Of a stretch of DNA of 64,000 bases, positions 1 to 64,000 are shown one piece after another; the first letter of the stretch is position 1, and each line of letters begins with the position of its first letter. This DNA comes from an uncultured Clostridia bacterium (GTDB lineage: Bacteria; Bacillota; Clostridia; Oscillospirales; Ruminococcaceae). The notes beneath the pieces are model-generated. The model saw only the letters and a list, made by a program, of their open reading frames with translations, had not been told where the DNA came from and searched no databases. The stretch covers positions 62,001 to 126,000 of the forward strand of contig CANPYZ010000001.1 of assembly GCA_947589035.1 (NCBI GenBank), given 5' to 3'. The position numbers and the translations under genes were made by a program.

Positions 1-966
1 GCAGCCTCTGGAAAGGTCATTGATTGGGGCATTTAATCCCTGAAGAATAGGACCGTATGCAGCGAAACCGCCGAGCCGCTGAGCGATTTTGTAACCAATA
101 TTTCCGGCTTCAATCAGCGGGAAAATGAAAGTGTTTGCTTGTCCGGCAACTTGTGAATCGGGGCATTTTACAGCGGCAACTTCTTTAGAGACAGCCGCAT
201 CGAACTGAAATTCGCCGTCAATGGTTAATTCGGGGTCAATTTTTCTTGCTTCAATGACAGCATCATGGCTTAACTGAACAGTGCCGCCCTTACCGGAACC
301 ATAAGTAGAAAAGCTTAATACAGCAACTTTCGGGTCAATGCCGAAATACGCCGCTGTTCTGGCAGTTTCCACAGCGACTTCAGCGAGCTGCTGAGCAGCC
401 GTTAAAACAACATTGCCTTCTTTGTCGGTTTTATCCGTATAGCCTAAATTGATTGCGCAGTCGCCCATAGAAATTTTTTCTTCTTTGCCGTTGACTTCAC
501 GGAACAGAATGAAAGAAGAGCTAACTAAATTTGCGCCTTTTTTGGTTTTCACAATCTGTAAAGCCGGTCTTACTGTATCCGCAGTAGAATATGTTGCACC
601 GCCGAGTAAAGCATCTGCTTTTCCGAGTTTTACAAGCATTGTGCCGAAATAATTTGATTTCTGGAGAGCGGAACGGCAGTCTTCTTCAGACATTTTGCCC
701 TTACGGAGTTCAGCCATTGTCTTCACCATTTCTTCCATTTCGGGGTAGGTCAGGGGGTCAAGGATTTCTGCCTTGTCAATCTGGAAATTGCCATCAGCGG
801 CAGCCTTTTTCACGTCGTCCACATTTCCGCAGAGAATCACGTCCATTAAATCTTCATTCAGAAGACGGGAAGCGGCGGAAAGGATTCTCGCATCAGTTCC
901 TTCCGTGAAAACGATTTTCTTTCTGCTTGCCTTGAGGTTATCCAGTAATTTGTCAAACATTGCCAT
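1..966 (-). CDS. pta: Phosphate acetyltransferase, 3' end cut by window edge
   Basis: Interconverts acetyl-CoA plus phosphate and acetyl phosphate plus CoA in the cytoplasm, the first step of acetate formation. The frame is open for 322 codons to the window edge. Near the visible end it reads GPILQGLNAPINDLSRGC, the family's C-terminal signature, and near the start TEGTDARIL; STYGSGKGG lies in between. The family is about 330 residues, so only a few codons are missing. ATG at 966 is chosen over ATG 960 because AAAGGAAG lies 8 nt upstream of it. An ackA partner would be expected beyond the left edge but is not visible. Confidence 0.95.
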   Translation of the reverse strand, partial: MAMFDKLLDNLKASRKKIVFTEGTDARILSAASRLLNEDLMDVILCGNVDDVKKAAADGNFQIDKAEILDPLTYPEMEEMVKTMAELRKGKMSEEDCRSALQKSNYFGTMLVKLGKADALLGGATYSTADTVRPALQIVKTKKGANLVSSSFILFREVNGKEEKISMGDCAINLGYTDKTDKEGNVVLTAAQQLAEVAVETARTAAYFGIDPKVAVLSFSTYGSGKGGTVQLSHDAVIEARKIDPELTIDGEFQFDAAVSKEVAAVKCPDSQVAGQANTFIFPLIEAGNIGYKIAQRLGGFAAYGPILQGLNAPINDLSRGC

Positions 967-1010
967 GGGAAAAACTTCCTTTCGTGTTAAAATAAAATAT
1001 TTACAGTTTC

Positions 1011-1039
1011 AGTATAGCACATTTTACCGGATTTGTCAA
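1011..1039 (-). promoter_or_regulatory. pta promoter
   Basis: On the minus strand TTGACA (1039-1034) is followed after 17 nt by TATACT (1016-1011). The bases TGTGC directly before the -10 make it an extended -10. It lies about 45 nt upstream of the pta start and is back to back with the promoter of the rightward operon. Confidence 0.8.
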
Positions 1040-1071
1040 GAAGATGTGAGAAAAATTTGGACAAAAGTTCT

Positions 1072-1113
1072 GAATTTCTGAAATTCGAAAAAAATTTATC
1101 GTTTTTCGATAAA
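1072..1113. promoter_or_regulatory. Two operator-like dyads between divergent promoters
   Basis: GAATTT (1072-1077) and AAATTC (1081-1086) form a dyad with a 3-nt centre. TTTATCG (1095-1101) and CGATAAA (1107-1113) form a perfect 7-bp dyad around TTTTT. The second ends 6 nt before the -35 of the rightward operon. They are candidate binding sites for the XRE regulator encoded as the second gene of that operon; this is inference. Confidence 0.45.
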
Positions 1114-1119
1114 AAAGTC

Positions 1120-1148
1120 TTGACAAAAGATAATTTCTGTGCTATACT
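1120..1148 (+). promoter_or_regulatory. Promoter of the DUF2975-to-ferritin operon
   Basis: TTGACA (1120-1125), 17-nt spacer, TATACT (1143-1148), with TGC directly before the -10. It mirrors the pta promoter and shares its TGTGC-TATACT core. The first start codon is about 35 nt downstream. Confidence 0.8.
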
Positions 1149-1182
1149 ATAAAAAAGCAGAAAGGCAGAAAGGATGAATGCA

Positions 1183-1647
1183 ATGAAATGGAATCAGGAT
1201 AAATCCCTGAATTTATCAATTATTTTAGTGAAAGTGTTATTTATATTAATTATATTATTAGCAATTTGCGTTCCGGTAATGGTGCATTGGTATGACATTA
1301 CATTGCCGAACGGGGCAGGACTGGTGAAAGGGTCAATTTTCGTACCGTTGACGATATGTTTATATTTAACGGCAATATTAGGGGAAATTTGTTTATTTCA
1401 TTTAGGGAAACTGCTGAATAATATTCGGAAAGATATTATTTTCAAGCCGGAAAACTGTCAGCATTTACGTTATATTTCGTGGTGTTGTCTGCTTGTGGCA
1501 ATTCCGTTCGGAATATTTGGAATATGGCGGTTTTTAGGGTTTTTCGTAGCATTTGCGGCAATTTTTTTCGGAATAGTGCTGCGGGTGCTGAAAAATGTTT
1601 TTGTCCGTGCGGTAGAACTTCAGGAAGAAAATGACTACACAATCTGA
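1183..1647 (+). CDS. DUF2975-family membrane protein
   Basis: A hydrophobic protein of about 154 residues with four predicted membrane segments (roughly residues 10-35, 50-75, 95-120 and 125-145). Size, topology and a small XRE regulator immediately downstream match the DUF2975 family, whose biochemical role is not established. ATG 1183 is preferred because AAAGG sits 9 nt before it; ATG 1174 follows that AAAGG with no spacing. It is the first gene of a seven-gene operon. Its pairing with the XRE gene suggests a sensor or antagonist of that regulator, which is inference. Confidence 0.75.
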   Translation: MKWNQDKSLNLSIILVKVLFILIILLAICVPVMVHWYDITLPNGAGLVKGSIFVPLTICLYLTAILGEICLFHLGKLLNNIRKDIIFKPENCQHLRYISWCCLLVAIPFGIFGIWRFLGFFVAFAAIFFGIVLRVLKNVFVRAVELQEENDYTI

Positions 1648-1660
1648 ACAGGAGAAGAAC

Positions 1661-1879
1661 ATGATTATTGTCAATTTAGATGTCATGATGGCGAAACGGA
1701 AAATTTCTTCCGGAGAGTTAGCCAAAAGAATTGAAATTACTCCTGCTAATCTTTCTATTTTGAAAACGGGGAAAGCGAAAGCAATTCGGTTTTCCACATT
1801 AGAAAAATTATGTGAAGTGTTAGACTGTCAGCCGGCAGATATTCTGGAGTACAGAAAGGAAGATACCAATGGACAGTAA
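1661..1879 (+). CDS. Small XRE-family HTH regulator
   Basis: A 72-residue cytoplasmic DNA-binding protein that is almost entirely one Cro/CI-type helix-turn-helix: the core reads SGELAKRIEITPANLSILK, followed by a conserved LEKLCEVLDCQPADIL helix. It resembles the YozG-like regulators that sit beside DUF2975 genes. ATG 1661 has GGAG 6 nt upstream; a longer frame from 1631 would overlap the previous gene and lacks a comparable site. Autoregulation through the dyads at 1072-1113 is plausible but inferred. Confidence 0.85.
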   Translation: MIIVNLDVMMAKRKISSGELAKRIEITPANLSILKTGKAKAIRFSTLEKLCEVLDCQPADILEYRKEDTNGQ

Positions 1880-2261
1880 AAAATCTGAATGGAAATATTA
1901 TTGTGTATTAACGGGAATTTTGCTGATTGTGGAAATTTTCATTGGGGCGTTTGTTCCTCATACAAAATGGTTAAGGTCATACGGGGGAGATATATTAGTG
2001 ATACCGTTAATTTACAGTATAATTCGAATATTCACGAATAAACTTCCGGCATTACTTCCGGTATTGGTGTGTGGAATAGGATTTTTGGCGGAAATAGCGC
2101 AATATTTTCATTTAAGTGACCGGTTAGGTTTTGCGAGGGGTAGTTTAATGAGTATTTTAATTGGCACAAGTTTCAGCTGGTTAGATATTATTTGTTATTT
2201 CGCCGGCATGTTATGTATTTACGCAGGAATGTATCTGAAAGGAGTTTTTCACCATGAGTAA
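1869..2261 (+). CDS. DUF2809-family membrane protein
   Basis: A 130-residue integral membrane protein with about four hydrophobic segments. It carries the FVPHTKWLRSYGGDILV block and a late IGTSFSWLDIICYFAG block that I recognise from DUF2809 proteins, whose function is unknown. It starts 11 nt inside the end of the XRE gene, behind an AAAGGAAG site, so the two are probably translationally coupled. Confidence 0.8.
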   Translation: MDSKKSEWKYYCVLTGILLIVEIFIGAFVPHTKWLRSYGGDILVIPLIYSIIRIFTNKLPALLPVLVCGIGFLAEIAQYFHLSDRLGFARGSLMSILIGTSFSWLDIICYFAGMLCIYAGMYLKGVFHHE

Positions 2262-2463
2262 AGCAATTTTTTCTGCAATGATGTTTGCGTTGTTATGTAC
2301 AGGAACGTTATCATTAGATAATGCGAACCAGAACAGTCATTTGCAGGATTTCAGCAGGCAAAGTATTATTCATCAGCAAATCATGCACCAGCAAGGTTTA
2401 GCAATTGACCAGAATCAAGCAGACGATGACGACGACCAGAAAAAAGGAGCAAGCCATGATTGA
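2254..2463 (+). CDS. Small exported His/Gln/Asp-rich peptide
   Basis: A 69-residue product that I do not recognise. The first 21 residues are a short basic start plus a hydrophobic stretch, consistent with a signal peptide. The remainder is polar and contains three His-Gln pairs (IHQQIMHQQG) and a run of five Asp near the C-terminus. AAAGGAG lies 9 nt before ATG. It overlaps its neighbours by 8 nt on both sides, which argues that it is translated. The acidic and histidine-rich make-up could bind metal; that is speculation. Confidence 0.6.
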   Translation: MSKAIFSAMMFALLCTGTLSLDNANQNSHLQDFSRQSIIHQQIMHQQGLAIDQNQADDDDDQKKGASHD

Positions 2464-3985
2464 ACCAGAAAATTACGAAACAATTTACGCACAGCCCGCA
2501 GAACCACAGCCGAAAATACAATATTCCCGAATTGAACAAATCGGAGCATTTTTAGCAATGATTGCAGGGTTTTTATTTATCCGGTTCACGTTACATCATG
2601 AAATGGGCTTGTTCACTACACTTTCTTATTGGTTTTTGATTACAACAGAAATGCTTTTCGTGAAAAAATCCGGCATGACGTTCAGCACAGCGGAAAAAAT
2701 TTTCATTGGCAGTATGTACCTTTTTTCAACAGTATATATTTTCACAGCGAATGAAACTATGCGAACATTAACCACAATTTTTCTAATTTTAAACAGCGGA
2801 ATATTTCTGTTAGGGGTAAGCACTTCCTTGAATACAATATTCCGGTTTTTGCCGGAAGCGTTATCTTTGTCTGTTTTTGCGATGCCGTTTGCGGATTTCG
2901 GGAAATGTTTTGAGGCGGTGAAACAGTCTAAAGGCAATGCCTTATGGAAAAATGCGTGGTATATTTTCGGAGGGCTGCTGATTGCTTTTCCGTTGACGTG
3001 TGCCGTTGCTTCATTACTTTGTCAGGCAGATGAAAACATGTCTGCAATTTTAGGAAGTTTTCTGAAAATTCCGCCGGAAGATTTGTTAATTTTCATTCCG
3101 GAAATTGCTTTCGGAATGTTAATTGGCTGTGCAATTTACAGCGCAATGTATAATTCCACGCACAGAGGAATTATTTTAGACGGGGAAGAAAGCGGAAGAA
3201 AAGCTGAACAGTTCCGATTTATTCCGAATTTAATGCTTTATACAGCCGTAACGCCGATAGGTTTATTATATATACTTTATGTCATTTCGCAATTAAATTA
3301 TTTCATGGGCGGATTTTTAGGAAAATTAGCTGAAGGCTATACTTACGCACAGTATGCACGAAAAGGATTTTTTGAATTATGTGTTGTTTGCTGTATCAAT
3401 ATCGCATTAATTGCCGGAATGGAATTTTCAGCGAAAGTGACCGGAGAGAAAAAGCCTTTACTGCTGAAAATCTATAATATTGGCTTAAGTTTATGTTCAT
3501 TATTTTTAGCTGGAACGGCTATAGCGAAAATGTTTTTATATATTCATTACTACGGCATGACAAGATTAAGAATTTACACAACATGGTTTATGATTTTGTT
3601 AGTGGTTGGATTTATGATTTTAATTTTCCGTCAGTTCCGGTATACGCTGAACATTGGAAAAACGGCATATATTGCGTTTAGTATTCTGTTCGGGGTGTTA
3701 GTATTTTCCCGACCTGACGAATGGATAACTCGTTATAATGCGCAGCAATATCTTTCAGGAAATTTACCGGAATTTGATACAAGAGTCATTTCGGAAATGT
3801 CCGAAGATGCATGGGCAGCAATGGCAAGTTATTCCCGAAATGATTTAATTAAATTATATTCTTCTCATCAGGAGAAAAATATCAATCCGGAAGAAATTTT
3901 TGAAGATGTTCACGAAGAACTGGAAAAAGACATTTATCAGAAATTAAATCTTTCCGCATGGGAAATTATGTATCATGGACAGTAA
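2456..3985 (+). CDS. DUF4153/DUF4173-like polytopic membrane protein
   Basis: About 509 residues with roughly twelve membrane segments after a 40-residue cytoplasmic N-terminus. The late segment HYYGMTRLRIYTTWFMILL and the soluble tail, including SRPDEWITRYNAQQYL and a following acidic helix, match the C-terminal pattern of DUF4153/DUF4173 proteins of unknown function. ATG 2456 has AAAAGGAG about 8 nt upstream; an upstream in-frame TTG at 2405 lies inside the preceding gene and is less likely. Confidence 0.75.
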   Translation: MIEPENYETIYAQPAEPQPKIQYSRIEQIGAFLAMIAGFLFIRFTLHHEMGLFTTLSYWFLITTEMLFVKKSGMTFSTAEKIFIGSMYLFSTVYIFTANETMRTLTTIFLILNSGIFLLGVSTSLNTIFRFLPEALSLSVFAMPFADFGKCFEAVKQSKGNALWKNAWYIFGGLLIAFPLTCAVASLLCQADENMSAILGSFLKIPPEDLLIFIPEIAFGMLIGCAIYSAMYNSTHRGIILDGEESGRKAEQFRFIPNLMLYTAVTPIGLLYILYVISQLNYFMGGFLGKLAEGYTYAQYARKGFFELCVVCCINIALIAGMEFSAKVTGEKKPLLLKIYNIGLSLCSLFLAGTAIAKMFLYIHYYGMTRLRIYTTWFMILLVVGFMILIFRQFRYTLNIGKTAYIAFSILFGVLVFSRPDEWITRYNAQQYLSGNLPEFDTRVISEMSEDAWAAMASYSRNDLIKLYSSHQEKNINPEEIFEDVHEELEKDIYQKLNLSAWEIMYHGQ

Positions 3986-4910
3986 ATTCATTTATTCTGA
4001 TGATAATAAACGTTATCACACTCTCTTCTATCATAACCGGCACAGATTCGGACACAGAATTGAAAAAGCCGTTTTAAATGGCGGTTTTACTTGTCCGAAT
4101 CTGGACGGCACAAAAGGAAATCAAGGTTGTGCATTTTGTGACGGGGGGAGCGGAGCATTTACAAAGGCGTTGCCATTACAGGAACAATTACATGCAGAAA
4201 TGACCAGAATCCGGAAAAAACGACCGGAAGCGAAAGCAATAGCCTATTTTCAGGTACACACGAACACCTATGCGCCAGTAGAATATTTAAGAACGATATT
4301 TGAAGAGGCAATGCAATTTGAAGGAATTATTGGGTTATCCATAGGCACAAGACCGGACTGCCTGCCGGAAGAAGTATTGCAATTCCTTGCTGAACTGAAT
4401 CAGAAAACATATTTAACAGTAGAATTAGGCGTGCAGACAATTCACGACAGAACAGCGGAAGATTTTGGAAGGGGATATTTATTTTCGGAATTTTTAGAAA
4501 GTTATCAGAAATTGCAAAATTTGAACATTCGAACATGTCTGCATATGATTAACGGCTTACATCGGGAAAGCATTCAGGACATGTTAGCTACAGCGGAAAT
4601 TTTAGGGAAACTGAAACCACAAGCAGTGAAAATTCAGCTTTTACACGTTCTGAACGGGACACGTTATGCGGAATTATTCCGTTCCGGTGAATATGTTCCT
4701 ATGACACAGGAAGAATATATTTACGCTGTAGTGAAACAACTGGAATATTTCCCGCCGGAAACAGTGATTGAACGGGTAACAGGAGACGGCGAAAAAGTGA
4801 AATTATTAGCTCCCTTATGGAGCAAAGACAAAATCCGCACATTAGGCGGAATAGACCAATTACAAGCAAAATTAGACACATGGCAAGGAAGGAATTTTAC
4901 TCATGTATAA
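3975..4910 (+). CDS. TIGR01212-family radical SAM protein (YhcC/YtqA-like)
   Basis: A 311-residue radical SAM enzyme. The iron-sulfur ligands C40, C52 and C55 form CX11CX2C inside GFTCPNLDGTKGN and GCAFCDGG, the spacing of the YhcC/YtqA family, rather than the classical CX3CX2C. The central VELGVQTIHD and the following HMINGLHRE are also typical. The substrate is not known. It overlaps the membrane protein before it by 11 nt and the ferritin-like gene after it by 8 nt. Confidence 0.9.
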   Translation: MDSKFIYSDDNKRYHTLFYHNRHRFGHRIEKAVLNGGFTCPNLDGTKGNQGCAFCDGGSGAFTKALPLQEQLHAEMTRIRKKRPEAKAIAYFQVHTNTYAPVEYLRTIFEEAMQFEGIIGLSIGTRPDCLPEEVLQFLAELNQKTYLTVELGVQTIHDRTAEDFGRGYLFSEFLESYQKLQNLNIRTCLHMINGLHRESIQDMLATAEILGKLKPQAVKIQLLHVLNGTRYAELFRSGEYVPMTQEEYIYAVVKQLEYFPPETVIERVTGDGEKVKLLAPLWSKDKIRTLGGIDQLQAKLDTWQGRNFTHV

Positions 4911-5634
4911 TTTATTAACAACAAAATATGTAAAATATTCTTATTCAGAATGGCTGAACGAGTTAAAACAAAATGACAAATGCCGATTGAAAATTGATTT
5001 TTCGGAAGAACCAGTGTTAAATCTTTCGGAAAGAAAGTTAATTTTCCCTTCAATCACCGCATTTCAACGAGGGGAACACAGTGACGGAATACATCTTCTG
5101 CATGAAGCGGAAAAATTTGCGGAACGCTATCAGGAACCGGATTATTTGGAAGTGATGAAATATTTCATTCGGGAAGAAAATTTCCATTCGTCCTATTTAG
5201 CAAGATACATGCATTTTTACCGTGAACCGCTGAAAAAAGAAATTGAGTTAGACAGAATTTTCCGGGAAATTCGGAAATCTATGGGAATTTTTTCAGAAAT
5301 TTCCGTGCTGGTTACAGCGGAAATCATTGCTTTAACGTATTATACAGCGTTAGGAAACGTCGGAGAAAAATTAAATAGTCCGGCATTAAGTGCAATTTGT
5401 CAGCAAATGTTACATGACGAATTAAGGCATATTATTTTGCAGTCTTACACATTAGGACACCTGCGGCATGACAAGAAAGTCGCTTTATTCCGGAAATTTT
5501 TAATGGAAAATACCACAATTGCCGTATGGGCAGCATATGGAAATGTTATTCAGGAAGGCGGATTCAGTTATTTTGCCTTTCGTGATGAAAATTTCGGTTA
5601 TTTAGAGCAATCTCTTCATTTAGTGCAGAAATAA
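4903..5634 (+). CDS. Ferritin-like diiron-fold protein
   Basis: A 243-residue helical protein I cannot assign to a named enzyme. It shows the paired ExxH signature of ferritin-like diiron proteins: E58 as a possible first ligand, E92-N-F-H95 in REENFHSS, E140 in VTAEIIAL, and E173-L-R-H176 in HDELRHI. That is consistent with a four-helix di-metal site. It is the last gene of the operon and its start overlaps the end of the radical SAM gene. An oxygenase or desaturase-like role is possible but inferred from ligands only. Confidence 0.65.
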   Translation: MYNLLTTKYVKYSYSEWLNELKQNDKCRLKIDFSEEPVLNLSERKLIFPSITAFQRGEHSDGIHLLHEAEKFAERYQEPDYLEVMKYFIREENFHSSYLARYMHFYREPLKKEIELDRIFREIRKSMGIFSEISVLVTAEIIALTYYTALGNVGEKLNSPALSAICQQMLHDELRHIILQSYTLGHLRHDKKVALFRKFLMENTTIAVWAAYGNVIQEGGFSYFAFRDENFGYLEQSLHLVQK

Positions 5635-5636
5635 AA

Positions 5637-5659
5637 AACCGTCTGAAATTCAGGCGGTT
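5637..5659. terminator. Bidirectional terminator
   Basis: AACCGTCTG (5637-5645) pairs with CAGGCGGTT (5651-5659) around a 5-nt loop, with A-rich and T-rich flanks. It lies 2 nt after the ferritin-like gene and 5 nt before the end of the convergent gene. Confidence 0.8.
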
Positions 5660-5663
5660 TTGC

Positions 5664-5876
5664 TTATGTTTCCGCATCGGCGGAATATAAAGGCGGTTTG
5701 AAATCGTCTTCATCGGAATTTTCCGGTTTTTGAATGGGAAACATCATGCTAATAGGAATAGCGAAAGTGACTAACATGACAACGGCGAGAACGAAAGCGA
5801 AAATTCTTTTCCGTTGTTTTCGTTTTCGGGCGAGTTCTAATAATTCTTCACGGGAATCATCATTTTCATCATACAT
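5664..5876 (-). CDS. Small single-span membrane protein
   Basis: A 70-residue protein with an acidic N-terminus, a strongly basic KRKQRKR stretch, then one hydrophobic segment (about residues 28-48) and a short acidic tail. The basic patch before the segment suggests the N-terminus stays inside. No family is recognised. ATG 5876 has AAAGGAG 8 nt upstream; a GTG three codons earlier would lie within that site. It follows the TraX gene by 14 nt and probably shares its transcript. Confidence 0.7.
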   Translation of the reverse strand: MYDENDDSREELLELARKRKQRKRIFAFVLAVVMLVTFAIPISMMFPIQKPENSDEDDFKPPLYSADAET

Positions 5877-5890
5877 GAGAAACACTCCTT

Positions 5891-6610
5891 TCAGGCGTAA
5901 CCAAATAAAGACAATTTAAGATAAAATAAAATTAACATATGTACGGGGTAAATGGCGTAAAAAGCATATTTCCAGAATTTTCCCTGAATGAAACCTCTTT
6001 CCTGATTGTATAAACTAACAGGAATAAAGGCTAACATGCAGGCAGCAGGCTGATTTAAAATACTGCACGGAACGACAGCTTGAAGAACAGGCTGATTTCT
6101 GAGTAAATACAATAGAAATAGAAATCCTACTCCACGCAAGCCATAATCCGCATTAAGCACCAAGGCAACGAAAGAAATCACTAACAGGGAAGAAAGTAAT
6201 TTTTCCGGAGAATGCGAATAGTTTTCGTAGCAAATCATGCATAACAACCCTAAAAACAATGTGAAAAATACATTCTGACCGGAATAGAACCATGTTCCGG
6301 AATGTTCTAAATTCCAGGGAATTTCGGAAATGACAGCGAAAAAGAATAAATTCATTGCATATTTCTTTTTGTCGTGAGTGTGCAGAAAACCTTCTGTTAA
6401 TAGAAATCCATACAACGGAAAAGCAATTCTTCCAATCATACGCAGAAGAAAATACACAGAAACGTTAAAATAAGGCGTTTCCCAGAAAACTTTCACGACT
6501 TCCGGAATATTTTCTAAAAGAATATGTGCAGTATGGTCAATTAACATGGTTACCACAGCAATGATTTTCAGGACACTGCCGGAAAGGCATTTTTTGTGTT
6601 GAGAGTTCAA
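5891..6610 (-). CDS. TraX-family membrane protein
   Basis: About 239 residues, eight to ten hydrophobic segments, and the N-terminal pattern LKIIAVVTMLIDHTAHILL followed by FPLYGFLLTEGF, characteristic of the TraX family. TraX was named for F-pilin N-acetylation, but chromosomal Firmicute homologues are not tied to conjugation and probably act as membrane acyltransferases of unknown substrate. The start is TTG at 6610: an in-frame stop lies directly upstream and the next ATG would remove the first membrane segment. No conjugation gene is nearby. Confidence 0.85.
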   Translation of the reverse strand: MNSQHKKCLSGSVLKIIAVVTMLIDHTAHILLENIPEVVKVFWETPYFNVSVYFLLRMIGRIAFPLYGFLLTEGFLHTHDKKKYAMNLFFFAVISEIPWNLEHSGTWFYSGQNVFFTLFLGLLCMICYENYSHSPEKLLSSLLVISFVALVLNADYGLRGVGFLFLLYLLRNQPVLQAVVPCSILNQPAACMLAFIPVSLYNQERGFIQGKFWKYAFYAIYPVHMLILFYLKLSLFGYA

Positions 6611-6753
6611 AATTTGTCACATCTTTCATGAATAGTATTTCTTCTATTGTAACACAATTCGCAGAAAAATGCAAGCATAATTTCAGTTATCCAATCAAAA
6701 TCATCAGTTTTAGGCATTTTTTTGTACAAATCGCCGAAATAGTGCGGAATACC

Positions 6754-6806
6754 TTGCTATTCAAGGCGGAGTATGTTATAATAAACTTCGTAGAATGTTT
6801 TACGAA
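6754..6806 (+). promoter_or_regulatory. Promoter plus dyad of the surface-protein cassette
   Basis: TTGCTA (6754-6759), 17-nt spacer, TATAAT (6777-6782) with TGT before it. Just downstream TTCGTA (6787-6792) and TACGAA (6801-6806) form a dyad around 8 nt, covering the expected transcription start, so it may be an operator. The first gene's ATG at 6820 follows an AGGAG site. Confidence 0.75.
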
Positions 6807-6819
6807 TAGGAGAATAACA

Positions 6820-8973
6820 ATGAAGAACAACCGAAAAATGATTTATTTTTTAGGCGGATTGCTTGCGGCAGGCGTATTAGTTCCGGCAACCGCCCATGCG
6901 GAAGAATCTGCTGTATTGACGTATTCCGAAGAAGGAATTGTTTTCCAGCAAGATGAAGAAGGGCATGTCTGGTATCAGCAAGGGAAAGAAAAACAAACCG
7001 GATTATTCAGTTTAACGCCGGATTTTCTTTCCGGAGATGTCAATCAGGATACTTCAGTTAATGCTTCTGATGCGGCAGTAGTTCTCACAGTGGCTGCCCG
7101 TGTTGGTGCAGGTGACGGCACAGCGGAAGAAATTTTATTAGAAGAAGTTCCGGAATATGGAAAATCAAAAACCGCTTCTTCTTATGCCGACATTGACCGG
7201 AACTTTGCCATTGATGCGACAGATGCGGCGAGAATTTTAACTTACGCTGCTGAAATGGGTGCAGGGCAGGAAGTGAAAGCCTTAGGCTATACGAGTTATT
7301 ACAGTGATGAAAACGGTTATTTACAGAAAGGATTTCTGAAAAATGCCGATACTGGGGAAACGTATTATGCGCAAGATGATTATGCATTAGTTTCCGGTTG
7401 GATAGAAAACGAGGGGAAACGGTATTATTTCGATGAAAATTCCTATGCTATGTCTACTGGCTGGCAAACGCTGAACCAGAAAAAATATTGGTTTGATGAA
7501 AGCGGAGCATTCACGGAAGGATTTCAGGAAATTGACGGAAACGAATATTATTTCGACAAAAATTCCGGAATGCAGACAGGCTGGGAAAAAATTGATGATA
7601 AGTTATATTACTTTAATCCAGAAGGTGTATTATCCAAAAACGGCTGGCTGAATTTAGACGGGAAGAATTACTACTTAGATGAATCAGGCGCAAGTGTCAC
7701 AGGTTTCCAGAATATCGGAGAAGTGCAATATTACTTTGACGAAACGGGCGCAATGCTGACAGGATTTCAAGAAATTGAAAACCAGAAATATTATTTCAAT
7801 GATTCTGGCGAAATGCAAACAGGCTGGTTAGACTTAGACGGAAAGAAATATTACACGAATGAAACAGGTGCATTTGTCACAGGTTTCCAGAATATCGGAG
7901 AAGTGCAATATTACTTTGACGAAACGGGCGCAATGCTGACAGGAATGCAGGAAATTGAAAACCAGAAATATTATTTTGATGTTTCCGGCGCAATGCAAAC
8001 GGGCTGGATTACTGAAAATGAAGAAGAATATTATTTCAATCCTGACGGCACAATGGCAACGGGCTTTATTTACACAGACGGGTGCTATTATTATCTCGGT
8101 GACAACGGTGTAAAACAGAAAAGAAAATGGTTAGTTGTAGACGGGAAAACGTACTATTTAGGCTTGAAAGGCGACTGCTTAACAGGCTGGCAGAATTTAA
8201 CTGGATATATTTACTATTTCCAACCGGAAGGCGGGGTAATGTCCACAGGCTGGACAACTGTAGACGACCAGGATTATTATTTCGATGAAAGCAACGGCAC
8301 AATGCAGAAAGGCTGGTTCGTACAGGGTGAAGCGACCTATTACCTGAATCAGGAAACCGGCGCAAAAACAATTGGCTGGAAGAAGATTGACGGCGCAAAA
8401 TATTATTTCAATGTCAACGGCGTAATGACCACAGGCTGGGCAACGATTGACAACATTAAATATTATTTCTATCCGGAAAACGGAAAATTAGCCGTCAACA
8501 CAACTATTGACGGAGTTTATTTAGATGCGAACGGCGTACCGGCAGAAGGGAAATTAGCTTTAAATAAGAAGAGAGCGCAACAGGCATTAAGTCAGTATGG
8601 TTCTTCAGTTGGTTCAATTTATAGCTATGTGCGGTCAACGACAAGATATAAATATATTGAAGCCACGAGGTCACTTTCACAAATTGAAGCGAACGGCTGG
8701 TTATATTACGTCGATTATGCATTCACGCATTATTACGGAGTATGTTATTATTTAGCGGCGAAAATGGATTTCATTTTGCAGGAAGCCGGATATGAATGCA
8801 GAATTGTTCACGCTACGCACGGCAGCGGTGACCATTACTGGAATCAGGTATATATCAACGGCAGCTGGCTGAATTACGACTGCACGAACGGTTATAACGG
8901 CTATGGCTGGAATAGCATTATTGCGGCAGGAAATTATAGATTTTTAGGTTATGTTACGCCGAAATATCAATAA
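6820..8973 (+). CDS. Secreted dockerin, cell-wall-repeat, transglutaminase-like protein
   Basis: A 717-residue exported protein. Residues 1-27 are a signal peptide ending in AHA. A dockerin-like pair of calcium loops spans about 71-147 (GDVNQDTSVNASDAA and ADIDRNFAIDATDAA). About 18 aromatic/Gly repeats of the YYFDENG-x-TGW choline/cell-wall-binding type span about 155-562. The C-terminal domain is transglutaminase-like with C642 (YGVCYYL), H672 (GDHYWNQV) and D687 (NYDCTNGY). It could cross-link or cleave peptides while held to the wall or to a scaffoldin. ATG 6820 is chosen for its AGGAG site and signal peptide. First gene of a probable four-gene operon. Confidence 0.85.
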   Translation: MKNNRKMIYFLGGLLAAGVLVPATAHAEESAVLTYSEEGIVFQQDEEGHVWYQQGKEKQTGLFSLTPDFLSGDVNQDTSVNASDAAVVLTVAARVGAGDGTAEEILLEEVPEYGKSKTASSYADIDRNFAIDATDAARILTYAAEMGAGQEVKALGYTSYYSDENGYLQKGFLKNADTGETYYAQDDYALVSGWIENEGKRYYFDENSYAMSTGWQTLNQKKYWFDESGAFTEGFQEIDGNEYYFDKNSGMQTGWEKIDDKLYYFNPEGVLSKNGWLNLDGKNYYLDESGASVTGFQNIGEVQYYFDETGAMLTGFQEIENQKYYFNDSGEMQTGWLDLDGKKYYTNETGAFVTGFQNIGEVQYYFDETGAMLTGMQEIENQKYYFDVSGAMQTGWITENEEEYYFNPDGTMATGFIYTDGCYYYLGDNGVKQKRKWLVVDGKTYYLGLKGDCLTGWQNLTGYIYYFQPEGGVMSTGWTTVDDQDYYFDESNGTMQKGWFVQGEATYYLNQETGAKTIGWKKIDGAKYYFNVNGVMTTGWATIDNIKYYFYPENGKLAVNTTIDGVYLDANGVPAEGKLALNKKRAQQALSQYGSSVGSIYSYVRSTTRYKYIEATRSLSQIEANGWLYYVDYAFTHYYGVCYYLAAKMDFILQEAGYECRIVHATHGSGDHYWNQVYINGSWLNYDCTNGYNGYGWNSIIAAGNYRFLGYVTPKYQ
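7695..7944 (+). repeat. 180-bp tandem duplication within wall-binding repeats
   Basis: Bases 7695-7764 are identical to 7875-7944, and the surrounding 180-bp units differ at only some positions. This points to recent duplication of three 20-residue repeats within the wall-binding region. Confidence 0.9.
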
Positions 8974-8987
8974 AGGGGAGAATGACC

Positions 8988-9866
8988 ATGAAAAATAGAA
9001 AAATTCAGTTAATTCTGGTGAGTATGGCTTTACTGGGAATGCTTTCAGGCTGTGGAAAGCAGGAAGAAACAGAACAAGCTGAAAATTCTGTTATTGTAGC
9101 GGAAACGCAAGCAGAAACAGAAGCTGAACAGGAAACGGAAATGGAAACGAAATCCATTTCCGAAACGAAAAAAGAAACTGCTGAATCTGTTGCAGAAACA
9201 GAAGCGGAAAGTGTTGCAGAAACGGGAACGGAAACAGCAACAACAAGCGGAGAAACGCAGCAGACAACGAATTCCGGCAATTCCGGAACAACACAGGCAG
9301 CAACGGAAAAAGCAGCAGAAACTGTTGCACCTGAAGAGGAAGAAGTAGTTATTATAGAAGATGACGGAAACGACAATACACCAGATGCTCCGGCAGAAGT
9401 TGTTGTAGAAAATGACCCACGACCGGAAGAAAATATCAATGCCCCTGACCCGAACGATGCACCAGCACCGGAAGTTCCGAAAACGCCGGACACACCAGCG
9501 GAAGAATTATCCATGACAGTAAATTATCAGGGATATGCTTTAACTGTAGGGGAAAGTGCGAAAGCCTTTGTAGAGGCAGTTCCTCCAACAAGTCAGGAAT
9601 CTGCACCGAGTTGTTACGGAAACGGGGAAAACATTAATTATTATTATGATGATTTGACGATTTATGTCTGGAATGAAGACGGGAATTATATGATTTACGG
9701 AATAGATATTATGTCACCAGGGATTGTTTCCGTGAATGGGCTGGACATAGGTTCAGCGGCAACATTTGACGGAGAAAAGAAATTTGACATGGGCGACAAT
9801 TGTAATATTATGGTAATTGCTGCTGGCGGCAGTGTTGTCAGCATCAGCTACAATAAAGATTTATAA
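8988..9866 (+). CDS. Lipoprotein with long Glu/Thr-rich linker
   Basis: A 292-residue lipoprotein: the signal peptide ends in the lipobox LSGC. Residues about 25-175 are a low-complexity Glu/Thr/Ala/Pro linker with repeats of AETEAE type. The last about 115 residues form a small folded domain that I do not recognise, containing YDDLTIYVWNEDG and a Gly-rich end. Such linkers usually carry a domain through the wall. ATG 8988 is used because GGGGAG lies 7 nt upstream; ATG 8982 is too close. The gap to the dockerin protein is 14 nt. Confidence 0.75.
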   Translation: MKNRKIQLILVSMALLGMLSGCGKQEETEQAENSVIVAETQAETEAEQETEMETKSISETKKETAESVAETEAESVAETGTETATTSGETQQTTNSGNSGTTQAATEKAAETVAPEEEEVVIIEDDGNDNTPDAPAEVVVENDPRPEENINAPDPNDAPAPEVPKTPDTPAEELSMTVNYQGYALTVGESAKAFVEAVPPTSQESAPSCYGNGENINYYYDDLTIYVWNEDGNYMIYGIDIMSPGIVSVNGLDIGSAATFDGEKKFDMGDNCNIMVIAAGGSVVSISYNKDL

Positions 9867-9883
9867 TTGAATTAGATTCGTGC

Positions 9884-9910
9884 AGGGGTGCTGTGCAGAA
9901 CGGCACTCCT
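9884..9910 (+). terminator. Intercistronic hairpin, weak terminator or attenuator
   Basis: AGGGGTGC (9884-9891) pairs with GCACTCCT (9903-9910), including one G-U pair, followed by GATTTTGTTAT. The weak T-tract suggests partial termination or mRNA stabilisation between the lipoprotein and the acyltransferase. Confidence 0.5.
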
Positions 9911-9933
9911 GATTTTGTTATAGGAGGGTAACA

Positions 9934-11364
9934 ATGGTTTTTAGCAGTACAGTATTTTTATTTTTGTTTCTTCCGGCGGTTGCAGTATTATATTATTTAA
10001 TACCGGAACGGCATGTGAAAAATATTTTGCTCATGATAGCAAGCATTTTATTTTACGCCTACGGGGAGCCGTTTGTTGTATTTTTAATGTTAATTTCTAT
10101 TGTTTGCAATTATTTATTAGGCTTGTTAATGCAGAAAGAAAAACTCCGGAAATTCAGTTTAATTTTATCGTTAATCTGGAATTTAGGGTTACTGGGTGTA
10201 TATAAATATGCAGGTTTTTTTGTTCGTATGCTGAATGTTTTGCCATTCGTGGAATTTCCTGTACCGGAAATTCCCTTGCCGATAGGAATTTCTTTTTTCA
10301 CGTTTCAGGCAATGTCTTATGTGATTGATGTTTATCGTGGGAATATTCAAATTCAGAAGAATTTATTTTACTTAGTGTTATATATTACGTTTTTCCCACA
10401 GTTAATTGCAGGACCGATTGTGAAATATAAAGACATTGAACAACAGCTTGCCTACAGACCTTTTCGGGCGGAACAGACAGCACACGGAATAAAACGCTTT
10501 ATTTACGGCTTATCGAAAAAATTACTCATTGCCGATATTGTGAGTATTCCGGTAGAACATATTTTTTCTTTGCAGAGAGAAGAATTAACTTGTGCTTTAG
10601 CGTGGATGGGGGCAATTTGTTACACGCTGCAAATTTATTTTGACTTCAGCGGTTATAGTGATATGGCGATTGGCTTAGGGGAAATTTTCGGCTTCACGTT
10701 CAGGGAAAATTTCAACTATCCGTATTCTTCAGGGAGTATGACGGAATTTTGGCGGAAATGGCACATTTCCGTTTCCACATGGTTCAAAGAATATTTATAT
10801 TTTCCTTTAGGTGGCAACCGGAAAGGGAAAGTCAGAACCGTAATCAATAAATGGATTGTCTTTTTTTTCACAGGATTATGGCACGGGGCGAACTGGACGT
10901 TTGTCATCTGGGGCTTGCTGAATGGCGGTTTTCTGATGTTGGAAAGTTATGAAATTATTCCGGTGAAGAAAATGCAGAAAAGCCGTTTCGGAAAATGTTT
11001 AGGGCATATTTACACAATATTAGCCGTGATTTTCTGCTTTACGATATTCAGGGCGGAAAATTTACAGCAGGGAATGCATTTCTGGCGAACAATGGCAGGA
11101 TTTGGCATAGCGGACGAAATGCACCGGAAAATTGGCTTGAGTTTATTCTTAAAAGAATGCAACAGCTTATTTTTAATCACAATGTTAATCGCAATTATTT
11201 TTTCCGTTCCGGTGAAAAATCGAATTGCAGGATATTTCCGCACGGAAAAAGCGAAAACGCTTTTACAGGGCGTGTCTTATGTCGGTTCATTAGGATTATT
11301 ATTTTTATGTCTGTTATATTTATCTTCGGGAACGTATAGCCCGTTTATTTATTTGAATTTCTGA
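9934..11364 (+). CDS. MBOAT-family O-acyltransferase (DltB/AlgI-like)
   Basis: A 476-residue membrane-bound O-acyltransferase with about ten membrane segments. The invariant histidine lies in LWHGANW (H317), preceded by WRKWHIS (H277); PLGGNRKG and YFDFSGYSDMAIG are family blocks. It would pass an acetyl or other acyl group across the membrane to an extracellular glycan or teichoic acid. The DHHW partner follows 10 nt later, the usual AlgI/AlgJ-type pairing. Lack of dltA, dltC and dltD nearby argues against teichoic D-alanylation. The start has GGAGG 7 nt upstream. Confidence 0.9.
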   Translation: MVFSSTVFLFLFLPAVAVLYYLIPERHVKNILLMIASILFYAYGEPFVVFLMLISIVCNYLLGLLMQKEKLRKFSLILSLIWNLGLLGVYKYAGFFVRMLNVLPFVEFPVPEIPLPIGISFFTFQAMSYVIDVYRGNIQIQKNLFYLVLYITFFPQLIAGPIVKYKDIEQQLAYRPFRAEQTAHGIKRFIYGLSKKLLIADIVSIPVEHIFSLQREELTCALAWMGAICYTLQIYFDFSGYSDMAIGLGEIFGFTFRENFNYPYSSGSMTEFWRKWHISVSTWFKEYLYFPLGGNRKGKVRTVINKWIVFFFTGLWHGANWTFVIWGLLNGGFLMLESYEIIPVKKMQKSRFGKCLGHIYTILAVIFCFTIFRAENLQQGMHFWRTMAGFGIADEMHRKIGLSLFLKECNSLFLITMLIAIIFSVPVKNRIAGYFRTEKAKTLLQGVSYVGSLGLLFLCLLYLSSGTYSPFIYLNF

Positions 11365-11374
11365 GGAGAGAACC

Positions 11375-12805
11375 ATGAAAAAATTTGCCTGTTTACTTTA
11401 TAGTGTAATTTGTTTAGCGGTATGTGCAGTACCTGGTGTAATGCTTTTCGGAAAGGGAGAAGACACCAGCACAGCGGAAAAGCGACAACTTGCGGAAATG
11501 CCGTCATTCAAAGATGAAAACAATAATTGGAATAAGAATTGGAGTTCAGAATTTCAGTCTTATGTGGCGGATCATTTCGGATTTCGTCAGCAATTAGTGA
11601 ATATAGACAGCCATTTAAAAGCGGATTTACTGCATATTTCCGCAGAAGAACAAGTCATTATCGGGAAAGACGGTTGGTTATTTTACACGCCGACAGTGAA
11701 TGATTATTTAGGGAAGCCGACAGTTTCCGAAATGGGAATTAAAAATATCCGTCACAATTTAGAAATGATGCAGGAATTTTCAGAACTGCATAACAGTCAG
11801 TTTTTAGTTGCGATAGTGCCGAATAAAAATTCCGTTTACGGCGAATACATGCCGGAAAATTATCAAAAATTAAATCAGACGAATAATTATACCAATTTAA
11901 TGCAAGAATTAGAAAACAGTACAGTTCCGGCAGTAGATTTATTATCTGCTTTTAACAAAGAAGAATTGCTTTATCATAAACAAGACACACACTGGAATAA
12001 TACCGGTGCATTGCTTGGTTATCGGGCAATTATGGACAAAACCGGAAAAGAATATCAGGATTTTTCAGATGCAGAATATCACATTGAACGCAACTGGGAA
12101 GGGGATTTACAGAATATGTTATTTCCGGAATCGGAAGTTTTAGATGATAATGCAATTTATGATATTTCTTTTGATTATTTATATCAGGGGCATTATCATG
12201 ACACGGACGACATTAACATTAATACGATTAGCCCGAATGGAACAGGTTCTGTGTTAATGTTTCGTGACTCGTTCGGGGCAGCGATTATTCCCTATTTTTC
12301 GCAAAATTTCCAAATGGCAAGATATTCAAGAGCAAGACCGAATCCGTTATCTAATTTAGAAACAACGCAATTTGACTTGACAATTTTAGAAATTGTAGAA
12401 AGAAATATTGCATGGCTTCAGAAAGAAGCCCCTTTGCACAGCGCATTGAAAGCAGAAACCATTCCGGAAACGGAAAATTCCGGAACGGCGGAAATGTTCA
12501 CCGACCGGAACGGAACATATTTACAATTTTACGGAACGGTTGAACTTCCGGAAAATCTTACTTCCGCACCGGAATATATTTTCACATTGAAAGACACAAC
12601 CGGAAAAATTTCAGGTTATCGGGCATATAACTGTTATGAATCGGATAAACTGAACACAGAAGAAATTTCAGACAATGGCTGGTCATTATATATTTCTTCT
12701 GCTGAACTGACGGAAAATGAAACTTATCAGGCAGAATTGAATGTTATTTTACCGGAAGGGAATTTTTCCTGTGCGTTAGGGGAATTTGTATTTGAACAGG
12801 AATAA
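11375..12805 (+). CDS. DHHW-family exported partner of the MBOAT acyltransferase
   Basis: A 476-residue protein with an N-terminal hydrophobic anchor (about residues 5-25) and an extracellular SGNH-like domain related to AlgJ/AlgX. Diagnostic blocks are DHFGFRQQL, GKDGWLFY, QDTHWNNTGA and a later FRDSFGAAIIPY. It probably takes the acyl group from the MBOAT protein and transfers it to a surface polymer. The last about 110 residues form an additional region I cannot assign. Confidence 0.85.
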   Translation: MKKFACLLYSVICLAVCAVPGVMLFGKGEDTSTAEKRQLAEMPSFKDENNNWNKNWSSEFQSYVADHFGFRQQLVNIDSHLKADLLHISAEEQVIIGKDGWLFYTPTVNDYLGKPTVSEMGIKNIRHNLEMMQEFSELHNSQFLVAIVPNKNSVYGEYMPENYQKLNQTNNYTNLMQELENSTVPAVDLLSAFNKEELLYHKQDTHWNNTGALLGYRAIMDKTGKEYQDFSDAEYHIERNWEGDLQNMLFPESEVLDDNAIYDISFDYLYQGHYHDTDDININTISPNGTGSVLMFRDSFGAAIIPYFSQNFQMARYSRARPNPLSNLETTQFDLTILEIVERNIAWLQKEAPLHSALKAETIPETENSGTAEMFTDRNGTYLQFYGTVELPENLTSAPEYIFTLKDTTGKISGYRAYNCYESDKLNTEEISDNGWSLYISSAELTENETYQAELNVILPEGNFSCALGEFVFEQE

Positions 12806-12878
12806 TCTGACAAATTCACACAAATTATACACTTTTCAGAAGAAAAATAATTCAAACTGTTGAATTTTCGGATATTCG

Positions 12879-12907
12879 TTGAAATTTGCAGATTTCTGTG
12901 CTATAAT
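12879..12907 (+). promoter_or_regulatory. Promoter of the hydrolase-like lipoprotein
   Basis: TTGAAA (12879-12884), 17-nt spacer, TATAAT (12902-12907), with TGC before the -10. The preceding TCTGTGC matches the promoter at 1120-1148. Confidence 0.8.
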
Positions 12908-12945
12908 AAAATCAGAAAGATATACAGAAGAAAGGGTGCAGATTA

Positions 12946-14265
12946 ATGATGAACATTAAACGGGTGATGTTGGGATTATCCGCCATCATTTTGGCATTGA
13001 CATTCAGTGCATGTAATGAAAATTCTTCTGCTGAAAATGCAGAAAACACGGAAGAAACAACTACAGAAGCTGTTACAGAAACGGAAGCCCCCACAGAAGA
13101 AACAAAAAATGAAAATGTTTTATCTATTGCGAAACAGGGAATGTTTTCATCAGGGGGAATTATTACCAGTGCAGTTTCAGGGGAATATGACCCTGAACAA
13201 AGTTTTCAGGACGAGAGTCACGCCGGAAACACGGCACATATTGACCATGCGAATGTATTTTACCAGATACCGGAAGAAGACAACGGCAATCCGATAATTT
13301 ATTTACATGGTTATCGGCAGTCAAGAATGTGTTGGATGACGACACCGGACGGAAGGGAAGGCTTTTCAGATTTATTTCTGAAGAAAGGCTACAGTGCATT
13401 TTTAGTTGACCAGCCGAGAAGAGGGGAAGCCGGCGCAACACTGGAAATTTCTGATGATACTGAACATGATATGTGGTATGGGGAACTTCCCACGGAAGAG
13501 CCGAAAAGTGAAGAAGAAGACTATTACGACGATGACGAAGAAGAAACAGAAGCTGAACTTCCTGAAACGGCAACTAAATATCAACCTGGAGACCAGGCAT
13601 GGTATACGTATTACCGGATAGGGGAAACGCCGGAAAAGGCTTATGAGGGTTCACAATTCCCGTCTGATGAAAACGCATTGAATCAATTTTTCCGTCAGGC
13701 GACACCGAACACAGGAACTTATGACAAAGTCGTTGTTTCTAAGGCAATGGGAGAAGTCATGAATGATGTGCAGGCGATGACCGGACAGAAAGCAATTTTC
13801 ATGGCACATGCGGAAGGCTGCACAGCGGCGTGGGATTTATCTGTAGAAAATCTTTCAGCGATTATTGCTATTGAACCGATTACTGTACCGAGTACGAGTT
13901 CAGCGCAGTATCAGAAATTACTGGAAGCGAACATTCCCATTGTGATTTATTTCGGGGATTATATTTTCGAAGAAGAAGAACCCGAAACGGAAGATGAAAA
14001 CGACGAAGAAAATTACGATGAAGAAAATGATGAAGAAGAGGAAGAAAGCGGAAAAGAACTTGCTTCCACGGCATATTGGCAGGAAATTCATGAAGAAGTT
14101 GTTGCATTTGCGGAACAATACACTGCAGATGGCGGAGACTGCACAGTTGTTGATTTACCGGAAGAAGGCATTAAAGGCAATTCACATTTTATGTTTCAGG
14201 AAATGAACAATCAGCAAATTGCCGACCACATGGAAAAATGGCTGAAAAAGCATAATTTGAACTGA
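12946..14265 (+). CDS. Lipoprotein of the alpha/beta-hydrolase fold, nucleophile apparently lost
   Basis: A 439-residue lipoprotein with lipobox FSAC and a Glu/Thr linker, followed by an alpha/beta-hydrolase fold: HGYRQSRMCW, then TTPDGREGF and VDQPRRGEAG, which mark a secreted esterase-like family. The nucleophile elbow, normally GHSxGG, reads MAHAEGC, so the catalytic Ser is Ala. A possible acid (YFGDYI) and His (GNSHFMF) remain. Two very acidic insertions lie at about residues 185-205 and 340-370. It is likely a non-catalytic binding protein or uses another residue. It stands alone between its own promoter and terminator. Confidence 0.75.
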   Translation: MMNIKRVMLGLSAIILALTFSACNENSSAENAENTEETTTEAVTETEAPTEETKNENVLSIAKQGMFSSGGIITSAVSGEYDPEQSFQDESHAGNTAHIDHANVFYQIPEEDNGNPIIYLHGYRQSRMCWMTTPDGREGFSDLFLKKGYSAFLVDQPRRGEAGATLEISDDTEHDMWYGELPTEEPKSEEEDYYDDDEEETEAELPETATKYQPGDQAWYTYYRIGETPEKAYEGSQFPSDENALNQFFRQATPNTGTYDKVVVSKAMGEVMNDVQAMTGQKAIFMAHAEGCTAAWDLSVENLSAIIAIEPITVPSTSSAQYQKLLEANIPIVIYFGDYIFEEEEPETEDENDEENYDEENDEEEEESGKELASTAYWQEIHEEVVAFAEQYTADGGDCTVVDLPEEGIKGNSHFMFQEMNNQQIADHMEKWLKKHNLN

Positions 14266-14272
14266 AAAAAAC

Positions 14273-14305
14273 TGACTTCTGTTTAAAGCAGAAGTCAATT
14301 TTTTT
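14273..14305. terminator. Strong bidirectional terminator
   Basis: TGACTTCTG (14273-14281) pairs perfectly with CAGAAGTCA (14289-14297) around a 7-nt loop, with seven T after it on the plus strand and a run of A before it. It serves the hydrolase-like gene and the convergent 19-gene run. Confidence 0.9.
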
Positions 14306-14306
14306 G

Positions 14307-15242
14307 TTAATTAAGATTTTGTTTAACGGTCTGAATGATATTTTCTTTAGATAAGCCGAACTCTTTCAGCAAATCCACCGCCGGACCGGAATGCCCGAAT
14401 ACGTCATTCACGCCAATTTTAATTACGGGAACGGGACAGCATTCCGTGACGCATTCCGCAACGGCACTGCCTAAACCGCCAATAATACTATGTTCTTCCA
14501 CAGTAATAATTTTTCCGGTTTCGTGGGCAGCCTGACAGATTAATTCTTTGTCAATTGGTTTAATTGTGTGCATGTTAATGACACGGACATGAATATTTTC
14601 TTCTTCGAGTGCATTTGCGGCGGCAACGGCTTCCGCAACCATTAATCCAGTAGCAATAATGGTTAATTGGTCTTGTTCGGAAGATTTCAGCGTAATGCCT
14701 TTTCCGATTGTGAAATGATAATTTTCCGGTTGATTTAATACCGGAACGGCAAGCCGTCCGAAACGCATATACACAGGACCTTCATGCAAAATAGCAGCTT
14801 CTACAGCGGCTTTAGCTTCCACGTCATCACAGGGAACAATAATTGTCATTCCTGGAATTGTTCGCATTAAGGCAATATCTTCATTGCATTGGTGTGTTGC
14901 GCCGTCCTCTCCGACGGAAATTCCCGCATGAGTTGCGCCGATTTTCACGTTTAAATGCGGATAACCGATTGAATTACGGACAATTTCGTAAGCCCGCCCA
15001 GCGGCGAACATAGCGAACGTACTTGCGAAAGGAATCATTCCGCAAGTGGCTAAACCAGCCGCAACGCCCATCATATTTTCTTCAGCAATGCCACAATCGA
15101 AAAATCTTTCCGGATAGGCTTTTTTGAAAATATTTGTTTTAGTTGCCGCAGCCAAATCCGCATCTAAAACAACAAGATTAGGATATTTCTGTGCTAATTC
15201 GGTCAATGCTTCTCCATAGCTTTCTCTGGTAGCTTTTTTCAT
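14307..15242 (-). CDS. Transketolase, C-terminal subunit
   Basis: A 311-residue pyrimidine-binding plus C-terminal half of a split transketolase of the non-oxidative pentose phosphate pathway. The activating Glu lies in GIAEENMMGVAAGLA; HAGISVGEDGATHQ and VEEHSIIGGLGSAVAE are also typical. The start ATG 15242 overlaps the stop of the N-terminal subunit by one base (TAATG), so the pair is coupled. It is the last gene of the long leftward run. Confidence 0.92.
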   Translation of the reverse strand: MKKATRESYGEALTELAQKYPNLVVLDADLAAATKTNIFKKAYPERFFDCGIAEENMMGVAAGLATCGMIPFASTFAMFAAGRAYEIVRNSIGYPHLNVKIGATHAGISVGEDGATHQCNEDIALMRTIPGMTIIVPCDDVEAKAAVEAAILHEGPVYMRFGRLAVPVLNQPENYHFTIGKGITLKSSEQDQLTIIATGLMVAEAVAAANALEEENIHVRVINMHTIKPIDKELICQAAHETGKIITVEEHSIIGGLGSAVAECVTECCPVPVIKIGVNDVFGHSGPAVDLLKEFGLSKENIIQTVKQNLN

Positions 15243-16087
15243 TACTGAACCTCCAATTCTGCTAAAGCGGCGTTCAATTCCTGCATAGCTTGCTGATACT
15301 GTTCCGCATTCGGGGCAGCACCGTGCCAAGATACTTGATTTTCCATGAAAGAAACGCCTTTACCCTTAATACTTTTCTGAATAATGGCAACAGGTTTTCC
15401 GGACATTTGTTCTGCTTTCTGGAAAGCCTGTTCAATTTGGTCAAAGTCGTGTGCATCTTGCAGAAGAATAACATTCCAGCCGAAAGCGGAAAATTTTTCG
15501 TCAATTGGTTCAGGGGAGCAAACTTCTGTAATTTTGCCGTCAATCTGTAAACCGTTATTATCAATAATTGCAATTAAATTATCTAAATGATAATGTGCAG
15601 CGAACATTGCGGCTTCCCAAACCTGACCTTCTTCAATTTCGCCGTCGCCTAAAATGGCGTAAACGTGGTAATTTTTCCGGTTAAGTTTACCAGCGAGAGC
15701 CATTCCGCAGGCGGCGGAAATGCCTTGACCGAGGGAACCGCTTGACATATCAATCCCGGGAGTGTTAATGCAGGGGTGACCTTGTAACATTGAACCGATA
15801 TGGCGTAAATGTTCCAGTTCTGTTTTGTCGAAATAGCCTTTTTCAGCGAGAACGGCATATAAAGCCGGAGCGGTATGCCCTTTAGAAAGCACGAGCCTGT
15901 CACGGTCGGGGTCATCAGGAAGTTGAGGATTGACGTGCATTTTTTGGTAATAAAGATAAGTCAGCAGTTCAGCAATAGAAAGAGAACCGCCAGGGTGACC
16001 GGATTTTGCGTGGAATGTTCCTGTCAGTATGCCCATACGGACATGAACAGCAATTTTCCGGAGTTGAATTTTCAATGAATTATTCAT
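15242..16087 (-). CDS. Transketolase, N-terminal subunit
   Basis: A 281-residue thiamine-diphosphate-binding half of the split transketolase. The cofactor motif is GDGEIEEGQVWEA ending at IIDNNG; the substrate-side SGHPGGSLS and LSKGHTAPALY blocks are intact. A TTGGAGG site precedes the ATG. With the next gene it forms the two-chain enzyme common in Clostridia. Confidence 0.93.
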   Translation of the reverse strand: MNNSLKIQLRKIAVHVRMGILTGTFHAKSGHPGGSLSIAELLTYLYYQKMHVNPQLPDDPDRDRLVLSKGHTAPALYAVLAEKGYFDKTELEHLRHIGSMLQGHPCINTPGIDMSSGSLGQGISAACGMALAGKLNRKNYHVYAILGDGEIEEGQVWEAAMFAAHYHLDNLIAIIDNNGLQIDGKITEVCSPEPIDEKFSAFGWNVILLQDAHDFDQIEQAFQKAEQMSGKPVAIIQKSIKGKGVSFMENQVSWHGAAPNAEQYQQAMQELNAALAELEVQ

Positions 16088-16127
16088 GGATAAGCCTCCA
16101 AATCATATTTAACAGTGAAAACTGTTA

Positions 16128-16658
16128 TCAGCAGAAAAATTTTTTATGATAAGTCCGGAAAAGTTCTTCTAAAGGCAAAGAAGAACCAGCATGACCGCCT
16201 TCCGGAACGAGAATACAATTTTGTTTGTCAAGAAGATATTGCATGATGGGGTGAGTTTGAATTAACGTGTCATTCATGCCGATAATGGCGAAAGTACGGG
16301 AAAAATCAAGTTCAGCAAGTTTGGAAAACATGGCAATATAACGCAAAAGGAAAGTTCTGTTGTGAAAACCGAGTTCAGGAAGTGTCTGAAAAGGTGCTAA
16401 ACAAGGATTAATTAACACAGCGGAACATTTTTTCAAAGCGGCTACTTGAATAGCGAAAAATCCGCCGAGACTGCTTCCGACGACTGCCTGACATTGTTCA
16501 GCGTCGTAAAGATGCAGAATTGAAGAAAAAATATCGTCCGGAAGTAAATGGTCATAATCCAATTGAGGAGAAACGACAGATAAACCGCAGGAACGCAACG
16601 CCCGACAAGAAGAATTTTGACTATTAGCGGCGTAGCCGTGAAGATTTAAAATTTTCAT
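16128..16658 (-). CDS. YqiA/YcfP-like alpha/beta hydrolase
   Basis: A 176-residue small cytoplasmic esterase-like protein. It begins KILNLHGYAAN, has the nucleophile elbow VVGSSLGGFF and a late His in PEGGHAGSS, the layout of YqiA-type hydrolases. The substrate is unknown. Its ATG overlaps the stop of the HAD gene (ATGA). Confidence 0.8.
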   Translation of the reverse strand: MKILNLHGYAANSQNSSCRALRSCGLSVVSPQLDYDHLLPDDIFSSILHLYDAEQCQAVVGSSLGGFFAIQVAALKKCSAVLINPCLAPFQTLPELGFHNRTFLLRYIAMFSKLAELDFSRTFAIIGMNDTLIQTHPIMQYLLDKQNCILVPEGGHAGSSLPLEELFRTYHKKFFC

Positions 16659-17470
16659 GATAAACCTTTCTGTTTAAAAATTTCGGAAATCAATTCAGCC
16701 ATTGCGCCCTGTTCGCAGGTACGGGAAAGAACGTAATCTGCAATTGCTTTGACGGAATCGGCAGCGTTAGCAGGGCAAACAGCGAAATCAGCTTCCTGAA
16801 GTAATTCAATATCATTATCGAAATCCCCGACAGCAATAAATTGAACATCTTCCATTCCGGAAAGTTTCCGGTATTCCGCAAGGGCAGAACCTTTGGAAAT
16901 GTTTTTCGGGAGCATTTCATAAAATTTTTTTTCGGAACGCATGAAATCAACTTGCTGAAAAGATTTCTGCTGAATATACTGAATGAACGGGGGAATTTCT
17001 TCCGGCGACATAGCGAAAAGCACTTTCAGCCAGGTGTCAGTAACTTCCGGAATTGTGCCGTATTTAGGCGTTACTTGGCAAACACGCACATGTTCCTGTT
17101 CATAAAACGTATTATTCACAACCCATGTATTTTCAGCGCAAAGAATTTCCACGCCGGCGTGGGGTTGTTCATGAAGAATTTCAGCAGTCATTACCTTAGC
17201 TTCCTCAGGAAGTGAACGAAGAAACAATGGTTTTCCGGAAACGGGGTTGTAAATCATTGCGCCATTGAATAAAATCGCCGGAAATTTTAACTTTAATTTT
17301 TGCATATATTGCAAAGATGCCTGTATAGTTCTTCCGGTAGCAATGGAAAACATTCCGCCGAATTGTTCGAATTTCTGAATTGCCTGTAAATCTTCCGGCA
17401 GAAGAATTTTATTTGCCGGAAGTAAAGTTCCGTCAAGGTCAGTAATAATGCAAAGTTTTGTTAAATGCAA
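16655..17470 (-). CDS. Cof-type HAD-IIB phosphatase
   Basis: A 271-residue sugar-phosphate-type phosphatase. Motif I is ITDLDGTLL, the C2B cap lies in the middle, Lys is in NISKGSAL, and motif IV is AVGDFDNDIELLQ. The start is TTG at 17470, with GAGGTG 7 nt upstream inside the end of rluA. The substrate cannot be told from sequence. Confidence 0.88.
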   Translation of the reverse strand: MHLTKLCIITDLDGTLLPANKILLPEDLQAIQKFEQFGGMFSIATGRTIQASLQYMQKLKLKFPAILFNGAMIYNPVSGKPLFLRSLPEEAKVMTAEILHEQPHAGVEILCAENTWVVNNTFYEQEHVRVCQVTPKYGTIPEVTDTWLKVLFAMSPEEIPPFIQYIQQKSFQQVDFMRSEKKFYEMLPKNISKGSALAEYRKLSGMEDVQFIAVGDFDNDIELLQEADFAVCPANAADSVKAIADYVLSRTCEQGAMAELISEIFKQKGLS

Positions 17471-17476
17471 AACAAT

Positions 17477-18394
17477 TCACCTCTTTTCTGATGCTAATTT
17501 CCGAATCAGTTTTTGAAAATATTCCGGAGGGGAGCAGGAAAATTCGAGATATTCGCCTGTTTTCGGGTGAATGAAACCAATTTTTTTAGCGTGCAGGCAT
17601 TGTCCCTGAATGCCTTTCACGGCTTTTCCGTAAACGTCATCACCATAAACGGAATGTCCGATATAGGCTAAATGAACCCGAATCTGATGTGTTCTTCCTG
17701 TTTCGAGTGTTAATTTCAGATGTGCAATATTCTGATATTGTGTTAATACTTCATAATGCGTAACAGCGGAACGGGAATTTTGCTGAATGACACACATTTT
17801 TTTCCGGTCGAGGGGATTTCTTCCGATAGGGGCGTTAATGACACCAGTTGTTTCGGAAAAATTCCCGACAGCGAGAGCTTCATATTCTCTGGTAAAGCTA
17901 TGCGCTTTAATTTGTTCAGCAAGTCCCTGATGTGCAGCATCATTTTTCGCTACAATAAGTAAACCGCTTGTATTTTTATCAATTCTGTGAACAATTCCCG
18001 GACGAATTACGCCGTTAATTCCGGAAAGGGAATCTTTACAATGAAAAAGCAATGCATTCACTAAAGTTTCGTCATAATTTCCGGCAGCAGGGTGAACAAC
18101 CATGCCTTTCGGCTTATTGACAACTAATAAATCATTATCTTCATAGAGAATATCTAAGGGAATATTTTGCGGAATGAGTTCAATTTCTTCCGGAGGCGGA
18201 ACGGAAATGATAATTTTCATGCCGGATTTCGGGCGAAAATTTTTCGGAATAATTTTTCCGTCAGCGGTCACATTTCCCGTAGCAATTAAGCCCTGAACAG
18301 CGCAGCGGCTTAAACCGATTTCCGTTCCGGCAATCCATTTATCTAAACGAGTTCCGCAAGCCTCTTCCGGAAAAATTAGTTCATGCGTGGTCAT
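17477..18394 (-). CDS. RluA-family pseudouridine synthase
   Basis: A 305-residue RNA-modifying enzyme with an N-terminal S4 domain (DKWIAGTEIGLSRCAVQGLI) and a catalytic domain carrying HRIDKNTSGLLIVAK, in which the Asp is catalytic. Its place after lspA matches ylyB/rluD in other Firmicutes. ATG 18394 lies 14 nt inside the end of lspA with AGGAGCAG upstream; a longer frame to 18472 is entirely within lspA and is rejected. Confidence 0.92.
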   Translation of the reverse strand: MTTHELIFPEEACGTRLDKWIAGTEIGLSRCAVQGLIATGNVTADGKIIPKNFRPKSGMKIIISVPPPEEIELIPQNIPLDILYEDNDLLVVNKPKGMVVHPAAGNYDETLVNALLFHCKDSLSGINGVIRPGIVHRIDKNTSGLLIVAKNDAAHQGLAEQIKAHSFTREYEALAVGNFSETTGVINAPIGRNPLDRKKMCVIQQNSRSAVTHYEVLTQYQNIAHLKLTLETGRTHQIRVHLAYIGHSVYGDDVYGKAVKGIQGQCLHAKKIGFIHPKTGEYLEFSCSPPEYFQKLIRKLASEKR

Positions 18395-18884
18395 TTTTCT
18401 GCTCCTGTTCTGGTTTATGTTCTTCTTCCATGAAAAAAATAATATACAGCATGAGTAAAGCCGTTCCCACACAGACGAAACAATCCGCTAAATTGAAAAT
18501 CGCAAACGAAAATAATTGTATGTCGAAATAATCCACAACAGCCCCATGACGGAAAATTCTGTCCAGTAAATTCCCGAATGCGCCGCCGAGAATCATGACT
18601 AAGCTCCAGAAGAAAAGCGGATGTTTTTTCCCGTAGCGAATTAAAATATATATTCCTGCAATAATTCCTAATATAGAAACAATCAGAAGAAAAGCCGTCT
18701 GTCCGGCAAAACTGCTGAACGCTGAACCAGTATTTTCAATATAATGCAAATGCAAAATATCTAAACTGCCGATTTGCAGGAAAGGTTTTTCCTGGTGCAG
18801 TTCAAAATTGCTGACAATCCAGTATTTAATATACTGGTCTGTTCCGGCGATTGCTAAAACGACCAATAGTGCCAAACCTAACAA
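18381..18884 (-). CDS. lspA: Lipoprotein signal peptidase II
   Basis: A 167-residue membrane aspartic protease that removes signal peptides from lipidated prolipoproteins such as those at 8988 and 12946. The catalytic Asp residues lie in NLLDRIFRHGAVVDYFD and FNLADCFV; NTGSAFS is also conserved. Four membrane segments. The start appears to be TTG 18884, with AGGAAG 7 nt upstream. A charged Glu/Lys/His tail extends beyond the usual end. Confidence 0.93.
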   Translation of the reverse strand: MLGLALLVVLAIAGTDQYIKYWIVSNFELHQEKPFLQIGSLDILHLHYIENTGSAFSSFAGQTAFLLIVSILGIIAGIYILIRYGKKHPLFFWSLVMILGGAFGNLLDRIFRHGAVVDYFDIQLFSFAIFNLADCFVCVGTALLMLYIIFFMEEEHKPEQEQKNDHA

Positions 18885-18924
18885 AATAAAACTTCCTTTC
18901 TGATTATGTTACGGAAAACAGCCT

Positions 18925-18944
18925 GCCATCTGGAAACAGACGGC
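18925..18944 (-). terminator. Hairpin between ileS and lspA
   Basis: GCCATCTG (18925-18932) pairs with CAGACGGC (18937-18944) around a 4-nt loop. On the minus strand it is followed by GTTTT only, so it is at most a partial terminator in the 77-nt gap, the largest gap in the 19-gene run. Confidence 0.45.
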
Positions 18945-18961
18945 AAGCCGCCGTAATGAAT

Positions 18962-21745
18962 TTATTCACTCATGACATCAGCGCAGCGTTTGCACAATGT
19001 GGGGTGAAGGGTAATTTTTCCGACTTCTTCGGAATAGCACCAGCAGCGTTCGCATTTATTGCCGGAGGCTTTTTCAACAGTAATCTGAATATCTGTATTT
19101 TCGGGAAGTTCTCCGGTAGTAATTTCTACAGCGGAAACAATGAATACATCTTTCAATTCGGAGTAAGTTTTCAACCGTTCAGCCGTCTGGGGATTTACTG
19201 TGAGAATCACTTTAGCCTCAAGGGATTTTCCGATTAGTTTTTCATTGCGTTTCTCTTCGAGTTTTTTATTCACGGCTTCACGGAGGGAATACATTTCTTC
19301 CCATTTAGCGTTGAATTGTTCATCAAGGGAAATGCCTGTTTTCGGTAAAAATTCATTCAGGAAAACGCTTCTTGCGTCATCTGAAGAACGATGTGGCATA
19401 TTCATCCAAATTTCTTCTCCGGTAAAGCTGAGAATTGGCGCAATCATTCTGACGAGTGCGTCTAAAATGCGGAACATCGTTGTTTGCGCAGCTCTTCTCG
19501 TGGGAGAATTAACTTTTTCACAATAGAGTCTGTCTTTGATAATATCAAGATAGAAACTGGACAAATCCACAATGCAGAAATTATGCACTGCATGGAAAAC
19601 AATGTGGAAATCGTAAGCATCATAACCAGCATTCACTTTTTCAGTGAGAGAGTCTAAACGCATTAAAATCCATTTATCTAATTCTTCGAGTTGGTCATCT
19701 GGAACGGAATCAGTATCCGGATTGAATACCGTTTCGCCGTCGCTGAAATTGCCGAGAATATATTTCGCCGTATTCCGAATTTTTCTGTACGCATCGGAAA
19801 GTTGATTTAAAATATCTTTCGAAATGCGAATATCAGAATGATAATCGGAAGAAGCCACCCATAAACGGAGAATATCTGCACCATATTGCTGAATAATTTC
19901 TTCCGGAGCGATACCATTTCCGAGAGATTTATGCATAGCTTTTCCTTCACCGTCAACAACCCAGCCATGCGTGCAAACGGATTTATACGGAGCGCAGCCT
20001 TTATAAACAACGGAAGTTAAAAGCGAACTCTGGAACCAACCTCTATATTGGTCAGCCCCTTCAAGATATAAATCAGCCGGAGAAGAAAGTTCAGCATAAT
20101 TATCTAAAACAGCCGTATGAGAAACGCCGGAATCGAACCAAACGTCCATAATATCATATTCTTTAGTGAATGTTTTACAGCCGCATTCGCATTGCGTGTC
20201 TGCCGGAATCAATTCTGAAACGTCTTTTGTCCACCAAGCGTCAGAACCTTCCTGCCGGAAAACGTTAGCAATACTTTGAATTGTTTCGTCAGTAATCATA
20301 GGCTTTTTGCAGTCCTGACAGTAAACAACCGGAATTGGAACGCCCCATGTTCTTTGACGGGAAATGCACCAGTCGCTGCGGTCACGCACCATGCCTTTAA
20401 TTCTATCTTCACCCCATTCAGGAATCCATTTTACTGTTTCGATAGCGTTCACGGCATCTTCTTTGAAACCATTCACGGAGCAGAACCATTGTTCTGTAGC
20501 TCTGTAAATAATTGGCGCATGGCAACGCCAGCAATGCGGATATTGGTGAACAATATTTTGCATAGCAAGCATAGCATGTTCTTCCGTTAAGCGTTCAGCA
20601 ATTTTCTGATTTGCCTGATTAGTGTCTAACCCTTCAAATTCACCTGCTTCAGCGGTTTGTTTACCTTTAGCATCTACGCAAACAATAATGCCAATATCAT
20701 CGTAATTTTTGCAGACTTCATAGTCTTCCACGCCGTAACCCGGGGCAGTATGAACGCAGCCTGTACCGCTTTCTAAAGTAACATGATCGCCGACAATAAT
20801 TGGAGAACATCTGTCATAAAGCGGGTGTTTGGTTTTCATGCCTTCCAGCTGTGCGCCGGTGAACATGCCCAAAGTAGAGAAATCTTTAATTCCGGCAGTG
20901 TCCATAACTGTTTTCACGAGTTCGTCTGCCATAACGTAATATTCTTCCCCGACTTTTACGAGTGTATAATTATATTCAGGTCCGAGACAAATTGCTAAAT
21001 TTCCCGGAATTGTCCATGTAGTTGTTGTCCAAATTACGAAATAAATTTGTTTCAGCGAAAGTCCCATTTGCGTGAATAAGCCGTTATCTTCCGTGACGTT
21101 GAATTTCACATAAATAGATTGACAAGGGTCATTTTCATATTCAATTTCAGCTTCTGCGAGGGCGGTGTTGCAGTCCGGACACCAGTAAACAGGCTTTAAC
21201 CCTTTATACATATAGCCGTCTTTCGCCATTTTTCCGAAAACTTCTACTTGACGGGCTTCATATTCCGGTCTTAACGTCAAATAAGGGTGGTCATAATCGG
21301 CAATTGTGCCTAAACGCTTAAATTGTTTTTTCTGGTTTTCGACATGCGTTAAAGCAAAATCTTTGCAGGCTTTCCGCAAAGCAACGGGAGGAATTGCGCC
21401 ATTTTCCACGCCGATTTCTTTTAACGCTTTCAATTCAATTGGCAAACCGTGCGTGTCCCAACCTGGAACATAAGGCGCATAATATCCGGTCATATTTTTC
21501 TGCTTGAAAATAAAATCTTTCAGCGTTTTGTTTAACGCCGTGCCAATATGAATTGTTCCGTTTGCGTAGGGCGGACCGTCATGAAACATAAAAGACGGTT
21601 TTCCGGCATTTTTCTGCATCATGAGGTCATAAAGTTTTTGTGTTTCCCATTTTTGGAGCATATCGGGTTCACGTTTAGGGAGGTTGCCCCTCATGGGAAA
21701 ATTCGTTTTCGGCATATTCAGACTATTCTTGTAATCCTGAGCCAT
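18962..21745 (-). CDS. ileS: Isoleucyl-tRNA synthetase
   Basis: A 927-residue class I synthetase charging tRNA-Ile. The HIGH motif reads NGTIHIGTALN, the KMSKS motif is the variant KAMHKSLGN, the editing domain lies between, and a C-terminal zinc-ribbon uses CERCWCY and LCKRCAD. ATG 21745 gives a 9-nt spacing from AAAGGA; ATG 21751 is an alternative. Only 24 nt separate it from divIVA, so no T-box leader is present. Confidence 0.95.
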   Translation of the reverse strand: MAQDYKNSLNMPKTNFPMRGNLPKREPDMLQKWETQKLYDLMMQKNAGKPSFMFHDGPPYANGTIHIGTALNKTLKDFIFKQKNMTGYYAPYVPGWDTHGLPIELKALKEIGVENGAIPPVALRKACKDFALTHVENQKKQFKRLGTIADYDHPYLTLRPEYEARQVEVFGKMAKDGYMYKGLKPVYWCPDCNTALAEAEIEYENDPCQSIYVKFNVTEDNGLFTQMGLSLKQIYFVIWTTTTWTIPGNLAICLGPEYNYTLVKVGEEYYVMADELVKTVMDTAGIKDFSTLGMFTGAQLEGMKTKHPLYDRCSPIIVGDHVTLESGTGCVHTAPGYGVEDYEVCKNYDDIGIIVCVDAKGKQTAEAGEFEGLDTNQANQKIAERLTEEHAMLAMQNIVHQYPHCWRCHAPIIYRATEQWFCSVNGFKEDAVNAIETVKWIPEWGEDRIKGMVRDRSDWCISRQRTWGVPIPVVYCQDCKKPMITDETIQSIANVFRQEGSDAWWTKDVSELIPADTQCECGCKTFTKEYDIMDVWFDSGVSHTAVLDNYAELSSPADLYLEGADQYRGWFQSSLLTSVVYKGCAPYKSVCTHGWVVDGEGKAMHKSLGNGIAPEEIIQQYGADILRLWVASSDYHSDIRISKDILNQLSDAYRKIRNTAKYILGNFSDGETVFNPDTDSVPDDQLEELDKWILMRLDSLTEKVNAGYDAYDFHIVFHAVHNFCIVDLSSFYLDIIKDRLYCEKVNSPTRRAAQTTMFRILDALVRMIAPILSFTGEEIWMNMPHRSSDDARSVFLNEFLPKTGISLDEQFNAKWEEMYSLREAVNKKLEEKRNEKLIGKSLEAKVILTVNPQTAERLKTYSELKDVFIVSAVEITTGELPENTDIQITVEKASGNKCERCWCYSEEVGKITLHPTLCKRCADVMSE

Positions 21746-21769
21746 GAACATCAGTCCTTTCTTGTTGAA

Positions 21770-22360
21770 TTAAGTAAAATCTTCCAGATTATTCAAATCG
21801 GGAGCCATTGCGAGAACGGCATTTTTCGCTTCATCAAGTTCAATATCTGCTGTTTCCGGAGACGGGGGAGGAAGTTCCTGATTTTCTTCCGGAATATTGG
21901 AAATCATTTCCAGATGTCCTTTATACATATCAAACAAACTGCGCTTGAAATCGGCAACCATTTTTTTCGCCTGAGCGAGGGCTTCTTTTTCTTTAGCGAT
22001 TTCGGCACGGTTTTTTTCCATGGCGATTTCGTGTTGACGGGTAGCCTCATCGAGAAGCATAGCAGCTTCTTCTTTGGCACGGTTCAGAATCTGGTCAGCC
22101 TTTTCATTAGCTTCTTTAATAACTCTGTGACCTTCTTTCTGTGCGCCGAGTAACGCATCTTTCAGGGCTTCTTCATCTTTCATGTATTCCCGAACTTTAT
22201 CGGCAAGAACCTGAATTTTATGGTTACTGTCTTCCCGTTCGTTGTCAATTTCCTGAAAAGTTGCTTCGAGTTGTCCGAGAAATTCGTCAATATCTTCCGG
22301 ACGGTAGCCCCAAGCGGCTTTTTCAAAGCGTTTTTCTCTGATTTCCTGTGCGGTCATCAT
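21770..22360 (-). CDS. divIVA: DivIVA-domain protein
   Basis: A 196-residue coiled-coil protein. The N-terminal DivIVA lipid-binding domain reads EIREKRFEKAAWGYRPEDID followed by EFL; residues about 35-150 are heptad-rich coiled coil with Ala/Glu/Lys. It marks division sites or poles in Firmicutes. The start has AGAGGTG upstream and follows ylmH by 25 nt, in the conserved sepF-ylmH-divIVA order. Its end is acidic. Confidence 0.9.
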   Translation of the reverse strand: MMTAQEIREKRFEKAAWGYRPEDIDEFLGQLEATFQEIDNEREDSNHKIQVLADKVREYMKDEEALKDALLGAQKEGHRVIKEANEKADQILNRAKEEAAMLLDEATRQHEIAMEKNRAEIAKEKEALAQAKKMVADFKRSLFDMYKGHLEMISNIPEENQELPPPSPETADIELDEAKNAVLAMAPDLNNLEDFT

Positions 22361-22385
22361 AATTAATTCACCTCTGCAAAATAAA

Positions 22386-23126
22386 TTATAAATATTTTTC
22401 AATCACAATATGCAGACGGTTTTTTTTCGTCGGCATACTGATTGATTTCAACTGGAATTTTCCGTAACCACGGACGGAAAAAATATCTCCGGATTTCAAA
22501 TAGCGGGAATTTTGGGTAACTTCCTGATAATTCAGCGTAACAAGCTGGCGGGAAATTAATTCAGTACAGGCTTCTCTGCTGAGATGAAGTGCAATTTTCA
22601 GCACGGCATCAAGGCGAGGGGAAGAAACTGTTCCGGAAATTTCTTTTTTTTCCTGATGATAATCAAAATCAAAAGGAAGTGTATCTGTGACATGAACGCC
22701 AACGTTGCCGATTTTAGTCATTTGCATACCGAGAACAGCAGCGGCACCAGTGACAAAACATTGAATTTTTCCGGAAGAAACGAGAATATCGCCAATTAAA
22801 TTTCGCTGAATTTGCTGTGCCATGAAGCAACCGAGAACGTCCCGATGGGTTAAATGATTCGTCTGACGGAAAGTGAACGTCAGGCAGGAAATAGGGAAAT
22901 CCTGATTTTCCGGAAAAGCATTTTCCGCATGAATGCAGAGAATGCCTCGTTCGGCATCCGGATAGCCGCCGAAAAACCGGTAATTTCCTTCTGTGAGGAG
23001 TGGGCGGACAAGGGTATATTGCCGCATATCGAGAAAATGAGTAAAACTTTGCCAAGTAGTTTTTCTGATTCTGTCCCGAATATGGGCAAGAAGAAGTTGA
23101 TCCGCATATTGTTGTTCTGGTGTCAT
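22386..23126 (-). CDS. ylmH: YlmH-type S4 RNA-binding protein
   Basis: A 246-residue protein with the YlmH N-terminal region (RFFGGYPDAERGILCIH) and a C-terminal S4 domain (about residues 180-240, ending VRGYGKFQLKSI). YlmH homologues bind ribosomal RNA or tRNA and have been linked to stalled-ribosome rescue. It lies 12 nt after sepF; the usual ylmG between them is absent. Confidence 0.9.
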   Translation of the reverse strand: MTPEQQYADQLLLAHIRDRIRKTTWQSFTHFLDMRQYTLVRPLLTEGNYRFFGGYPDAERGILCIHAENAFPENQDFPISCLTFTFRQTNHLTHRDVLGCFMAQQIQRNLIGDILVSSGKIQCFVTGAAAVLGMQMTKIGNVGVHVTDTLPFDFDYHQEKKEISGTVSSPRLDAVLKIALHLSREACTELISRQLVTLNYQEVTQNSRYLKSGDIFSVRGYGKFQLKSISMPTKKNRLHIVIEKYL

Positions 23127-23138
23127 CGCTTAAATCAT

Positions 23139-23573
23139 TTAAATAATCATTCCGTTATTTTCGAGTTCAGCGGTGAGGTCGTCACCGATAAAGCCGACAT
23201 TATAAGGGGTAATGATATATGTTAAATTCGCAACAGGTTTCAGGCTGCCGCTGATGGCATAGGAAACGCCGACCAGAAAATCAATAATTCTTCTTCTGTT
23301 TTCCGGTGAAGCAGTTTCGAGATTAAGCACAACCGTTTTCCGGCTAATTAAGTGGTCTGCGATTGCTTTCGCATCAGTGAACACTTCCGGCTTGACGAGA
23401 ACAACCTGTAATTGGGCAGTAGCCTGAATATTGACGATATTTCCGGATTCGTGACCGGCGAGTTGTTCTTCAATATTCGGGATAGAGGGTGTTTCAATGG
23501 AGTGATGCACCTTTTGTTCGGGTTCATCATCAGAAGGAAAGAAAAATTCTTTCATATTGTCAAAAAGTTTCAT
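23139..23573 (-). CDS. sepF: Cell division protein SepF
   Basis: A 144-residue FtsZ-associated division protein. It has an N-terminal amphipathic membrane-binding helix (MKLFDNMKEFFFP), a variable acidic linker and the C-terminal SepF core with VVLNLETASPENRRRIIDFL and GVSYAISGSL. The gene order after yggS is conserved in Gram-positives. Confidence 0.95.
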   Translation of the reverse strand: MKLFDNMKEFFFPSDDEPEQKVHHSIETPSIPNIEEQLAGHESGNIVNIQATAQLQVVLVKPEVFTDAKAIADHLISRKTVVLNLETASPENRRRIIDFLVGVSYAISGSLKPVANLTYIITPYNVGFIGDDLTAELENNGMII

Positions 23574-23594
23574 GATTATTTACTCCAATCTGTA

Positions 23595-24302
23595 TCATGC
23601 ATGAGATAACGGGTAAGTTCTTGCCCCGAACAGTGCGGAACCGATACGGACAAGATTTGCGCCGTGTTGAATAGCCTGTACATAATCATCAGACATGCCC
23701 ATGGACAGGATATTCATTTCAACATTAGGAAAATGCAGTTCTTTCATGCGTAAAAACAATTCCTGCATTGCTTCAAGAAAGCGTGTATCCTGTGTTGGCG
23801 GAGGAATGGTCATTAAACCGCATACTTGTAAATGAGGCATTTCAGAAATTTGTTCTAAAAGTGTAGGCAGTTGTTCCGGAGGGATACCGCTTTTAGAGTC
23901 TTCACCGCCAATATTGACTTCCAGTAAAATTTTCTGAATTAAATTTTGTTTTCCGGCGCAGCGTTCAATTTCCTGTGCGAGGGAAAATTTATTCACGGAT
24001 TGAATCATGCGGATATTTCCGATTAAATATTTTACTTTGTTTGTCTGCAAAGTGCCGATAAAATCCACAGGAACGCCGGAACGGTAAGCATCTTTTTTCG
24101 ACTGGTATTCCTGAACACGGTTTTCACCGAGTAAACGGATTCCGCAGTCAATAGCGCAGTTGACTAATTCCGGAGGGACTGTTTTTGTCACAGCCATGAA
24201 CGTAATTTCTTCCGGAGTTCTTCCGCTGAGTAAAGCAGCTTGTGCAATATTTTCCTGAATTTTTGCATAATTTTCCTGCACTTGCCGGAGGTTATTCTCC
24301 AT
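23595..24302 (-). CDS. yggS: YggS/YlmE PLP-binding protein
   Basis: About 235 residues; a pyridoxal-phosphate homeostasis protein with a single alanine-racemase-like barrel. The PLP lysine is in MAVTKTVP; LLGENRVQEY and the C-terminal SMGMSDDY are family signatures. Start codons at 24302 and 24308 are both possible behind AAAGGA (10 and 4 nt). Either overlaps the end of the HlyD-like gene. Confidence 0.92.
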   Translation of the reverse strand: MENNLRQVQENYAKIQENIAQAALLSGRTPEEITFMAVTKTVPPELVNCAIDCGIRLLGENRVQEYQSKKDAYRSGVPVDFIGTLQTNKVKYLIGNIRMIQSVNKFSLAQEIERCAGKQNLIQKILLEVNIGGEDSKSGIPPEQLPTLLEQISEMPHLQVCGLMTIPPPTQDTRFLEAMQELFLRMKELHFPNVEMNILSMGMSDDYVQAIQHGANLVRIGSALFGARTYPLSHA

Positions 24303-25554
24303 CTGCATCAATTCCTTTCGTAATAATTGAATCATAAAGTGACAGATAACCGCTTTCTGAATGTTGTGCGGAAATCACATAATCTGTACCTTCATAAATC
24401 ACATCGAGTTTGCGAAATTCCGGTTGTTCGCCGTCAAGAATATAAACTCCTCTGTAACGGGTAGTGACTTGATTAATATTTCCGGTTTTTTCGTCTTTGA
24501 CTTCTTCCGTGATACTGTTGAAATGCAAAGCATTTCGGGGAACACGGATTCCCTGAATCCCCTGATATTCATCAAAAATCAATTCGACATTTTCGGTTCT
24601 GTGCTGAACTAAATCATAAGTCATTGCTTCGCAGGTAATGCCGATAATGGTTTGTTCGTCACCGTCGGCGGAATTTAAAGAAGTAATTTCTCCGGTGACC
24701 GTTTCCGCAGTGGAGGCGAATTTTAATGTAAGGGAATCGCCGAGTTGATATTTTTTCTGGGAGTTGTCGACGACTGCCGCCAGAACCCATTGATAATGGT
24801 CAATAAGTTTTCCGATGACAGACGGGTCGGAAGGTTCTGTCTGCTGTTCCTGAATGCTGTCTAATTGTTCAACGGTCAGAGAAGGGACATTTTCAATAGT
24901 TAATTCCGATTCGTAGCCGTCAGCATAACTAACAAAATACGCTGAAGAATCTGTTGTAATGGTGTCAAGGGGTTGTCCTTGTGACTGTTGCAAGGAAGTA
25001 ATTTCCGATTGAATTTCCCGCATTTTTTGCGCATAACTGTTATCTTTTCCCGTAATCAGCTGATAAGTGCTAAGCAGAACGAGCATTTCTTCACGAGAAG
25101 ACTGTAAATTAGTAAGCTGATGTTGTTCTCTGTCGTGGAGATAATCTTTATAATTTTGCGTGAATAATTCTGCAATATTGGACGGCTGTGCGGTTTGTGT
25201 TGTTCCTGGGTTGGAAATTCGTTCCAGAAGGTAATATTCATTTTGGAGAGCGGAAATTTTCTGTTGAATTTCGATTTGATTTTCAGAGGCGTAAACATAA
25301 GCAATCACGCCATTGACACCGACTTTTCCGCCGTCAGGAACAGCGTAACTAATTACGCCTTCTCCGTGGTAATTCAGAACTTGTTCATCACGAATGAACA
25401 CGCCGTGAACTTGTTCAGAGTCGGTAATTTCGGAAAGTAATGCCGTTTCTGTTTCGTAGCCTTTGCTGAACTGCTTGACCAGAACATTGACAACAGTAAC
25501 AATGATGAAAGCGGCAACCAGAACCAGCACAACAGACAGCATTTCAGAGTTCAT
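24292..25554 (-). CDS. HlyD-like membrane-anchored coiled-coil protein
   Basis: A 420-residue protein with one N-terminal membrane segment (about residues 5-25), a barrel-sandwich half-motif ([18 protein letters not shown]), a coiled coil (about 90-190) and a beta-rich C-terminus. It resembles membrane-fusion (HlyD/RND adaptor) proteins. No efflux pump is nearby and the gene overlaps hfq by 4 nt and yggS at its end. A cell-envelope or division role is therefore as likely as transport. Confidence 0.7.
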
Positions 25555-25802
25555 GATGTATAATCAGGCTTTTCTTCACTGTCTAAAACGGAAACAGGGC
25601 GGGACGGGGCAATTGTAGAAATGGCATGTTTGTAAACAAGCTGTTGTTGTCCGTTGCAGTCGAAAATGACAACATAATTGTCAAAGCCTTTGACAATGCC
25701 CTTGCATTGGAATCCGTTGACGAGATAAGTTGTTACCATAATTTTTTCTTTTCTTGCTTGATTCAGGAAAATATCCTGAAGGTTCATCGGTTTATTTGGC
25801 AT
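25551..25802 (-). CDS. hfq: RNA chaperone Hfq
   Basis: An 83-residue Sm-like protein that forms hexamers and binds small RNAs and mRNA. Sm1 is seen in [18 protein letters not shown] and Sm2 in [11 protein letters not shown] 25802 has AAAGGAG upstream. It lies 31 nt after miaA, the usual arrangement, and its stop overlaps the next start (ATGA). Confidence 0.95.
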
Positions 25803-25833
25803 TTTGGTTTCTCCTTTCAAAGTAAAAAAGCAC

Positions 25834-26787
25834 TTATGATTTATTATAGCACAAAAATCCGGTTTTGGCTATCATTTTTTGAGATTTTTCAAAAATTTCT
25901 TGCAGTTCATCATATTTACTCAATATCAGCCACTGAATTTGAGCATTTCGACGAAACCACGTGCGCTGACGTTTAGCATAACGGCGGGTTTCCTGTTGAA
26001 TCATGGCAACACAATGTTCAAAAGAATCACGATGTTCAAGAAAAGGAATTAGTTCTTTGTAGCCGATAGCAGAAGAAGCAGTAGTCATTTGCTTTTGCGA
26101 ATACACTTGCTGAACTTCTTCCAACATGCCATTGTCAAGCATGTTCAGCACACGCTGATTAATTCTGTCATATAAATCTTGTCTTTCGGCGTAATCTAAG
26201 CCGAGGTAAAATGTTTGATACGGTGAAACGGAAGGCAAATTTTTCTTTTTGTATTCGGTGAACGTCATGCCGGAAGTAAGGCAGACTTCCAAAGCCCGAA
26301 CGAGGCGAACGGTGTTATTCGGGTGAATTTGTTCAGCGGCTTCAGGGTCAAGGGATTGCAATTTCTGATAAAGGGAATCATTGCCTTCTTTGGCAGCCTG
26401 CGCAAGAAGAATTTTCCGGCAGTCAGATTCTTCTGAAGGCGTGAATTGTAATCCATTAACGACACTGTCAATATATAAGCCTGTACCGCCGACGAGAATT
26501 GGAAGTTTATGCCTTGCGGAAATTTCCTGAATTTTCTGGTTAGCGAGAGTGACATATTCCGCAACGGAAAAATTTTGCGAACGGGGAATAATACTAATTA
26601 AATGATGCGGAATATTCTGCATTTCTTCAGGGGTAGGTTTTGCAGTAGTAATATCAAGCCCCTGATAAATCTGCATAGAATCAGCGGAAATGACTTCTCC
26701 GTTGAATTGTTTGGCGAGTTCCACGCCGAGGGCAGTTTTTCCGGAAGCGGTTGCTCCGGCAATCACAAGTAAAGGTAATTGATTCAT
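25834..26787 (-). CDS. miaA: tRNA dimethylallyltransferase
   Basis: A 317-residue enzyme that adds dimethylallyl to A37 of tRNAs reading UNN codons; MiaB, also in this run, then methylthiolates it. The P-loop is [24 protein letters not shown] and [10 protein letters not shown] are intact. ATG 26787 gives the standard N-terminus. An in-frame TTG at 26820 would overlap mutL and is less likely. Confidence 0.95.
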
Positions 26788-26791
26788 AAAA

Positions 26792-28702
26792 TTATAACTT
26801 TCTTTTAAATTGTTTTTCAAGCTGATAACGGGACATGACGAACATTACCGGTCTGCCGTGCGGACAATGCCGAATATTTTCATTATGGCAAACTTGTTCA
26901 GCGAGGGATTGCAATTCTTGCAAAGTGTTCTGGTCATTTGCCCGAATGGCTGATTTACAGGCGAGCGTGTGTAAAGTTTCGTCAAGGGCGTGACTTTGGG
27001 GGTTTTGCTTTCCGAGAAGTAAATTATGGGCAATTTCCTGAACGATTTCTTCCATATTCATTTCAGAAAAGAACATCGGCGCAGAAGTAACAATTACGAA
27101 AGGTTTTTCCGAAAAATTCACAGTAAACCCTAATTGAAATAACCGTTCAGAATTTTCTTCCATAGCGGAAAAATCTTCTGACGCAAGAAGAATTTTACAA
27201 GGTTCAAGAAGTTTTTGCTGATATTGCTGACAATTATCGTGAAGGAGTTTTTCGAAAATAATTCGTTCATGGGCGGCGTGTTTGTCAATAATCAGCATAT
27301 TTTCGCCTGACTGTGCAAGAATGTAATTAGCGAACAATTCGCCGATAACGTGAACATGTTGAAAATTTTCCTGTTCTTCTGGGAAAGTCGGGTCATGGGA
27401 ATATTCCGGAACGGGCGGAAAATTCGGTTCAGCAGGCGGTGGCGGGGGAATGAAATCAAAATCTTTTGGTTCGGGTTCAATGTCAATGTAATTTTCCGGA
27501 ACGGTAACGGTTTTCGGGGGTGATTCCTGAATAATAGGAAATTTTTCCGGCTGAGGTTCTTTTTCAAAATACTGTTCCGGCGGGGGAACATTGAACGGGA
27601 AAGGCATATCTTTCTGTTGAAATTCCTGAACGGAAGAATTTTCCGGTAATTTCGGAGGAGGAGGTGTTTCGCCGTAAAAATTCCCCTTACTGGTTTGAAA
27701 TTCGTAAATTAAATGATGATTCAGAAAAGCTTGTTTAACAGCGGAATAAATGATTTCGCTGATTTTTCTTTCTTCTGAAAAGCGCACTTCCGCCTTAGAA
27801 GGGTGAATGTTCACATCTAAGGCATCCGGCGGCATGTCCAGCATTAACACGCAGGCAGGGAATTTTCCGTTCATGAGTAAATTTTCGTAGGCACTTTCTA
27901 AAGCAACAGAACAAAGTTTTGAATGCACGTAACGCCGGTTCACGAAAAAATTTTGAAAACTGCGGTTATTTCGGGCGTACAGGGGTTTAATGACGTAACC
28001 TTTCACGGAAATAGTTTCTTGCTGTAAATCAACGGGAATTAAATCATGGGCGAAATCTTTTCCATAAACGGCATGAATGGCTTCAATTAGTTCACCAGTG
28101 CCGTCGGAATGAAATTCTAATTTATTATCCCGAATGAATTTGAAAGCAATTTCCGGATAAGAAATAGCAATTTTTTGAATAATTTGGGAAATGGCATTTC
28201 CTTCAGCGGTATCTTTTTTCATGAATTTTTTTCTTGCTGGAACGTTGAAAAATAAATCTTTAATCATGAGTGTTGTTCCGTCCGGACAGCCGCATTCTTC
28301 CACAGGAGAACCTTCACCGCCGGAAATTTCATATTGGGAACCAAATTCAGCATCTCTGCATTTAGTCAGCACAGTGACACGGGAAACGGCAGAAACGGAA
28401 GCTAATGCCTCACCACGAAAGCCTAAAGTATGAATATTTTCGAGGTCAGCTTTTTCTTTTACTTTACTGGTAGCATGGCGGAGAAAAGCTTTCGGCACAT
28501 CTTCAGCGGACATTCCGCAGCCGTCGTCAGTAATGCGCATGAATGTAGTTCCGCCGTTTTTAATTTCCACAGTAATTCTTGTTGCGCCGGCATCAATGGA
28601 ATTTTCGACTAATTCTTTAATGACGGAAGCAGGCTTTTCAATGACTTCACCGGCGGCAATAAGTTCCGAAACGGATTTATCCAGTACAGTAATGACAGAC
28701 AT
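26792..28702 (-). CDS. mutL: DNA mismatch repair protein MutL
   Basis: A 636-residue GHKL ATPase coordinating mismatch repair. The N-terminal ATPase has VENSIDAGA, DDGCGM and GFRGEALAS. A Pro/Glu-rich linker (about residues 345-450) precedes a C-terminal nuclease domain with DKHAAHERIIFE (the DQHA-x2-E-x4-E motif with Gln to Lys), ACKSAIRAND and CPHGRP. This implies the nicking activity found in organisms without MutH. It lies 23 nt after mutS. Confidence 0.95.
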   Translation of the reverse strand: MSVITVLDKSVSELIAAGEVIEKPASVIKELVENSIDAGATRITVEIKNGGTTFMRITDDGCGMSAEDVPKAFLRHATSKVKEKADLENIHTLGFRGEALASVSAVSRVTVLTKCRDAEFGSQYEISGGEGSPVEECGCPDGTTLMIKDLFFNVPARKKFMKKDTAEGNAISQIIQKIAISYPEIAFKFIRDNKLEFHSDGTGELIEAIHAVYGKDFAHDLIPVDLQQETISVKGYVIKPLYARNNRSFQNFFVNRRYVHSKLCSVALESAYENLLMNGKFPACVLMLDMPPDALDVNIHPSKAEVRFSEERKISEIIYSAVKQAFLNHHLIYEFQTSKGNFYGETPPPPKLPENSSVQEFQQKDMPFPFNVPPPEQYFEKEPQPEKFPIIQESPPKTVTVPENYIDIEPEPKDFDFIPPPPPAEPNFPPVPEYSHDPTFPEEQENFQHVHVIGELFANYILAQSGENMLIIDKHAAHERIIFEKLLHDNCQQYQQKLLEPCKILLASEDFSAMEENSERLFQLGFTVNFSEKPFVIVTSAPMFFSEMNMEEIVQEIAHNLLLGKQNPQSHALDETLHTLACKSAIRANDQNTLQELQSLAEQVCHNENIRHCPHGRPVMFVMSRYQLEKQFKRKL

Positions 28703-28725
28703 GAAATGCTCCTTTCTTAATTAAT

Positions 28726-31344
28726 TTAAATTAGCAGAGCGGATAATTCTTCTAAAAATTCCCGACATTCTGCATCAGACAGTTCAGCAACATTGCTTTT
28801 TCTTAATTTTTGAAGAATTAAATTTTCCCGCTGCATGGTAAAACTGAATTGCTGTTTTTGCGGATTAAGAGGAAGAACAGGTTGTTCAGATTCTTTTTCC
28901 ATTTGTTGAAGTAATTTTTTTGCCCGTTCGAGAACTTTATTCGGCAGTCCGGCGAGCCGGGCAACGTCAATTCCGTAGCTGTCATCTGTACCGCCTGGAA
29001 CAATTTTTCTCAGGAAACGAATGCCATCTTTACTTTTTCTGACGGCAACGCTGTAATTTTTCACACCGTCGAGTTCTTGTTCAAGGGTAATTAGTTCATG
29101 ATAATGTGTAGCGAAAAGCGTTTTACAGCCGAGATGACGAGCAGTGCAGATATATTCCGCAACGGAACGGGCAATGCTGATTCCGTCAAAAGTGGAAGTT
29201 CCTCTTCCGACTTCATCAAGAATGACTAAGCTATTATTTGTGGCATATTTTAAAATTTCAGCGACTTCTTTCATTTCTACCATGAATGTACTTTCTCCGG
29301 CGGATAAATCATCAGAAGCCCCGACACGGGTGAAAATTCTGTCAACAGCGGAAATTTTCGCATAGCTGGCAGGAACGAAACAGCCCATTTGCGCCATTAG
29401 CACAATTAAAGCCGTTTGCCGCATGTAAGTAGATTTACCGGACATGTTCGGACCTGTAATAATAGAAAGCCGGTTTTGCTGAGTGTCTAAATAAGTGTCA
29501 TTAGGCACGAAAACATCTTCTGTCAGCATTTGTTCCACAACAGGGTGACGACCGTCACGAATATCCATTACGCCGTCAATGGAAATTTCCGGTTTGACGT
29601 AATTATTTTTAGCGGCAATTTCCGCAAAAGAAACTAATACGTCAATTTGCGCAACGCAAGCGGCGGTTTGCTGTACCTGCAATAAAGAATCTGCTAAATA
29701 ATCCCGTACTTGTATATATAATTCCTGTTCAAGCTGTAAAGCCTTATCTTTTGCGCCGAGAACAGTATTTTCAGCCTGTTTCAGTTCTTCCGTAATAAAG
29801 CGTTCTGAATTGACAAGCGTTTGTTTCCGGATATAATAATCAGGAATTTTATCATAATAAGAACGGGTAACTTCTAAACAGTAACCGAATGTTTTATGAG
29901 GAACAATTTTTAAATTTTTAATTCCGGTTTTTTCTTTTTCCTGTTCACAAATTTTGTCAATTAAGGAATTGCCATTATGCATAATATTCCGGAGTTCGTC
30001 AAGTCCGGCATCGAATCCTTCACGAATTACGCCGCCGTCTTTCAGTAAAACGGGCGGTTCAGGAACAATTGCCCTGTCAATTAAATCAGAAATTTTCTGA
30101 AGTCCGGAAATTGATTTTTCCAATTGGTTTAGTAATTTGCTGTCTTGAAATTCTGTTAAAATTGTTTTCAATTCGGGAAGTTGCTGTGCAGTGGTGCAAA
30201 GTAAGCGTAATTCACGAGGAGTAGCCTTTTTATAAATAATGCGTGTCATGAGCCGTTCCAAATCGTAAATATTTTCGAGAGTTTCTTCCAGCTGGTGCGC
30301 CTGCATGGCGTGTTTCATTAAAGAATCCACTGCCTCAAGACGGGCTAAAATTTTAGCAGGACTGCGCAAGGGGCGTTCAATCCATTGTTTCAGCAGGCGT
30401 TTTCCCATAGCGGTATGTGTGCAGTCTAAAACGGCAAGCAAAGAGCCTTTTTTTTCTCTGGTGCGAATGGTAGACGTTAATTCTAAATTTCGCAAAGCGT
30501 TATAATCTAAAATTAAATAGGCGGATTGGTCGCTTAATTCTAAATGTGTGAATCTGCCGACGGGTAATTTCTGGGTATGCTGAATATAAGCGAACATTCC
30601 GCATACAGCGGAAGTCTGCACGCCCTCTAAGGGAATGCCTAATTGCAGTAAAGATTGCACGGAAAACTGACGGCAAACAATTTCGCTCTGCTGTTCGGGG
30701 GAGAAATTATTTTCTTCCTGCAATTCGCATAAACATCTTAAGCGAATACGAACGAAATTATAAATTTCTCTCCATTCGGAAAATTTCGGGTTAGCGATTA
30801 GTTCCACAGGCGCATAACGGGAAAGCAAATTGAGTGCTTCATCTTGTTGTTGTCTTTCCGGAACGAAATGAAGTGAAGCCTCTCCGGTGGACAAATCAGC
30901 GAAACATAATGCTAATTCGTTATCATTGCAGTAAATACTGCATAAATAATTATTCGTGGAATCGTCGAGCATATCTTTTTCAATGATTGTCCCGGGAGTA
31001 ACAACTTGAATAACTTCCCGTTCAACAAGACCTTTACTGAGTGCAGGGTCGGACATTTGTTCACAAATGGCGACTTTATAGCCTAAATCGATTAGTCTTT
31101 TCAAGTAAAGTTCATAGCTGTGATAAGGCACACCGCACATAGGCGCACGTTCGGAAAGACCGCATTCCCGTCCGGTTAATGTTAATTCTAATTCACGGGA
31201 AACTTTAATGGCATCATCGAAAAACATTTCATAGAAATCACCGAGACGATAGAACACAATACAATCGGAATATTGATTTTTCACATCAATATATTGCTGC
31301 ATCATCGGGGATAATTCTTCTTTTTTGAGTTCTTTAAAATTCAA
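28726..31344 (-). CDS. mutS: DNA mismatch repair protein MutS
   Basis: An 872-residue mismatch-recognition ATPase. The N-terminal Phe-x-Glu wedge is in GDFYEMFFDDA; Walker A is GPNMSGKSTYMRQ and Walker B VILDEVGRGTSTFDG. The start is TTG 31344, with AAGGAG about 10 nt upstream, and gives the expected N-terminus. It precedes mutL in the same transcript. Confidence 0.95.
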   Translation of the reverse strand: MNFKELKKEELSPMMQQYIDVKNQYSDCIVFYRLGDFYEMFFDDAIKVSRELELTLTGRECGLSERAPMCGVPYHSYELYLKRLIDLGYKVAICEQMSDPALSKGLVEREVIQVVTPGTIIEKDMLDDSTNNYLCSIYCNDNELALCFADLSTGEASLHFVPERQQQDEALNLLSRYAPVELIANPKFSEWREIYNFVRIRLRCLCELQEENNFSPEQQSEIVCRQFSVQSLLQLGIPLEGVQTSAVCGMFAYIQHTQKLPVGRFTHLELSDQSAYLILDYNALRNLELTSTIRTREKKGSLLAVLDCTHTAMGKRLLKQWIERPLRSPAKILARLEAVDSLMKHAMQAHQLEETLENIYDLERLMTRIIYKKATPRELRLLCTTAQQLPELKTILTEFQDSKLLNQLEKSISGLQKISDLIDRAIVPEPPVLLKDGGVIREGFDAGLDELRNIMHNGNSLIDKICEQEKEKTGIKNLKIVPHKTFGYCLEVTRSYYDKIPDYYIRKQTLVNSERFITEELKQAENTVLGAKDKALQLEQELYIQVRDYLADSLLQVQQTAACVAQIDVLVSFAEIAAKNNYVKPEISIDGVMDIRDGRHPVVEQMLTEDVFVPNDTYLDTQQNRLSIITGPNMSGKSTYMRQTALIVLMAQMGCFVPASYAKISAVDRIFTRVGASDDLSAGESTFMVEMKEVAEILKYATNNSLVILDEVGRGTSTFDGISIARSVAEYICTARHLGCKTLFATHYHELITLEQELDGVKNYSVAVRKSKDGIRFLRKIVPGGTDDSYGIDVARLAGLPNKVLERAKKLLQQMEKESEQPVLPLNPQKQQFSFTMQRENLILQKLRKSNVAELSDAECREFLEELSALLI

Positions 31345-31377
31345 GGGAGAAAAACTCCTTTCTTTTTAGGGTGAACA

Positions 31378-31785
31378 TTAACCGCAGCCACCACCGCAGG
31401 AACTGCAATCACCGGCACAAATTGTGCTGAGGTCAATTTCATCAGGGTTGACACCGTTAGCAGACATGGTAATAATATTATTGATTTGATTCATCAAATC
31501 ATCCATAGCGGATTTTGTGCTGTTATACACCATCATTTTCGGGTTAGTCATAATTTTCTGGTAAGTGTCTTTAATCAGCGTGTTCAATTCCTGAATGGTT
31601 TCATTATTTTTGTCGGGTTTGGAAATTTCCATTTGCAATTCCACTCGTTTGAGGTTGAAGGCATTGATGAGGTTTTGCAATTGTTCATCTTCATCATTAG
31701 CTTGTTTGGCAAGGCAATAAGCAATATAGCGGTCATCAGCCTGAATGGCTTTACCGAGTTCTCTTGTCATTTGAATAATATCCAT
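31378..31785 (-). CDS. YlbF/YmcA-family regulator with Cys tail
   Basis: A 135-residue helical protein of the Com_YlbF family, part of the Y-complex that in Bacillus tunes RNase Y and development. The C-terminus ends in CAGDCSSCGGGCG (C123, C127, C130, C134), a potential iron-sulfur ligand set, in line with the cluster binding reported for the Y-complex. It follows miaB by 19 nt, the neighbour it also has in Bacillus (ymcB-ymcA). Confidence 0.85.
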   Translation of the reverse strand: MDIIQMTRELGKAIQADDRYIAYCLAKQANDEDEQLQNLINAFNLKRVELQMEISKPDKNNETIQELNTLIKDTYQKIMTNPKMMVYNSTKSAMDDLMNQINNIITMSANGVNPDEIDLSTICAGDCSSCGGGCG

Positions 31786-31804
31786 AAAAAATTCCTCCTG
31801 TTGA

Positions 31805-33202
31805 TTAAATTAAATTTCCACAAATCATATTATTATGGCTTTCTGTAATCTGAATATTCACGAATTTACCAATGAAATCCGTTGAACCGGAAAATTCCAC
31901 GAGGATATTTCCGGAAGTTCTTCCGGTAAGATTTCCGGAACGTTTTTTACTTTCGCCGTCGCAAAGAACGGTTAAAGTTTTTCCGAGAAATTTTCTGTGA
32001 TTTTCCACGGAAATTTCCCGTTGCAAGGCAAGAAGCCGCTGCATTCTCTGCACTTTTTCTGATTCCGGTGTCGAATCGGGGAAAAGAGCTGCTTTTGTTC
32101 CGGAACGTTTAGAGTAGATAAACGAGTAAATATTATCATACCGGACTTTCTGAACTAAATCAAGTGTTTCCTGAAAATCCTGTTCGGATTCGTCCGGAAA
32201 ACCGATTAAAATATCTGTTGTCAAGGAAAAATCAGGATTTTCCGAGCGAATCATTTCGACTTGAGAAAGATATTTTTCAACGGTATATTTCCGGTTCATG
32301 CGTTTAAGAATGGCATTACTGCCGGACTGCACGGGCAAATGTAAATGTTTAGCGAGATGTTCACATTCTAAAAGGGCTTGCATGAGTTCCGGCGTAGCGT
32401 CTTTAGGGTGAGACGACATGAACCGAATCCAATATTCACCGGAAATTTCGTTAATCTGGCGTAAAAGTTCCGGAAAAGAAATTTTCTGCGGTAAATCTTT
32501 CCCGTAAGAATTAACATTCTGACCGAGGAGCATAATTTCTTTGTAGCCGTTCTGAATTAAGGAACGCACTTCCGAAAGAATTTGTTCCGGCTGGCGGCTT
32601 CTTTCCCTGCCCCGCACATAAGGCACAATGCAGTAAGTACAGAAATTATTGCAGCCGTACATAATAGGCACAGCGGCTTTCAGGGAATTTTGGCGGAGGG
32701 GCTGAATGTTTTCAGAAATTTCCGTGTCAATCTGAATATCCTGTGCATAACGCAAACCGTGCATATGCGCCCAGAGCATTTGGGCAAAATGATTGACAGC
32801 GGAAGAACCGAGTACAATATCCACATAGCGGTAAGATTTCTGAATTTTTTCCGCAATCTGTGGCTGAGTGGTCATGCAGCCGGTTAAGCAAAGAATTAGC
32901 GCAGGGTTATCTTGTTTTAATTTCTTAATACTGCCGAGCGTACCGAATACCCGGTCTTCTGCATTTTCACGCACAGCGCAGGTATTATAGACAATCAGGG
33001 AAGCTTCTGCAACGTCCTGTGTAAAGCCGTAGCCCATTTCTTTCAAAATTCCGGAAAGTTTTTCGCCGTCAGCGACATTCAGCTGACAACCGAAACTATG
33101 CACATAGGCAAGCGGTTTCTGAGGGTAAGCGGAAAGCCATTTCCGGACTTCCTGAATGCAAAATTCCGGAGCTGGCAAATTTGCTGAATCGAATTTTGGC
33201 AA
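31805..33202 (-). CDS. miaB: tRNA methylthiotransferase MiaB
   Basis: A 465-residue radical SAM enzyme that turns i6A37 into ms2i6A37. The N-terminal cluster domain begins SFGCQLNVADGEKLSG, the radical SAM motif is CNNFCTYCIVPYVRGRERSR, and a C-terminal TRAM domain is present. TTG 33202 is preferred because GAGGTG lies 6 nt upstream; a GTG at 33211 lies within that site. It is the first gene of the 19-gene run. Confidence 0.93.
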   Translation of the reverse strand: MPKFDSANLPAPEFCIQEVRKWLSAYPQKPLAYVHSFGCQLNVADGEKLSGILKEMGYGFTQDVAEASLIVYNTCAVRENAEDRVFGTLGSIKKLKQDNPALILCLTGCMTTQPQIAEKIQKSYRYVDIVLGSSAVNHFAQMLWAHMHGLRYAQDIQIDTEISENIQPLRQNSLKAAVPIMYGCNNFCTYCIVPYVRGRERSRQPEQILSEVRSLIQNGYKEIMLLGQNVNSYGKDLPQKISFPELLRQINEISGEYWIRFMSSHPKDATPELMQALLECEHLAKHLHLPVQSGSNAILKRMNRKYTVEKYLSQVEMIRSENPDFSLTTDILIGFPDESEQDFQETLDLVQKVRYDNIYSFIYSKRSGTKAALFPDSTPESEKVQRMQRLLALQREISVENHRKFLGKTLTVLCDGESKKRSGNLTGRTSGNILVEFSGSTDFIGKFVNIQITESHNNMICGNLI

Positions 33203-33238
33203 GGGGTTCACCTCTTAAATTTTTGAATTTCTTCTATT

Positions 33239-33267
33239 ATTATAGCACAGTCTTTGCAAAAAAGCAA
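33239..33267 (-). promoter_or_regulatory. Promoter of the 19-gene miaB-to-transketolase run
   Basis: On the minus strand TTGCTT (33267-33262), 17-nt spacer, TATAAT (33244-33239), with TGTGC before the -10. It is the only clear promoter found ahead of miaB. Confidence 0.75.
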
Positions 33268-33300
33268 GAGATTTATTGATTTGAGAAAAGAAAAAAACAA

Positions 33301-33321
33301 AAGCCCCTGTGCAGGGGGCTT
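33301..33321. terminator. Terminator of the small secreted-protein gene
   Basis: AAGCCCC (33301-33307) pairs with GGGGCTT (33315-33321) around 7 nt, with T-runs outward on both strands. It ends the leftward gene at 33334. Confidence 0.88.
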
Positions 33322-33333
33322 TTTTTCGTTGAA

Positions 33334-33825
33334 TTATTGGGAAAGATTACGAAACAAACTGGCATTGCTCTGGGAAGAAGAAACGACTTTTTTCGTGGGT
33401 TCTGTTTGGTTGAAATAGGGAAGATGTTCAGCAGTTGGGGAAGAATTTGGAAAATAAGCAGTATTTGCTGTTTGCGTGGGGATTCCTGCTGATGGCTGGG
33501 CAATATCTTGTTCGTAAGTTTGTTCAAGCTGAGAGTTAAATTCTTCCGGAGTCATTTTAGAATAATGGTCAATCATATCTTGATAAAATTCTTCTTTGGT
33601 TTTATGTTCAGATTCAAGAAGATGGTCAAGTTCTTCCTGATTGACGACAGAATAACTTGTGCCGTGTGTGGCGTTAAATTCGTCAAGGACTTCCTGAAAC
33701 GGGGCGAACATGGCTGAAAATTCCTGTTCAGGGTCAGAAGTTTCCTGAGCGTGAACGAAAACACTTGACACACCAACAATTCCGAGCAGACAAGCACAAA
33801 ACAAAGTAACATGTTTTTTTCGCAT
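33334..33825 (-). CDS. Small exported protein, unknown
   Basis: A 163-residue protein with a clear signal peptide (about residues 1-26, ending VHA). The mature part is polar, rich in Gln, Glu, Ser and Pro, with helical ATHGTSYSVVNQEELDHLLE-like heptads and a Pro/Thr/Gln tail. No family is recognised. ATG 33825 follows AAAGGAGG; an upstream extension would lose the signal peptide. It has its own promoter and terminator. Confidence 0.75.
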   Translation of the reverse strand: MRKKHVTLFCACLLGIVGVSSVFVHAQETSDPEQEFSAMFAPFQEVLDEFNATHGTSYSVVNQEELDHLLESEHKTKEEFYQDMIDHYSKMTPEEFNSQLEQTYEQDIAQPSAGIPTQTANTAYFPNSSPTAEHLPYFNQTEPTKKVVSSSQSNASLFRNLSQ

Positions 33826-33877
33826 GAAAAACCCTCCTTTACGATTGAAAAATTTTAGTCTGTTATTCTTTACTAAT

Positions 33878-33906
33878 AGTTTAGCATAATTTTTTAAAAA
33901 AGTCAA
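33878..33906 (-). promoter_or_regulatory. Promoter of the small exported-protein gene
   Basis: On the minus strand TTGACT (33906-33901), 17-nt spacer, TAAACT (33883-33878), with TGC before the -10. Confidence 0.7.
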
Positions 33907-33975
33907 GAGAAAATTTTTATTTTCGGGATTTTTTCACAAAAATTTCACTTTAATTTCGTTTTAGGAATAAGAAAT

Positions 33976-33997
33976 CCCCTACTTTGAAAAGCAGGGG
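33976..33997 (-). terminator. Terminator of the LRR-dockerin gene
   Basis: CCCCT (33976-33980) pairs with AGGGG (33993-33997); CTTT and AAAG extend the stem across one mismatch. On the minus strand a short T-rich tail follows. It starts 6 nt after the stop at 34004. Confidence 0.65.
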
Positions 33998-34003
33998 AAA
34001 AGT

Positions 34004-35506
34004 TTAATTTTGATGTTGAACAAATTCCGCAAGTGTTTCTGAATTTCCGGCACCTTTTGCGGCACTGTACTGAAGAACTAAAGAAGCATCTACAGAATTG
34101 ATTATTCCGTCCTGATTGACATCAGCGGCGTATTCCTGACCGAAAGAAAGTTCCGTTTCCTGACCAATTCCGTTTTTAGCGGCGGCGGAAAGAATAGCGG
34201 CTGCATCGGAAGCGTTATAATTTTTGTCGTTGTCAACGTCACCCAATGCGAAAGTTGGAGAATACGTTTCGGAACAATCAATACCACAAAGGAAAATATC
34301 CGGATTAGCGGTTGCGCTTGTGATTGTGCAAGTTTCGTCAGCTTGCGGAACATAAATATCCGTCATATCTGCATTATTGAAATATAAGTAATAATTTTCC
34401 GGTTCGTCTGCGTAGTAATTATAGGCTAAAATTCTGTTTTGATAAACTGTGTCGTGATATGTCCATGCGCCGGATTCTAAACCGTAAGCGATAATTTCAC
34501 CTATACCGCCGTTTGCATAAGAAAGGTTCATCAGCACGGAATCTGAATTTTTGAGGTGTGCGGAAACGGTTTCCGCATCGAACGGGCAGAAATCCAATAA
34601 TCCGTAATGATTATAAGAATACATAATTTCACCATAGAAAGAAATTGCTTCTTTCGATTCAGTACAAAGAGGAATAGTTTTGAGGTTTTCTGCGCCTGCA
34701 TAAATGGCTGAAGGCGTTAATGCGCCTTTGCTGACTAAGAAGGAAATCACTGTTTCTCCGTTAAATGCGAATGTAGTTTCGGAATATAATTCTTCATTGG
34801 TTAAACGGGAAACTCTGTCATATTCAAGGTCGGCTTTTGTTTCTTCACCGAAAGTTTCAAGATATTGATTAAATGTTTCAGAAGATAAAGTGAAGTCAAA
34901 ATCCGCATCAGAAAAATTGAATGCATCTGTTTCAGGGTTAAATGTTCCGGAATGGTTAGCGGAATGATTGTATTCACAGTGAATTACAGCATTTTTCAGG
35001 AAGTCATTGCCGCTTTCAATAATTAAATGATCTAATTCCTGAGCAGTACCCTTGAAAAGAATATCTGACAATTGATTTCCTTCACCGTCACAGCCGGAAA
35101 AAGCATTTTTCCCGATTTTGGTTAAGGAAGCCGGCAAGCAAATAGAATGCAATCTTGTGCAGCCGCTGAACGCATTTTCCGGAATGGTAGTAATTGTTTC
35201 CGGAATGACAACAGATTGCAAACCGAATTTTCCGGAAAATGCGCCGTCAGCGATTTCCGTTACAGGCAAGCCTTCAATCATTTCCGGAATGACTAATGCG
35301 GCTCTTGGTTCGGAAGAAGTAATCTGAATATGGTCACCGCAATTTTTGTAGTAAAGCATTTTCCCGATTTTGTCGGAAATCGCTTTTTCTTCTGGTGCGG
35401 AAGTGGAAACAGGAAGCGTTTCTGCACGTTCAGCATTTGCCGGAATCAACGCTGAACCGTTAGCAAACAAGGCGAGAACGCTTAACAGAGTAAGAATTTT
35501 TTTCAT
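34004..35506 (-). CDS. Secreted LRR_5 protein with C-terminal dockerin
   Basis: A 500-residue exported protein. After a signal peptide (about 1-25) come BspA-type leucine-rich repeats (about 60-155: VVIPETITTIPENAFSGC and related units). A middle region of about 260 residues is unknown. A dockerin lies at about 421-487 with calcium loops DVDNDKNYNASDAA and DVNQDGIINSVDAS. LRR_5 proteins often bind host or plant surfaces. The middle region, with repeated Tyr/Asn strands, may be a further enzymatic or binding module but shows no motif I can name. Confidence 0.85.
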   Translation of the reverse strand: MKKILTLLSVLALFANGSALIPANAERAETLPVSTSAPEEKAISDKIGKMLYYKNCGDHIQITSSEPRAALVIPEMIEGLPVTEIADGAFSGKFGLQSVVIPETITTIPENAFSGCTRLHSICLPASLTKIGKNAFSGCDGEGNQLSDILFKGTAQELDHLIIESGNDFLKNAVIHCEYNHSANHSGTFNPETDAFNFSDADFDFTLSSETFNQYLETFGEETKADLEYDRVSRLTNEELYSETTFAFNGETVISFLVSKGALTPSAIYAGAENLKTIPLCTESKEAISFYGEIMYSYNHYGLLDFCPFDAETVSAHLKNSDSVLMNLSYANGGIGEIIAYGLESGAWTYHDTVYQNRILAYNYYADEPENYYLYFNNADMTDIYVPQADETCTITSATANPDIFLCGIDCSETYSPTFALGDVDNDKNYNASDAAAILSAAAKNGIGQETELSFGQEYAADVNQDGIINSVDASLVLQYSAAKGAGNSETLAEFVQHQN

Positions 35507-35532
35507 TATAGATTCCTCCTTTAATATGCTAA

Positions 35533-35585
35533 ATAGTGAAAATTCTCACTATCATTATTATAGCACACTTTTCAGAAAAAGTCAA
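35533..35585 (-). promoter_or_regulatory. Promoter with start-site palindrome, LRR-dockerin gene
   Basis: On the minus strand TTGACT (35585-35580), 17-nt spacer, TATAAT (35562-35557) with TGTGC before it. ATAGTGA (35533-35539) and TCACTAT (35546-35552) form a perfect dyad around 6 nt over the expected start of transcription, a typical repressor position. Confidence 0.7.
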
Positions 35586-35639
35586 TAGTTATTTCACTGC
35601 TTTTGAAAATTATTTTTTTTTTTATGGATTTTTGGGAAA

Positions 35640-37259
35640 TCAATTTGGAAATCTTCCGTCTTCGTCTTTAATTTTGCTCCAGATATAGCGGAGCATCCAG
35701 CCATCAAAATCAGTAATTTCCATAGAAGACCCCGCCATCATAATAGAAGTGCCGCCGTCCGGAAATCCGCCAGGGGGGAAACCGTCAATTTCGCCTTCTC
35801 CGCCGTAAAAGTCCGTAATGCCGAAACCGTGACCGATTTCATGTTCTAAAACGTGAATGTTCTGCCCGTCCAGCATGTTCAGATAGGCATCATCTGAAAG
35901 CCTTTGCCCCCAGTCACCGCCGGCACCGCCGACAGCCGGAAAACCTTGCGTACACCAGAGATACATGTCAAAACGTTTGTCCAGTCCGCCGGGGTAAGTG
36001 TAATTCGGTTCAGCGAAATGGTCGAAACGGGATAATTCCGCAGGCGCACTCGGCAACTTATCCGGAATAGTTTCAATGCCATTACTGGTATCATATTGGC
36101 TATCATAATCAGAAATAAGATTGTCATAAACAATTTCATTTTCGTGCAAATCCAGTAAACAGGATTTATCTAAAACCGCCCAACCGGTAATATTTACGTC
36201 GATGTGGTCATATTGCCAGCCGTCGTAATTTCGCAAATAGTCATTCCAAGCGTTAATGCAGTCGCTTGCTAATTTCTGAAATTGTTGTCTTTGTTCGTAA
36301 GTAATCGTTTTGTAAGACTGCCATCTGACGACAAAATTTAACGTTCCGTTTCCGGCGCAAATCTGGTCAAAAATCGTATTCCAGCGAGTTGTTGACCCTT
36401 CACGGGCGAAACGGTTTTCCCAAATCCATTCTAAAGGTTCACGATAATTTTCGGGCATATCGTCAAGAGTAATTTCTTCCGGTTCTGTTTCTGTTGGATT
36501 TTGTTCTGTAGGTTCTTCTTTAGGCAAATCGGAAACAGGCGGAATAGTATTTTCCGGAAAATCGCCGGAAGAAAGATTTCCTTTTCCGAGAAGATACTGA
36601 TTTAATGTAATAATATCCGTTAAAGAAAAGCCGCTTATTCCGTCAACGTCCGCAAGGTAACGCTGTTCAATACTCATTGAACGAGATTGAAGTAAAATTT
36701 GTTTAGCAAGAAGCAAATCATAAATATTAACAAGTTCATCTTGCTGAATGTCGCCTTTTATGCCGGAATTTTGATGAACGGGAATCAATTCCCAAAAAGA
36801 ATTAACATTTTCTTCCTGCATGGAAAGCCTTGCGCCGTCTGTTTCAGATAATTCAGGGGATAAAGTGAACCCACTGGCAGTAATTTTCGTTCCGGAATCC
36901 GTTTCTTCCAGAATGAATTGCTGATAGAGGTCATTGTCATTTCGGTTGACAACGGTTAATTTTCCTTCTTGGTTTACGCCAAGGGCGAAAGAATCCGGAA
37001 ATTGTTCTGAAACGAAATGGGTAATATGATTTTCGTCAGTGGTTTTTATCCATAGATTTCCGGAACTGATTCCGTCGGCGGAATATTCAATCACTGGCAC
37101 ACCGGAAGAAAGTTCATCATTAGCGGCGGTAAGATAACGCCCTGTAGAAATATTCCGGATTAAGTAGTCCTCATTGGCAGTAGCTGCCTTTGCCGGAAAT
37201 AATTGTAATGTTCCGGCGGCAATGATTAACGCAAGAGGAATGGCAAATTTTTTGAACAT
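35640..37259 (-). CDS. Secreted ricin-lectin, dockerin, metzincin-like protease
   Basis: A 539-residue exported protein. A signal peptide (1-25, AKA) is followed by a ricin-type beta-trefoil (about 30-165, with SFWELIP). A dockerin-like pair lies at about 168-226 (KGDIQQDELVNIYD, ADVDGISGFSLTD), then a Pro/Thr/Glu linker. The C-terminal catalytic domain has H473-E474-x2-H477-x2-G480-x2-D483 within LEHEIGHGFGITDFYG and a possible Met-turn SIMMAG (about 505-510). This fits a zinc metzincin with Asp as third ligand. It begins 13 nt after the ABC permease, so it is probably co-transcribed with the exporter. Confidence 0.82.
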   Translation of the reverse strand: MFKKFAIPLALIIAAGTLQLFPAKAATANEDYLIRNISTGRYLTAANDELSSGVPVIEYSADGISSGNLWIKTTDENHITHFVSEQFPDSFALGVNQEGKLTVVNRNDNDLYQQFILEETDSGTKITASGFTLSPELSETDGARLSMQEENVNSFWELIPVHQNSGIKGDIQQDELVNIYDLLLAKQILLQSRSMSIEQRYLADVDGISGFSLTDIITLNQYLLGKGNLSSGDFPENTIPPVSDLPKEEPTEQNPTETEPEEITLDDMPENYREPLEWIWENRFAREGSTTRWNTIFDQICAGNGTLNFVVRWQSYKTITYEQRQQFQKLASDCINAWNDYLRNYDGWQYDHIDVNITGWAVLDKSCLLDLHENEIVYDNLISDYDSQYDTSNGIETIPDKLPSAPAELSRFDHFAEPNYTYPGGLDKRFDMYLWCTQGFPAVGGAGGDWGQRLSDDAYLNMLDGQNIHVLEHEIGHGFGITDFYGGEGEIDGFPPGGFPDGGTSIMMAGSSMEITDFDGWMLRYIWSKIKDEDGRFPN

Positions 37260-37272
37260 GAAAATGCTCCTT

Positions 37273-38571
37273 TCAGGATTGTTTATTTTTCTTGCTGGCG
37301 AATTGGTGTGTGAATAAAAGGTCTGACTGATATAATTTTAAAGCGGCGAAAGCAATCACAGCGAGGAAGACTAACTGGTAAATCATACCGCCCCAGAAAA
37401 GCCCGTAATTATGAAAACGCAGACAGCCTGTTGCAATGAAAGTATGTGTGAAGGGAATGCAGTATAATAAATATTTCACAGGGGAAGTCATATTCCGAAT
37501 ATCTGAAATCATGGAAAGAATATAGGGAAACGTTGTGAAAATTAAAATCGGCATACTTGCTGTTTGAGAACCTTTCGCATCTTCCACGAGACCGCCGAGA
37601 ATCATTGAAGCAGTTAAAGAAATGCAAATTGTTAAAAATAATTGTGCAATTACGCCAATCCAACCCCAGAAAGAAATTTGCAGTCCCAAAGTATGCAAAG
37701 CATCTTGAGTATTCATTAACCCAGTAAAGGCTTCTGCAATGTTAATATTATCAGCGGCATTGTCAACATTAAAAAGCATGGCAATGAAAAAGCTTGACCC
37801 GTAAACAATGACATAAATTAACGCAGTAATCAACGCCGCAAGCATTTTCGCACAAATAATTGTTGAACGGGAAACAGGGGAAGAAAGCAAAGTTTCAAGG
37901 GTTTTATCCATTTTTTCCGTAGCTACTGCACTAATAATCATTTGCGCTGTTAAAATAATTAAAAGAAATAAAATTAATGGCATTAGCTGGTCAAACATGG
38001 ACAGAGAACCAATTAAAGCGGTACTGCTTGCCTGAACAATTTTTCCGTTAGCAATTGTATATGGGGTAACTTCCACAGGATTTTCAATAAAAGATAATTC
38101 ATCAACTAAATAAGTTTCTGATAGAATTTCTTTAATGGCAGAAGAAACGATTTCCGCACTTCCGGTATTTCCGAAAGCAATACCAATAGAAGAAGTTGTT
38201 TTCAGTTCGGTAAGGCTTTGAATCTGGCAGAGCTGATGTTGATTTAATAAACAATCCGTGAACCCTTCCGGAAGAACAACCGCATCGCTCCACGCATGAG
38301 CGGAAAGTTCTGATTCGAAATTTTCCGTTTCATTTTCGTTAATAATTAAAACAGTGTAACCTTGTTGTTCGAGATGAGTTTTAATTTGTTCCGTGAAGTT
38401 TGTCTGGTCCTGGTCGATAATATGCACTTCTCCGGTGTCGTCTACTGTTTCTGTCACGGAAGAAGTCATAATTGACCCGAACAGAATAATTAAAATAAAA
38501 CTCAACAGTAAGCCTAAAAGCATTTGTTTATTGAGTAATTCCGAAAGTTCTTTTTTCAGTAAATGAATCAT
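37273..38571 (-). CDS. ABC-2 type permease (NatB-like)
   Basis: A 432-residue membrane component with one N-terminal segment, a large extracellular loop (about 40-170) and five to six C-terminal segments, the ABC-2 layout of NatB/YhaP proteins. VATEKMDKTLETLLSSPVSR is the family's amphipathic coupling block. Its start overlaps the ATPase stop (ATGA). Substrate unknown; sodium, peptide or drug efflux are known for relatives. Confidence 0.88.
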   Translation of the reverse strand: MIHLLKKELSELLNKQMLLGLLLSFILIILFGSIMTSSVTETVDDTGEVHIIDQDQTNFTEQIKTHLEQQGYTVLIINENETENFESELSAHAWSDAVVLPEGFTDCLLNQHQLCQIQSLTELKTTSSIGIAFGNTGSAEIVSSAIKEILSETYLVDELSFIENPVEVTPYTIANGKIVQASSTALIGSLSMFDQLMPLILFLLIILTAQMIISAVATEKMDKTLETLLSSPVSRSTIICAKMLAALITALIYVIVYGSSFFIAMLFNVDNAADNINIAEAFTGLMNTQDALHTLGLQISFWGWIGVIAQLFLTICISLTASMILGGLVEDAKGSQTASMPILIFTTFPYILSMISDIRNMTSPVKYLLYCIPFTHTFIATGCLRFHNYGLFWGGMIYQLVFLAVIAFAALKLYQSDLLFTHQFASKKNKQS

Positions 38572-39299
38572 GAATTGCGCACCACCTTTTCAAAAACTTC
38601 TTCTAAAGTTTCCGCCTGATATTGCTGAAGTAATTCCTGCGGGGAACCTTCTGCTAAAAATACGCCGTCTTTCATGATAGCGGCTTTATGGGCAGTTGTG
38701 GCGACTTCCTGCATGTGATGAGAGGACAGAAGAAACGCCGTTCCGTATTGTTCCGCACACTGACGAATTATTTTCCGGATATCAAGAGAATTTAACACAT
38801 CTAAACCGCTTGTTGGTTCGTCTAAAATGGCTAATTTAGGTCTTGGCATTACCGTACGGGCGAGAACTAATTTTCTTGTCATGCCTCGGCTGTAAGTGTT
38901 AATTTTCTGTTGGAGTGCATCACCTAAACCGCAAATTTCCTCACCGAGGGAAAAACATTCTTTTTGTTGTTTTTCGTCTTTGAAATATAAGCCGGCAATG
39001 AATTGAAGATAATTTTTTCCGGTCATTGTCCGGTAAGCACCGGCTTCATCGGGAAGGTAAGTAATGCAGGCACGGACTTTTTCAGGGGTTTGAACGATAC
39101 TGTTTCCGGCAATGAAAGCATCACCGGAATCTGGACGGAGCAAAGTAGCCAACATGCGGAGAATGGTTGTTTTTCCGGCACCGTTCATGCCCATAAGCCC
39201 GAAAATTTCCCCTTGATGAATCTGAAAAGAAACATCTTTAACGGCTTGTTTTTTGCCGTAACTTTTAGCGATATGCTGAACATCAAGAGCAAGTTCCAT
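38568..39299 (-). CDS. ABC transporter ATPase (NatA-like)
   Basis: A 243-residue nucleotide-binding protein: Walker A GMNGAGKTTILR, signature YSRGMTRKLVLAR (SRGM in place of SGGQ), Walker B LAILDEPTSGLD and switch His in LLSSHHM. Strong RBS AAGGAGG. Pairs with the permease that overlaps it, and diverges from the DtxR-type gene. Confidence 0.92.
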   Translation of the reverse strand: MELALDVQHIAKSYGKKQAVKDVSFQIHQGEIFGLMGMNGAGKTTILRMLATLLRPDSGDAFIAGNSIVQTPEKVRACITYLPDEAGAYRTMTGKNYLQFIAGLYFKDEKQQKECFSLGEEICGLGDALQQKINTYSRGMTRKLVLARTVMPRPKLAILDEPTSGLDVLNSLDIRKIIRQCAEQYGTAFLLSSHHMQEVATTAHKAAIMKDGVFLAEGSPQELLQQYQAETLEEVFEKVVRNS

Positions 39300-39332
39300 G
39301 AAAAAAAGCCTCCTTGAAAATGAAATTTCCTA

Positions 39333-39386
39333 TTGATTTTTTTTGTTAGATGTGGTAAACTATAAATAATTACACATGACAGGCAA
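39333..39386. promoter_or_regulatory. Overlapping divergent promoters, NatA and DtxR-type genes
   Basis: Rightward: TTGATT (39333-39338), 17-nt spacer, TAAACT (39356-39361) with TGG before it. Leftward: TTGCCT (39386-39381), 16-nt spacer, TATAGT (39364-39359). The two -10 elements overlap, so one bound regulator could control both directions. Confidence 0.6.
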
Positions 39387-39416
39387 TGTGAAAGCATTGC
39401 AGAAAGGAAGATGAAC

Positions 39417-39803
39417 ATGGCATTACATGAATCCGGAGAAGATTATTTAGAAACGATTTATCTTCTCAGTAAGAAGAAAGATTTTGTGCGTTCTATTGAC
39501 ATTGCCACAGAATTGAATTATTCTAAAGCGAGTATCAGCAGGGCAATGAAACTGCTGAAAGAGGCAGGGTTAATTACTATGGCGGAAGACGGGCAAATTC
39601 GTTTAACGAAATTAGGGTATCAGACGGCGACAAGCGTTTACAGCCGGCACACGCTGTTAATGGATTTTTTCACGGAAGAACTCGGCGTGAATCCGGTAAC
39701 AGCGGAAAAAGATGCTTGCCGAATTGAACACGTCATCAGTGAAGAAACATTTTTACGGTTACTTTCCTACATGACGAAAAAGGGCTATCAGCCGAGAGTA
39801 TGA
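39417..39803 (+). CDS. DtxR-type metal-dependent regulator
   Basis: A 128-residue repressor with an N-terminal winged helix and a dimer/metal domain, lacking the SH3-like third domain. The metal-site segment DACRIEHVISE has Cys where MntR has Glu and DtxR/IdeR have Cys, which favours iron over manganese as co-repressor (inference). SRHTLLMDFF gives the other His. ATG 39417 is preferred (6 nt after AAAGGAAG) over ATG 39411. It overlaps the next gene by 4 nt. Confidence 0.88.
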   Translation: MALHESGEDYLETIYLLSKKKDFVRSIDIATELNYSKASISRAMKLLKEAGLITMAEDGQIRLTKLGYQTATSVYSRHTLLMDFFTEELGVNPVTAEKDACRIEHVISEETFLRLLSYMTKKGYQPRV

Positions 39804-40366
39804 ACATTCAGGAAATTGACATTCCGGAAAAATTCGGCGCATTGTCTATTTGTTCCGTACAGGAGAAACAGACAGAACACGAAACGGCGCATGAATTATT
39901 ACATTATGCAGTAAAGCGTTACACAAGCCGGAAGAAAATAATTCTGAACGAAAATTTACTAACATTAAATTATACTGCATACCGGAAACCCTATTTTCAG
40001 CATTATCCGGAAATTCGCTTTAATTTAAGTCATAGTGGAGGGCTTGCGGTGTGTTTGCTTTCGGAAAGGGAATGCGGCGTAGATGTCGAATTTATCCGGA
40101 AAATTCGTCCGGCGGTAGTGCGGAAAGTGTTCACACTGGAAGAACAGCGATTCTTACAAACGGCAGAATTTCCGGAAGAAGCATTTACAGCATTATGGAC
40201 ATTAAAAGAATCCTATGTGAAAGCAATCGGGAAAGGCATTAGTTTCCGCATGAATGAAGTAGCATTTCGAATGAAAGACAATGAAATTTTCTGCAATCAG
40301 AAAGGGGAATTTTTCCGGATAAAAAAAGAAAATTACTGGATTAGTCTGTGCATTTTGCCGGAATAA
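39800..40366 (+). CDS. Sfp-type 4'-phosphopantetheinyl transferase
   Basis: A 188-residue enzyme that loads the phosphopantetheine arm of CoA onto carrier proteins. Motifs: KPYF, FNLSHSGG, GVDVEFIRK and ALWTLKESYVKAIGKG, with the Mg-binding Asp and Glu. No polyketide or peptide synthetase is in the window, so it may serve the fatty-acid ACP or a cluster elsewhere. Co-transcription with a DtxR-type regulator suggests metal-responsive use, for example siderophore synthesis; inferred. Confidence 0.9.
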   Translation: MNIQEIDIPEKFGALSICSVQEKQTEHETAHELLHYAVKRYTSRKKIILNENLLTLNYTAYRKPYFQHYPEIRFNLSHSGGLAVCLLSERECGVDVEFIRKIRPAVVRKVFTLEEQRFLQTAEFPEEAFTALWTLKESYVKAIGKGISFRMNEVAFRMKDNEIFCNQKGEFFRIKKENYWISLCILPE

Positions 40367-40415
40367 TAATATAATTATAACACAATTTTGGATATTTGTC
40401 AATGAATTTTTGAAA

Positions 40416-40455
40416 AAATCACTGCTTAATCGATTTACGGACTAAGCAGTGATTT
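40416..40455. terminator. Bidirectional terminator
   Basis: AAATCACTGCTTA (40416-40428) pairs perfectly over 13 bp with TAAGCAGTGATTT (40443-40455) around a 14-nt loop. It lies between two convergent genes. Confidence 0.88.
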
Positions 40456-40468
40456 AAAAATTAAGCAA

Positions 40469-42610
40469 CTATTTTCCTCTTCGGTATTCTGTCGGGGTCA
40501 TCTGGTAAAATTTCCGGAATGTTCTCATGAAATGCGAATATTCATAACCGCATTTTCGGCAAATTTCCTGAATTGTGTCGGAAGTATGCAGAAGAAGATA
40601 TTTTCCATGTTCCATTTTAGAACGGCGAATATCATAAGCGCAAGTAACGCCGAATGTTTTAAAATAGATTTTGCAGAAGTAAGAAATAGAAATATTCAGT
40701 TGTTGACTGCATAATTTCACGGACCATTCTTTTTCAGGCATTTGGTAAATTTGCTGACGGAGTTTTTTCAAGGCTTTATCGTGCAGGCGGTCAGCGTAAA
40801 GAATTTGGTTTGCTTTTGACCTTGCCACGAGGGAAGAAGCGGCAGTAATGAGGGTATCTTCTGTTAAAAGTTGAATTTCTTCATCAGTAAGCACAGCCGC
40901 CTGAACGGGTAAAAGCATTTGTTTCCGGTGATACTGGTATGTTTCGAAACGTTCCCGAATGAACTGTACCATAATTGTATGATAGGGGGCGGCTTCCGGT
41001 TCAGAACCGAGAATTAAAAAAGTATGGTCTCCGGCACGGAAACAATTTTCCTGTTCGCTGCAAACATTCTGAAGTAATTCCGCAAAAGCGACTAATAATT
41101 TATCTTTAGCGAGTGAACCTTGAGTTTCTTCGAGTTGGTCAATTCCGGAAATATTCAGCGCAAGCCAGAAAGCTTTCTGTTTCCGGAAATTTACTCTTGC
41201 AAGGTATTCCTGCCACATTTCCGGCAATTGGTTTAAATGATATAATCCGGTCAGCGTATCCCGAACGCCGGATAAATAATCATGATAGGCAAGGCTTTCC
41301 AATTCGTTTCGAATGCGCAGAAATTCAAGTGCATGGCTGATTTCCTGACAGAATGGTAAATAATACGGGTGAAGTTTTTCCGTTATTCCGGTATATTGAA
41401 GAAGTGCATAACCGAAATAATTTTCCTGAAACTGAACAGGACAGAAAAAAGTTGCTGTAGGTTGTTCGGAATCCTGAAAATCAGGGGGGAGCATTTGTTC
41501 CGCAGGGAAAAGCGCATAACCGCCATGTTCATATAACCGGAGCATATGGTTAGTATGGGAAAATTTTTTCTGGCTCCAGTTTTCATGTAAACAAAGGCAA
41601 TAGCGTTCGTCGGGATAATGATCCGGCTGAAGAAATAAATAATTTAATTGGTACATCATAATGCTGAATTTTTCTAAACTGTTACAAGAAAGCAATTCTG
41701 TGAATAATGAATGTTCCATCATGTTTTGTTCCGGATAGAAAGAATACATTTCCGGCGAAAATTTTTCCGGACAGCCGCAGGAATGCCGGCGAATGAAAGA
41801 CCCTTTTTCCCGTTTCAGAGGGGAAATTTTTTTTCCGGTGATTAATTTGTAAAGCCGGCATAAAGCTCTTCTTCCGAGTTGTTCCCATGCAGGCGCATAA
41901 GTCGTCACAGAGGGGGAATGCATTGCCGTGCCGAAAGTATTTTCATAACCAGTAACGAGAACGTTTTCCGGAACGGAAATTTGATAAGAACGAAGTGCAT
42001 CGCAAAGGGCAATGGCTAAAAGGTCATCTGTGCAGACAATTGCCTCTGGTAAAGTTCTTGTTCCGTTGGCAAATTCCTGAGCGAGTTTCTGCACGGTGAA
42101 CAAATAGAAATCCCCGTAAATAATATTTTCCTGTTCACGGCAAGGAATACCGGCTTCAGCGAGGGCTTCACGGAAACCGGAAAGCCGTTCGAAAGAAACA
42201 GGATCTTGTTCTTGTTCGGTCAGGCAAAGTAACTGTCTGCAATGATGTACTTGAATTAAATGCCTTGTGATTTCGGCAATTTCTTTATTTGCGGAATACC
42301 AGATTTGCGTGAAAGATGTTTTTTCAATGCCGATACGCACAACAGGTTTCGTGCAATGTTCAACCAGAAATTGTTCTAAATTATCGCTATATTCTTTTGA
42401 ATCGAATGAATACGGCAGGAAAATCACTCCATCCAGCAAAGAAAACTGTATGGCATTAAGCAAATGTTCTTGTTTTTCTTCCTGCAAAACAAAAATCTCA
42501 ACATGAATATTTCGGGCGAAAGCTTCTTTCAGAATACCGGACAATTGTTCAGCGTTAGCATTCTGACTAATTTTCCCCGTAATAATCCCGATTCGGGACG
42601 GTTCCGTCAT
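40469..42610 (-). CDS. Three-domain regulator: LacI-like sensor, GGDEF-like, AraC HTH
   Basis: About 713 residues. The N-terminal half (about 5-290) is a periplasmic-binding-like sugar-sensor domain as in LacI/XylR (VCTDDLLAIALCDALR, VLVTGYENT). The middle includes a GGDEF-like domain (about 440-590) starting RDTLTGLYHLNQ, with the signature degenerated to RAGDHTF, so it is probably not a cyclase. The C-terminal about 100 residues are an AraC-type double HTH (SYFCKIYFKTFGVT, QEICRKCGYEYSHFMRTFRK). ATG 42610 has AGGGG upstream. It overlaps the XRE gene by 44 nt and faces the pectate lyase gene, a likely target. Confidence 0.85.
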   Translation of the reverse strand: MTEPSRIGIITGKISQNANAEQLSGILKEAFARNIHVEIFVLQEEKQEHLLNAIQFSLLDGVIFLPYSFDSKEYSDNLEQFLVEHCTKPVVRIGIEKTSFTQIWYSANKEIAEITRHLIQVHHCRQLLCLTEQEQDPVSFERLSGFREALAEAGIPCREQENIIYGDFYLFTVQKLAQEFANGTRTLPEAIVCTDDLLAIALCDALRSYQISVPENVLVTGYENTFGTAMHSPSVTTYAPAWEQLGRRALCRLYKLITGKKISPLKREKGSFIRRHSCGCPEKFSPEMYSFYPEQNMMEHSLFTELLSCNSLEKFSIMMYQLNYLFLQPDHYPDERYCLCLHENWSQKKFSHTNHMLRLYEHGGYALFPAEQMLPPDFQDSEQPTATFFCPVQFQENYFGYALLQYTGITEKLHPYYLPFCQEISHALEFLRIRNELESLAYHDYLSGVRDTLTGLYHLNQLPEMWQEYLARVNFRKQKAFWLALNISGIDQLEETQGSLAKDKLLVAFAELLQNVCSEQENCFRAGDHTFLILGSEPEAAPYHTIMVQFIRERFETYQYHRKQMLLPVQAAVLTDEEIQLLTEDTLITAASSLVARSKANQILYADRLHDKALKKLRQQIYQMPEKEWSVKLCSQQLNISISYFCKIYFKTFGVTCAYDIRRSKMEHGKYLLLHTSDTIQEICRKCGYEYSHFMRTFRKFYQMTPTEYRRGK

Positions 42611-42845
42611 AGTTTCCCCTGCTTTCAGGCAGTTCAGGCGGTGCATTTCTTCCGGCTAAGTCGTCTAACGTGACGTGGAACATGTCCGCAATACAAATGA
42701 AAATTTCCACGGGCATAGCATGAACGCCACGTTCATAATTAGCGTAAGTTCTCCGGCTGATACCGAGATGAAGAGCCATATCTTCCTGAGTGATATGGGC
42801 GGACTTCCGCAGTGTACGGATTCGGGATTGTAAAACGTTTGTCAT
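42567..42845 (-). CDS. XRE-family regulator
   Basis: A 92-residue protein with a standard XRE HTH (TQEDMALHLGISRRTYANYE) followed by PVEIFICIADMFHVTLDDLAG and a polar tail. AAGGAGG lies 9 nt before ATG. Its 3' end overlaps the start of the AraC-type regulator by 44 nt, an unusually long overlap that ties their translation. Confidence 0.85.
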   Translation of the reverse strand: MTNVLQSRIRTLRKSAHITQEDMALHLGISRRTYANYERGVHAMPVEIFICIADMFHVTLDDLAGRNAPPELPESRGNYDGTVPNRDYYGEN

Positions 42846-43196
42846 ATTAAATTACCTCCTTAAAAATTACCTGTGAAAAAGGCTTCTACTAATAAGACAA
42901 CGAAAAGGAGGAAAAAATGACATTTTTTTAAAAATTTCTGAAAATTTCGTACACATGCACAAAATGAACTGCTGTTTTTTGTTTAATTTGAATATATGAG
43001 GGCAGACAAACGGGTTGTCTGCCCTGAAATTTTTCTTTAATTATAGCATGTTTTTTCGGGCTTGTCAAGTATGTTCGGAAGAAAGTTTTTCAACTCAAGT
43101 CGAAAAACAAACTTTTAATTTAGTAAAAAAATTAATCTTTTAAAGATTTTGTTTAATTTGACGAATTTAGCCTTAATAATTTGTGAAATATACCAA
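42846..43196. other. 433-nt intergenic region, left part: possible small RNA and repeats
   Basis: Between the XRE gene and the pectate lyase promoter. On the plus strand AAAAGGAGG (42903-42911) precedes a four-codon frame at 42917-42931 (Met-Thr-Phe-Phe-stop), and an orphan hairpin with T-tract follows at 43000-43035. The 15-mer TTTTGTTTAATTTGA occurs at 42977-42991 and 43147-43161. AATCTTT/AAAGATT (43134-43148) is a dyad. I see no long frame and no clear plus-strand promoter before the hairpin. Confidence 0.4.
43000..43035 (+). terminator. Orphan rho-independent terminator
   Basis: GGGCAGACAA (43000-43009) pairs perfectly with TTGTCTGCCC (43015-43024) around ACGGG, followed by ATTTTTCTTT on the plus strand. 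No plus-strand gene lies upstream, so it may end a short transcript from the preceding 150 nt. Confidence 0.75.
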
Positions 43197-43225
43197 TTGT
43201 ATTTTTCGGAAAAGTTTGCTATAAT
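43197..43225 (+). promoter_or_regulatory. Pectate lyase promoter
   Basis: TTGTAT (43197-43202), 17-nt spacer, TATAAT (43220-43225) with TGC before it; about 50 nt ahead of the ATG at 43279, which follows an AAGGGAG site. Confidence 0.78.
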
Positions 43226-43278
43226 AGAATCAGCAATTTTCGGATAAAATCCAATTGACTTGAAGGGAGTAATTTCCA

Positions 43279-46200
43279 ATGAAATTAAGAGCGATGAAAT
43301 CTTATTTAGCTGTTATTTTAGCAGCAGCAACAGTAGCTTGTTCAACGAGCCTGCCGGTGCAAGCAATTTCCGGTGAACCGGTGGAAATTCCGGTAATGGC
43401 AGAAGCAAGCACAGACAGCGTAGCCATTTCAGCGGCAGAAGGGTATCTTGAAGGAGCTTTTGCGGAATGGGCTGCCGTTTCCGGCGCAACGGGCTATAAT
43501 GTGTATGCCGACGGAACGAAAATTGATTCTTTATTGATTCGGCAGTATGCTGACCGTTTCCGTGCAGATGCATTAGGACTGAAGGCAGGAACGCACACAC
43601 TGAAAGTTGTTCCGGTGATTGGTGATGCAGAAGACACTTCCAAAGCAGCAGAACAGGAAGTCACTGTATCAGCGCATGAAAGAACAGGTTTCGGATTCGT
43701 GAACGGCACATCTTCCGGCGCATACAATGAAGACGGCACATTGAAAGAAAATGCTACAGTCATTTATGTGACAGAAGACACAAAAGACAGTGTAACAGTA
43801 TCACTTCCTGACAAAAAGGGCAATGCTGTTGAATTGACTGGCGTTCAGGCAATTATCACTAATCTGAAAAGCAATACAAGCTGTGGACCTGTAGACATTC
43901 GGTTTATTGGCAATATCACTGACCCGGCAGGCATGTCCAAAGGCGATTTATATGTAGATGCGGTAACTTGCGGACTGACAATTGAAGGTGTCGGCACAGA
44001 TGCAACATTTAACGGTTTTGGTTTAGTCATGAAAAATTCTTCCAACGTGGAAGTAAGAAATTTAGGATTCATGAACTGCAACAGCAGCGAAGGCGACGAC
44101 TGCGGACTTCAGCAGAAAAATGACCATATCTGGGTGCATAACTGTGATTTCTTCTATGGTGATGCGGGTTCTGACGCTGACCAGGTGAAAGGCGACGGCG
44201 CATTAGACACGAAAACTTCCAGTTATATCACGCATTCGTACAATCATTTCTGGGACAATGGGAAATGTAATCTTCAGGGCATGAAGTCCGAAAGCACGGA
44301 AAATTACATTACTTATCATCACAACTGGTATGACCATTCTGATTCACGTCATCCGAGAATCAGAACATGCACAGTACATATTTACAACAACTACTATGAC
44401 GGCAATGCGAAATATGGTGCAGGCGTAACAATGGGCGCATCTGCCTTTGTGGAAAACAACTATTTCAGAAATTGTAAATATCCTATGTTAGCCTCAATGC
44501 AAGGTTCTGACATTGCAAGCGGGGACGGCGGAACATTCTCCGGAGAAGACGGCGGAATTATTAAATCTTTCGGCAATATTATGGAAGGGCAGAAAGCCTA
44601 TGTGACCTATCAGCAAGATGCTGTAGAATTTGATGCTTATGAAGCAAGTTCCAAAGATGAAAAAGTTCCGGACTCCGTGAAAACGAAACAAGGCGGAACA
44701 GGGTATAACAATTTTGACACGAATGCAAGCTTAATGTATAGTTATACACCGGATTCAGCAGAAGATGTTCCCGCTAAAGTTATGGCGAATGCCGGACGTG
44801 TACAGGGCGGAGATTTCAAATGGACATTTGATAATGCTACAGCAGATGAAAGTTATGCAGTAGATGAAGGCTTAAAAGCAGCATTAGTGGCTTATGATGA
44901 TACAATCGTTGCCATTGGCAGCGGATTCAGTGATTCTACCGAACCGCAGAAACCCACAGACCCGAAACCGACTGACCCGCAGCCCACAGACCCGAAACCA
45001 ACTAACCCGACTAACCCGACGAAACCCGACCCGACTGAACCCACAGCAACACCGAGTTATTCAGAAGTAATTTATGCTTCTCCGGACGGTAAAGGCACAG
45101 GGCAATCCGCTTCTGACCCGACAGACGTTTTAACCGCAATTAAGAATGTTCCGGCAGGCGGCTGCATTTACCTGTTAGAAGGAACTTACAAATATACAGA
45201 TACAATTCTGATTGACCAGGCTAATTCCGGCGCAGAAGGCAAATATAAAACTATGTCCGCATATAATAATGCGAAAGTTGTCTTTGACTTCACAGGTCAG
45301 GCAGTTACCAGTTCAGCGAGAGGATTTGTTTTAGACGGAAGCTATTGGCATTTCTACGGCTTTGAAATTGACAATGCCGGCGATAATGGCATGTTACTTT
45401 CCGGTAATAATAATATCATTGAAATGATGGTATTTAATAATAACCAGGATACAGGTTTGCAATTATCCCGTTACAGAACGGATGCAGCAACCATTCCGGA
45501 ATGGCCTACAAACAATTTAGTGAAGAATTGCACTTCTAAGAATAACTGTGATGATGCCACAATGGAAAATGCTGACGGATTCGCCGCAAAATTAACCTGT
45601 GGTGAAGGAAACGTCTTTGACGGTTGTATTTCTTACAACAATTCTGATGACGGCTGGGATCTTTATGCGAAAGAAGAAACAGGACCAATTGGTGTTGTTA
45701 CCATTAAGAACTGCATTGCTTTCCGGAATGGTTTCACAGAATTTGGTGAAGGTTACGGCGATTGCGACGGCAACGGGTTTAAACTCGGCGGCGGCGGAAT
45801 TGGCACACGGCACGTTTTAGAAAACTGCCTTGCCTTTGAGAATCTGAACTGTGGCTTTACAGATAATAACAACCCTGAATTTGGCGACATGAAGAACTGC
45901 ACAGCATTCAATAACAGTGTTGGCGGAAATGGGAAACCGAACTTCAGCATTTACCGGAACAGCCCGACAGCGACATTTGCAGACATGTTGTCTTATCATA
46001 ACACCTCAATTGTCAGTGATGTTGGACCAGCAGCCGGAATAAAAGTTTCCAATGATAAATTTGTCGGCACAATGACAGACGGCGTATATTACAACAGTAA
46101 ATATTACTATGTAAAAGAAGCAACTAAACTGGACAATGGTGCTAAATTAGGCGACGTTGTGGAATTAGGAGACGGAGAATTTATTTCTGTTACTGCTCCG

Positions 46201-47073
46201 AAAATGGGAACAGATTTCCATGTAGCATGGAGAAACGCAGACGGTTCACCGAATCCGGCAGGCTTTGCAGAAACGGCTTCCGGAAGTACATATGCTGCAT
46301 TAGGGTATCACATGGCAAGCGGCGTTACACAGCAAACGACACCAGGAACAAGCAGCGGCGGAACGTCAACAGACCCGACAGAACCCAAGCCCACAGACCC
46401 GAAACCAACAGACCCGAAACCCACTGACCCGAAACCGACAGAACCACAACCGACAAACCCGTCACAGAATCCTGTTGCCGGAACGACAGTTCACAATTTC
46501 ACGGAAAACGGCACGAACAGCACGTTCTACAGCATTACCGGAAATATGAACTCGAAAGACATTTCCGTTTCGTATGACGGTTTAACATTAACCAAAGGCT
46601 TGAAAATGGAATCTTCCACAAGCATTACGTTCACCGCAACAGCTGATGGCAAGCTGACATTAGTTACAGATACAGCTAACAAGAATATTAAAGTCAACGG
46701 TGAAAAATATAAAACCGATGCTAACGGCGTAGTGACTGTAGAAGTGAAAGCCGGCGCAGTAGAAATTACCAAAGGCGATAGCATGAATTTAGCCTACATG
46801 GCATATGCACCGGCGGGCGGCAGTACACAACAGCCGACTGAACAACCCACAAGTTCCGGAGGAACAACAACGGTGAAAATGGGTGATGTAGACAACAACG
46901 ATGCAATAGATATTCTGGATGTCATTCTGTTGAACCGTGCAATATTAGGTAAGTCTGAACTGACGAAAACAGGTGTAACCGCAGCAGACGTGGACAAAAA
47001 CGGCAAATATGAACCAGCTGATGCACTGATGATTATGAAATACATCGTAAAAATCATTGAAAATTTTGATTGA
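43279..47073 (+). CDS. Secreted PL1-PL9 pectate lyase with CBM and dockerin
   Basis: A 1264-residue exported pectinolytic enzyme. A signal peptide (about 1-30) and a short fibronectin-like module are followed by a PL1 pectate lyase helix (about 135-450; NDHIWVHNCDFF, SRHPRIR near residue 356). Next are a PTDPKPTDP linker (about 555-590), a PL9-type parallel helix (about 594-1010; DGWDLYAKEETG), a second PTDPKP linker and a module of about 110 residues (about 1067-1179) resembling CBM77. A dockerin (about 1199-1264; GDVDNNDAIDILDV, ADVDKNGKYEPAD) ends it. The layout recalls the Ruminococcus flavefaciens PL1/PL9 enzyme from which CBM77 was described. Two lyases in one chain would cut homogalacturonan cooperatively. 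Confidence 0.9.
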   Translation: MKLRAMKSYLAVILAAATVACSTSLPVQAISGEPVEIPVMAEASTDSVAISAAEGYLEGAFAEWAAVSGATGYNVYADGTKIDSLLIRQYADRFRADALGLKAGTHTLKVVPVIGDAEDTSKAAEQEVTVSAHERTGFGFVNGTSSGAYNEDGTLKENATVIYVTEDTKDSVTVSLPDKKGNAVELTGVQAIITNLKSNTSCGPVDIRFIGNITDPAGMSKGDLYVDAVTCGLTIEGVGTDATFNGFGLVMKNSSNVEVRNLGFMNCNSSEGDDCGLQQKNDHIWVHNCDFFYGDAGSDADQVKGDGALDTKTSSYITHSYNHFWDNGKCNLQGMKSESTENYITYHHNWYDHSDSRHPRIRTCTVHIYNNYYDGNAKYGAGVTMGASAFVENNYFRNCKYPMLASMQGSDIASGDGGTFSGEDGGIIKSFGNIMEGQKAYVTYQQDAVEFDAYEASSKDEKVPDSVKTKQGGTGYNNFDTNASLMYSYTPDSAEDVPAKVMANAGRVQGGDFKWTFDNATADESYAVDEGLKAALVAYDDTIVAIGSGFSDSTEPQKPTDPKPTDPQPTDPKPTNPTNPTKPDPTEPTATPSYSEVIYASPDGKGTGQSASDPTDVLTAIKNVPAGGCIYLLEGTYKYTDTILIDQANSGAEGKYKTMSAYNNAKVVFDFTGQAVTSSARGFVLDGSYWHFYGFEIDNAGDNGMLLSGNNNIIEMMVFNNNQDTGLQLSRYRTDAATIPEWPTNNLVKNCTSKNNCDDATMENADGFAAKLTCGEGNVFDGCISYNNSDDGWDLYAKEETGPIGVVTIKNCIAFRNGFTEFGEGYGDCDGNGFKLGGGGIGTRHVLENCLAFENLNCGFTDNNNPEFGDMKNCTAFNNSVGGNGKPNFSIYRNSPTATFADMLSYHNTSIVSDVGPAAGIKVSNDKFVGTMTDGVYYNSKYYYVKEATKLDNGAKLGDVVELGDGEFISVTAPKMGTDFHVAWRNADGSPNPAGFAETASGSTYAALGYHMASGVTQQTTPGTSSGGTSTDPTEPKPTDPKPTDPKPTDPKPTEPQPTNPSQNPVAGTTVHNFTENGTNSTFYSITGNMNSKDISVSYDGLTLTKGLKMESSTSITFTATADGKLTLVTDTANKNIKVNGEKYKTDANGVVTVEVKAGAVEITKGDSMNLAYMAYAPAGGSTQQPTEQPTSSGGTTTVKMGDVDNNDAIDILDVILLNRAILGKSELTKTGVTAADVDKNGKYEPADALMIMKYIVKIIENFD

Positions 47074-47098
47074 TTTGTCTGATTGACTTAATACGAAT

Positions 47099-47128
47099 AA
47101 GAAAACCCCGCTCCGGCAGGGTTTTCTT
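47099..47128 (+). terminator. Pectate lyase terminator
   Basis: AAGAAAACCC (47099-47108) pairs with GGGTTTTCTT (47119-47128); an A-run on one side and T-rich sequence on the other. It begins 26 nt after the stop. Confidence 0.88.
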
Positions 47129-47130
47129 GT

Positions 47131-47173
47131 TCAAATTAAACTTAAACTTAAAATTAAAATTTAAATTAAAAAA
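47131..47173. repeat. TTAAA-type simple repeat between two terminators
   Basis: A run of degenerate hexamers of the form TTAAAC or TTAAAA fills the 43 nt between the lyase and glgA terminators. TTCAAATTAAAC at its left edge is the reverse complement of a word at 42981-42992 ahead of the lyase. Confidence 0.6.
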
Positions 47174-47175
47174 AC

Positions 47176-47198
47176 GCTCCCAAATTTGAATTGGGAGC
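47176..47198. terminator. glgA terminator
   Basis: GCTCCCAA (47176-47183) pairs with TTGGGAGC (47191-47198) around 7 nt, with seven T after it on the minus strand and a T-run on the plus strand. Confidence 0.9.
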
Positions 47199-47215
47199 AG
47201 AATTTTTTATTGGCA

Positions 47216-48631
47216 TTACTGGCATAATTCTTTATATAAGTTAATGTAAGTATCAGCGGAAACATTCCAGCTATAGTCACATTCCATAGCACGCTTAACT
47301 AAAGCCTTCCATTGGTCGGGCTGGTCGAAACACTCTTTTGCCCGTTTGCAGGCGTTAAGCATATCATGGGCGTTATACGTCCGGAAGGAGAAACCGTTTC
47401 CGTCCTGATTTCCATTATCTTTAACAGAATCCCGTAAACCGCCAGTTTCCCGAACGATGGGAATCGTTCCATAGCGCATAGCAATCATTTGCGCAAGTCC
47501 GCAGGGTTCACTTTGTGAAGGCATAAGGAACATATCTGCGCCGGCGTAAATTTTTTTCGCTAAATCCGGCTGAAAACCTAAAGTCACACTCACACTGTCA
47601 GGGTAACGCCATTGCATTTCGGAAAAGAAATCTTCATAAATTTTTTCACCGCTGCCCAGAATAGCGAATTTATACCCTAAGTTAAGAATTTCTTCAAACA
47701 CGTAGCGAATTAAGTCAATGCCTTTATGGGAAACGAAACGAGTCACAATGCCAATGACGGGTTCGTCACCTTCCTGAAGGGCAAGTTCGGAAAGTAAAGC
47801 CTCTTTGCAGACTTTTTTTCCGGAGAAATCCGCAGAACTGAATGTTTGAGCAATTAAGTTATCCTGTTCAGGGTTATATAATTCCGTGTTAATGCCGTTA
47901 AGAATGCCACAAAGTTTATATTGCTTATTGACTAAAATTCTGTCAAGCCCGTGTGCATAATACGGGTCGAGAATTTCCCAGGCGTAACTGGGGCTAACGG
48001 TAGTTACTTTATCAGCAGCTTCAATTGCGCCTTTGAGCATGTTAATTGCGCCGTCATATTCAAGAATGCCGATATGATATAACGGAATGCCCATGACTTC
48101 ATTCAGGACTTCACGTCCATAACTGCCCTGGTACTGAATATTATGAATTGTGAAAATATTTTTAATATTCTGATAGCCCTGCTGATATTTGTAAAATACC
48201 TGATAGAACACCGAAATTAAAGCCGTCTGCCAGTCATTAGCGTGAATAATATCCGGTACAAAGTCAATACAGCGCAGCATTTCGAGAACGGCTCTGGAAA
48301 AGAATACATAACGTTCACAATCATCATAGAAGCCATACAAGCCATCTCTTCCGAAATAGTATTCGTTATCAATGAAATAATAAGTTAAACCATTCCAGAG
48401 TGCGGTGAAAATTCCGCAATACTGTTTCCGCCATGAAACGTCAACAGTAATATTTGTTAAGAAAGTCATTTGCGCACGGAGTTCAGGGCGGATAGATTTA
48501 TACAAGGGAATCACTACCCGACATTCATGTCCTTTATTGTGAATAGCGGCAGGAAGTGAACCGATAACGTCCGCCAGCCCTCCTGATGCAGCAAACGGCA
48601 CAGCTTCGCTTGCGGCAAACAGTATATTCAA
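47216..48631 (-). CDS. glgA: Glycogen synthase
   Basis: A 471-residue GT5 enzyme that extends alpha-1,4-glucan from ADP-glucose. The N-terminal substrate block reads PFAASGGLADVIGSLP, where many homologues have KTGGL, so the usual Lys is Ala. HANDWQTALI and the C-terminal SQSEPCGLAQM block are typical. The start is TTG 48631 with AGGTG 7 nt upstream. Last gene of glgBCDA. Confidence 0.94.
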   Translation of the reverse strand: MNILFAASEAVPFAASGGLADVIGSLPAAIHNKGHECRVVIPLYKSIRPELRAQMTFLTNITVDVSWRKQYCGIFTALWNGLTYYFIDNEYYFGRDGLYGFYDDCERYVFFSRAVLEMLRCIDFVPDIIHANDWQTALISVFYQVFYKYQQGYQNIKNIFTIHNIQYQGSYGREVLNEVMGIPLYHIGILEYDGAINMLKGAIEAADKVTTVSPSYAWEILDPYYAHGLDRILVNKQYKLCGILNGINTELYNPEQDNLIAQTFSSADFSGKKVCKEALLSELALQEGDEPVIGIVTRFVSHKGIDLIRYVFEEILNLGYKFAILGSGEKIYEDFFSEMQWRYPDSVSVTLGFQPDLAKKIYAGADMFLMPSQSEPCGLAQMIAMRYGTIPIVRETGGLRDSVKDNGNQDGNGFSFRTYNAHDMLNACKRAKECFDQPDQWKALVKRAMECDYSWNVSADTYINLYKELCQ

Positions 48632-48653
48632 AATGAATCACCTTTTTTCTGCA

Positions 48654-49781
48654 TTAAAGTTTTGCGTTTTTGCTGATGTAAACGGGGTAACTGTCCGAAC
48701 CGGTCAGAACACGACCGTTTTCAGTGGTCACATTTTTATCTGTAATGACAGCTGTTAAAGAGCAATCTTCACCAATTGTTGTTCCCTGCATTAAAATGCA
48801 ATTTTTCACAACGCTGCCTTTTCCGATTTTCACACCTCTGAACAGAATGCTATTTTCCACAGTCCCTTCAATCACGCAGCCGTCCGCAATCAACGAATTA
48901 GAAGCCTTTGATTCAAGACCATATTTCACGGGGGCATTGTCGCCGATTTTGGTGTAAATGGGGGCTTCCGGCTTGAAAAGCTGTTTTCTGTTTTCAGGAT
49001 TGAGTAAAGCGAGATTAGCTTCATAATAATGCTTTACGCTGTCAATTCTGCTGAAATAGCCGTCGAATGCATAGCCCATAATTTTTAATTCTTTCACACG
49101 GGGCTGGAGGCAGTCACGAACAAGGCTATATTGGTTTTTGCTTGCGGCATCTTTCACTAATTTCCGGAGGAAATCTTTTCTCATGACGAACATGTCTAAG
49201 CTGATATTGCATTCACCGGAAATTAACGGGTCAACCAGAACGGAATTGACTCTTCCGGTTTCGTCCATTTCCAGCACATCTACACCAGAAGCGGATTCTT
49301 CACTATATTTGTATTTTCCGCAAACGATTGTAATATCTGCTTCTGTTTCCTTATGCTGACGAATGACATTGTCGAAGTTAATATTTGCGACATAATCGCA
49401 ATCGGACAGAACAACATATTCGCATTTGGAATGTTCAACGTAACTCCAGACGTTATTTAACGCCTCCAGTCTGCCACGATAAACGCCGTCGCTGACATTC
49501 TGGCTGAATGGCGGAAGTAAATGCAAACCGCCTTTTTTTCTGGAAAGGTCCCATTCACGCCCTGCGCCGAGGTGATTCAGCAAAGAACCGTAATTAGATT
49601 TTGTAATGATACCAACCTGAGTGATACCGGAATTGACCATGTTAGAAAGTGGGAAATCAATCAGTCTGTATCTGCCGCCGAACAAAGTAGAACCCATTGT
49701 TCTGTGTTTGGTTAATTCAATCACAGTCGAATCATGCAGGCTTGCAAAAATCAGACCGAGTACGTTATTATTTACACTCAT
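48654..49781 (-). CDS. glgD: GlgD, second subunit of ADP-glucose pyrophosphorylase
   Basis: A 375-residue nucleotidyltransferase-like protein with a left-handed beta-helix C-terminus. It lacks the N-terminal GGxGxRL loop of GlgC (LIFASLHDSTV instead) but keeps FGGRYRLIDFPLSN, the mark of GlgD. In Firmicutes GlgD combines with GlgC and raises its activity. AAGGAGG precedes the ATG. Confidence 0.93.
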   Translation of the reverse strand: MSVNNNVLGLIFASLHDSTVIELTKHRTMGSTLFGGRYRLIDFPLSNMVNSGITQVGIITKSNYGSLLNHLGAGREWDLSRKKGGLHLLPPFSQNVSDGVYRGRLEALNNVWSYVEHSKCEYVVLSDCDYVANINFDNVIRQHKETEADITIVCGKYKYSEESASGVDVLEMDETGRVNSVLVDPLISGECNISLDMFVMRKDFLRKLVKDAASKNQYSLVRDCLQPRVKELKIMGYAFDGYFSRIDSVKHYYEANLALLNPENRKQLFKPEAPIYTKIGDNAPVKYGLESKASNSLIADGCVIEGTVENSILFRGVKIGKGSVVKNCILMQGTTIGEDCSLTAVITDKNVTTENGRVLTGSDSYPVYISKNAKL

Positions 49782-49815
49782 AATAATAGAGCCTCCTTTT
49801 ACTGATTACAGATAA

Positions 49816-51018
49816 TTAAACATTTTCAGAAATGATAGCTTTCGGCTTGACAACGGCATTGCTGGAAATTGTCACATTATGCCCGACAACAGCAATACCC
49901 CAATCATCTCTGTTATCAATATTTTCAGGGCTGATTCCGATTTTCGCACCGGATTCCACAACGCAATTTTCGCCGACAATGGCATATTCCACAACAGCAC
50001 CGGATTTCACCACAGTGCCAGGCATCAGAATGGAATAATTCACGATTGCGCCTTCTTCAATGGTAACATTGGAGAAAATAACGGAAAAATCCACTTTACC
50101 GCTGATACTTGAACCTTCTGTAATCATGGAATTTTCGATTTGTGCCGTTTCGCCGATATATTGGGGTGGCATATTATTATGGCGAGCGTAAATTTTCCAA
50201 GAGGGGTCGTAAATATCCAACGGAACGGAAGGACTAAGCAAGTCCATATTTGCCTCCCAAAGGCTGTCTAAAGTGCCAACATCTTTCCAATAGCCGTCGA
50301 ACGTGTAAGCGAATAAACGTTCTTTATTGGCGAGCATTGCCGGAATAATATCTTTTCCGAAATCTTTTGAACCAGTATTGGCATTTTCATTTTCAATCAG
50401 GTAAGTTTTCAGCTTTTTCCAGGTAAAGCAGTAAATTCCCATAGAAGCGAGAGTAGACTCAGGATTTTTGGGCTTTTCCGTGAAACGAACAACACGGTTT
50501 TCCGCATCGCAGGTCATAATGCCGAAACGGGAAGCCTCTTCCTTAGGCACATCAATCACGGCAATTGTTCCGTCGGAATTATTTTTTTCGTGATATTCCA
50601 CGAGTTTGGAATAATCCATTTTGTAAATATGGTCGCCGCCGAGAACAATCACATATTCGGGGTCATACCGTTCAATGAAGCGCATATTCTGGTAAATTGC
50701 ATTAGCAGTACCTTGGAACCAGTCAGCACCTTCTTTTGTTTCGAACGGGGAAAGCACATGCACGCCGCCGTACATTCTGTCTAAATCCCACGGTTGACCG
50801 TTGCCAATGTATTCATTCAGCACGAGTGGCTGATACTGTGTTAATACGCCGACAGTATCAATACCGGAATTTGTGCAGTTAGACAAGGCGAAGTCAATAA
50901 TACGATATTTTCCGCCATAAGGAACAGCGGGTTTTGCAACGTTCTGTGTCAGGGCATATAATCTGCTGCCCTGTCCTCCGGCGAGGAGCATTGCAATTAC
51001 TTTTTTCTTAGCATTCAT
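49816..51018 (-). CDS. glgC: ADP-glucose pyrophosphorylase catalytic subunit
   Basis: A 400-residue enzyme making ADP-glucose from ATP and glucose-1-phosphate, the committed step of glycogen synthesis. Catalytic loop [29 protein letters not shown], and [12 protein letters not shown] with the catalytic Asp are present; the C-terminal beta-helix follows. It lies between glgB and glgD. Confidence 0.95.
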
Positions 51019-51039
51019 AAAAATAATCCTCCTAAATAC

Positions 51040-51066
51040 AGGGCAGAGTTCAAGACCATCTGCCCT
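51040..51066. other. Intercistronic hairpin glgB-glgC
   Basis: AGGGCAGA (51040-51047) pairs with TCTGCCCT (51059-51066) around 11 nt in the 60-nt gap. No T-run follows on the minus strand, so it is more likely an mRNA-stability or processing element than a terminator. Confidence 0.6.
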
Positions 51067-51078
51067 GAAATGATTTTG

Positions 51079-53094
51079 TTAATCAGATGATTCAGCAGTG
51101 GGGTTTTCCGTTTCAGGTTCTGGAGTGAGTTCAGCAGATTCCGCTAATTCTTTTTCTTTTCTGTCGGCAATTTCGTTAGCGAGTTCTGCGAGAGTTTTCT
51201 GTTTTCTGGGAACACGTTTCAGATACAGAACAGACAAAGCCGGCAAAGTTAAAGAAATACTCTGGTCGAATCCGTGCATACTGAAATCAAGTGTTTCATA
51301 TCTGGGGAAGGCAAGACCCTGACCGCCGAATTTCGGGTCATCTGTGCTGAACAGCAATTCATAGTCATCATCGAACGGCACACCGATTTTATAATCTTCA
51401 CGGGTGACGGGACAGAAATTGCAAACGGCGATAATTTCGCTGCCGTCGTCGGCAATTCTGCGGAAAGCGATAACACTTTGTTTATAGTCGTCATGGGAAA
51501 TCCAGCTGAAACCGCCCCAGGAATCATCATTATCCCATAAAGCAGGCGTATTCAGATACAGCTGATTTAATGCTGCAACGAAATCCTGTGTTTGTTGATG
51601 TTCGGGCTTTTCAAGAAGATCCCAATCAAGTTGAGTTTCGTAATTCCATTCGTTAATCTGGGCGAACTCCTGACCCATGAAAAGCATTTTCTTTCCGGGG
51701 TGTGCCATCATGTACGCTAAAAAGGCACGGTAAGAAGAAAATTTATCTGTTTCATAGCCGGGCATTTTCCGAATCATGGAACACTTGCCGTAAACAATTT
51801 CGTCATGAGAAATTGGCAGAATATAATTTTCGGAAAAGCAGTAGAAGAATGAAAATGTCAGCTTGTCATGATTGAATGCTCTGTAAATCGGGTCGAGTGA
51901 CATATATTGGAGCATGTCATTCATCCAGCCCATATTCCACTTGAAATTAAAGCCTAAACCGCCAATGTCCGTTGGCTTTGTCACTAAAGGCCAAGCGGTA
52001 GATTCTTCCGCAATCATTAAGGCATCGGGGTGTTTGGAAAAAACAGCTTCGTTTAAATTCCGGAAAAATTCAACTGCTTCAAGATTTTCATGACCGCCGT
52101 TAATATTAGGTGTCCATTCGCCGTCTCTGCGGTCATAATCTAAATACAGCATAGAGGCGACAGCGTCGACTCTTAAGCCGTCAAGATGAAATTCATCGAA
52201 CCAATAGCACGCACTGGAAATTAAGAAAGAGCGGACTTCACCTTTTCCGTAATCGAATACACGAGTACCCCATGATTTATGTTCCATTTTTTTAGGGTCG
52301 CTGTATTCATAGCAATATGTACCGTCAAATTCGCATAAACCGGAAGGGTCTTTCGGGAAATGAGCCGGCACCCAGTCGAGAATAACGCCGATTCCCGCTT
52401 GATGAAAAATGTCAATCATTTCTTTGAATTGGTCAGGCGTACCATAACGGGAAGTGGGAGCGAAATAACCGGTTACCTGATACCCCCATGAACCGTCGAA
52501 AGGATATTCTGTCAACGGCATAAATTCAATATGCGTGTAGGACATTTTTTTCAGATATTCGGTCATTTGTTTAGCAAAAGAAACGTAATCGGCAACAGAA
52601 CCGTCTTCATTATGTTTCCATGAATTGAGATGGACTTCATAAACGTTCATTGGACTTTTGTAGACGATATTTTTTTTCTTTTGTTCGAACCATGCATCAT
52701 CATGCCATACGTAATTGCTTTCGTAAATTTTGGAAGCAGTCGCTGGGCGAGTTTCGAAATGATGCGCATAGGGGTCACTTTTGGTCAGAATTTGACCGTC
52801 TTTTGTTTCAATGCTGTATTTAAACGCATCAAACTGTGAAAGATTTCCGATAACGGCTTCCCAGACACCGTCAGCAATCAATTCCATGGGGTGACTTTCT
52901 CTTTCCCATTCATTGAAATCTCCGACAACGGAAACACTAACGGCATTAGGGGCCCACACACGGAAACGATGTTTTTTCACGCCGTCTTCTTCAATGGCAT
53001 GAACGCCGAAAAACTTATAACTTTCGTTATTTTTCCCCTGATAAAACAGATAAAGAGGAAAATCATTCGGATTTTCTATCGTTGTAGTATTCAT
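51079..53094 (-). CDS. glgB: Glycogen branching enzyme
   Basis: About 671 residues, GH13 branching enzyme that makes alpha-1,6 branches. An N-terminal CBM48 (FRVWAPNAVSVSVVGDFNEW) precedes the barrel with the nucleophile Asp in DGLRVDAVASMLY, the acid Glu in MIAEESTAWP and LPISHDEIVYGK. A Glu/Thr-rich tail ends it. ATG 53094 has GGAAG 7 nt upstream; ATG 53130 adds 12 residues and overlaps the short leader frame, so coupling is possible. First gene of the glycogen operon. Confidence 0.93.
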   Translation of the reverse strand: MNTTTIENPNDFPLYLFYQGKNNESYKFFGVHAIEEDGVKKHRFRVWAPNAVSVSVVGDFNEWERESHPMELIADGVWEAVIGNLSQFDAFKYSIETKDGQILTKSDPYAHHFETRPATASKIYESNYVWHDDAWFEQKKKNIVYKSPMNVYEVHLNSWKHNEDGSVADYVSFAKQMTEYLKKMSYTHIEFMPLTEYPFDGSWGYQVTGYFAPTSRYGTPDQFKEMIDIFHQAGIGVILDWVPAHFPKDPSGLCEFDGTYCYEYSDPKKMEHKSWGTRVFDYGKGEVRSFLISSACYWFDEFHLDGLRVDAVASMLYLDYDRRDGEWTPNINGGHENLEAVEFFRNLNEAVFSKHPDALMIAEESTAWPLVTKPTDIGGLGFNFKWNMGWMNDMLQYMSLDPIYRAFNHDKLTFSFFYCFSENYILPISHDEIVYGKCSMIRKMPGYETDKFSSYRAFLAYMMAHPGKKMLFMGQEFAQINEWNYETQLDWDLLEKPEHQQTQDFVAALNQLYLNTPALWDNDDSWGGFSWISHDDYKQSVIAFRRIADDGSEIIAVCNFCPVTREDYKIGVPFDDDYELLFSTDDPKFGGQGLAFPRYETLDFSMHGFDQSISLTLPALSVLYLKRVPRKQKTLAELANEIADRKEKELAESAELTPEPETENPTAESSD

Positions 53095-53422
53095 GAAATT
53101 TCTTCCGTTACTGGAAACTGAATAGTTCATTCCTTAATTTTGTACCCACATTGCAGAATAAATACAATGATGTTGGCATATGGTACGTTAAAGGCGTAAA
53201 TCCCGTGACTTACGGGCATATCATTGCAATACCAGTAACTTATCCTTTCTTACTTGAATTTGCCAATGATGAGTTAGTCTCGTGTTCTGAAAGAATTGTG
53301 TAATTTTGATAGGGTTTTGTATATGATGTAAGGCAAAAGCAGAATTTTGCCTCAGAGAATGATGCAGGGGAAAAACCCCTTATAATTATTTTACCAGAAA
53401 ATTAAAAATTTTTCAAGTGTGA
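53095..53422 (-). ncRNA. Structured 5' leader of glgBCDA, candidate regulatory RNA
   Basis: About 330 nt lie between the mapped promoter and glgB. On the minus strand there are three clean hairpins: AAGGGG/CCCCT near 53365-53382, AGGCAAAA/TTTTGCCT at 53330-53352, and CCCGT/ACGGG near 53200-53216. CATCATTG occurs twice (53264-53271 and 53165-53172 on the plus strand as CAATGATG) with a complementary GCAATGAT between them (53220-53227), and another GCAATG at 53149-53154. Alternative helices are therefore possible. I match it to no known riboswitch class. Confidence 0.5.
53127..53219 (-). CDS. Possible 30-codon leader ORF before glgB
   Basis: ATG 53219 opens a 30-residue frame beginning MPVSHGIYAFNVPYAN and ending GYKIKE, with the stop overlapping ATG 53130 of the glgB frame (ATGA). 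It reads like protein, but no good ribosome site precedes it and the region is dyad-rich, so the opposite strand is open too (53151-53303). Treat it as a candidate leader peptide or a frame that arises from conserved RNA. Confidence 0.3.
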   Translation of the reverse strand: MPVSHGIYAFNVPYANIIVFILQCGYKIKE

Positions 53423-53428
53423 TTCTTG

Positions 53429-53458
53429 ATTGTAGCAAAATTTTATATACTTATCCAA
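53429..53458 (-). promoter_or_regulatory. glgB operon promoter
   Basis: On the minus strand TTGGAT (53458-53453), 18-nt spacer, TACAAT (53434-53429) with TGC before it. Transcription would begin near 53422. Confidence 0.7.
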
Positions 53459-53493
53459 TTTTAATATTCAGAAATTGTGAAAAATGCACAAAC

Positions 53494-55776
53494 TCAGGAA
53501 AATTTTCCCTGTAAAACGGCATCAGAAGAAGCGGAATGTTTAGCGGAAACAGGTTTCCGTAGGGAAACAGCTGACGGACAGTGAATTTTAGCAGAAATAA
53601 CGGTCATGTCGTCACGAACCGTTCCGCCGTGGAAAACGGGAGCTTGTTCGAAAATTTCCTGAATGAAATTTTCCGGTTCGGGGTTTTGAGAAATTAATTG
53701 CCGAATATAAGGAAATTCTGCCTCGTTAATGCCGTCGGAAAGTAAAAGAATCCTGTCACCGGACTGAACGTGAAGAGTTGTTCGGGAAGGTGAGGCTTCC
53801 GGCATCATGCCTAAAGGAAAACTACGGGAAGAAATTTGTTGTAATTTTTGTTCATGAATGAATAAAGCTGCTGCTGAACCGGATTTATAAAAAGTTAATT
53901 CTCCGGTATCAGCATTTAATACAGCTACGTCTAAAGTAGCGAAATTTTCGGTATTGGTTTCGGTCATGAGTAGGGCGTTAATTAAACGGATAGCGGAATC
54001 CGCCGGCATTTCACAACTGATTAAATTCCGGAACGTTTTCACAGCAATTCGGGAAGCTAAAGACGCAGAACTTCCGCTGCCCATTCCGTCAGAAATGACT
54101 AAATATTGATTTCCGGCGGAATCAGGGAAAGCCTCTGCATGGTCTCCGCAGCGTTCATAAGCAGGAGCATTCTGACTTTGTAAAGCATATTCCATAGAAT
54201 ACGCCGGAAGAGCGTAAAAACAATAGCGGGTAATTTGTTTCTGGTTAATGGCGAAACTTTTTAATTCTGTATCTAATTGGCGGCTTAATAATTCCTGAAT
54301 TGTAGCGAGTGGGAAATCTTCCTGAGTAGAATAAATTTCAGCAGCATAACGCCCACTTCTGAGCTGATACACGAAACAACCCTCTGAAGAAGCGGCACAG
54401 CGCAGAAGAATATTCCGGAGCATGGCTGTTTCCGTGTCGCAAATTTTCGCAGCTCTCCGGCGTGCGGAATCGGAAGTTAAATTTTCCAGTAACTGTAAAT
54501 ATTGCAGCATCATTTCACGATTTTGTAATAAAGTAATATTCTGCATTTGCCGAACGGTTCTTCTTTGAATATACACAGAAAGTTTATCCGGAATATGTTT
54601 TCTTTCGGGGCAAAATTCAAGTGTTTCCGGAATGACTGACGGCGAATGCAGAATTTGCTGAAATGCCTGTTGAATTTGCTTTTGGTTTTGTTTCCAGCAG
54701 GTGTCGAAATATTGACATTCACGGCAAAGGGAATTTTTCACTTGCTGAACGGGGTCAGGGGGATTAGTCAAAGTTAAATGACGCATAATGGTAGCACTTT
54801 CTTCCCTTAATTCCTGAAACGCCTGACTAAGAAAAATTTCCTGTTGAATGACTTGTTTCTGATTAGCCGGAGCAGGAACCGGAAAAGAAAGAAAATGCCG
54901 AAATTCCACATGACAGAACACAGCGTAAAGTGTGCAGGAGATAATCAATTCAGCAAGAATTTTAATCATGCCAATGCTGCTGTCAAGCACCGCACTGCTG
55001 AAAATTTGCATTAAGAAAAAAACCGGAATATAAAATGCATTAGGAATTTTGCATAAAAATCCGGCAAGCATAGCCGTGACAGGAAGAAATAATAAAGGCG
55101 TTCCGAGGGAAACATCACATAAAACAATTCCGCAAGCGGAAAGTGCGCCGCATAACGTTCCGGCGGACTGTTTAAATTGCCTTGCCGCAAGTAAAGTAAC
55201 GGTCATACCAATAATTCTTCCGGAATTACAAAATTCAAAATCAATTCCGCAAAGTGCAGTAATACATAATAAATAGCAAATTGCATAAGTAAAACTTTTC
55301 CCTGCGCCGAGAGTAATCACATGATTTTCTTTTAAATTCTGGACGGCATCGGCAAGGAAAAACGTAGCAATTCCGGTCATGAACGATTCCAAAATATACA
55401 AGGGTAATTTTCCGGCACCGTTCTGAAAAAGCAAATCTGCAATTATTCCTGCGCCGATACAGGTAATTGTGGTGAAAATTCCGGCTGACCAAGGTTTCTG
55501 ACGTTCATAGAAGAAAATTCTGACACAGAGTAAAGCAATTAAAGAAGTTAATAAGAATTGCATTTCCTGCGGTGCGCCCTGAACGCAATAGGCGAATAAA
55601 CTACCTAACAGAATACAGAAAACCGCAAGAGGGCTGCATATTCCGGCGAGGGCAGCCGCCAAAGGGGAAACAATACCGCTGACTGTACCCATTGAAAGCA
55701 AATATCCGCTTCCAGCGGAAAGGATACAACCGAGCGGAACTTGAATCCATTCATAGTGAAGTAATTTTTTCAGCAT
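53494..55776 (-). CDS. spoIIE: Stage II sporulation protein E
   Basis: A 760-residue sporulation phosphatase. About ten N-terminal membrane segments (residues about 10-290), a central helical region with a Cys cluster (CRECQYFDTCWKQ), and a C-terminal PP2C domain (about 545-740; VISDGMGSGSSASLAS, LLLSDGI, RDDMTVI). It dephosphorylates SpoIIAA to activate sigma-F in the forespore. AGGAG lies about 12 nt before ATG. It implies a sporulating lineage. Confidence 0.94.
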   Translation of the reverse strand: MLKKLLHYEWIQVPLGCILSAGSGYLLSMGTVSGIVSPLAAALAGICSPLAVFCILLGSLFAYCVQGAPQEMQFLLTSLIALLCVRIFFYERQKPWSAGIFTTITCIGAGIIADLLFQNGAGKLPLYILESFMTGIATFFLADAVQNLKENHVITLGAGKSFTYAICYLLCITALCGIDFEFCNSGRIIGMTVTLLAARQFKQSAGTLCGALSACGIVLCDVSLGTPLLFLPVTAMLAGFLCKIPNAFYIPVFFLMQIFSSAVLDSSIGMIKILAELIISCTLYAVFCHVEFRHFLSFPVPAPANQKQVIQQEIFLSQAFQELREESATIMRHLTLTNPPDPVQQVKNSLCRECQYFDTCWKQNQKQIQQAFQQILHSPSVIPETLEFCPERKHIPDKLSVYIQRRTVRQMQNITLLQNREMMLQYLQLLENLTSDSARRRAAKICDTETAMLRNILLRCAASSEGCFVYQLRSGRYAAEIYSTQEDFPLATIQELLSRQLDTELKSFAINQKQITRYCFYALPAYSMEYALQSQNAPAYERCGDHAEAFPDSAGNQYLVISDGMGSGSSASLASRIAVKTFRNLISCEMPADSAIRLINALLMTETNTENFATLDVAVLNADTGELTFYKSGSAAALFIHEQKLQQISSRSFPLGMMPEASPSRTTLHVQSGDRILLLSDGINEAEFPYIRQLISQNPEPENFIQEIFEQAPVFHGGTVRDDMTVISAKIHCPSAVSLRKPVSAKHSASSDAVLQGKFS

Positions 55777-55814
55777 AGTGAACCAGCTCCTAACATAAAA
55801 TTAATCATAATTTG

Positions 55815-55848
55815 ATTATAGCAGAAGCATTCTGAAAAAAAAGTCGAA
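55815..55848 (-). promoter_or_regulatory. spoIIE promoter with Spo0A-box-like -35
   Basis: On the minus strand TATAAT (55820-55815, TGC before it) has no consensus -35 at 17 nt. Instead TTCGAC (55848-55843) lies 22 nt upstream. On the plus strand this is AGTCGAA, one base from the Spo0A box TGTCGAA. Bacillus spoIIE and spoIIG promoters have the same long spacing and overlapping 0A boxes. Confidence 0.65.
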
Positions 55849-55952
55849 TCCGGACAGTATTTCAGGGAAATTTGCAAAGAAAGTCAGTTATTTCCTGCGG
55901 ATAGGGACTTTTCCGGAATATTGCCGAATATTATTTCCGGAGCAAGGAAAAA

Positions 55953-55971
55953 CCCGTCTTATGCAGACGGG
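55953..55971 (-). terminator. Terminator of SHOCT-protein gene
   Basis: CCCGTCT (55953-55959) pairs with AGACGGG (55965-55971) around 5 nt, followed on the minus strand by TTTTTCC. It starts 7 nt after the stop of the gene at 55978. Confidence 0.9.
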
Positions 55972-55977
55972 GAAAAA

Positions 55978-56637
55978 TTAAAATAATAATAATGATTGTT
56001 TTTTTGCTTGAAATTCTTCCTGATTGATTACTCCGGCATCAAGCAAAGATTTTAATTTTTTCAGTTCATCAGCGAGAGATTTTCTGGGGGCAGCGGATTC
56101 AGGAAGGGAGAGTAATTTATTTTTCACATGTTGAAATTCTTCTTCCGTGAGTGCGCCGTCATCGAATAAAGATTTGAATTTCACTAATTCTTCTGTTAAG
56201 GAAATGCGAGGAGTTTCGGGGGATTCTTTGGCTTCTTTTTCTTGCTGCATACGTTGACTTTCCTTTACATCTAAGCCGCAATCGCAGGAAGTGTAATAAG
56301 GCGGATTAAGTTTTCCGCAGCGGCTGCATTTCCAGTAACCTTGATTCAGTTTTTCCCGGTCGGTTTGGGTATCATAGGTAGGTCTGCGTTGGTAGGAAGT
56401 TATATTATTTGGTTTAGTGAGGACAACAATCAGACCAATTGGTCCTAACCAGAACCCCCACCAGAAACAGTCATAATGACCACGGTTTTCGCCTACTTTT
56501 TTGGTGACAAAGCCCCAGCCACAGCAACCAATCAATAAAGCAATCAGCTCTATAAAAAGCGTTACCGTATTAACAGCGTCATCATAATAACTAAGTGTCT
56601 GGATTACGGGAACAGTAAACATTGATAAGAAATTCAT
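55978..56637 (-). CDS. Membrane protein with zinc ribbon and two SHOCT domains
   Basis: A 219-residue protein with two N-terminal membrane segments (about 5-50 and 60-85), a short Cys-rich ribbon (WKCSRCGKL and TSCDCG, about 110-135), and two SHOCT repeats at the C-terminus (LVKFKSLFDDGALTEEEF and LKKLKSLLDAGVINQEEF). SHOCT domains are oligomerisation modules; function unknown. ATG 56637 follows AAGGAGG. Confidence 0.8.
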   Translation of the reverse strand: MNFLSMFTVPVIQTLSYYDDAVNTVTLFIELIALLIGCCGWGFVTKKVGENRGHYDCFWWGFWLGPIGLIVVLTKPNNITSYQRRPTYDTQTDREKLNQGYWKCSRCGKLNPPYYTSCDCGLDVKESQRMQQEKEAKESPETPRISLTEELVKFKSLFDDGALTEEEFQHVKNKLLSLPESAAPRKSLADELKKLKSLLDAGVINQEEFQAKKQSLLLF

Positions 56638-56777
56638 GAAAATTTCCTCCTTGAAAATGTAAAAATTTCCGGAAGTATTTCCGGTAATTTTATTATAAAG
56701 CATTTTTCAAGAAAAGTATAGAGTTAAAAAAGATGTTTTTTTGCTTGCAAAAGTGAATCAAAAGCAAATTAAAAAAA

Positions 56778-56801
56778 TCTCCGCTAATGATTCAGCGGAG
56801 A
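56778..56801 (-). terminator. Terminator of the right-hand operon
   Basis: TCTCCGCT (56778-56785) pairs perfectly with AGCGGAGA (56794-56801) around 8 nt, followed on the minus strand by seven T. It ends the transcript arriving from the right edge. Confidence 0.9.
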
Positions 56802-56809
56802 AAAATTTT

Positions 56810-58030
56810 TCACAAAGTCCAGTCTTTCGGGGTAAATGTATTTTTTTCATATTTAAGGTGTGTCAGCGAGAGCTGCACTTCATATTGTTTTTCAGCAATG
56901 GCGGTTTGAATGAATAAATCTAAATTTTCCGGAGTCATGCATTCAGGGAAGGCATTGACATAATTCAGGCAAACTTCCTGTTGATGGCATTGAATTGTCT
57001 GACAGATAATTTCTAAAAAATGTTCCTGAATATATTGTTTAAGTTTAATCTGTTGAGGATTTTGCAGAAACATCTGAAAAAGAATGGAATTTTTCAATGC
57101 AGGGTCAATGTTTTCTCCGCAGGCATGACGAACAATCATGTAAATGATTTCGGAGGCGTATTTGCCGTTCACAAGGGAAACTGGTATATCATGACAAGTT
57201 AAATTTTTCAGGTTGGTGTCGTGTCCGGCAATATATCCGGCGAAAGTAACACTTTTCGGAATGACTAACGTTTCTAAAGAAGAACAGGAAGTGAACGCCG
57301 CCGCAGTAATTGATTTTGTGCCTTGTGGGAGAATCATTTCTTTCAGGCTTGTGCAGAACCGGAAAGCGGAATCGCCGATAGAATCAATCTGATGTGACTG
57401 CCAATGAACGGAATGCAGCTGAGAACAATGTTTAAAGGCATAACCGCCAATTTTCCGAACATTTTCAGGAATAGTAATTTCCTGAAGGGAATGACAATTT
57501 TCGAAAGCGTGGTTGCAAATTTCGGTAACAGATTCAGGAATTTTCACTTGCTGAACGTGAACAGGGCAGCGAACTAATTTAGTTAAACGGAAATTATTAT
57601 ATTCGTATAAAATGCCCTTAACAAGCGTAAAATGTTTATTTTTCTGATCAATAGTAATTTTTTCAAGGGAGGGGCAGCCGGCGAAAGCATCAGTAAAATT
57701 AATTTTACTGACAGAAGCCGGAATATGCACAGAATGAACAGTATGCGGACAGCAAAGCAAAGTATTCTGGGAACGGTCATATAATACGCCGTCCACATCA
57801 GAAAAATATGGATTCAGTTTGTTCACATGAATTTTTTCGAGTGTTCCGCACTCGTAAAAGGCATGATAACCGATTTCCGCTACTGTATAGGGAATATGTA
57901 AAGAACATATTCCCGAATAATCAGAAAAAGCAAAACTGCCAATTTCTTTCACAGTAACTGGAATGGAAACATCTGGAACAGGCTGATTCCGAACATTAAC
58001 TAACACATGATTTCGAATATCAAAATCCAT
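56810..58030 (-). CDS. Cytoplasmic BspA-type LRR protein
   Basis: A 406-residue protein with about ten LRR_5 repeats (residues about 20-300; units such as VTEICNHAFENCHSLQEITI) and a helical C-terminal domain of about 100 residues. Unlike most family members it has no signal peptide or anchor. ATG 58030 has GGAG 8 nt upstream. It follows rsmA by 27 nt. Its partner is unknown. Confidence 0.82.
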   Translation of the reverse strand: MDFDIRNHVLVNVRNQPVPDVSIPVTVKEIGSFAFSDYSGICSLHIPYTVAEIGYHAFYECGTLEKIHVNKLNPYFSDVDGVLYDRSQNTLLCCPHTVHSVHIPASVSKINFTDAFAGCPSLEKITIDQKNKHFTLVKGILYEYNNFRLTKLVRCPVHVQQVKIPESVTEICNHAFENCHSLQEITIPENVRKIGGYAFKHCSQLHSVHWQSHQIDSIGDSAFRFCTSLKEMILPQGTKSITAAAFTSCSSLETLVIPKSVTFAGYIAGHDTNLKNLTCHDIPVSLVNGKYASEIIYMIVRHACGENIDPALKNSILFQMFLQNPQQIKLKQYIQEHFLEIICQTIQCHQQEVCLNYVNAFPECMTPENLDLFIQTAIAEKQYEVQLSLTHLKYEKNTFTPKDWTL

Positions 58031-58057
58031 GAAATCACTCCTTCTCATAAAAACAAA

Positions 58058-58924
58058 TTATAAAAATAAATACTGATGAAAAGAATTACTTAATTCAACA
58101 AGTTGTGGCATGGTCAACGCCTCAATTCTGACGGAAGGGGAAATTTCCGCTTTCTGGAAAATTTCCTGTATATCTGATTTAGGAATAGAAAAATTTCCGG
58201 CAAGCACACCGGCGAGTTGTTTTCTTCTTTGGGAAAATCCTGTTTTAATGATTTGAAAAAATAATTTTTCATTCTGAACACGCCACGGAATTTCGGCATA
58301 GCATTCAATTTGAATGACAGAAGAATCCACATTCGGCGCAGGGAAAAAGCTGCCTCTTGACACGTCAAATAATTTCACAGCTTTTCCGTAATAGGCAACG
58401 GAAACAGTCACTGCACCAGATTCACGGCTTCCCACAGGGGCGCATAACCGCTGACCGGCTTCTTTCTGCACCATAACAGTAATCGTTTTCAAAGGGAGTT
58501 TTTCTTCCAGTAATTTCATGATTAACGGGGAAGTAATATAATAAGGCAAATTAGCACATACAGCGACTTGCAAGCCCTGAAATTCTTCCTGAATTAGCTG
58601 ATGTAAATCATAAGTCAATGCATCTGCATGAATAATTTTCACGTTAAGAAATTCAGACAATGTTTCTTTCAGAATGGGAAATAATTTTTCATCTAATTCT
58701 AAGGCAACGACTTTGTCTGCACGTTTAGCGAGTTCTTTTGTGAGAACGCCAATACCCGTTCCGATTTCTAAAATTCCGAAACCAGTTTCCGCATGACCAA
58801 ATTCAGCAATTTTCGGACAAACAGAGGGATTAATTAAAAAATTCTGCCCTAAAGATTTAGAAGTCTGAAAATGATATTGATTCATGAGTGTTTTAATATA
58901 ATTAATATTAGTTAATTCCGGCAT
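58058..58924 (-). CDS. rsmA: 16S rRNA dimethyladenosine transferase
   Basis: A 288-residue SAM-dependent enzyme (KsgA) that dimethylates A1518 and A1519 of 16S rRNA. SLGQNFL, the SAM loop ILEIGTGIGVLT and the catalytic NLPYYITSP are present. It lies 3 nt after the flavoprotein gene. Confidence 0.95.
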   Translation of the reverse strand: MPELTNINYIKTLMNQYHFQTSKSLGQNFLINPSVCPKIAEFGHAETGFGILEIGTGIGVLTKELAKRADKVVALELDEKLFPILKETLSEFLNVKIIHADALTYDLHQLIQEEFQGLQVAVCANLPYYITSPLIMKLLEEKLPLKTITVMVQKEAGQRLCAPVGSRESGAVTVSVAYYGKAVKLFDVSRGSFFPAPNVDSSVIQIECYAEIPWRVQNEKLFFQIIKTGFSQRRKQLAGVLAGNFSIPKSDIQEIFQKAEISPSVRIEALTMPQLVELSNSFHQYLFL

Positions 58925-58927
58925 AAA

Positions 58928-60532
58928 TTAAATCCTTTCTGCACGAATTTGCCGGAGAACGGCTTCAGCGCATTTAATTCCGTCGACAGCGGAAGAAGTA
59001 ATTCCGCCGGAATAGCCTGCACCTTCTCCGCAGGGGTATAAACCGGAAATTCCAGTACTGCAATAATTTTCGTCACGGCACATTCTGACAGGGGAAGAAC
59101 TTCTTGATTCAATTCCGGTTAAAATCGCATCTTCACAGGCGAAACCTTGTATACGGCGGTTCATTTCCTGAATACCGGAACGGAGAGTTTCGCAAACATA
59201 ATCCGGCAAATACTGGTCAGGGGAAGCGAATTTCACGCCGGGAATATATGTCGGCTGTATTCTTCCGAAAGAATTAGATTCCCGATGATGAAGAAAATCT
59301 CCCACGCAGACGACAGGCGCAAAATAATTCCCACCTCCGGCTTGAAAAGCTTTTTTTTCCCATTCACGCTGGAAGAAAATTCCGGCGAGGGGGTGTTCAC
59401 TGCCGAAATCTTTCGGGGAAACGCCAACGAGTAAAGCACTATTGGCATTTTTTCCGTCACGCCGGAAATAACTCATTCCATTAACGGAAAGTTTTTCCGG
59501 TTCGGAAGCGGAAGCAACGACTTCACCGCCTGGACACATGCAGAACGTGTAAAGACTTCTGCCATTGTTTAAATGGACAGCTAATTGATAATTTGCCGCA
59601 CCGAGGGCGGGATGATTCCAGAATTTTCCATAAAGAGCCTTATTAATATCTTTTTGTAAATGTTCAATTCTGACACCAATAGCGAACGGTTTCGGTGTGA
59701 ATATAATATTTTTCTGGTAGAGTTGTTCGAGAGTATCTCTTGCGCTGTGTCCGAGGGCAAGAATAGCATGTTTTGTTGAAATTTCGTGTAATTCATCATT
59801 CTGAATATAGCGAATAGCCGTTAATTGCTGATGATTCAAAGAAAATTCAGTAAATTTCGCCTGAAAATGAAATTCACCGCCGAGTTGCTGAATAAGTAAC
59901 CGGAAATTTTTCACCATATTCTGTAAATAATCTGTGCCAATATGCGGTTTAGCCTGCCAGAGAATTTCAGAAGGTGCGCCGCACTGCACGAAAGTTTCTA
60001 AAACAAAACGAATGCGGTCGTCTTTAATTCCGGTGTTTAATTTTCCGTCAGAGAAAGTTCCGGCACCGCCTTCCCCGAATTGAATATTACTTTCCGGTTT
60101 TAATATTCCGGAAGAGCGGAAATTCTGCACATGCTGAACACGTTCTTCCACGGGGCAGCCACGTTCAAGAATAATCGGACGTAAACCGGCTTTAGCGAGA
60201 ACATAAGCGGAAAACATACCAGCAGGACCGAACCCGACAACAACAGGTCTTTCGGAAGAATGGCAGATATTCACACGGTATTTCTGCATAACAGCAAGGG
60301 AAATATCTTTATCTTTGGAACATTTCTGAAAAACTTTCTTTTCGTTGGAAATTTTCACGTCCAAAGTAAACAGAAAACTGATGTTATCTTTTTTTCGGGC
60401 ATCTACGGAACGTTTTCTGATTTGAATCTGTTGAATTTGTTCAAAAGGAATATGTAATTTTTTGCCGACAGATTTTTTCAAATCGGTATCTGTGTAATCT
60501 AATGGCAAACGAATATTTTGTATTCTAAGCAT
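58928..60532 (-). CDS. FAD-dependent dehydrogenase (COG2509-like)
   Basis: A 534-residue flavoprotein. A small N-terminal domain (1-90) precedes a dinucleotide fold (VVGFGPAGMFSAYVLAKAG followed by ILERG), then IQFGEGGAGTFSDGKLNTG and a C-terminal GEGAGYSGGI block. The COG2509 family has no firmly assigned substrate. It lies 6 nt after another flavoprotein. Confidence 0.88.
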   Translation of the reverse strand: MLRIQNIRLPLDYTDTDLKKSVGKKLHIPFEQIQQIQIRKRSVDARKKDNISFLFTLDVKISNEKKVFQKCSKDKDISLAVMQKYRVNICHSSERPVVVGFGPAGMFSAYVLAKAGLRPIILERGCPVEERVQHVQNFRSSGILKPESNIQFGEGGAGTFSDGKLNTGIKDDRIRFVLETFVQCGAPSEILWQAKPHIGTDYLQNMVKNFRLLIQQLGGEFHFQAKFTEFSLNHQQLTAIRYIQNDELHEISTKHAILALGHSARDTLEQLYQKNIIFTPKPFAIGVRIEHLQKDINKALYGKFWNHPALGAANYQLAVHLNNGRSLYTFCMCPGGEVVASASEPEKLSVNGMSYFRRDGKNANSALLVGVSPKDFGSEHPLAGIFFQREWEKKAFQAGGGNYFAPVVCVGDFLHHRESNSFGRIQPTYIPGVKFASPDQYLPDYVCETLRSGIQEMNRRIQGFACEDAILTGIESRSSSPVRMCRDENYCSTGISGLYPCGEGAGYSGGITSSAVDGIKCAEAVLRQIRAERI

Positions 60533-60538
60533 AAATAT

Positions 60539-61741
60539 TCACCTTTCAGAGAGAAATTTTCCGGCGGAATAGCCGCTTGCCCACGCCCAGTGAAGTTGAT
60601 AACCGCCGCAGGGGGCGTGAATGTCGACCGCTTCACCGGTAATGCACAAACGGGGGAATTGTTTCACTTGTAAATGCTGATCTAATGCAGAACCGTGAAC
60701 TCCTCCGGCGGTAGCTTGTGCCTGTTCTTTGACTGTTCCCAGAATAGGAAAATGAAATTCATGACAAAGTAAAGCAATTTTCCGGATTTGCAAAGCGGAA
60801 AGTTCACTGCACGGCATGGAAACAGAAATATTCGCTTGTTTCAGAATCACTCCGGCGAGAGGTTTCAGCAGTAATCCGGAAAGCATATCCACGCAGGAAG
60901 AAGAACAGCGCACCGCCTGACAAGCGTATAATCGGGAAATGATTTCCGGAACGTCAAGTTCAGGGAAGAAATTAACCGAAAGAAAATATTCTGTTGGCTG
61001 ATGAATGAAACAACTTGACAAATTAAAAATGCAAATACCGGAAATGGCTTTTTCCGTGAATTGAATTTCTCCGATTTCTGTAGATAAATAATTTTTCTGA
61101 CGGCATAACGTGACAGAAGCCTTAACTCTTAAGCCTTTCAGAGGCTGTAGAAGTTTTTTTTCTGAAAGTAAAGGGCAAAGAATCGGTTTACCCTGTACTA
61201 TTGGAATTTGTAAACGTTCAAGAATTTTCCAAGCTGAACCATCTGTGCCGAATTTAGGCTGAACAATACCGCCAGCGGAAAAAATAACAGAATCTGCGGA
61301 AAATTCCTGACCGGATTCTGTGAGGGCGTGCCATTTTCCGGAATGGAAAAATAAATCTTTAACGGAAGTATTGCAAAATAGCTGAACATTTTCGCAAGCG
61401 AGCCGGAGAGCGTCTAAAACAGCAGAAGCGGAAAGGCTGTAAGGGTAAATTCTGCCTTCCTGGTCAGTTCGGCAATATAAACCTAATGCAGAGAAAAAAT
61501 TTTCCGCACTGCCGAATTGCATTAAAATTTCTGTTGGGTCATAACTGCCTTGATAATTCTGAACGGAAACAGAATCATGACTTAAATTACATCTGCCGTT
61601 TCCGGTAGCGAGAATTTTTTTCCCGACACGGGGAAGCCGTTCAAGAATGGCAATTTGTTTTATTCCCATAGAAAAAGCAGTAGCGGCGGCGGCTAAACCG
61701 GAAGCACCGCCGCCGATAATTAACAACTGTACAGGAAACAT
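60539..61741 (-). CDS. BaiN/YhiN-type NAD(P)/FAD-dependent oxidoreductase
   Basis: A 400-residue HI0933-like flavoprotein: IIGGGASGLAAAATA, ERLPRVGKKILATGNGRCNL and the C-terminal GEAVDIHAPCGGYQLHWAW are family marks. Some relatives reduce bile-acid intermediates, but most are uncharacterised, so no substrate is claimed. One base separates it from the upstream gene. Confidence 0.9.
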   Translation of the reverse strand: MFPVQLLIIGGGASGLAAAATAFSMGIKQIAILERLPRVGKKILATGNGRCNLSHDSVSVQNYQGSYDPTEILMQFGSAENFFSALGLYCRTDQEGRIYPYSLSASAVLDALRLACENVQLFCNTSVKDLFFHSGKWHALTESGQEFSADSVIFSAGGIVQPKFGTDGSAWKILERLQIPIVQGKPILCPLLSEKKLLQPLKGLRVKASVTLCRQKNYLSTEIGEIQFTEKAISGICIFNLSSCFIHQPTEYFLSVNFFPELDVPEIISRLYACQAVRCSSSCVDMLSGLLLKPLAGVILKQANISVSMPCSELSALQIRKIALLCHEFHFPILGTVKEQAQATAGGVHGSALDQHLQVKQFPRLCITGEAVDIHAPCGGYQLHWAWASGYSAGKFLSER

Positions 61742-61742
61742 A

Positions 61743-62579
61743 TTAGCTATTCAGCAAAGGCAGGAGCTGTTTAATAATGTAGCTATTAGAAAAATCCCTG
61801 CTTTGCATATTGGCATTAAGAGCAATAACGGCGTGATATTGGGGAAGAACGAAACATTTCTGACCGAATTTTCCGCTCATGTAGAAATTTCCGTCGGCGA
61901 GTACCCAGAAGAAATAACCGTAAGGAATGCGTTCAGGGGTCATCACACGGGGTTGAGTAGCTGCTTTCAGCCAGGCTTTTGAACAAATTTGATTCGTCAT
62001 GATACCATGACCGAATTTTGCTAAATCTTCCGTGGATAAATTCAAGCCGCTTGCGCCGAAAACATGTCCTTGAGGGTCATATTCAAATGAATATTGCGTA
62101 ATTCCCAAAGGTTTGAACAAATATTGTTCAATTTGCTTGTCAAGCGGAGAACCTTCTTCTTCTTCGACCATGCGCCCGACGAGGTAAGCACAAGCATTAT
62201 TATAAAAAAACGTGTGCTGTTCCTGATTTTCTCCGAGAGGGGTAACTGCTGCCTGACAGCAAGTTTCCAAATAATCGGAATAATTTTTTCTGTCGTCGAA
62301 CAGAAGCCGGTAATCAATGCCAGAGCGCATCGTCATTAACTCATCTAACGTTAAATCAGAAATCGCTGCTGCGCCGGTATGCAGTAATTGTTTCACTTTT
62401 GTTTTTGGGGTAAGCTGACCTTCACCGCAAAGTCTGCCGACAAGCAAGGAAAGCAAACTCTTCATAATAGAATATTGCGGGTAAAGTTGTTCAGTTTGTT
62501 CAGTTTTGGCGATAATTTCGCCGTCTTTCATGACAACAGCGGATAAAATTTCCGGATTTTCGGGTGTAATGATTTGCAT
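61743..62579 (-). CDS. Serine hydrolase, beta-lactamase class C-like
   Basis: A 278-residue protein with the nucleophile motif S37-I-M-K40 (SxxK) and a YNN in FFYNNACAYL as the YxN motif. The third motif, usually KTG or HxG, appears as GKFGQ. No signal peptide is seen, so an antibiotic-degrading role is unlikely; a cytoplasmic esterase or peptidase is more plausible. ATG 62579 follows AGGAGGG. Confidence 0.82.
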   Translation of the reverse strand: MQIITPENPEILSAVVMKDGEIIAKTEQTEQLYPQYSIMKSLLSLLVGRLCGEGQLTPKTKVKQLLHTGAAAISDLTLDELMTMRSGIDYRLLFDDRKNYSDYLETCCQAAVTPLGENQEQHTFFYNNACAYLVGRMVEEEEGSPLDKQIEQYLFKPLGITQYSFEYDPQGHVFGASGLNLSTEDLAKFGHGIMTNQICSKAWLKAATQPRVMTPERIPYGYFFWVLADGNFYMSGKFGQKCFVLPQYHAVIALNANMQSRDFSNSYIIKQLLPLLNS

Positions 62580-62598
62580 AGAAATCCCTCCTGAATAA

Positions 62599-63468
62599 TT
62601 AGTTTTGTTTTTCGAGAACGGCAACACCGACTAAATCATAACCGGCATTGACGGCAACGGCTGAACCAATTTTAACCCGTTCAACAGGCGGATAGCCTAA
62701 TTTTTCTGTGAGAACCTGTTCGGCACTGTCAGCGAAAGCAGGATTCACGCCTTGAATAATTAAATACGGCGAATCGGGGAGCATTACGGTTAGAATTTTT
62801 TCTGTTAAGCGGGGAATAATATTTTTTTCGCCTCTGATTTTTTCGGGGGCGGAAATTTTCCCGTGAGAAATGCGAATAATTGGTTTTAAGCCGAGAACTT
62901 CACCGGCGAAAGCGGAAACGGCGGTTAATCTGCCGGATTTCTGGACATATTTCAATGTCATTGGTGTGAAGTACACGCCGACGAAATCAAGCCAATGCTG
63001 AATATAAGCGAGAATTTCCTCAACGGAAGCCTGATTTCGAATCATTTCAGCAGCTTTTAAAACAGGATAGCCATAGCACATTGTATAATTTCCGCCGTCT
63101 AAAATATGAATTTGCATGTTACGGGATTCTGGAATTTCCTGATAGAGGGCTTCTTTGGCGTTATGGGCATTTTGATTTGTAGCGGAACCACTGGAATTGA
63201 TGCTGACATAAATTAAATCTGTATAGCCTTCTTCATAGAATTTCTGGAAAACTTCCTGAAATGTGAATGCTGTAATCTGAGAAGTAGAAGGCATATCTTC
63301 AGTATGCGCCATGAGTTCATAAAATTCTTCTTTAGATAAATCCCGTTGTTCCTGATAAGCCTGACCGTTGATAGTAATTCCGAAACTAAGCAGTTCAATA
63401 TCATTTTCTAAAGCCTGTTTCAATGGTAAATCGCTGGCAGTATCGGTAATTAATTTAATTTTTGGCAT
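62599..63468 (-). CDS. DegV-family fatty-acid-binding protein
   Basis: A 289-residue two-domain protein. The N-terminal LITDTASDLP and the lipid-site SSGSATNQNA, LDGGNYTMCYG and KIGSAVAVNAG mark DegV/FakB proteins, which present fatty acids to FakA for phosphorylation. A FakA partner is not in the window. Confidence 0.9.
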   Translation of the reverse strand: MPKIKLITDTASDLPLKQALENDIELLSFGITINGQAYQEQRDLSKEEFYELMAHTEDMPSTSQITAFTFQEVFQKFYEEGYTDLIYVSINSSGSATNQNAHNAKEALYQEIPESRNMQIHILDGGNYTMCYGYPVLKAAEMIRNQASVEEILAYIQHWLDFVGVYFTPMTLKYVQKSGRLTAVSAFAGEVLGLKPIIRISHGKISAPEKIRGEKNIIPRLTEKILTVMLPDSPYLIIQGVNPAFADSAEQVLTEKLGYPPVERVKIGSAVAVNAGYDLVGVAVLEKQN

Positions 63469-63498
63469 GGGAATCAGTCCTTTCCTATTTGTTGAAAA

Positions 63499-64000
63499 TT
63501 AGCAGCAATCCCAGTTATACCAGACATCGGAAAAGTCAAGATTTCGGAGTTTTTCGGGGTCAATGAAAAAATTTCCGATACCACAGTCTCCCCAGGCGAT
63601 TTCATGCGCAGCAGAAGGGAAATATTCTGAATCTAACTGGAATAACAAAAACTGGTATGCTGAATTTTCCGGACGGGGGTCAGCTTGTGTAAAATACGGA
63701 AATCCGCCGATTTGGTGATGAAGTTCAGAAAGTTCATCTTCTATTTTTTCGTAATCTTCATCTTCCATATTTTCCCAGTCGAAATATAAAGACCGGTCTT
63801 TCAAAAATTGCATACCAAATTCCCCATAAACGGGAAATTCTTCATCTTCTTCAGGGATTGGTTTATATTTAGCAATAATTTCCTGTTCGGGAATCGTTTC
63901 ATTCAGTTCAGGGTAGTAACAAATTCTGAAATTTTTCTGTTTCGTTGGTTCAGATAAATCACAACCATATAATTCATTTTCCGGCGAATTTGAAATCCAG
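63499..64000 (-). CDS. YwqG-like DUF1963 protein, 5' end beyond window
   Basis: The frame stays open from the right edge (first full codon at 63999) to the stop at 63499, about 166 codons. LHHQIGGFPYFTQADPRP, LLFQLDSE, AWGDCGIGNFFI and the end WYNWDCC match YwqG/DUF1963 proteins, whose function is unknown. The start codon lies beyond 64000; an internal ATG at 63813 is not the start. It is 30 nt upstream of degV. Confidence 0.85.
   Translation of the reverse strand, partial: WISNSPENELYGCDLSEPTKQKNFRICYYPELNETIPEQEIIAKYKPIPEEDEEFPVYGEFGMQFLKDRSLYFDWENMEDEDYEKIEDELSELHHQIGGFPYFTQADPRPENSAYQFLLFQLDSEYFPSAAHEIAWGDCGIGNFFIDPEKLRNLDFSDVWYNWDCC

Follow-up and report, generated by a model that had tools for sequence, protein, structure and literature searches.

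The window, the 64,000-nucleotide stretch of DNA analysed here, carries on its minus strand glgB, followed downstream by glgC, glgD and glgA. Between the glgB promoter and the glgB ATG at 53094 lies a structured leader of ~290 nt, and the gene upstream of the leader is SpoIIE-like by Pfam (Table 1). The start at 53094 was set by ortholog comparison, orthologs beginning at the equivalent position; an in-frame ATG at 53130-53128 (minus strand), inside the transposon-derived RNA of the leader, leads automatic ORF callers to place the glgB start 12 codons too early. Congeners with and without this element have the same promoter ahead of glgB. The former glgB Shine-Dalgarno sequence (SD), AGGGG, now lies ~280 nt from the glgB start codon, inside a hairpin.

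Table 1. Features of the glgB leader, in window coordinates and in order along the minus strand; helices and ribosome-binding roles are predicted.
Feature	Position	Strand	Remarks
glgB promoter	53388..53416	-	-35 TTGAAA 53416-53411, 17-nt spacer, -10 TAAAAT 53393-53388
Former glgB SD AGGGG, 53380-53376	53366..53380	-	paired in AGGGG-TTTTT-CCCCT hairpin
Hairpin AGGCAAAA-TTCTGC-TTTTGCCT	53331..53352	-	only in this genome; absent from orthologous leaders
Transposon-derived structured leader, P0 to P1 3' strand	53107..53266	-	RNA models R1/R2 built on the family
P0 5' strand TTGGCA	53261..53266	-	partner 53178-53173
Replacement SD AGAAAGGA	53243..53250	-	anti-SD duplex -10.1 kcal/mol; AAAGG kept family-wide
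P1 5' strand GTTACTGG	53232..53239	-	starts 3 nt past SD
P2 hairpin	53219..53231	-	shortened in window copy (TATT:GATA)
P3 hairpin CCCG...CGGG	53202..53216	-	loop TAAGTCA in window, no longer matching PK2 partner TAACG
RAGATH-18-like core	53132..53194	-	R1 CCTT:AAGG, R2 GTACC:GGTAC, apical hairpin; orthologs/paralogs of the segment match RF03064
P0 3' strand TGCCAA	53173..53178	-	within RAGATH-18 core, in stretch unpaired in Rfam consensus
Transposon right end CCAGTAACGG	53105..53114	-	common to mobile IS607 copies in the window's genome
P1 3' strand CCAGTAAC	53114-53107	-	local P1 pair probability 0.84-0.98
glgB	51079..53094	-	ATG 53094-53092, 12 nt past P1; Pfam CBM_48, Alpha-amylase, GlgB_N

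The initial annotation described the leader as structured, with clean hairpins, and as resembling no riboswitch consensus. The structured leader is real, reaches from promoter to ATG and is conserved, but it is not a glycogen riboswitch or other glycogen sensor, because the same RNA precedes many unrelated genes. The clean hairpins are present (AGGGG-TTTTT-CCCC, AGGCAAAA...TTTTGCCT and CCCG...CGGG), and neither gathering nor permissive thresholds brought up an Rfam riboswitch in the window or in 12 loci, nor did any other known Rfam family match within the window. The whole-leader fold is only modestly better than those of shuffles (z -1.5). The complementary words from which a conformational switch had been proposed occur where they were described (CATCATTG at 53271 and 53172, GCAATGAT at 53227 and GCAATG at 53154), but at chance level: the leader has 3 complementary 8-mer pairs, first-order Markov randomisations average 1.8 and 283 of 1000 of them reach 3, and the words are conserved in none of the orthologous glgB leaders compared. 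What is conserved instead is a near-invariant 41-nt block, GGCAAATTCAAGTAAGAAAGGAT...GTTACTGG, together with a set of covarying helices. The non-coding nature of the leader is borne out, in that a protein reading frame does not explain this conservation: the ATG at 53130 is in frame here, and the extension is absent from most orthologs. An anti-SD hairpin upstream of the internal SD (53296-53289 with 53249-53242 in the window fold) was set aside; its partners vary by species, and the upstream region has a hairpin of its own.

Homologs of the leader are found upstream of glgB in other species. A DNA search found its 3' half in 12 of the 38 genomes of the genus; 9 of those 12, read directly, have it as a glgB leader, and other searches added 2 further glgB leaders. 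Orthologous leaders are thus carried by glgB in at least 11 species. The same architecture is found ahead of rplK, rplW, rplO, rplT, rpsA, efp, hpf, fabF, aroC, spoVG, tmk and pfkA, gene names beyond the glg operon and tnpB being read from translated N-termini, with Pfam run on only part. The sites comprise nusG-rplK (L079), rplD-rplW (L077) and hpf (L076) in the window's own genome; aroA-aroC (L086) and spoVG (L156) in G003; fabG-fabF (L087) and an AbrB-like gene (L100) in G041; rpmD-rplO (L133) in G050; an rpsA leader (L108); and, in other genera, rpmI-rplT and efp in G187, tmk in G444, aroA-aroC in G155, pfkA in G713 and a more divergent copy at rplV-rpsC in G154. L108 is a Ruminococcus-like rpsA leader in a record labelled as a Synergistaceae MAG, which is probably a binning error, or else a transfer. 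In model searches the broader right-end RNA occurs in 18 of the 38 congeners and is sparse in the family, order and class, and the class-level matches are mostly ordinary TnpB right ends with tnpB upstream. One locus in another bacterial family (L267, in G1125) reads AAGAAAGGATGTAAGTGTTAC ... AAGTAAC and is a possible member of the SD-helix family. Two observations concern the region upstream of P0. In the glgB leaders of G017, G019, G024, G042, G045, G046 and G048 (alignment A3) the promoter-to-P0 interval holds a conserved stretch, GATNATAGAGG...CTCT, which looks hairpin-like and in some species contains the old SD. In L086 and L108, copies retaining more of the element, an extra structured domain lies ~120-200 nt upstream of P0, and its stem covaries (GTAGTCC:GGACTGC vs GCAGTCC:GGGCTGC).

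Sequence comparison makes it close to certain that the leader family derives from the right end of IS607/TnpB transposons, that is, from RAGATH-18 (RF03064), the guide RNA (reRNA) of IS607 TnpB nucleases (PMC11061315). Scores above the RF03064 gathering threshold of 44.9 bits are obtained for the leaders of hpf (58.5 bits), rplW (56.5 bits) and aroC (60.8 bits) and for L023 (65.5 bits, the highest); glgB orthologs reach at most ~40 bits, under gathering, and the window copy gives no match to RF03064 at E up to 10. The assignment of the window copy to RAGATH-18 rests on orthology, because the copy itself is too divergent to match. The RNA models R1/R2 score the window copy at 109 bits in its own genome, the copy itself being a member of their training set. 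The R1 and R2 helices, the internal loop and the conserved 3' GUUGAACAAGGAA are all found in the family alignment (98.6-100% paired cells in R1/R2), and the window copy retains the R1 and R2 helices, with a divergent loop sequence. The window's genome (G000) contains 33 RAGATH-18 matches, and the family is mobile and multicopy; several of the matches follow ORFs with OrfB_IS605 and Cas12f1-like_TNB domains, the copies share the right end CAGTAACGG or CAATAACGG, and gene-less short derivatives begin TTTAACAGTTA, directly after a G-rich SD-like motif. The leader thus resembles RAGATH-18 in its homologous core with R1 and R2, in its 5' P3 hairpin and in its right end CAGTAACGG, and has G000 relatives directly after TnpB genes. 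It differs in having no tnpB immediately upstream, where the SpoIIE-like gene lies, and in carrying an SD and a P1 5' strand that are absent from the ordinary TnpB-linked copies seen. The window copy, in addition, scores under Rfam detection and lacks PK2, the guide-RNA pseudoknot between P3 loop and right end (PMC11061315): its loop, TAAGTCA, is unable to base-pair with TAACG.

For these TnpBs, AGGAG or GAGGG has been published as target-adjacent motif (PMC11061315), which resembles a Shine-Dalgarno sequence, so that insertion lands between SD and start codon. The placement of the copies agrees with this: mobile copies sit after GGAGG/GGGG, AGGGG precedes the window copy, and empty sites have an SD at that place. 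At least 13 congeners have an empty glgB site: behind the shared promoter comes a G-rich SD, and the ATG stands within a few nt of it. At the empty rplW sites, all 25 congeners compared carry GAGGAGG at a normal spacing from the ATG (anti-SD pairing ~ -11 kcal/mol; for the anti-SD we assume the sequence known in general, because a search of these genomes did not turn up the 16S 3' end); at rplW of G000, where the element is present, local anti-SD pairing amounts to -1.3 kcal/mol. Most carriers have no SD adjoining the start codon. The part of the literature that we searched holds no paper tying IS607 to Shine-Dalgarno sequences in this sense.

In the glgB branch, the order from 5' to 3' is P0 5' strand (TTGGCA), SD AGAAAGGA, P1 5' strand (GTTACTG), P2, P3, the RAGATH-18 core enclosing the P0 3' strand, the right end with the P1 3' strand (CAGTAAC), and ATG. 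Across 38 sites, a set that misses 4 sites including the window, the distance from SD to P1 is mostly 1-6 nt, the distance from P1 to ATG 6-15 nt and the loop 73-196 nt, and the median anti-SD pairing energy is -10.3 kcal/mol for the internal SD and -1.45 kcal/mol for the stretch from P1 to ATG. The corresponding window values, measured separately, are 3 nt, 12 nt, -10.1 kcal/mol and -4.4 kcal/mol. In most sites this gives a path of ~13-16 nt from SD to ATG, which exceeds that of a plain site. A strong SD 5' of a helix whose 3' strand is near the start codon, with no competing local SD, is the layout found across the 38 sites; the exceptions with a local SD include rplO (-8.1), glgB of G048 (-6.6) and the window, with a weak GGAAG (-4.4). 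A second family of short IS607-derived elements, with right end GAGTAGCAG, has its own SD AAAGGAG and a matching helix strand GCTAC (L135, L166, L230, L232, L233, L235, L236, L238, L239 and L240) and is multicopy in G456 and G467. In L092 and L084, which are other short elements, an SD-like motif followed by a near-complement of the right end TCAGTAACGG is already present at the left end (GAGGTGAAAACCGTTACTGA / GTTATTGA), where it overlaps a promoter; this may be an earlier form of the arrangement. We considered and rejected a leader peptide that would begin at AAATGTTACTGG in copies outside glgB: its putative ATG would sit only ~1 nt past GGA, and both the second subfamily and most glgB copies lack that ATG.

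Compensatory changes, which the initial annotation had proposed to look for in related leaders, are found in P0, P1 and other helices. In an alignment of 28 leaders, 98.0% of cells are paired and 16 of 33 pairs have changes in both partners (0/500 shuffles); when the partners are shifted by one to three columns, pairing falls to 35-43%, and the first 20 leaders alone give the same picture. Most of the covariation is in P2, where 7 of 7 pairs are changed on both sides across the family, and in R2, with the variants GUGUC:GACAC, GUACC:GGUAC and GUAUC:GAUAC. P0 has three pairs changed on both sides (alignment A2), and further variants are TCCGGC:GCCGGA (L134), CTGGCA:TGCCAG (L133) and TTGGTC:GACCAA (L144). 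For P1, which is nearly invariant within the genus, covariation therefore comes from a few distant sites, with double-sided changes to GTTACCG:CGGTAAC (rplT, L147) and, outside the alignment, to GTTACCA:TGGTAAC (aroC, L148), and from the second subfamily (L135, L166, L230-L240), in which AAAGGAG is followed by GCTAC and the right end is GAGTAGC. In plain folding, which ignores the pseudoknot P0, the predicted probability of P1 in the window is 0.84-0.98 in the local fold and 0.17-0.41 in longer stretches; across sites its median is ~0.6, and it is near 0 in rplW, abrB and aroC of G155.

The best explanation, and one that we hold to be quite probable, is that the transposon-derived leader loops itself out and re-supplies the ribosome-binding site. 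According to this proposal, the window leader has been inherited vertically and is what remains, in degenerate form, of a short IS607-family transposon with an RNA related to the TnpB guide RNA. Since the elements insert next to a Shine-Dalgarno sequence, insertion would part the gene's ribosome-binding site from its start codon. The glgB branch would then supply its own SD, AGAAAGGA, followed by GTTACTG, which would pair with CAGTAAC of the right end to form P1; P1 would fold out 73-196 nt as a structured loop and would bring the internal SD to within a short single-stranded distance of the start codon, so that translation would continue as if the loop were absent. P0 would form a pseudoknot beside the SD and probably helps to hold it in place. 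From the homology, insertion sites, gene contexts, loss of local SDs, covariation, constant geometry and surviving parts seen in the sequences we infer that P1 exists in vivo, that the internal SD serves ribosomes from the far side of the folded loop and that P0 contributes. At rplK, rplW, rplO, rplT, rpsA, efp and tmk, loss of translation should not be tolerated. We think it likely that these elements are a mobile family which inserts between SD and start codon and keeps its own insertions translationally silent through a replacement SD and a terminal helix, and that several descendants now serve essential genes as a lasting ribosome-binding site.

In eroded copies of ~100 nt at pfkA of G713 (L253) and at a gene of G466 (L234), most RAGATH-18 parts are lost, and SD, P1 and start codon are in register; the G466 copy also retains P0, and P3 itself is gone in eroded members that keep SD and P1. 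That SD and P1 survive the loss of guide-RNA parts suggests that the RNA serves to place the SD and not to bind TnpB. A domesticated cis-regulatory switch, with P1 turning translation on and PK2 or TnpB binding turning it off at glgB and other genes, is improbable, although many members do have the alternative pairings: the 3' end CAGTAACGG has two possible partners, GTTACTG upstream of it (P1) and CGTTA in the P3 loop (PK2), the two pairings draw on the same TAAC nucleotides and are mutually exclusive where both exist, several glgB leaders retain a CGTTA or GTTA loop, and TnpB proteins are still encoded in the genome. P1/PK2 is not the switch of the window, because the window copy has lost PK2; eroded members have lost P3, and the downstream genes have no common pathway.

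Removal of the element from the RNA, by IStron-like or other splicing that would join the internal SD to the start codon, is very unlikely. Splicing would give the same order of SD, element and ATG, and IS607/IS605 elements that carry group I introns, the IStrons, have been described (PMC4227781). However, permissive thresholds reveal no group I or group II intron in the window or in 12 loci, so that an identity as a group I intron or IStron was rejected for the leader, and eroded copies without most conserved nucleotides still have SD and P1. There is an equally slim chance that the leader is a passive relic, an insertion that the gene tolerates with a weak new start region; its conservation would then reflect nothing but recent descent or the use of copies as TnpB guide RNAs. 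Consistent with a relic, the family is mobile and multicopy and some sites have a usable local SD; however, the near-invariant SD-P1 block is kept while the rest diverges and guide-RNA parts vanish, and rplW is without any other SD. The originally proposed switch through CATCATTG/GCAATGAT words has next to no probability: an unconstrained fold of 53095-53400 does pair such words, but they are at chance level (283/1000), orthologs lack them, and the RNA also stands ahead of many unrelated genes.

The proposed looping-out of the leader has counterparts in known systems. Phage mRNAs of the kind exemplified by T4 genes 38 and 25 contain a hairpin that lies between SD and AUG and draws them together. 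As in the present proposal, the helix reduces the effective distance from SD to start codon; those hairpins, however, are short and belong to single phage genes, whereas the leader would form a 73-196-nt loop in a mobile family ahead of many host genes. Byp elements are mobile segments in yeast mitochondrial genes that are skipped by the ribosome; in both cases a mobile sequence is tolerated and translation passes without its removal from the RNA, but byps act in coding sequence during elongation, whereas the leader would act at initiation. IStrons combine a group I intron with an insertion sequence (PMC4227781) and are alike in being transposable elements whose RNA activity would make insertion harmless to the host gene; IStrons splice out, whereas the leader has no detectable intron, and the route proposed for it is folding with an internal SD.

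For annotation, genes with such leaders appear SD-less or receive a wrong upstream start, as glgB does here. If the proposal is true, it explains how elements with an SD-like target motif are tolerated ahead of essential genes, and a relative of the TnpB guide RNA has been repurposed as a structured ribosome-binding site. The ~40 sites, ahead of many genes, would then constitute a natural repeated experiment on how initiation proceeds when a large folded loop separates SD from AUG, and the family would represent a further route by which a mobile element becomes harmless at the level of expression, besides RNA splicing, protein splicing and elongation bypass.
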